Positions 1 through 21,171 of a DNA stretch of 21,171 bases are shown here, piece after piece. The notes under the pieces were generated by a model that worked only from the letters and a program-made list of their open reading frames with translations, searched no databases and was not told the DNA's origin. The position numbers were made by a program, and so were the translations under genes. Source of the stretch: a virus. How positions within the stretch are numbered: position 1 is the stretch's first letter; each line of letters starts with the position of its first letter. Where the stretch lies: positions 1-21,171 of the IMG/VR virus record IMGVR_UViG_3300004807_000157, one strand, 5' to 3'.

Positions 1-819
1 CAATGGATAGTATGTGGCATTGGTAGTTGTAGTTGCTTCGTTAACAAAGTACGAAACGTTACCCACTGATGACGAAGCCGATTGTCCGTACACAGTACCA
101 TAAAATGTACCGTAAATCCCTGATGTTGCTACCAAGTTCGCAGCAGTTACGTTGCCGGTTCCAATGTGATTCACTGCGGTTATATTGCCGTTAGTCAATA
201 CTATATTACCGTTTATGCTTGTTAGATTACCGGTTACGCTCAAATTGGCATAGTTAGTGATACCAAGAGTACCAGTATAAACTGCACCCATAAAGTAAAC
301 AACGTTAGACACGTTTGCAGCCGCAGTTGGAACGTTTGTATCAGCAAAGTTAAGTATACCCGATTGATAATCAAAGAACCAAGAGTCACTGTTACCGCTA
401 CCTGCAACAGGCAAATTTGTATAAGTTGCTGCAGTCGACACACTTGCGCCTGGGGGGCCTGCATAAATTTTAAGTTGGTATCCTGATCCAAAACTTGGCG
501 GTATCCAGTTTGTTATACCAGTACTCCAAGTTTCGTTTGTCACTGACTCACTTAGCGAAGTTCCTTGTACCACTGCACTTGTTGATGTGTTGTAAACAGA
601 AACAATAGTGCTACCATTTAATACTGTATTTGCACTAGGCGCACTTGATACGTTGGGAATTGCGAAATCTTGTTGTAAAATTGTTGCCCCAGGTACCAAT
701 AACGGACTAGCAATACTCTCGTTAAATGGATATTTTGCAGTAGACGTGTCGGTCTTGGCTACTCCGTATCCAACCTTTTTATTTAAGTAGTCAACAATTT
801 GTGTTTGTGTTATGGCCAT
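1..819 (-). CDS. Virion fibre/structural protein, 3' end outside window
   Basis: An open frame runs leftward from ATG at 817-819 to base 1 without a stop, giving 273 visible residues; the C-terminus is off the window. The start is 15 bases after the stop of the 898-residue fibre gene, with a weak purine-rich leader (AAGAGAAC). The N-terminus (MAITQTQIVDYLNKKVGYG, then a PFNESIASPLLVPG stretch) and the WIPPSFGSGYQLKIY and FFDYQSGILNF segments are typical, from memory, of virion proteins of marine T4-like phages. From about residue 185 it becomes Asn/Thr/Gly-rich with repeated VTGNLTSINGNIVLTNGNIT-type beta-strand units, as in trimeric fibre shafts. It probably forms part of a tail fibre or a baseplate-attached appendage; the exact part cannot be named. 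Fibre identity is inferred; the reading frame is directly visible. Confidence 0.85.
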   Translation of the reverse strand, partial: MAITQTQIVDYLNKKVGYGVAKTDTSTAKYPFNESIASPLLVPGATILQQDFAIPNVSSAPSANTVLNGSTIVSVYNTSTSAVVQGTSLSESVTNETWSTGITNWIPPSFGSGYQLKIYAGPPGASVSTAATYTNLPVAGSGNSDSWFFDYQSGILNFADTNVPTAAANVSNVVYFMGAVYTGTLGITNYANLSVTGNLTSINGNIVLTNGNITAVNHIGTGNVTAANLVATSGIYGTFYGTVYGQSASSSVGNVSYFVNEATTTTNATYYPL

Positions 820-834
820 TTTTTAGTTCTCTTA

Positions 835-3531
835 TTATGATGATTGTACTGTTAATACAGTTAGTGACTGACCGCTTGTCAATTTAACTCTAACGTAAAC
901 TTCGTTACTCTTGTTACCTGCACTTGATGTGTTTACTGATCCAAATGTCACGTTGATATTGTAAGTACCATTTGAATTTAGTGTTGCAGTTCCGCCAACA
1001 GCACATCCGTTACTTCCGTTACCGCCTGTACCTGTTCCTGGTACTCCAGATCCTGCATAAGCCGCTGCTGCATTTAACCATCCGTTGGTTGGGCTTGCTG
1101 GCGTATCTGTCACACCCGGGCAAGCTATCCATAAGCCTGCAAGTGTTCCTGTATAGTGAATGTAAAAACTAGAAAGCGCTGCGTAGTTAAACTTGAATGT
1201 AAAATACTGACTCGATGCACGACCAGAACTTAAATTGGGTCCTACAGGATAGTATCCAGTTGAATAATTGGTTACATCGTATTGTAATTTTGCAGCAACA
1301 ACTGTTGCATCTGTTGCCAACAATGCGCTGGTTTGACTATTAAATGTTGTCTCAGTTCCTGTGTATGCGGGAGTATCTGCAGCAGTACCGCCGTCTGGAT
1401 TGGTAATACGAGCAGCAGTTCCGTAACTACTTGTCAAACTGGTTTCTTCAATTTGATTGGTTGTATTTGTTTTGTACAAAATAATGTTGCCCGGTTGGAA
1501 TGTTCCACTGCTAGTAGTTGCATACGGAGTTGAAACGCTCACTGATGGTCCGGCAGTTGCTACAGCACTACCAAAGCCGGTTGTTACGTTACTGGTAGTT
1601 GAGAACGAGTATGCACTGGTGTTGTTACGTGTTAGTGGTACAGGTACACCCACTTGTGCCAGTGTTCTATTGGCTGGTGCTAGTAATGCTCCGCCTGCAC
1701 CAAGGCTTGAGAAGAAGTTGGCTGCAGTACTAGTCCAAGCCGAGTAATACATATCGCCACTCAAGTTTTGTACTGTGCCATTTATTGTAAAGCCAGCACT
1801 GGAGTTTAAATGCGGAATAGTACTTGAATAAGATACCACGTTACTGCTCAATGCAATACTGGTTGCACTAAATGCCGGTGCAGTTGGTGCGCTTGAATCA
1901 TAATACCAAGTCAAGGTAGGTGTTGCTGCTGCATCGCCAGTGTAGAATATATTGGCTCGATTCCATCCTGCCGGGATGCTGGTTGCTGCAACCGATGCTG
2001 AAAACACGTTCCAGAATCCAGCTGCCACAGTGCTTACAATGTTGTGATAATCTTGTACACCTGATACCACCAAGTTACCGTATGTGCCGTTGTCTGCACT
2101 GGTTGGAGTTGATGTTAAGGCATGGAAATTGCTTGGCGGTACAACACCATTGATGTATAACTGAATGTTACCACCACTAGGAGTAGTGCCCGAATTGGTC
2201 ACTGTGCTGGTAGCAAAAGTTGCAACCCTTACAGCATTGGTTGAGGTTCCACCACTAACGCTTAGGTTGCCCCATCCCGAGTTGTCGGTCTGCGTAAAGC
2301 TGGCCATTAATCCAGTAGTGGTAGCAGTGGATTGAGTCAATGTGGTAGCTGGGAAGTTTGGCGGACTACTTGGAGTCAATTTGCCTAAAATTGCGTTCAA
2401 CTGTGCTATTGCATCGGTTACGTCTGTGGTGCTTGTTAATGTCACTGCATTACTTACTAGTTGTCCCGAAGCATTTGCACCAAGCACAATCACATTGGCA
2501 GCACTAAAACTCAATGTTCCTGTGCCGTTTGTGGTCACTGCATATCCTGTTGCACCACCGGTTACTTGTAAATTGGCAATACTGCCCAAGCTGATAATGC
2601 CGGTGTTACTGATTATAGTGTTGCCCGATATTGACAAACTACTTGCGCCAACGTTGGAATATAAACCGTTAAATGTTGGAGTTGCTGTTACTCTTAGGTC
2701 TTGCGGAGTACTGATGTTTGCATAGTTTGTACCAACTGCGATCGTTACACCGTTTGTGCTTGCAAATGTTAGTGTTCCGCCACCAGCAAAACTGCCAGAT
2801 CCGCTGGTACCGGCCAAGGTAACAGTGGTTGATACAGCAGTATTTGACATTGTCAAAATACGTCCATATGCATCTGTTGTAATTACTGGAATCTGTGTTG
2901 AACTACCTGTGACTGCTAAATTACCTGGACCACTAAGTGGTAGTGTAATGTTTCCGCCGACAATGCTTAAATTACCTGCACCGCCACTGGTACTTGCTAC
3001 ACGAACTCCGTTGTCGTATACGCCCTGAGCATACAGTGTATTGTTAACTGCGGTATTGCCCGAAATTAATACAGTTCCAGTAATGTTTGCAGATACACTG
3101 GTTAAGTTACCAATTTTAACGTTGGCAAATCCACTGTTGTTGATACTTTGTACATTACCGCCAGTATTGGTTGTTGCCAGTGCTTCGAATGCTTGATCGC
3201 TTTCAACCCATCCCAAAAATGTGTTAACCGAACCGTAGGGTCCTAAACTGGCCAAATTTCTATTAATAACAATACCAATGTCGTAACCTGCTAAACTTCC
3301 GGTATAACCATTGTTAAAAACAACCAACGGGTCATTGATGTAGGTATTTGTAGCATTAATTGTTTCGGTGTTGCCTTGAACACTGAAGTTTCCTAAAATG
3401 CTGACGTTACTGTTTAAAGTTAAATTTGGATTGAATAGTGATCCTACTAAGGTTCCCGACGCAATACGTGTATAATCAATCGTTGCAACTGTGATCTGAT
3501 TATTGGTAATTCTGGTTGCTGATCCGGACAT
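835..3531 (-). CDS. Large tail fibre / adhesin-like virion protein (898 aa)
   Basis: Largest gene in view, with a strong AAGGA ribosome site 7 bases before its ATG. Residues 43-120 hold a module (NTETINATNTYINDPLVVFNNG, then a GIVINR strand) that also occurs in the 183-residue protein at 5985. The middle is Ser/Thr/Asn/Gly-rich with many short beta repeats and no cysteine clusters. The last 123 residues (776-898) look like a separate folded tip: aromatic FTFKFNYAALSSFYIHYTG, then an NGWLNAAAAYAGSGVPG stretch and a Gly-rich segment ending in GSNGCAVGG, then a RVKLTSGQS strand. From memory this tip type recurs at the C-terminus of aquatic T4-like phage fibres, where receptor contact is expected. 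A receptor-binding role is inference. The gene follows a gap with a late-type box (CATAAATA) 62 bases upstream. Confidence 0.88.
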   Translation of the reverse strand: MSGSATRITNNQITVATIDYTRIASGTLVGSLFNPNLTLNSNVSILGNFSVQGNTETINATNTYINDPLVVFNNGYTGSLAGYDIGIVINRNLASLGPYGSVNTFLGWVESDQAFEALATTNTGGNVQSINNSGFANVKIGNLTSVSANITGTVLISGNTAVNNTLYAQGVYDNGVRVASTSGGAGNLSIVGGNITLPLSGPGNLAVTGSSTQIPVITTDAYGRILTMSNTAVSTTVTLAGTSGSGSFAGGGTLTFASTNGVTIAVGTNYANISTPQDLRVTATPTFNGLYSNVGASSLSISGNTIISNTGIISLGSIANLQVTGGATGYAVTTNGTGTLSFSAANVIVLGANASGQLVSNAVTLTSTTDVTDAIAQLNAILGKLTPSSPPNFPATTLTQSTATTTGLMASFTQTDNSGWGNLSVSGGTSTNAVRVATFATSTVTNSGTTPSGGNIQLYINGVVPPSNFHALTSTPTSADNGTYGNLVVSGVQDYHNIVSTVAAGFWNVFSASVAATSIPAGWNRANIFYTGDAAATPTLTWYYDSSAPTAPAFSATSIALSSNVVSYSSTIPHLNSSAGFTINGTVQNLSGDMYYSAWTSTAANFFSSLGAGGALLAPANRTLAQVGVPVPLTRNNTSAYSFSTTSNVTTGFGSAVATAGPSVSVSTPYATTSSGTFQPGNIILYKTNTTNQIEETSLTSSYGTAARITNPDGGTAADTPAYTGTETTFNSQTSALLATDATVVAAKLQYDVTNYSTGYYPVGPNLSSGRASSQYFTFKFNYAALSSFYIHYTGTLAGLWIACPGVTDTPASPTNGWLNAAAAYAGSGVPGTGTGGNGSNGCAVGGTATLNSNGTYNINVTFGSVNTSSAGNKSNEVYVRVKLTSGQSLTVLTVQSS

Positions 3532-3600
3532 GTTTTTTCCTTAAAAATTCGTGTGTTAAACATATTTAGTTTAGCCGTGACGAAACCACTCTAGGGGTGT

Positions 3601-3608
3601 TATTTATG
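3601..3608 (-). promoter_or_regulatory. Late promoter box variant (CATAAATA)
   Basis: On the minus strand this reads CATAAATA, one base off the T4 late box TATAAATA. It sits in the 121-bp gap between the 515-residue fibre gene and the 898-residue fibre gene, about 70 bases before the ATG of the latter. A second AT-rich element (CTAAATATG) is nearer the gene at about 3571. Assignment rests on position and similarity only. Confidence 0.5.
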
Positions 3609-3652
3609 GTATGATTTAAAAAATTATTACTGTATTGTTAGAATTGAATTCT

Positions 3653-5200
3653 TTAGGCTGTTTTGACACCCCAAATTGACCAATTATATCCATCGGCCAT
3701 TAGGGTAAACAACGTAGTATTGTTGTTGGCAAGGGTAACTGTAGCTGTTCCCGATCCCGAGGTTGTGCCGCTATAGGTCACATAAATAACACCGGCCGGG
3801 GTGGTCAAGGTCAATGTGCCCGAAGCATTTAGCCACATTGTTATTTGACCCCGGTATAAAGTTGGATTTGGCAATGTCAGAGTATAGGGCAATGTGCCGG
3901 CGGCTTCTAAAACCCCGCCCATGAATGTGGAATTTACTGTGGCATTTGCAGTAAAGAGTACCGATCCCGATTGTGATTTTCCGCCAGTTACTGTGCCCGA
4001 CACTGAAATATTATTGGCAACAATTACATTTCCGCCAATTGTTAAATTTCCCGATACAGTATCACCAAATTCCACTAAAGATACCAAGATACGAACATCA
4101 ATTATATCTGTTATCAAAGGAACTTCGGTGAATACAATGTTAGATCCCGAAACAGTGTATGCCGATCCTGGTCTTTGCACAACACCGTTAATACTTACCA
4201 ACATATCGGCTGCGGCTGCTGCATTGGTTAGTGCAAAAGTATTAGCAACTCCGTCGGGAGTAATTGTTTGGCTTATCAGTTCTCCACCAATTGTGGTCCA
4301 ACCATTGGCAGTATAAACTTCGATTGTTTCCGATACGGTATTGTATCTAATGTATCCGATACCGGGATTTGAAGGTCGTTGTGCTGAATTTCCGCTGGGA
4401 ATACCAATTGCTGTATTTGAATTGAAAACTGTTACTGTGGTTTGAAGGGGCGATATAGTATCTACCCTGATATTTCCTGCACTGATATTTCCGGTAAACG
4501 TTGATAAGTAGGCAGCAATATTTGCATTTCCGCCAACGGAAAGATTGCCTATTTCTTGATTGATGTAATTTACCACTGCGGTATTAGCAGTATTTACATA
4601 GTTTACCACTGCGGTATTGGCAGTAACTATAGCAGCATTTGCTCCGGCTACATTGGCAGCCATCTGTGTGTTTAGATAGTTCACATAACCGACTACTGCG
4701 CTATTAGCGGTTACAATCGCAGCATTAGCTCCTGCTACGTTTGATGCCATTGCAGAATTCAGTGTGTTAACATACGCAACCACTGCGTTATTAGCAGTTA
4801 CAATTGCGGCATTTGCTCCGGCAATTTCTAAATTTGCAGTTGCAATGTTGGCAAGTATTGCCGATACTTCGGGCAATGCATCTACATCGCCAAAGGTCAA
4901 ATTACCAGCGCCATCAGTGTATATAATATAATTTGGTTGTCCACCGCTAATGGTGATGTTGGCAATATTTCCGAGATTTAGTTTGTATCCGGGATCGGTT
5001 GTGATTGTGTTTCCCAACACATACATATTGCCTAGATGTGCATTTCCCAACACATCCAATGTGTACATCGGACTTGAATTATTGACACCAACACGATAAT
5101 TGTTTACGTCAAAATAGGCAGCAGAATCAATGGAGATGTTGACACCATGGCGTTCCAGGTTCGCTTGCAGCATCGGTCCATTAATTTTTGCCAGTGCCAT
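3653..5200 (-). CDS. Tail fibre-like virion protein with 29-residue repeats (515 aa)
   Basis: ATG at 5200 follows an AAGGGG ribosome site that overlaps the stop region of the upstream gene (9 bases between genes), so the two are probably translationally linked. The N-terminus (MALAKINGPMLQANLERHGV, then YFDVNNYRVGVNNSSPMYTLDVLGNAHLGN) is a typical attachment/intramolecular fibre start in aquatic T4-like phages. Residues 127-214 contain three copies of AGANAAIVTAN at an exact 29-residue period, starting at residues 127, 156 and 185, then an 11-residue duplication (ANTAVVNY-V/I-N), suggesting an alpha-helical coiled shaft. Residues 281-306 and 321-361 carry two small beta modules also found as the stand-alone protein at 5210. 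The C-terminal 100 residues are beta-rich and end in a NWSIWGVKTA type tip. Fibre role is inferred from composition, repeats and context. Confidence 0.87.
   Translation of the reverse strand: MALAKINGPMLQANLERHGVNISIDSAAYFDVNNYRVGVNNSSPMYTLDVLGNAHLGNMYVLGNTITTDPGYKLNLGNIANITISGGQPNYIIYTDGAGNLTFGDVDALPEVSAILANIATANLEIAGANAAIVTANNAVVAYVNTLNSAMASNVAGANAAIVTANSAVVGYVNYLNTQMAANVAGANAAIVTANTAVVNYVNTANTAVVNYINQEIGNLSVGGNANIAAYLSTFTGNISAGNIRVDTISPLQTTVTVFNSNTAIGIPSGNSAQRPSNPGIGYIRYNTVSETIEVYTANGWTTIGGELISQTITPDGVANTFALTNAAAAADMLVSINGVVQRPGSAYTVSGSNIVFTEVPLITDIIDVRILVSLVEFGDTVSGNLTIGGNVIVANNISVSGTVTGGKSQSGSVLFTANATVNSTFMGGVLEAAGTLPYTLTLPNPTLYRGQITMWLNASGTLTLTTPAGVIYVTYSGTTSGSGTATVTLANNNTTLFTLMADGYNWSIWGVKTA
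4559..4822 (-). repeat. In-gene tandem repeat, 87-bp period (29 residues)
   Basis: Encodes residues 127-214 of the 515-residue fibre protein. AGANAAIVTAN starts at residues 127, 156 and 185, so the period is exactly 29 residues; a shorter 11-residue (33-bp) duplication follows at residues 194-214. The copies differ at silent and replacement sites, so the array is not newly formed. Such arrays in fibre shafts commonly change copy number. Confidence 0.85.
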
Positions 5201-5209
5201 TTGTGCCCC

Positions 5210-5665
5210 TTATGCCGGCACGTTGGTGCTGTTGATGTTGTGTATGATCGTGATCTGAGTTGGGTTGATAGTTCCCAAAGGCGGTGCAGTGGAAAATGTA
5301 ATACTAGTTCCCGAAACTGTGTAAGTATTGGGTTCTTGATAAACACCGCCAACAAATGCTGCAACAGCATTTGGATCTGTTTCGGCTTGACTCATAGTAA
5401 ATGTCTGTGTGGAACCATTACCATAAGGCAATGTTGTGCCGCCATTGGTTCCGCCATTGGACGAATCTACTACTATAGTTACACTACCAATTTTGGCAAT
5501 TTGACTCCAGGCACCATTGTAATAAAATTCAATTCTGCTTGATGCCTGATTGAATCTAATCAGTCCCGATACCGGTGCATCGCCATAAGCACTGCTGGGT
5601 ACTACAGGCAAAATTGCTCCCTGCGCCCCCGGAGCAAGTTGTGGGTTTTTAAGAAATCGTGCCAT
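5210..5665 (-). CDS. Small two-module virion protein, fibre-associated (151 aa)
   Basis: ATG at 5663-5665 lies two bases after the TAA of the upstream gene, with GGAA inside the overlap of stop and leader. The N-terminus is MARFLKNPQLAPGAQGAILP. Residues 33-58 (SGLIRFNQASSRIEFYYNG, then AWSQIAK) and 88-129 (FVGGVYQEPNTYTVSG, then ITFSTAPP) match, in order and spacing, residues 281-306 and 321-361 of the fibre encoded just downstream at 3653. The gene therefore looks like a free-standing version of two fibre modules, perhaps a fibre-connecting or capping protein. No catalytic motif is seen. The close gene packing argues for one transcript with its neighbours. Role is inference; the reading frame and module match are visible. 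Confidence 0.82.
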   Translation of the reverse strand: MARFLKNPQLAPGAQGAILPVVPSSAYGDAPVSGLIRFNQASSRIEFYYNGAWSQIAKIGSVTIVVDSSNGGTNGGTTLPYGNGSTQTFTMSQAETDPNAVAAFVGGVYQEPNTYTVSGTSITFSTAPPLGTINPTQITIIHNINSTNVPA

Positions 5666-5667
5666 TG

Positions 5668-5973
5668 TTAAATTCCAATATAGCTGATAGTAGCCGATAA
5701 TCCAGTGGTACTTGCGTTTGCATAAACTGCATCACCAGTGCCAAGTGCAAATTTTTCTTGTGTGATCAAGGTGTTGTATGCACTGACCGCAACGTTGCCA
5801 TAAATTATGTTCACTGCATTTGCAATAAATGTATTTTGCACTAGATATACGTTGGCATAAATTGTGGCATTTGTGTTGTTACATATATGCACTGTAGATA
5901 TCACGTTGTTACCTGAACTGGTATATATTGCAGTTGCTGTTGTATTTGGTATTGATGCGTTTTGTAATGACAT
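5668..5973 (-). CDS. Small virion structural protein (101 aa)
   Basis: Starts at ATG 5973 with an AGGA ribosome site 6 bases upstream, 11 bases after the preceding stop. The chain is almost entirely predicted beta strand (VISTVHICNNTNATIYANVY, then NIIYGNVAVSAYNTLITQEK, ending DAVYANASTTGLSATISYIG), with no charged clusters, no signal peptide and no membrane segment. The pattern of an extracellular-type beta sandwich ending in SATISYIGI resembles, from memory, small structural proteins located in the fibre regions of cyanophages and pelagiphages. It is probably a small appendage subunit. I do not recognise a specific named family. Confidence 0.78.
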   Translation of the reverse strand: MSLQNASIPNTTATAIYTSSGNNVISTVHICNNTNATIYANVYLVQNTFIANAVNIIYGNVAVSAYNTLITQEKFALGTGDAVYANASTTGLSATISYIGI

Positions 5974-5984
5974 TTTTGTTCCTA

Positions 5985-6536
5985 TTATCCGAATAAAATA
6001 CTGTAAGCAATACTACGTTGTTTCAACATAATTTCCTTGTCAGTATATTGTGTATTTGTTACGTGTATTCCTGTTCCGCCGTTGCCAAGAACACCGGTAT
6101 ACAGTTGTACGCTGGCGTTGCTGCTACTATCCCAAATCGAGTGCCCGCGTAGATCTAGGTTTGCACTGATTGCAGGTGCACTGTCAGCGTAGACATTTGA
6201 AAACGATCCTGATGCGGTTGCAATATTGGCATAGGTACTGCCGTTAGTGGTAACTTGCCAGGCCGTTACAGTCTCGTTCCAGCGTATGCTTACATTTGGG
6301 CTCGTACCACGATCAACTATGATATTGGCACCTAATGGGTTTGGATTGGTTACTCCGTTGTTTAGAGTAATTGTGTTATTGGTTATTGCTGTATCTGTGC
6401 TGGAAACTACTTGGCTATTGCCAGTTACCCATAGGTTACCATTTACTACAACCAAGGGACTATTCAAATTGATTTGATCTGTGGAATTCACAGTTTCAAT
6501 TGTGTATTGCCCGGAAATTCTTTTTACGCTACTCAT
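5985..6536 (-). CDS. Fibre-module virion protein (183 aa)
   Basis: First gene of the fibre cluster, starting at ATG 6536 with an AAGG ribosome site and a GATAAATA late box just upstream, after a strong terminator. Residues 29-103 (LVVVNGNLWVTGNSQVVSS, then TDTAITNNTITLNNG, then NIIVDRG and a SIRWNE..W strand) match the module at residues 43-120 of the 898-residue fibre. In phages with this module the pattern 'ITNNTITLNNG ... IIVDRG ... WNE' is a repeated beta-domain of fibres or baseplate wedge proteins. The C-terminus (TQYTDKEIMLKQRSIAYSILFG) is less beta-like and could mediate attachment. The role as an appendage subunit is inferred from the shared module and gene position. Confidence 0.83.
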   Translation of the reverse strand: MSSVKRISGQYTIETVNSTDQINLNSPLVVVNGNLWVTGNSQVVSSTDTAITNNTITLNNGVTNPNPLGANIIVDRGTSPNVSIRWNETVTAWQVTTNGSTYANIATASGSFSNVYADSAPAISANLDLRGHSIWDSSSNASVQLYTGVLGNGGTGIHVTNTQYTDKEIMLKQRSIAYSILFG

Positions 6537-6559
6537 TTCGGAATGCCTTGTTTATTGTA

Positions 6560-6567
6560 TATTTATC
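6560..6567 (-). promoter_or_regulatory. Late promoter box (GATAAATA)
   Basis: Minus-strand GATAAATA, one base off TATAAATA, 23 bases before the ATG at 6536 and just downstream of the terminator at 6591-6619. It probably drives the fibre gene cluster leftward. Confidence 0.65.
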
Positions 6568-6590
6568 CGATTCAAAGATATCGAAATATC

Positions 6591-6619
6591 AAAAAGAAGC
6601 GGCCCAAAAGAGCCGCTTC
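6591..6619 (-). terminator. Rho-independent terminator after the 240-aa gene
   Basis: On the minus strand an 8-bp perfect stem (GAAGCGGC with GCCGCTTC, 6596-6603 and 6612-6619) with an 8-base loop is followed by five T. It is 43 bases beyond the stop at 6662 and just before the next late box. Confidence 0.9.
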
Positions 6620-6661
6620 AAGTTGAGTCATGCCGTAGTCAAATACAGCTAATAGTTGTTA

Positions 6662-7384
6662 TTATGCGTATTGTACCTGAATAAATGTTGAATCAGGTGC
6701 AGCCAAGTGATAGCGCCAACGAGTTGGATTATATCCAGTGGTATAGAATGTTGTAATACCCTGTGTACTGTCTATTTGACCGTCACTGTACCAATCCCAA
6801 ACGTGTCTGTTGTTTAGTTTACTTGCGTATGTGTTGGTACTTACTGTAACACCAGTGTACGCAGGAACGTTACCGCTAGTAGCAATAGTGATTGTGCTAT
6901 TGGTAACTGCTGTAACTTGTGTAAAGTTAGCAATGTTAGAAGTTGGACTTGTCCAGCTCAAGTAATCACCAACTCTAGGAAGAGCAACTGGACCAGTAAC
7001 TGCGGTGCGTGTGTCAAATGTCACTGTGGTACTAGTAGCACCGCCAGCAACGTTAGCAGCAGCAATATTAGCAGCTGCATTGTTCAATGTCAACAAAATG
7101 TTCATTTGACCCGCAGTTGGGTTTGGTGAATTTGTTAATGTGCATGTACCTTTGGCTGATAGCGCATCTTGTACGCGGAACTTGTGTGAACCTTTTTGTG
7201 CAAGAATACTACATTGTTGTGAGCTAGATCCCACAACATAACTTTGTCCTTGAATTTGACGACCAGTTTGGCTTGTTAAACCGCCGGTACCACCAACGTA
7301 TGTGCCGTTGATAGATTCTGGACCGGTATAACGATCGTGTATTTGACCGCTAGTGTCTGTTTGCGTAATTTTTAGTTTTGCCAT
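6662..7384 (-). CDS. Predicted virion structural protein (240 aa)
   Basis: ATG at 7384 has a strong AAGGAG site 6 bases upstream. The gene is a stand-alone unit: perfect late box TATAAATA at 7462-7469 in front, strong terminator behind. The N-terminus (MAKLKITQTDTSGQIHDRYT) leads into a Gly/Ser-rich stretch, then KGSHKFRVQDALSAKGTCTL, a GQMNILLTLNN strand, a Thr/Val/Ala-rich middle and a conserved-looking SKLNNRHVWDW motif near residue 190. From memory this 'KGSHKFRV..GTC.L' and 'N.RHVWDW' architecture belongs to abundant virion proteins encoded near the capsid gene of cyanophages and pelagiphages. Whether it decorates the head or the tail is not settled by sequence. The isolated strong promoter and terminator suggest high late expression. 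Confidence 0.83.
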   Translation of the reverse strand: MAKLKITQTDTSGQIHDRYTGPESINGTYVGGTGGLTSQTGRQIQGQSYVVGSSSQQCSILAQKGSHKFRVQDALSAKGTCTLTNSPNPTAGQMNILLTLNNAAANIAAANVAGGATSTTVTFDTRTAVTGPVALPRVGDYLSWTSPTSNIANFTQVTAVTNSTITIATSGNVPAYTGVTVSTNTYASKLNNRHVWDWYSDGQIDSTQGITTFYTTGYNPTRWRYHLAAPDSTFIQVQYA

Positions 7385-7461
7385 TTATTTTCTCCTTGTG
7401 TTAGCGTTCTAGGCTACCCGAAGTGGCTACTCCGAGAACCCCTCTGTGGGAGTGAACACAG

Positions 7462-7469
7462 TATTTATA
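7462..7469 (-). promoter_or_regulatory. Late promoter box TATAAATA overlapping a stop codon
   Basis: Perfect minus-strand TATAAATA for the 240-residue gene at 7384. Bases 7465-7467 are also the TAA stop of the small upstream gene, so promoter and stop codon share sequence. The leader to the 7384 ATG is about 70 bases. Confidence 0.8.
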
Positions 7470-7635
7470 CTTTTGGTTTTGCAACTGGTGGTTTAGCCGG
7501 TGTAGGTGCTTTTTTACCTGCCACTGCCGGAGCTGATACCACTACTGGTGCTTTGGGTTTTACTGCCACTTGAGGTTGTGCTACTACTGTGCTTCTAAAT
7601 GGTACTGCTACTTCGGGAACTGATTTTGTTGCCAT
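7465..7635 (-). CDS. Small Ala/Pro/Val/Lys-rich late protein (56 aa)
   Basis: Short frame from ATG 7633-7635 to TAA 7465-7467, reading MATKSVPEVAVPFRSTVVAQ at the start and ending in PTPAKPPVAKPKV. It has a strong AGGAG ribosome site 7 bases before the ATG, an AATAAATA late box 21 bases upstream and a terminator before that, so it is probably real despite its size. About three quarters of the residues are Ala, Pro, Val or Lys, with no acidic residue except one Glu near the start; this predicts a basic, disordered chain. It could be an internal head protein, a DNA-binding or capsid-surface peptide. No family is recognised. The late signals and position next to the capsid gene support a virion role, by inference. 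Confidence 0.72.
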   Translation of the reverse strand: MATKSVPEVAVPFRSTVVAQPQVAVKPKAPVVVSAPAVAGKKAPTPAKPPVAKPKV

Positions 7636-7655
7636 GTTGATCTCCTATGTTATTA

Positions 7656-7663
7656 TATTTATT
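7656..7663 (-). promoter_or_regulatory. Late promoter box variant (AATAAATA)
   Basis: Minus-strand AATAAATA directly downstream of the terminator at 7671-7696 and 20 bases before the ATG of the 56-residue gene. Confidence 0.55.
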
Positions 7664-7670
7664 GGAGCCA

Positions 7671-7696
7671 ATAAAAAAGGCTCCGAAGAGCCTTTT
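7671..7696 (-). terminator. Rho-independent terminator, copy 1 of a duplicated sequence
   Basis: Stem AAAAGGCTC / GAGCCTTTT (7675-7683 and 7688-7696) with a 4-base loop, followed on the minus strand by a run of T. It lies 4 bases past the stop of the 75-residue gene. A 30-base stretch (7667-7696) including this hairpin is repeated exactly at 8010-8039. Confidence 0.88.
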
Positions 7697-7699
7697 ATT

Positions 7700-7927
7700 T
7701 TACGCTTGGTCTACAAACTTTTTGAGTTCTTCGGCCTTGGTCACAATGTCTGTACTAGATGGAAAGTCAGGCAATGTTGGGAAAGGTAGCGTACCGCGAT
7801 TAGCATCAGTTAACTTAGAGTGATACTCATCAGTCAATGATTGTCGTTTTTGAAATACTGGCGTCACAAGAATTTCGTTAGCCATTTTGAGAAGTTCGAG
7901 ACGAATCTCGTAAGGTGTTTTGCTCAT
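7700..7927 (-). CDS. Conserved small late protein, function unknown (75 aa)
   Basis: Starts at ATG 7927 with AAGGAG eight bases upstream. It is a single-gene unit: perfect late box at 7988-7995, terminator right behind the stop. The sequence begins MSKTPYEIRLELLKMANEIL, followed by a charged helix and a Pro-rich segment (LPFPTLPDFPSSTDIVTKAE) and a helical end. From memory, proteins with this 'TPYEIRLELLK-A' start sit beside the capsid gene in many aquatic T4-like phages, but I know no function. Length, lack of signal peptide and late expression suggest a small virion or assembly protein; a late regulatory role is also possible. Confidence 0.83.
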   Translation of the reverse strand: MSKTPYEIRLELLKMANEILVTPVFQKRQSLTDEYHSKLTDANRGTLPFPTLPDFPSSTDIVTKAEELKKFVDQA

Positions 7928-7987
7928 AGTTTTTCTCCTTTGTGTGTATGTGTGTTAAACACGAGCTTGTGACTGTTGTCACATAGA

Positions 7988-7995
7988 TATTTATA
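7988..7995 (-). promoter_or_regulatory. Late promoter box TATAAATA
   Basis: Perfect minus-strand TATAAATA between the capsid terminator and the 75-residue gene, about 60 bases before its ATG at 7927. Confidence 0.82.
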
Positions 7996-8009
7996 TTACC
8001 GATAACGCC

Positions 8010-8039
8010 GCCAATAAAAAAGGCTCCGAAGAGCCTTTT
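8010..8039. repeat. Exact 30-bp direct repeat (partner 7667-7696)
   Basis: Thirty identical bases, containing the whole terminator hairpin plus six flanking bases, occur at 7667-7696 and 8010-8039. They bracket the 75-residue gene with its promoter, so the gene is flanked by direct repeats 343 bases apart. Confidence 0.9.
8016..8039 (-). terminator. Rho-independent terminator after the capsid gene, copy 2
   Basis: Same hairpin as at 7671-7696 (AAAAGGCTC, loop CGAA, GAGCCTTTT) with six T on the minus strand. It is 22 bases beyond the stop of gp23 and ends the head-gene transcript. A-rich on one side and T-rich on the other, so it could act in both directions. Confidence 0.9.
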
Positions 8040-8061
8040 TGTTAAACAAACCAATAATGGA

Positions 8062-9234
8062 TTATTGGAATGATAAGTTTGCAATACTGATTTCACTCAA
8101 GTAGTCGCCTGCGTTACCTAGTGATGATGCAGTGTTTGTTAACTCTACATAACCGTAACGTGTCATAAATCCAACTACTGGTTCAAAAGTATTTGGATCC
8201 AATACAACACCAGAAGACATTAGAGGAATATAAGGGCAATAGAACGCAGCTGCATCAGCCTCGCTAGAACCTTTGTATCCAACCAATACTGGAGTTGAAT
8301 CATTTGCGTATGCATTTACATAGATACGCATAGCACCGTTCAATGTACCAACAAACTTTGTGTTTGTAGGAGCTTCGAAAGTACCTTCTGTTGTACGTGC
8401 AAATGCACTTGTTGTAGCACTTTGTAGTACTGTTAATGCACCTGGAGATACAATCGCCCAGTTACCAGCGCCACGACGTGTACGTTGTGCAATCAAGTTT
8501 GCACTACGGTTGATTAGAACTGCTAGAGCAGCATGTTCGTCACCAACGAATGTTGCAGTACCACTTACTGCTGATTGGTCAAAAGCGTAGTCAGTAGCAG
8601 CTAAAGAACTTAGTGAACCGATAATTTCTTGATCAATTTCAACTGTGATCTCTTGTGCTAGAGCAGCCATAATTTCTGCTTCTACATCCAAACCGTGCAT
8701 AGATTGTGCATCTTGCGCAGCTTCAAATGTCCAACGTGCTGACATTTTACGTGTCTTCGCTTCAACAACTTGTTTCAAGATTTGAACGTTGATACGGTTG
8801 CCAGGTACACCTTCAAGTGTTGCAGTGCTTGATGGGTAGCCGTTTGTGCCACCTGAATAAGCAGTTGCAATCTTAAATGGTGATAATGCTTCGTCACCAG
8901 CTGTTGCGCCAGTAGCACCATTTGTTCCGATAACGTTATCTGCATAACGTACACGTAATGTATGGATTTGGCTAACTGGGCCAGTCATTGGTTGTACACC
9001 AATAATTTCATTTGCAATAACTGTGGGCATAACACGACGGATAACTGGTAGAATAACACGGTTAAGTGTTGCTACGTTACCTGCCGATGTTGCGCCAGCT
9101 GTTGCATTTTCAACTAGGTGCTTGCGTGTATTTTCTAATACAACTGCCATTGTAGTTCTTCTAGAACCGTTTAAGCCTTCTAACAGAGCGTCTTTTGTCT
9201 CGCCCCAACGGCTTTCTAATAATGCTTGTGTCAT
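8062..9234 (-). CDS. 23: Major capsid protein, gp23-like (390 aa)
   Basis: Forms the head shell. The N-terminus (MTQALLESRWGETKDALLEG) is a scaffold-contact region expected to be removed by the gp21 protease; the motif LVE at residues 40-42, before NATAGATSAGN, fits the known L/I-x-E cleavage rule. The stretch LNRVILPVIRRVMPTVIANE, then IIGVQPMTGPVSQIHTLRVRY, is the hallmark of gp23 in T4-like phages. At 390 residues it is much shorter than T4 gp23 (521), as expected of distant aquatic relatives with smaller insertion domains. AAGGA precedes the ATG by 7 bases. It lies 29 bases after gp22 with no late box between, unlike T4, so in this window it depends on promoters further upstream or an unrecognised one. 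A strong terminator follows. Confidence 0.96.
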   Translation of the reverse strand: MTQALLESRWGETKDALLEGLNGSRRTTMAVVLENTRKHLVENATAGATSAGNVATLNRVILPVIRRVMPTVIANEIIGVQPMTGPVSQIHTLRVRYADNVIGTNGATGATAGDEALSPFKIATAYSGGTNGYPSSTATLEGVPGNRINVQILKQVVEAKTRKMSARWTFEAAQDAQSMHGLDVEAEIMAALAQEITVEIDQEIIGSLSSLAATDYAFDQSAVSGTATFVGDEHAALAVLINRSANLIAQRTRRGAGNWAIVSPGALTVLQSATTSAFARTTEGTFEAPTNTKFVGTLNGAMRIYVNAYANDSTPVLVGYKGSSEADAAAFYCPYIPLMSSGVVLDPNTFEPVVGFMTRYGYVELTNTASSLGNAGDYLSEISIANLSFQ

Positions 9235-9263
9235 AATATTTCCTTTTTCCTTTTAGGGTTAAG

Positions 9264-10376
9264 TCACTTTAGCCCTGCTAGACGTTTCAATTCAAACACA
9301 TTAGCGGATGTTGTTGTGTCTTCAAATGTTGCGCTTTTAGCAGTTTTGTCTCCTGTTACTTCTGAACGTGATTCTGTCAAAACTTGTGCACTAGGTGCAG
9401 GTTGCTTTGTAGTACCGTTGTTTAGAACTGCAGGTAGATACTTATCAAATGCGGACTGTAACTTGTCGGTCTGCACTGATTCGAGTAGACTGCTCATTAC
9501 AGCAGCTTTCTCTTTGTTTAGAGGTTTCAACATTTCGGCAAGTTTTTGCTTGCGTTCTGTAGATTCCCGGATAATACGAATTTCTTTTTCTTTTGATTCA
9601 ACTAACATTGCTTTATTTTCGATAGCTTTTTTAGCTTCGGCAATAACTGCATTTTGTTTGTTTAAAAGTTCTTGCATCTTAGCAATTTCTTTGTTCTCAT
9701 TTAAATGAGTAACAGCAAACTCGCTTGCAAAAGCTTCGAATAAACGACGACCAAACATGTTCTCACGAGCAATATTGATGTCTTCTTTTAGTTGAGTCAT
9801 TTCAGACTCTAGTTTTGCGGTAATAGATTCTTTAACCATTTCAGCACTTCTTGCAACAAAGTTCTTTTGTAGCTCGGCTAATTTTGCTTTAGCTCCGGCA
9901 ACAAGTTGAACTTTAGTCTCAACAACTGCTTTCTTGTCTGCTTCAAACTCTTTAATTTCTTCTGCAAGTGCTTTGATAACAAACGACTCAAGTTTAGCGA
10001 TGCTATTCTCGTATTGTTTGCGGTCATTGCGTAGTTCTTGGATCTCTTCGGCTAGTTTTGTAACTAGGAATTGATCAAACTTACCTGCGCTTTCAACCAT
10101 GCGAGCGTTAAACTTTACACGGTCTTCGGCAAGAGCTAGTTTAGCTGCTTTGAATTCTTCAATCTCGGCAGTTAAAGATTCTGTAACCATTTTGTCTAGA
10201 GCCTCAACCATAACTTGTTTGTCATGCTGATAACGGCCAGCGAATTCTTCACGAAGCTCGGCACGCAATTGCTCACGTGCTTCAGTCAACTTGGTTTCCC
10301 AAGCTTCATTGATAGCTTGTTGTGTAGACTCGTTGATAATACCGCTGTCTAACATTGGTTTTAAGGCGTCTAACAT
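9264..10376 (-). CDS. 22: Prohead scaffolding core protein, gp22-like (370 aa)
   Basis: Main internal scaffold of the prohead, later degraded by gp21. The chain begins MLDALKPMLDSGIINESTQQ and runs for most of its length as a charged helix rich in Glu, Lys, Ala and Leu (for example LTEAREQLRAELREEFAGRY and repeated VTESLTAEIEEF and IKALAEEIKEFEADKKAVVE segments), consistent with a long coiled coil. The last 60 residues are less helical and Ser/Thr-rich, ending FELKRLAGLK. Position between gp21 and gp23 matches T4. It is longer than T4 gp22 (269 residues). Several L-x-E sites are available for processing. AGGAG lies 9 bases before the ATG, and the gene starts 13 bases after gp21, so the two are cotranscribed. 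Confidence 0.93.
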   Translation of the reverse strand: MLDALKPMLDSGIINESTQQAINEAWETKLTEAREQLRAELREEFAGRYQHDKQVMVEALDKMVTESLTAEIEEFKAAKLALAEDRVKFNARMVESAGKFDQFLVTKLAEEIQELRNDRKQYENSIAKLESFVIKALAEEIKEFEADKKAVVETKVQLVAGAKAKLAELQKNFVARSAEMVKESITAKLESEMTQLKEDINIARENMFGRRLFEAFASEFAVTHLNENKEIAKMQELLNKQNAVIAEAKKAIENKAMLVESKEKEIRIIRESTERKQKLAEMLKPLNKEKAAVMSSLLESVQTDKLQSAFDKYLPAVLNNGTTKQPAPSAQVLTESRSEVTGDKTAKSATFEDTTTSANVFELKRLAGLK

Positions 10377-10389
10377 TGGATTTGTTCTC

Positions 10390-11031
10390 CTATAGTTTCA
10401 AATCGTTGATAAGGCGCACCACTTCCTTTTCCACGTACTTCTGTACTCTTTGATCGGTGCTGGCGTCTTTAGCCATGTTGAACAACTGTTGTCCACCACG
10501 CATGTTCATTAACGATTCGTAAATCGCTTTTGGATATGCGTTAGGTGCACTGGGTTGTGCAACAATGTCTACGGTAATGATTTCAAAATCACTAACGTGT
10601 CCACTACTTTCACTAACGTTACCTGATCCACGCGAGCTTACACCCAGTTTAACTCCGCTTGTCAGCATCGCTTCAACTAGTTTACCCATTGGTGTTGGTA
10701 ACACTTTTAGTTTTCCAAATCCGTTTGGCCCGTCCATCCACATTTTTGTTATCATGTGGCTAACACGATCCAAGTTAATCTTTAAGTCATCTGGATGATC
10801 CAATTCGCCCAGTACACTATAACCACCCTTTAATTGCTCAGTGATGGTCTCAACAGCTTTTTTAATTTCGTGAGTGGGATATACACGTTTGTTGGCATTC
10901 TGTACGCCACCTTGAATGAATATCCCATCCATATAGAAATGCTTACCACCTTTGCCATCGCCGGAATCTTCAGAGATAACCTGAAGTCCAGCGTTGTCAA
11001 ATGATAGTGTTTCCTTTAGGAACAAAGCCAT
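10390..11031 (-). CDS. 21: Prohead core protease, gp21-like (213 aa)
   Basis: Serine protease that matures the prohead by cleaving scaffold and capsid proteins (peptidase family S77 in T4). The expected motifs are present: LGELDHP with His79, and LGVSSRGSG with Ser132/Ser133, followed by SDFEIITVDIVAQPSAPNAY, which is nearly universal in T4-like gp21. Length matches T4 (212). The N-terminus (MALFLKETLSFDNAGLQVIS) is close to cyanophage gp21, from memory. An AGGA element lies about 12 bases before the ATG, a longer spacing than its neighbours, and the gene starts 15 bases after the gp67-like stop. Assignment is firm from motifs, length and synteny. Confidence 0.96.
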   Translation of the reverse strand: MALFLKETLSFDNAGLQVISEDSGDGKGGKHFYMDGIFIQGGVQNANKRVYPTHEIKKAVETITEQLKGGYSVLGELDHPDDLKINLDRVSHMITKMWMDGPNGFGKLKVLPTPMGKLVEAMLTSGVKLGVSSRGSGNVSESSGHVSDFEIITVDIVAQPSAPNAYPKAIYESLMNMRGGQQLFNMAKDASTDQRVQKYVEKEVVRLINDLKL

Positions 11032-11046
11032 TATAATAAGTTCCTA

Positions 11047-12243
11047 TTACTTCTTTTTACCTGTTGGCTGACCTGCTCCGCCTTCAATACCTTTGGTATT
11101 TAGACTTGGCTTGTCGCCACCGGTACCAACTGTTTTACCAGTCTCAGTACCTTTCTTCTCAGCTCCGTGACCATCGCTAGGTCCTTTTGCATCCCAAACT
11201 TTCTTGTTGCCAGGAACGTTCTTGAACTGACCTGCATGAGGTAAGTCACCACGCTTCTTGCTATACTCGTTGTTTGGAGCTTTGAATTGCTTGCCGTCAG
11301 CAGCTTCTTCATTGCCTTTGCCGTTTAGAATGTTTTCGTTAGTACCGCCAAAGTCAGGTCCTTTGTCTAAACTAACTTGCTTTTTGTTAATAGTTGGCTC
11401 GTCACCACCAGTACCAACAGTCTTACCTGTTTCACTGTTAGGAGTGTTCAACTTGTAGATTTCGCCGATCTTGTCAACGTATTCTTTCATGATCTCTACG
11501 TCGGTCTTTTTGTAGCTTTCCATTTTGCCTGAACCAGACTTACCAGAACCGCTTACACCAGAACTGCTTTTCTTAGCAGCTTCTTTAATGCCAGAGCCAG
11601 ACTTACCTGAACCGCTCATTTTCTTAGCTTCTTTCATTCCGCTACCAGACTTACCAGATCCACTTGCTGAACCGCTTTTGCCTGATGCTGAACCACTCTT
11701 AGCAAAAGGATTAGCAGATTCCATGTTCATGCCTTCCTCTGCAGGCTCTTCTTCACTGTCCATGTCGAAGTCGCTTTCGCCGCCCATATCATCCATGTCG
11801 TCGCCCATGTCGTCGCCCATGTCATGCTCTTCATCACCTTGCTCGCCAGCTAACATAGCCTTTAAGTCATCTAGTTGTGCAGTAATGCTGTCTAGTTGTG
11901 ATTCAATTTCACTGTGCTCGGCTTCTTCGCCTTCTTCGCCACCCATGTCGTCGCCGCCGAATGTTTCTTCTTCGCCGTCCATGTCGTCGTCAGTGCCAAA
12001 CTCGTCTTCGCCGTCCATATCCATTTCTTCGTCGTCTTCGCCAAGTCCCATTTCTTGTGCGCTATCGTTTTGATTAGTAATATCTTGTACGAATCCTTGA
12101 GCTTCGTTTCCGCCCATGTCTTCGTCCATTAGTGACTCATAAATGTCACGTGACTTCTCAACCACTAATTGGTGGAAAAGTTCTTTAGCTGCTTGTTCGT
12201 CTTCGTTGATGATGTGTTCAATCAACTGTTCGTATTTGTTCAT
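11047..12243 (-). CDS. 67: Prohead core protein, gp67-like with long repeat tail (398 aa)
   Basis: Position between portal and protease and the N-terminus (YEQLIEHIINEDEQAAKELF, then HQLVVEKSRDIYESLMDED) resemble T4 gp67, a small acidic prohead core protein. The T4 protein has 80 residues; this has 398. Residues 66-172 are extremely acidic (runs of Asp, Glu, Met, Gly). Residues 182-239 are a basic Ser/Gly repeat: KSGSASG twice in tandem, then SGSGKSGSG three times (194-202, 210-218, 231-239). The C-terminal part is Lys/Gly-rich and duplicates ETGKTVGTGGD at 271-281 and 367-377. The chain therefore changes from strongly acidic to basic and is probably disordered. AAGGAG precedes the ATG by 8 bases. 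gp67 identity is inferred from synteny and N-terminus; the role of the tail is unknown. Confidence 0.85.
   Translation of the reverse strand: MNKYEQLIEHIINEDEQAAKELFHQLVVEKSRDIYESLMDEDMGGNEAQGFVQDITNQNDSAQEMGLGEDDEEMDMDGEDEFGTDDDMDGEEETFGGDDMGGEEGEEAEHSEIESQLDSITAQLDDLKAMLAGEQGDEEHDMGDDMGDDMDDMGGESDFDMDSEEEPAEEGMNMESANPFAKSGSASGKSGSASGSGKSGSGMKEAKKMSGSGKSGSGIKEAAKKSSSGVSGSGKSGSGKMESYKKTDVEIMKEYVDKIGEIYKLNTPNSETGKTVGTGGDEPTINKKQVSLDKGPDFGGTNENILNGKGNEEAADGKQFKAPNNEYSKKRGDLPHAGQFKNVPGNKKVWDAKGPSDGHGAEKKGTETGKTVGTGGDKPSLNTKGIEGGAGQPTGKKK
11527..11700 (-). repeat. Ser/Gly/Lys repeat array within the gp67-like gene
   Basis: Encodes residues 182-239: two tandem KSGSASG units followed by three spaced exact SGSGKSGSG units, separated by Lys/Ala/Met spacers (MKEAKKM, IKEAAKKSSSGV). 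Codons differ between copies. Confidence 0.85.
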
Positions 12244-12278
12244 TAAGAAACTCCTTTAATAAATTGGCTTTGTAAATT

Positions 12279-12286
12279 TATTTACT
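12279..12286 (-). promoter_or_regulatory. Possible degenerate late box (AGTAAATA)
   Basis: Minus-strand AGTAAATA, two bases off TATAAATA, 35 bases before the ATG of the gp67-like gene in a 113-bp AT-rich gap. It lies in a near-palindromic AT sequence, so it may be chance. Confidence 0.3.
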
Positions 12287-12356
12287 AAACTACGCAGTTT
12301 TCTATGTAATATGCGTGTTTTTTGCGGTATTTTAGATAAGATTTGTAATAAATCTG

Positions 12357-12611
12357 TTATAGTCCAGGTATTGCACCTGCACCGCCACCTTCTGCTGCTG
12401 CTGGGGCTGCATATTGACTTTGAATAGTTTCAAGTTTCTTTTCAAACTCAAATTTACGTACATCATTCGCCATTCTCAAGCGATTTAGATGTGCTAGTGT
12501 TAATCTAGTCTTGCGTAGATCACCTAGTTTCATGACACTATTATCGTCCTTCTCAGACTGGTAGCCTGCTTTTGCAGGCTCGGGACTTTCTAATAAATCA
12601 CTTATAAACAT
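12357..12611 (-). CDS. Small head-region protein of unknown function (84 aa)
   Basis: Lies between portal and gp67-like genes. Sequence starts MFISDLLESPEPAKAGYQSE, followed by a basic helix (MKLGDLRKTRLTLAHLNRLR, then MANDVRKFEFEKKLETIQSQ) and an Ala/Gly-rich end. From memory, a gene with this 'DLRKTRLTL-HLN-LR' core is found at the same place in cyanophages and pelagiphages, without known function; a core or portal-associated role would fit. No ribosome site precedes the ATG, and a perfect TATAAATA box ends only 6 bases before it, so transcripts from that box would start at or next to the ATG. An alternative start is Met27, which has a GAAGGA element but 13 bases upstream. Confidence 0.82.
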   Translation of the reverse strand: MFISDLLESPEPAKAGYQSEKDDNSVMKLGDLRKTRLTLAHLNRLRMANDVRKFEFEKKLETIQSQYAAPAAAEGGGAGAIPGL

Positions 12612-12617
12612 ATAAAG

Positions 12618-12625
12618 TATTTATA
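12618..12625 (-). promoter_or_regulatory. Late promoter box TATAAATA abutting a start codon
   Basis: Perfect minus-strand TATAAATA 6 bases before the ATG at 12611 and 11 bases after the portal stop. With the usual T4 late start site about 6 bases beyond the box, RNA would begin at the ATG. Confidence 0.75.
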
Positions 12626-12636
12626 ACTATTGCGTA

Positions 12637-14367
12637 TTATCCGCCCACACCCGGAGCACTTGCTGCTGGACCCGGGCCTCCAGTGGGGCTACCTACCCCA
12701 CCGCCACCGGCTTCGCCGCCCAATGCCCCGCCTTCGGGTGCACCTTCTGCGCCGGCTTCGGGGGTGACATTTTCCAAATCGCTTGCAAGTCCGCCTGGTG
12801 TAACACCCACGTTACGCAAATTGGCTTGTCCTGGGCTGGTTTCTTCGGCTTTGCCTTTTTCTTCGGCCCACATCATTTCGTTCTCGCTCATTTCCATCTC
12901 GCTCATGCCCAAATAACGTTTCATTAAAAAACGTTTAGAGAAATAAGGATACTGTTCCAGTTGAGTAAACACACCAATCTTGGCTGCATCAATGTCGGCT
13001 TGTCTATAACTGGCAAAGTTCTGCGGCATGTTAAAGCGTAGATCAAAAATCTGTCCGTCAATGTTGATGCCTCTCCAGCGCATAAACATCTTGAACTCTT
13101 GATCCAGTTTGTCTACAATCATTGACTGTAAACGTGTGCAATATTGATTAAAACGCCATTCTTGTATAAGTGCGGTGCCCACTTTACCATCGCTTACTGT
13201 GGTTGTACCGTCATCGGCTCCGGTAGGCAAATAGCTTGAGGGGATACGCAATCCGCGGAATAACTTGTTGGTAAAGAACTTTAAGTCTGTGATCTCGCCC
13301 AAGTTTTGTCCACCGGGCAAAATTTCCACGCTACTTCCACGTCCGTCGGCAGTTTGTGGGAAGAAAAAGTCTTCGTTTGTGCTTAATGGATTGTATGTGG
13401 CATCCATCATGTTGACGCCACTTTGTGTTTGTGTGGGAATTCTACGCTGACTTATCTCGTTCTTGATACGCTCAATAAACGCCATGGCCATGTGTGTGGG
13501 CATGTTGCCCACATCAATTTTAAACATTCTACGCTCAGGCGCACGTTGCACACGATAGATAATAATAGCATCTTCAAGCAATTCTTTTTGTTTGAATACT
13601 TTAAAAATGTTTTCTAAAACACTGTTACCAAAAGGCCAAAATATGTCTAGGCCTTCGGTCAAACTCAAATGTACTACGTGTTCGGCATTTACAACTGCTT
13701 CGTTTTGTGCATGAGAGAATCTGCTGCCGCCACTGTACGGAGTGCGCGGTTGTACATAACTTCCCGATGGGCCGCCCACTTGTGGGTGATTGGTAAATGT
13801 ATCGCTGGTGCTGACTGCGGTTACTGTTAAATTTTGAAAATTGGGGTTGATGTCTTTGATGACATATTGTTCGGGTTTTTTGCCTTGGCTTTCGTTTACA
13901 ATAACTTTGGTAACTTTGCTCATCTCAACCCAAAACATTTTAAAAGTTTCAGGATCACGGATAAACACTTGATCACCGTATTTTAATGTGTTACGTACAA
14001 TTTTGAATATACGTTTGTTTAATTCGTTTAAACTAACCCACTGTTGCAGTTGTTCTTTAATAATTTTGACTTCGTTGTCGGTGGGCTTTTCGTGAAAGTG
14101 TAAATCAAATGCACTCAAATTCTCTTCGTTTTTCTGACTACAGAATTCGGCCAAAATGTCCAGTGCAGCATTAACTTCCGAGTCCATGTCCATTTGTTCG
14201 TATTGATTATAACGTTCAATACGATTTGGATGCCCGATGTAAACTTCAGGCAAACTGCTTGCCATGTTACGATAAGCCGGATTCACCTGTGAGTTACCGG
14301 GACTGCCAATCGGGCTCACTGCCCCTTGTATGTTTCCGGTTTTAAAATATTTTTTCCACGAAGCCAT
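12637..14367 (-). CDS. 20: Portal vertex protein, gp20-like (576 aa)
   Basis: Forms the dodecameric portal through which DNA is packaged and on which head assembly starts. Recognisable segments in order include ERYNQYEQMDMDSEVNAALD, then ILAEFCSQKN (about residues 50-80), LKYGDQVFIRDPETF, IYRVQRAPERRMFKIDVGNM, then P and THMAMAFIERIKNE, RRIPTQTQSGVNMMDATYNP, then LSTNEDFFFP, and LRIPSSYLPTGADDG, all typical of T4-like gp20. Length is close to T4 (524) with an added Gly/Ala/Pro-rich C-terminal tail of about 60 residues (residues 520-576) that is probably disordered. AAGGA lies 7 bases before the ATG, and a GATAAATA late box 18 bases before it. The gene is the first of the head operon. Confidence 0.97.
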   Translation of the reverse strand: MASWKKYFKTGNIQGAVSPIGSPGNSQVNPAYRNMASSLPEVYIGHPNRIERYNQYEQMDMDSEVNAALDILAEFCSQKNEENLSAFDLHFHEKPTDNEVKIIKEQLQQWVSLNELNKRIFKIVRNTLKYGDQVFIRDPETFKMFWVEMSKVTKVIVNESQGKKPEQYVIKDINPNFQNLTVTAVSTSDTFTNHPQVGGPSGSYVQPRTPYSGGSRFSHAQNEAVVNAEHVVHLSLTEGLDIFWPFGNSVLENIFKVFKQKELLEDAIIIYRVQRAPERRMFKIDVGNMPTHMAMAFIERIKNEISQRRIPTQTQSGVNMMDATYNPLSTNEDFFFPQTADGRGSSVEILPGGQNLGEITDLKFFTNKLFRGLRIPSSYLPTGADDGTTTVSDGKVGTALIQEWRFNQYCTRLQSMIVDKLDQEFKMFMRWRGINIDGQIFDLRFNMPQNFASYRQADIDAAKIGVFTQLEQYPYFSKRFLMKRYLGMSEMEMSENEMMWAEEKGKAEETSPGQANLRNVGVTPGGLASDLENVTPEAGAEGAPEGGALGGEAGGGGVGSPTGGPGPAASAPGVGG

Positions 14368-14385
14368 TGTGTATTCCTTATAGCT

Positions 14386-14393
14386 TATTTATC
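14386..14393 (-). promoter_or_regulatory. Late promoter box (GATAAATA)
   Basis: Minus-strand GATAAATA in the 32-bp gap between tape measure and portal genes, 18 bases before the portal ATG. With no terminator between 14367 and 8062 it could serve the whole head operon. Confidence 0.65.
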
Positions 14394-14399
14394 ATTCCG

Positions 14400-16769
14400 T
14401 TACTGGCTAGCTTGTAATATTCTTTGGCTAAAGTCTTTGGTGTCTCGCATGTGTTCGATCAATTCATCTTGCTTGCCCATTTGAGCAATATGCATGTCTT
14501 TAAATTGATTTAAGAAATCGTCAAAAACGTTGTTTACCATGTTATCGGCTATGGTCCTTGTTTCTTTTGCAGTGTCTTTAGCGTTTGGCATTGATAGTTT
14601 TTCAGTCACTTCGCGCAAGGCCGCAGTGGCTTTGTTTAATTCGGCTGCTGCTGTTGATAGCCCTGTTATGTTGACCGGTATACTCTTACCGTCAGGCAAC
14701 GGCACATGCGCTTCGTTGATACCGCCCTCGCTCACCATGGCCAAAACACCTTTGGGATTGGTTGTGGTACTGATACCGCCGTCAGCAAAACCCAACATTG
14801 TACTAGCAGATCCAGCAGCTATAGTAGCAACACCGCCAGTCATCATACTGGTACCAGCAGCTGCTAGTGGAACCCCAACTGCAGCACCAACACCGGTAAA
14901 TGACAATAAAGCTCCTACAGCAGCCAATACTCCACCGAGTGCAGTAATACCTATACCAACATCTTCAACGTCCTCGCCTATGCCTTTTAAGAAATCAAGC
15001 GGACCTTTGGTGTTGTTAAGGCCGCCTATAATGGTATCCATCGAGGCCAAGATTGCTTCGGCTGCCTTAGCAAATCCCAAAATTTGCGGTGTTAGTTTTT
15101 CCTGTAGTGCTATTCTTAAATCTTGTGCTGTTTTCTCAACATCCATTATCGCCGAATGAAATCCGCTATTGATCTTGGCCGTAGCTTCTACTGCATCTGT
15201 AGCTGTTTTTAAATTTTGTTGTGTTAATTGAAATTGCGCTTGACCTAATTCGTTGGCACCTTTGGCAAAGTTATTCAACGAGTCAACTCCCATAATGGCT
15301 GCGGCACTGATTGAAGTAGCCAATTGTCCGTTGTTTTTATCAAAGTCTTGAGTGGCTCGTGCAAATCCATCGTTCAATGACTGTATGCTACTACCCGGAG
15401 TTGCTAGTGCAGTTGCAAAATCTTGTGCAGCACCCACTTGCCCGTACAGGTTGGCATTAAGGTTAGTAACTATTCCGTTCATTACTGTGGCCTGCATGGC
15501 AGCTTCTTGCTGGTCGGCCGACAACATGGCCATGGCTTTATGGGCACGATCTATCAAGCCAGGATCGTTATTTTGCTTGGCCAAGTCACGTAACTTTTTG
15601 TCAAACGCATAAGCAGTGGCTCGTTTTTTGGCTTCTTCTTCGCGCGACTTTGCATCAGCGCCCATGATGTCGGCCACAATTTTCATGTTCTTGCCCATCT
15701 CCAGCGTGGCCTGTGCCATCTGTGCATTGGTTGCAGTCCCGCCCGATCGTTTCAAGTTGGCTGTTTGTTGTGCCACCAATGCAGCTTGTTCTTCAAAACC
15801 AATACCGAGATTCATCAACTCTCGTTGTAGCGAGTTGCCGTTTTTGCTGGTCTGTGTTGCTAGATTGCTAGTAACTCCCGAAACAATTTTTGCTGCACCA
15901 CTAACTGTATAACCCGATTCGGCCAGTGCCGCCGAATTGTTTTTGAGCACGTTTGCAAATTGATCCACAGTGAGTCCAGCAGCGCCCGAATACTTTCGCA
16001 AATCTTCCATGCCACGTGCAAACAGTGCGCCAGCAGCAGTTGAATCGTTGTAGGCCTTGATGGTTTTTTCTACTTCTTTGGCCAGTACTTCAATTCCAAA
16101 TTTGGCCAACTTGGCAGTTTGTTCGGCGGCCATGCCCATGACTGGTCCAAGAATTGCCAAGGCAGCCCCAATGCCTTTTGCATACATACTTGGCAATGTC
16201 ATTAGTGCTTGTCCAGCAGTGCCTGCGGCCTGACCCAGGGCTACAGTGGTTTGCGCCTCCATTTCGATTTGAGTTGCCATTAGGCCACTGGCCAGTTCTA
16301 TTCCCGATGCACCGTTTTGCAGTCCCTTGACAAACGCCATGGAACCTTGCAGTCCGGTCTGGGCCACATTCCACATGGCCTTGCCCAATTTGACAGTGGC
16401 CGTAATTGCATCGCCCTTGGCCGCGTTCTCCCAGAGCTGATTGCGTTTTTTAATTAAATCGTTCTTTTTTTCTTGATCTATTTCGTTTTTGATTCTGTCG
16501 TCAAGTTCTTCAAGATCTTCGGCTAACGCACTGAGTTGTGCCGGAGCTTCGCTCAACATCTTGGTAAAGGTGCTGGTTACCGAATTGGCCTTTTTCAACG
16601 ATTTTATTTGAGCATCGACCTGTTTGGTCAATTTCTCCATGTCGTCAGAGTATCTTCCAAGTCGTTCACTGTCTTTGGATGTGATAGATGCGCCCAGGCC
16701 CCCAGTGCCTTTGCTCTGCTGCTTTTGCAGTTCAATCAGTTGCGCCAAGAGTTCTTCGGTAGTAGGCAT
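14400..16769 (-). CDS. Tail tape measure protein (789 aa)
   Basis: Sets tail length and lines the tail tube before injection. Evidence: long Ala-rich helical chain; charged coiled-coil N-terminus (MPTTEELLAQLIELQKQQSK, then repeated Lys/Glu helices to about residue 115); hydrophobic segments near residues 190-220 and 605-660 (GIGITALGGVLAAVGALLSF and following); and the tape-measure C-terminal signature SEGGINEAHVPLPDGKSIPV with HVPLPDG at 688-694, closely parallel to the 'GEAGPEAVIPL..G' motif of many tape measure proteins. It is longer than T4 gp29 (590) and does not visibly resemble it, so the gp29 symbol is not used. AGGA lies 8 bases before the ATG. It sits beside the portal gene, unlike in T4, and opposite the gp26-like gene. 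Confidence 0.88.
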   Translation of the reverse strand: MPTTEELLAQLIELQKQQSKGTGGLGASITSKDSERLGRYSDDMEKLTKQVDAQIKSLKKANSVTSTFTKMLSEAPAQLSALAEDLEELDDRIKNEIDQEKKNDLIKKRNQLWENAAKGDAITATVKLGKAMWNVAQTGLQGSMAFVKGLQNGASGIELASGLMATQIEMEAQTTVALGQAAGTAGQALMTLPSMYAKGIGAALAILGPVMGMAAEQTAKLAKFGIEVLAKEVEKTIKAYNDSTAAGALFARGMEDLRKYSGAAGLTVDQFANVLKNNSAALAESGYTVSGAAKIVSGVTSNLATQTSKNGNSLQRELMNLGIGFEEQAALVAQQTANLKRSGGTATNAQMAQATLEMGKNMKIVADIMGADAKSREEEAKKRATAYAFDKKLRDLAKQNNDPGLIDRAHKAMAMLSADQQEAAMQATVMNGIVTNLNANLYGQVGAAQDFATALATPGSSIQSLNDGFARATQDFDKNNGQLATSISAAAIMGVDSLNNFAKGANELGQAQFQLTQQNLKTATDAVEATAKINSGFHSAIMDVEKTAQDLRIALQEKLTPQILGFAKAAEAILASMDTIIGGLNNTKGPLDFLKGIGEDVEDVGIGITALGGVLAAVGALLSFTGVGAAVGVPLAAAGTSMMTGGVATIAAGSASTMLGFADGGISTTTNPKGVLAMVSEGGINEAHVPLPDGKSIPVNITGLSTAAAELNKATAALREVTEKLSMPNAKDTAKETRTIADNMVNNVFDDFLNQFKDMHIAQMGKQDELIEHMRDTKDFSQRILQASQ

Positions 16770-16782
16770 TAATTTTTCCTGT

Positions 16783-16796
16783 TATAGTACACTATA
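16783..16796. repeat. 14-bp inverted repeat (TATAGT-AC-ACTATA)
   Basis: Perfect 6-bp arms with a 2-base centre in the divergent gap, overlapping the first bases of the rightward late box. It could be an operator-like site or chance in AT-rich DNA. Confidence 0.4.
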
Positions 16797-16800
16797 AATA
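16793..16800 (+). promoter_or_regulatory. Late promoter box TATAAATA, rightward
   Basis: The only plus-strand TATAAATA found. It is 35 bases before the ATG at 16836 and lies inside the leader of the leftward tape measure transcript. Confidence 0.8.
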
Positions 16801-16817
16801 ATAGTATCAATTACATA

Positions 16818-16825
16818 TATTTATA
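16818..16825 (-). promoter_or_regulatory. Late promoter box TATAAATA, leftward
   Basis: Perfect minus-strand TATAAATA 48 bases before the tape measure ATG at 16769. It faces the rightward box at 16793-16800 with 17 bases between, and touches the AGGA ribosome site (16825-16828) of the rightward gene. Confidence 0.8.
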
Positions 16826-16835
16826 GGATCAAAAC

Positions 16836-17696
16836 ATGGTACCTGAACAGCCCGCAAACCCACTTGCCAAATTTTTTCGACAACCAGCAGTTTATATCAA
16901 ATTACCCAGTAACGGACGCTATTGGGAAGATGACGCACTAGAAATTCCAGTCACTGGCGAAATTGGGATTTATCCCATGACCACCAAAGACGAACTGGCA
17001 CTAAAAACTCCCGATGCACTCATGAACGGGCAAGGTGTAGTGGATGTTATTCACAGTTGCGTTCCTGCTATCAAGAACGCATGGAAAATGCCCAGCGTTG
17101 ATGTGGATGCTGTACTGATTGCAATACGTATTGCCAGCTACGGCGAGTTCATGGAAGTTACCAGCAAATGTCCGCATTGCAGTGAAGAAAACGAATACGA
17201 AGTTGACCTCAAGCCCATTTTGGCCAGTGTCACAGTGCCCGACTATCAAGAGTTACTGACTTACAAAAGCATGAAGATCAAGCTCAAACCGCAACAGTAT
17301 TTCTCGGTGAATCAAGCAAATCGTGTGCGATTTGAAGAAGAGCGCTTGGGCAATATCTTGGCCAATATGGACAATGTCGAGCCCGAAGCCAAGGCCAAAC
17401 TGCTTAAAGAAAGCATGACTCGATTGCTCAAAGTGGGATTTGACATGGTGGCCGAAAGTGTCGACTACATCGAGATCGACGACGGCAGTCGAATATCCAA
17501 CAAACTGCACCTAATAGAATTTTTTGAAAACGTTGAATCGTCACTGGTACAGGCCATACAGGATCGACTGGTAAAAATGCTAGAATCGGCTAGACTCAAA
17601 CCCACTAGTGTACAATGCGGCAACAGTGAATGTGTTAAGCCATTTGACCTTGCTTTGGAATTTGATCAAGCAAATTTTTTCGGAAAAGGCTTTTGA
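16836..17696 (+). CDS. 26: Baseplate hub protein, gp26-like, with Cys pairs (286 aa)
   Basis: Likely belongs to the T4 baseplate (gp26-type) family of hub or hub-assembly proteins. The N-terminus has FRQPAVYIKLPSNGRYWEDD and IYPMTTKDELALKTPDALMN, both familiar from T4-like aquatic phages. Two cysteine pairs are visible: CPHC at 112-115 and C-x4-C at 261-266 (CGNSEC), which could bind one zinc as a split ribbon. The chain ends in a LEFDQANFFGKGF motif. It is longer than T4 gp26 (208). AGGA precedes the ATG by 7 bases and a rightward TATAAATA box lies 35 bases upstream. Its stop overlaps the start of the next gene. Family assignment is from memory of the motifs; the precise hub role is inference. 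Confidence 0.8.
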   Translation: MVPEQPANPLAKFFRQPAVYIKLPSNGRYWEDDALEIPVTGEIGIYPMTTKDELALKTPDALMNGQGVVDVIHSCVPAIKNAWKMPSVDVDAVLIAIRIASYGEFMEVTSKCPHCSEENEYEVDLKPILASVTVPDYQELLTYKSMKIKLKPQQYFSVNQANRVRFEEERLGNILANMDNVEPEAKAKLLKESMTRLLKVGFDMVAESVDYIEIDDGSRISNKLHLIEFFENVESSLVQAIQDRLVKMLESARLKPTSVQCGNSECVKPFDLALEFDQANFFGKGF

Positions 17697-17914
17697 CCCT
17701 TCGAGATAACGACGAAGTTATCAAATTCGTAGATAGATACGAAAAAGAGTCAAAAGCCATAAAGCACGAGTTATTAAAAATGTGTTGGTACATGCGAGGT
17801 GGATTAACCTACGACGAGGCCATGAATCTCAGCAGTAGTGAAAAACTCATCATCGGAGACATTATAAAAAGCAACTTGGAAGCAACTAAAAAATCAGGTA
17901 TGCCATTCTTTTAA
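17693..17914 (+). CDS. Small tail/baseplate assembly-type protein, TTG start (73 aa)
   Basis: The frame begins with TTG at 17693-17695, which overlaps the TGA of the gp26-like gene (TTGA), with GGAAAAGG just upstream; the next in-frame ATG is at residue 30, inside a conserved-looking core. Translational coupling to the upstream gene is therefore likely. The core reads LLKMCWYMRGGLTYDEAMNL, then SSSEKLIIGDIIKSNLEATK and KSGMPFF at the end. From memory, small proteins with 'Y-M-RGG-(T/S)-EA--L' and a KSG-PFF end follow the gp26-like gene in aquatic T4-like phages and have been treated as tail or baseplate assembly factors. Function is unproven. Paired hairpins and a T-rich tract follow the stop. 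Confidence 0.8.
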   Translation: MTLRDNDEVIKFVDRYEKESKAIKHELLKMCWYMRGGLTYDEAMNLSSSEKLIIGDIIKSNLEATKKSGMPFF

Positions 17915-17972
17915 GATGTACTACGTACATCTGTTCTTTCGCTTATCAGCTCAGAACATGTTTTCTTTTTCT
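17914..17972 (+). terminator. Tandem hairpins with T tract ending the rightward transcript
   Basis: Directly at the stop codon is an 8-bp stem AGATGTAC / GTACATCT with a 3-base loop (17914-17932). It is followed by TGTTCT / AGAACA (17932-17937, 17953-17958) with a short inner stem GCT/AGC (CGCTTATCAGC region), then TGTTTTCTTTTTCT at 17959-17972. The second hairpin with its T tract looks like an intrinsic terminator for the plus-strand pair. Confidence 0.65.
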
Positions 17973-17974
17973 AA

Positions 17975-18370
17975 ATAACAACAATAATGATTTACAACGA
18001 AGTTGTACTAGTTTCATCCAGACTAATCAGTCACACTTTGCCCGCTAAGGGCAAAAAGTGATTTCATCCGAGCGGCACAATCACTTAGCGTTAGAGCATT
18101 ACAGAGGCGGTTGTCCGGTACCTCGAGCTCCGTCTTTATACAACGGCAGCTTGCATAACATACGCTAACACGTTATACAAACCTGTGCTATCACTAGCAC
18201 GTCATTTAGCCTTTAAAATCTTTTGTTCAAACAGCAAAACCAGTTCTATGAAGGCATATCTGATCCACGTCCGGTTAAGGATAGTTGCTGAGTGCTCTGC
18301 ACGGCGCAGAGTCTTCCGTCCCTCTTTTTATCAAGTTGTCTTGGGCACATGATGTTAACCTGTGCGAGTC
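17975..18370 (-). ncRNA. Candidate structured RNA downstream of the GIY-YIG gene
   Basis: This interval has no frame of 60 codons on either strand and is more GC-balanced than its surroundings (57 of 120 bases G or C at 18061-18180). Helices seen, in plus coordinates: 18295-18300 with 18306-18311; 18185-18190 with 18195-18200, whose loop is GTGA (a GNRA type) only on the minus strand; 18127-18133 with 18143-18150 (one bulge); 18104-18110 with 18115-18117 plus 18121-18124; 18034-18043 with 18049-18060; 17993-17998 with 18002-18007. A 7-bp long-range helix (18085-18091 with 18162-18168) encloses two of them as a multibranch junction, and 18273-18278 can pair with 18355-18360. The minus-strand end is a hairpin then a T-rich tract. 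It may be a separate RNA or a 3' UTR. No known RNA family was recognised. Confidence 0.42.
17980..18007 (-). terminator. Weak terminator-like hairpin on the minus strand
   Basis: Perfect 6-bp stem TACAAC / GTTGTA with a 3-base loop (17993-18007), followed leftward on the minus strand by an AT-rich tract with T-rich runs (ATTATTGTTGTTATTT). It could end the transcript of the nuclease gene and the candidate RNA, but the tract is interrupted by A and G. Confidence 0.4.
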
Positions 18371-18805
18371 TTAACCGTGTAATTTGTTTAGTATGTGGGA
18401 GCCATGGACACGAACAGATATCTGTCCGTTATAATAATCTGTAGATTCTAATACTCTATTTGTGAATTGTTCACGTGCTTCAATGTAACTACATTCGGCC
18501 TTGCTCTTGCAATAGTAGAGTATTTCTCTGGTAAAGTTTTCGGTGCCATGAGTTTGAACGTCTTTGTTGAGTTGGTCGTTAGAGCCATAATATGTTTGCC
18601 AATCAGAATCTACTTTTGATCGTATCTTCTTCTTTTTCTTGTTGCCGTTCTTGAGTTTTACTGTTTTATAAGTGGTTTTTGCGAATTTCGCTAGTTTTTT
18701 GCCTATGTACTTTTTGCCAGATAGATTATTTGTAATAAGATACACAAACCCCACACAGTCTTCGGGTAATTCCTCAACAGGTAGGTTTTGATATATCCAT
18801 TGCAT
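18371..18805 (-). CDS. GIY-YIG nuclease-like protein (144 aa)
   Basis: Residues 19-36 (GFVYLITNNLSGKKYIGKK) hold the paired VYL and YIG strands of the GIY-YIG nuclease fold. A very basic stretch follows (KNGNKKKKKIRSK, about 52-64), then DSDWQTYYGSNDQLNKDVQT and TREILYYCKSKAECSYIEAR, where Glu109 could be the metal-binding glutamate. The Arg normally found about eight to ten residues after YIG is absent (Lys there), with Arg62 the nearest candidate. From memory, the 'YIGKK ... SDW..YYGS' type is common in cyanophages and T4-like phages as free-standing homing-type or DNA-processing nucleases. Start is ATG at 18805, 16 bases after the radical SAM stop, with only a weak ribosome site, so it probably shares that transcript. 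It is followed by the structured interval at 17975-18370. Activity is unproven. Confidence 0.85.
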   Translation of the reverse strand: MQWIYQNLPVEELPEDCVGFVYLITNNLSGKKYIGKKLAKFAKTTYKTVKLKNGNKKKKKIRSKVDSDWQTYYGSNDQLNKDVQTHGTENFTREILYYCKSKAECSYIEAREQFTNRVLESTDYYNGQISVRVHGSHILNKLHG

Positions 18806-18821
18806 ATAACATAATTATGAC

Positions 18822-19724
18822 TCAAGGAGCTAATTCGATATTTTTCTGCCATTGTGATGTGAAATTGGTCTGTGAGTTTTCTGTAGAACAAATCGCTCGA
18901 CAAACGGGATTGGGTGTAGTTGAGTGCCATGATGCTTGTATTTTGTTGAAATCTGTATGAAAATTGCTTTGTTTTTCGCCTAACCAGCAGCAAGGATGTA
19001 TATTTCCCTGTGCGTCTATGTAAATGCTTTTCTCTCTAATAGCGTGACAATCGATCACGGTACTTTGTATTTCTCGTCTAGCCCAGCCTACGGGATATTC
19101 TAATCCATTGGCCAATGGGCGTTTGCTTACTTTAGCTCTAAACCATCGAAATCCCATGTCACGGGCCAATTGTTCGCAGTCGTTGACTTGGTGCCGGTTG
19201 TGATTGTAAACCAACATATCCCAGTGAGCATTGCCTCCGGCTTTGATAAATGCAGCAGCATTACTTATGACACGGTGCCAGTCTACATTGCGTCTATAAA
19301 CATGATTGGTATCTGCCAAACCGTCTATGCTAAAAACAACATAATCTTGTGGTTGACACAATCTTTTTGCCAATTGCTCCCACCACTCGGTGTCACGAAT
19401 GCCGCCGTTAGTGTTCATGCCCAGTACAATATTGTTGTTGACGCTTCTAAAATAATCATATAACTTTAAAGTACTTGCACTGGCTGCTGGATCGCCATAA
19501 TTACCGCACATGAACATTTTGTCAAGTTGCCGAATAACAGATTCAGGCAATATACGTTGAATGTCGTCGACTGTGAGCGAATGTTTTAAATCTTTGTCAA
19601 ACTCGGGATCGGTTTCTCGGGCACACAGCGGACATGCAGCTTGACAAACGTCGGTTGGCTCCAAGTGCAACACACGCACTTGCTCAATTGATATCGACGT
19701 CGGCGTTGTAACTTGTATATCCAT
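18822..19724 (-). CDS. Radical SAM protein with SPASM/twitch-like C-terminus (300 aa)
   Basis: Carries the radical SAM cluster motif C-x3-C-x2-C at Cys27, Cys31, Cys34 (EPTDVCQAACPLC), a GNYGDPAAS glycine segment near 74-82 that fits the SAM-binding region, and a VVFSIDGLADTNHVYRRNVD core typical of the family. The C-terminal part has extra cysteines: C226, then after 18 residues C245-C246 (IYIDAQGNIHPCCWLG), then C275-x3-C279, the pattern of a second iron-sulfur cluster in SPASM/twitch radical SAM enzymes. Such enzymes often modify peptides, but others act on nucleotides or small molecules; no substrate is visible here. The ATG lies 41 bases inside the end of gp46, in another frame, with an AAAGA leader. 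Radical SAM genes near replication genes occur in aquatic T4-like phages. Enzyme class is firm; reaction unknown. Confidence 0.92.
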   Translation of the reverse strand: MDIQVTTPTSISIEQVRVLHLEPTDVCQAACPLCARETDPEFDKDLKHSLTVDDIQRILPESVIRQLDKMFMCGNYGDPAASASTLKLYDYFRSVNNNIVLGMNTNGGIRDTEWWEQLAKRLCQPQDYVVFSIDGLADTNHVYRRNVDWHRVISNAAAFIKAGGNAHWDMLVYNHNRHQVNDCEQLARDMGFRWFRAKVSKRPLANGLEYPVGWARREIQSTVIDCHAIREKSIYIDAQGNIHPCCWLGEKQSNFHTDFNKIQASWHSTTPNPVCRAICSTENSQTNFTSQWQKNIELAP

Positions 19725-21171
19725 TTTCTTTAACTACGTGCAATGTATTGTTGACCCTTCCGGCCAGTTCGTCTTTGTGACTCACTAACCAAATGCTTTT
19801 ATCGCTGTCTCGACTCATTTTCTTTAATATTGATAATGCATTTTCTACCCCCGAACTGTCCATGCCCGAATCAACAAGCTCGTCAATGAACAACAAGTTG
19901 ATGGGCTGATATAAACTTTCCCAAACATCACGGAACGCCCAGCTCAAACTCAAGATTAATCTATTGCGTTCGCCTCGACTTAGATTATCAAAATCTAGTT
20001 CCCGACCCAGTTCGCTGATGCTGACAGTTAAATCGTTATTGAATTTAACAGTATGTGGCAAGCCAATGCGATCTAGATATTGTCCTAAACGTGCATTTAA
20101 ATAACTTAGATTTTGATCAATAATACGTTTACGAATAAAACTGTCTTTGTTGGTCAATAACTTGTACAAGAACTCTTGATGTTGCTTGATTCGGTCAAGT
20201 TCGTTCATCAAGTCGTAATTGATTTCTTCTAATGCTTGGTCGCTCATGTCTTGAATCTGATCGGCATAAGGATCAGTTTCTTCTTGTTTGGCAGTCAATT
20301 GAGTCAACACACTGCCCATACTTGATCTATGTTCAAATGCATCGCTCTCGTTGGTATAGTAAACTTCTGGCCGTGTGCCCAACTCGCCTAATGCAGTCAA
20401 CGCGGCGGTATTCTCAAGCCATTGTGTATGGGCCGCAAGAGCATTTAAAGCAACTTCGCTAATTTGTTTTTGTTTGTCGGCCAACATCTGCTCGTGATTG
20501 TCGTCATGCAAGTCCTGTCCACAAGCATGACATTGATGATTTTGCAATGCTTCTAGTTCAGCATTTAATTTAGCTAAAACTTTGTCTTCTCGAGCTTGGT
20601 CACGTTCGTTTTGTGCAATGTAGCCTTTGATCTTGTCAATCTCGGCCTTCTTCTTGTTGTACTCGCTTAACTGTTGATGTGCAACTAGTTCTGCTTCAAT
20701 GTCTAAATGACTTAGTTCATCAAATGCACTCTGCAACTTGGCACAGTCTTCGTCGTGTTTCTTTTGCCATAGAGTTTGTCTGCGTTTTAAATTATCTATT
20801 TGTTCTTGTATACGTGTGTTAGCATCTGTGACTGCTTTGATTCTAAACTCTTCTTGAGTTATAGCATCTTTTGTAGCCTTAGTCTGTTCTTTAAGTAATT
20901 CTGCTTTTTCGCTTAATAGTGTAATGCCCAACAACTGTTCAATGATAGTGCGTTGATCGTTGGCTTTTAGTGCTAGAAAAGGTTCAGTATAGGTGTTTAG
21001 GGCCACAATGTGCTTGAACATTTCGTGACTCATGCCCAACATACGTTCTATGTCGGCTTGAGTCTCTCGTGAATCACCTTGAGCTTCGTCTGTGATTTCT
21101 CGTTCGGTGTCGTTGACCCAAAACTTCATTACGTTGGGCTTACGTCCTCGTTCGATACGATAGTTTTGCCC
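19684..21171 (-). CDS. 46: Recombination endonuclease subunit gp46, Rad50-like, 5' end outside window
   Basis: ATPase subunit of the phage Mre11-Rad50-like complex (with gp47) that resects DNA ends for recombination-dependent replication. The frame continues past ATG 21129 to base 21171 (reading YRIERGRKPNV before that Met), matching the 'Y-I-RG-KPNV' segment in the N-terminal lobe of T4 gp46, so the 5' end with the Walker A motif is off the window; 495 residues are visible. The middle is coiled coil with a zinc hook CHAC in NHQCHACGQDL. The C-terminal lobe has the ABC signature LSRGERNRL, Walker B INLLFIDELVDSGMD and the switch histidine in VSHKDEL. Length with the missing part would be close to T4 gp46 (560). 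It overlaps the radical SAM start by 41 bases. Confidence 0.96.
   Translation of the reverse strand, partial: GQNYRIERGRKPNVMKFWVNDTEREITDEAQGDSRETQADIERMLGMSHEMFKHIVALNTYTEPFLALKANDQRTIIEQLLGITLLSEKAELLKEQTKATKDAITQEEFRIKAVTDANTRIQEQIDNLKRRQTLWQKKHDEDCAKLQSAFDELSHLDIEAELVAHQQLSEYNKKKAEIDKIKGYIAQNERDQAREDKVLAKLNAELEALQNHQCHACGQDLHDDNHEQMLADKQKQISEVALNALAAHTQWLENTAALTALGELGTRPEVYYTNESDAFEHRSSMGSVLTQLTAKQEETDPYADQIQDMSDQALEEINYDLMNELDRIKQHQEFLYKLLTNKDSFIRKRIIDQNLSYLNARLGQYLDRIGLPHTVKFNNDLTVSISELGRELDFDNLSRGERNRLILSLSWAFRDVWESLYQPINLLFIDELVDSGMDSSGVENALSILKKMSRDSDKSIWLVSHKDELAGRVNNTLHVVKENGYTSYNADVDIN

Follow-up and report, generated by a model that had tools for sequence, protein, structure and literature searches.

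Polynucleobacter-1 RNA (Rfam RF01718) is among the candidate structured RNAs of Weinberg et al. (2010, PMC2864571), the only paper that we found by the name or accession of this RNA. GOLLD, ROOL and OLE are large ornate RNAs (PMC12286853). In phage T4, the nuclease gene segB lies between tRNA genes and targets the tRNA intergenic region (PMC2988022); it amplifies a tRNA anti-defence segment (PMC13096335). IscB and TnpB systems, which need an HNH or RuvC nuclease, consist of a nuclease ORF followed on the same strand by a structured RNA.

The RNA at the end of the plus-strand block

The window, i.e. the whole stretch of 21,171 nucleotides that was analysed, is a virus contig from a T4-like phage. 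It encodes a portal, a prohead protease and a major head protein, as well as a baseplate hub protein of the T4 type and an SbcC-like protein. At the RNA locus a plus-strand block (16836-17914) converges on minus-strand SbcC-like, radical SAM and GIY-YIG genes. The radical SAM protein gene (18822-19724), between the SbcC-like gene and the nuclease, was detected in only some relatives. Adjoining the portal gene is a 789-aa ORF (14400-16769), for which neither Pfam nor PHROG gave a match at E 0.001. The locus has the following parts:

18371-18805, minus strand: gene of a SegE-type GIY-YIG endonuclease of 144 aa, adjoining the RNA on its upstream side (Pfam SegE_GIY-YIG, E 8.8e-34)
18229-18370, minus strand: 5' domain of the RNA, Rfam RF01718 Polynucleobacter-1 (cmscan), with helices P1-P4 and P4b
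17997-18228, minus strand: 3' two thirds of the RNA, with P5, P6, P8, two pseudoknots, P9 and the twin motifs; absent from Rfam
17914-17932, no strand assigned: hairpin at the convergent end, terminator-like when scored on the plus strand

A sequence-only reading of this DNA had proposed a possible undescribed structured RNA that immediately follows the GIY-YIG gene on the minus strand. That this stretch is non-coding and structured is borne out by the Rfam match, by conservation among homologues and by covariation. The word undescribed applies to the 3' part, which is not in Rfam, but not to the 5' 40%, which is RF01718. The match at 18229-18370 reaches 86.1 bits against a cut-off of 37 and covers positions 1-141 of the 141 in the model. 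Thus the RNA is real and partly known. RF01718 was the sole Rfam match at gathering cut-offs, so that the Infernal search suggested by that reading identified 141 nt and left the rest of the RNA unmatched. Cow-rumen-2 and snoR114, which scored far under the cut-off, were rejected.

Similarity to homologues in BLAST extends to about 18010, past the 141-nt model, and an HMM of about 365 positions matched nearly all homologues from end to end. Together with the covariation, this supports the proposal of one conserved structured RNA. It comprises about 365 nt on the minus strand, from 18370 to about 18007, and two further hairpins then follow. The conserved RNA was found in more than 100 distinct contigs, and its 3' two thirds are conserved, with covariation in their helices, in more than 100 contigs. 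Abundances of contigs and loci from scans are lower bounds; the contigs, from IMG/VR, are fragmentary, and near-duplicates were thinned out by sequence. The hairpin at 17914-17932 is probably the 3' limit of the transcript. It does score as a terminator, as the sequence-only reading had it, but on the plus strand, whereas the RNA is on the minus strand.

The 5' 141 nt of this RNA are a full-length member of RF01718, well over the cut-off, but conservation spans about 2.5 times that length and takes in two pseudoknots and the twin motifs. Moreover, the loci reported here are in phage contigs, and none of 393 sampled Burkholderiaceae genomes matched. In cultured phages, four blastn queries with the RNA gave no match and a fifth matched Melnitz phages only in the nuclease coding sequence. 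One partial RNA match (L214, 3-181) is on a contig binned into a Bacteroidetes MAG; it is probably phage DNA, and the genome of this MAG had no RF01718 match. With GOLLD, ROOL and OLE the RNA shares that it is large and structured and of unknown function, but it is smaller, has a twin concerted motif and has no Rfam match to them. What was a 141-nt orphan Rfam motif is now a large, defined RNA of phages, and its anatomy can be put to the test.

As with segB, a GIY-YIG homing-type nuclease gene is found beside a phage RNA gene; however, the RNA here is not a tRNA and the nuclease is SegE-type. The product of 18371-18805 has the GIY-YIG domain that a free-standing homing endonuclease would have, and a weak PDB match to 3r3p, a 'mobile intron protein' (E 0.019). 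PHROG 447 and many GenBank records label this family NAD synthetase, which is probably a misannotation because Pfam gives a SegE-type GIY-YIG. The likeness to IscB and TnpB lies in a nuclease ORF followed by a structured RNA on one strand, but the neighbour here belongs to SegE_GIY-YIG or PDDEXK_15. Guide-RNA families such as HEARO gave no Rfam match at gathering cut-offs and the group I intron core gave none in the RNA locus; with neither a guide RNA nor a self-splicing intron from Rfam and with a SegE-type nuclease, the suggestion of a ribozyme or an IscB/TnpB-like guide was not upheld.

Fold and covariation

The elements of the fold that are referred to below, all on the minus strand, are:

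18287-18291, minus strand: P4 5' strand, UCAGC (columns 83-87/130-134; 4 of 5 pairs with E 0-0.22)
18231-18235, minus strand: P4 3' strand, GCUGU, covarying with the 5' strand
18163-18166, minus strand: pseudoknot 2, loop side, AGCG of GUUAGCGUAU (4 pairs, 99.6% paired, 16 double-changed cells)
18087-18090, minus strand: pseudoknot 2, partner, CGCU of UAACGCUA (helix 11)
18141-18143, minus strand: pseudoknot 1, UUG (helix 12; 3 pairs, 97.6% paired, 47 double-changed cells)
18111-18113, minus strand: pseudoknot 1, CAA (helix 12)
18127-18130, minus strand: P8 5' strand, GAGC (helix 13; 62 double-changed cells, 99.2% paired)
18094-18097, minus strand: P8 3' strand, GCUC (helix 13)
18036-18056, minus strand: hairpin P9, CUUUGCCC/GGGCAAAG, between the twin motifs (from sequences and fold; outside the 48-pair scoring)
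18063-18072, minus strand: twin motif copy 1, CUC + GGAUGAA, 7-mer identical to copy 2
18013-18022, minus strand: twin motif copy 2, UCU + GGAUGAA, 7-mer identical to copy 1

In an alignment of 60 sequences, the 48 pairs of the model, which form 14 helices including the two pseudoknots, were paired in 95.6% of the cells. Double-sided changes occurred in 42 of the 48 pairs. The compensatory changes across homologues for which the sequence-only reading had called are thus present: 523 double changes were counted, compared with 131 after shuffling. The covariation score was 0.541 versus 0.200 when shuffled and 0.04-0.11 when the structure was slid, although the slid control favours the proposed structure because this was drawn from the same sequence family. 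Under a tree-aware null that keeps column rates many pairs had E<0.1, an independent agreement with the fold. Helix P7 (GCCG/CGG) and P9 were left out of the 48-pair scoring because of alignment column shifts.

The folding energy was unremarkable (z -1.43; 7 of 100 shuffles equally good). The comparison with shuffles therefore did not bear out the structure, which is nonetheless backed by covariation; since the minimum folding energy by itself is unremarkable, the covariation is the evidence for structure. One long-range helix of 7 bp had been read from the sequence; the data show the long-range helix P4, modelled with 5 pairs, together with the two pseudoknots.

The twin motif and the interchangeable cores

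The covariation screen also gave column pairs at constant spacing that carry the same base and not complementary bases. They are two copies of one motif, CUC-xxAUxAx and UCU-xxAUxAx, which form short direct repeats about 50 bases apart. The 7-mers of the two copies were identical in 138 of 139 parsed loci (shuffle mean 24.6, maximum 37), all of which had been found via the nuclease or another part of the RNA and never via the motif. This parse contained eleven 7-mers, besides one parse artefact; a slightly wider one gave identity in 138 of 140 loci. The four variable columns of the motif agree between the copies in 60 of 60 sequences, and the adjoining trinucleotide (CUC versus UCU) is always different. 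As identical variable columns abut fixed differences, the two copies change in concert. In 3.6 Mb, the twin signature occurred 261 times with these RNAs, compared with 0-2 times for five control trinucleotide pairs. The RF01718 part of the RNA was already catalogued, whereas the concerted twin motif in its two downstream copies is new here. In single sequences the copies are predicted to be located in hairpin loops, a placement that is without covariation support.

The motif is not confined to one type of RNA. At one locus (L006) the nuclease is about 91% identical to that of the window, but a different RNA 5' core, type II, lies between nuclease and terminator, and this RNA ends in the same 3' twin motif. 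The type II core was present in at least 73 contig stretches; GIY-YIG is upstream in 67 and the other 6 have too little upstream DNA. Up to E 3, Rfam gave no match for a type II representative. Scans with the motif and a scan for a further core gave more loci, many with a GGAACGA core, and twelve such loci had no Rfam match; the labels III to V for RNA sub-types are informal. Because the motif scans selected on particular 7-mers, only the core-based sets test for concert. In the RNAs chosen by the GGAACGA core the 7-mers were identical in 92 of 94 (shuffle mean 50.6, maximum 59), and in the 2 exceptions the copies differ by one base.

The twin-motif loci indicate further RNA cores that current annotation misses. 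We tentatively suggest, at somewhat short of an even chance, that RF01718 covers part of one RNA within a so far unrecognised superfamily of modular phage RNAs. These would be about 365-450 nt long, would combine exchangeable 5' cores with a common 3' module whose twin motif co-evolves with one trans partner, and would be paired with an interchangeable nuclease.

When two short elements stay identical to each other through many changes and in different cores, this is a rare sign of selection for a partner common to both. No column of the RNA co-varies with the twin motif in the covariation screen, so the partner is probably outside the RNA; a search for complements within its own RNA likewise gave none. 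In ten long contigs neither the motif nor its complement was enriched in the phage's own genome, and the concerted 7-mer, taken as a guide, had no enriched match there. An upstream excess of complements of the own 7-mer was traced largely to conserved SbcC coding sequence and codons. A link between column 142 of the GIY-YIG protein and one motif position turned out to be a C-terminal length difference between clades; beyond this clade signal, the residues of the protein show no link to the motif. A host molecule could be the partner.

Gene order and possible roles

Among the 338 non-redundant RNA loci listed by pattern scans with enough upstream DNA, GIY-YIG is directly upstream of the RNA in 317, PD-(D/E)XK in 16 and neither in 5, i.e. 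a nuclease in 98.5%. PD-(D/E)XK (Pfam PDDEXK_15) takes the place of GIY-YIG in L112, L390, L417, L423, L438, L473, L483, L500 and others. The two were never found together in the loci examined. SbcC is upstream in 145 of 151 loci and gp26/g73 downstream in 166 of 168. The single exception in setting is L417, which has a different neighbourhood in which no SbcC was found. The link to the nuclease that had been proposed from the sequence thus stands as gene order, but it is inseparable from the fixed synteny, which may explain the pairing. We treat it as unproven, since SbcC and gp26 are equally constant and the GIY-YIG residues do not track the motif.

Our preferred interpretation, for which we see about an even chance on the strength of sequence comparison, is that this is a free-standing phage RNA that acts in trans and offers one recognition element, in two copies, to a partner evolving along with it. 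A non-coding RNA of about 365 conserved nt, perhaps 455 nt with the 3' hairpins, would be transcribed after the nuclease gene. It folds compactly, with two pseudoknots; its 5' core can be swapped, and its 3' part has the 7-nt element xxAUxAx twice around a GC-rich hairpin. Both copies would bind the same kind of partner, either a nucleic acid complementary to them or a protein, perhaps a dimer, with sequence specificity. The specificity of this shared partner would differ between phages, and for this reason the copies would have to change together. The RNA might sequester or regulate the partner during infection. If the partner is found, it would reveal the role of a large RNA in uncultured T4-like phages of a common aquatic class.

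The reading in which the nuclease is a homing or recombination enzyme in a fixed slot, not acting with the RNA, is one that we hold to be as probable as not; it is about the link to the nuclease and does not conflict with a trans-acting RNA. Homing genes usually spread patchily, which the nearly complete occupancy (333 of 338) does not resemble, and in L417 a nuclease still stands beside the RNA in a different neighbourhood. In its favour, the order SbcC - nuclease - RNA - gp26 hardly varies, the nuclease and the RNA core are each exchanged independently, the GIY-YIG protein does not follow the motif, other phages have PD-(D/E)XK relatives with the annotation Holliday junction resolvase, and segB beside tRNA genes is a precedent (PMC2988022, PMC13096335). 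If instead the RNA guided, activated or restrained the adjoining nuclease in a ribonucleoprotein, its nearly constant position downstream of two unrelated nuclease folds would be accounted for, as would the replacement of GIY-YIG by PD-(D/E)XK (ten long GIY-YIG contigs had no PD-(D/E)XK match). This is unlikely, as the same RNA type occurs with either fold, fixed synteny explains the pairing, the RNA of L186 has neither nuclease, nine inspected cultured-phage regions with GIY-YIG relatives have no twin motif nearby, and no target was found in the own genome.

Sponge RNAs of the CsrB/RsmZ type carry repeated short recognition sites in one RNA. Two identical, fast-changing sites would also suit a counter-defence decoy that mimics the target of a host RNA-binding protein or an RNA-cleaving defence, and phage tRNA amplification against a tRNA-cleaving defence offers a precedent (PMC13096335). 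We regard this as rather unlikely, because the motif matches no recognised target sequence and, with only two copies, does not keep the CsrA-type GGA core (AGA, GCA, GAA and ACA occur). The toggling of the motif could be the product of an unusual DNA-level process. However, that the copies are repeats at the DNA level that bind a protein or serve recombination, and that gene conversion keeps them identical, is improbable: they are indeed short direct repeats, but fixed CUC/UCU differences abut the concerted positions and the remainder of the element covaries as RNA. Most improbable is a cis-acting 3' UTR element of the nuclease mRNA. The RNA does usually begin 5-90 nt after the nuclease stop codon, but in L417 it cannot be a 3' UTR because RNA and nuclease are on opposite strands, in L186 there is no nuclease, and in L045, L023 and L077 a gene of about 0.8-1 kb intervenes.

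Of these inserted genes, two carry a GCS(Y/F)TAG-type motif like that of SGNH hydrolases; Pfam gave no match above cut-off for two that were compared with it.
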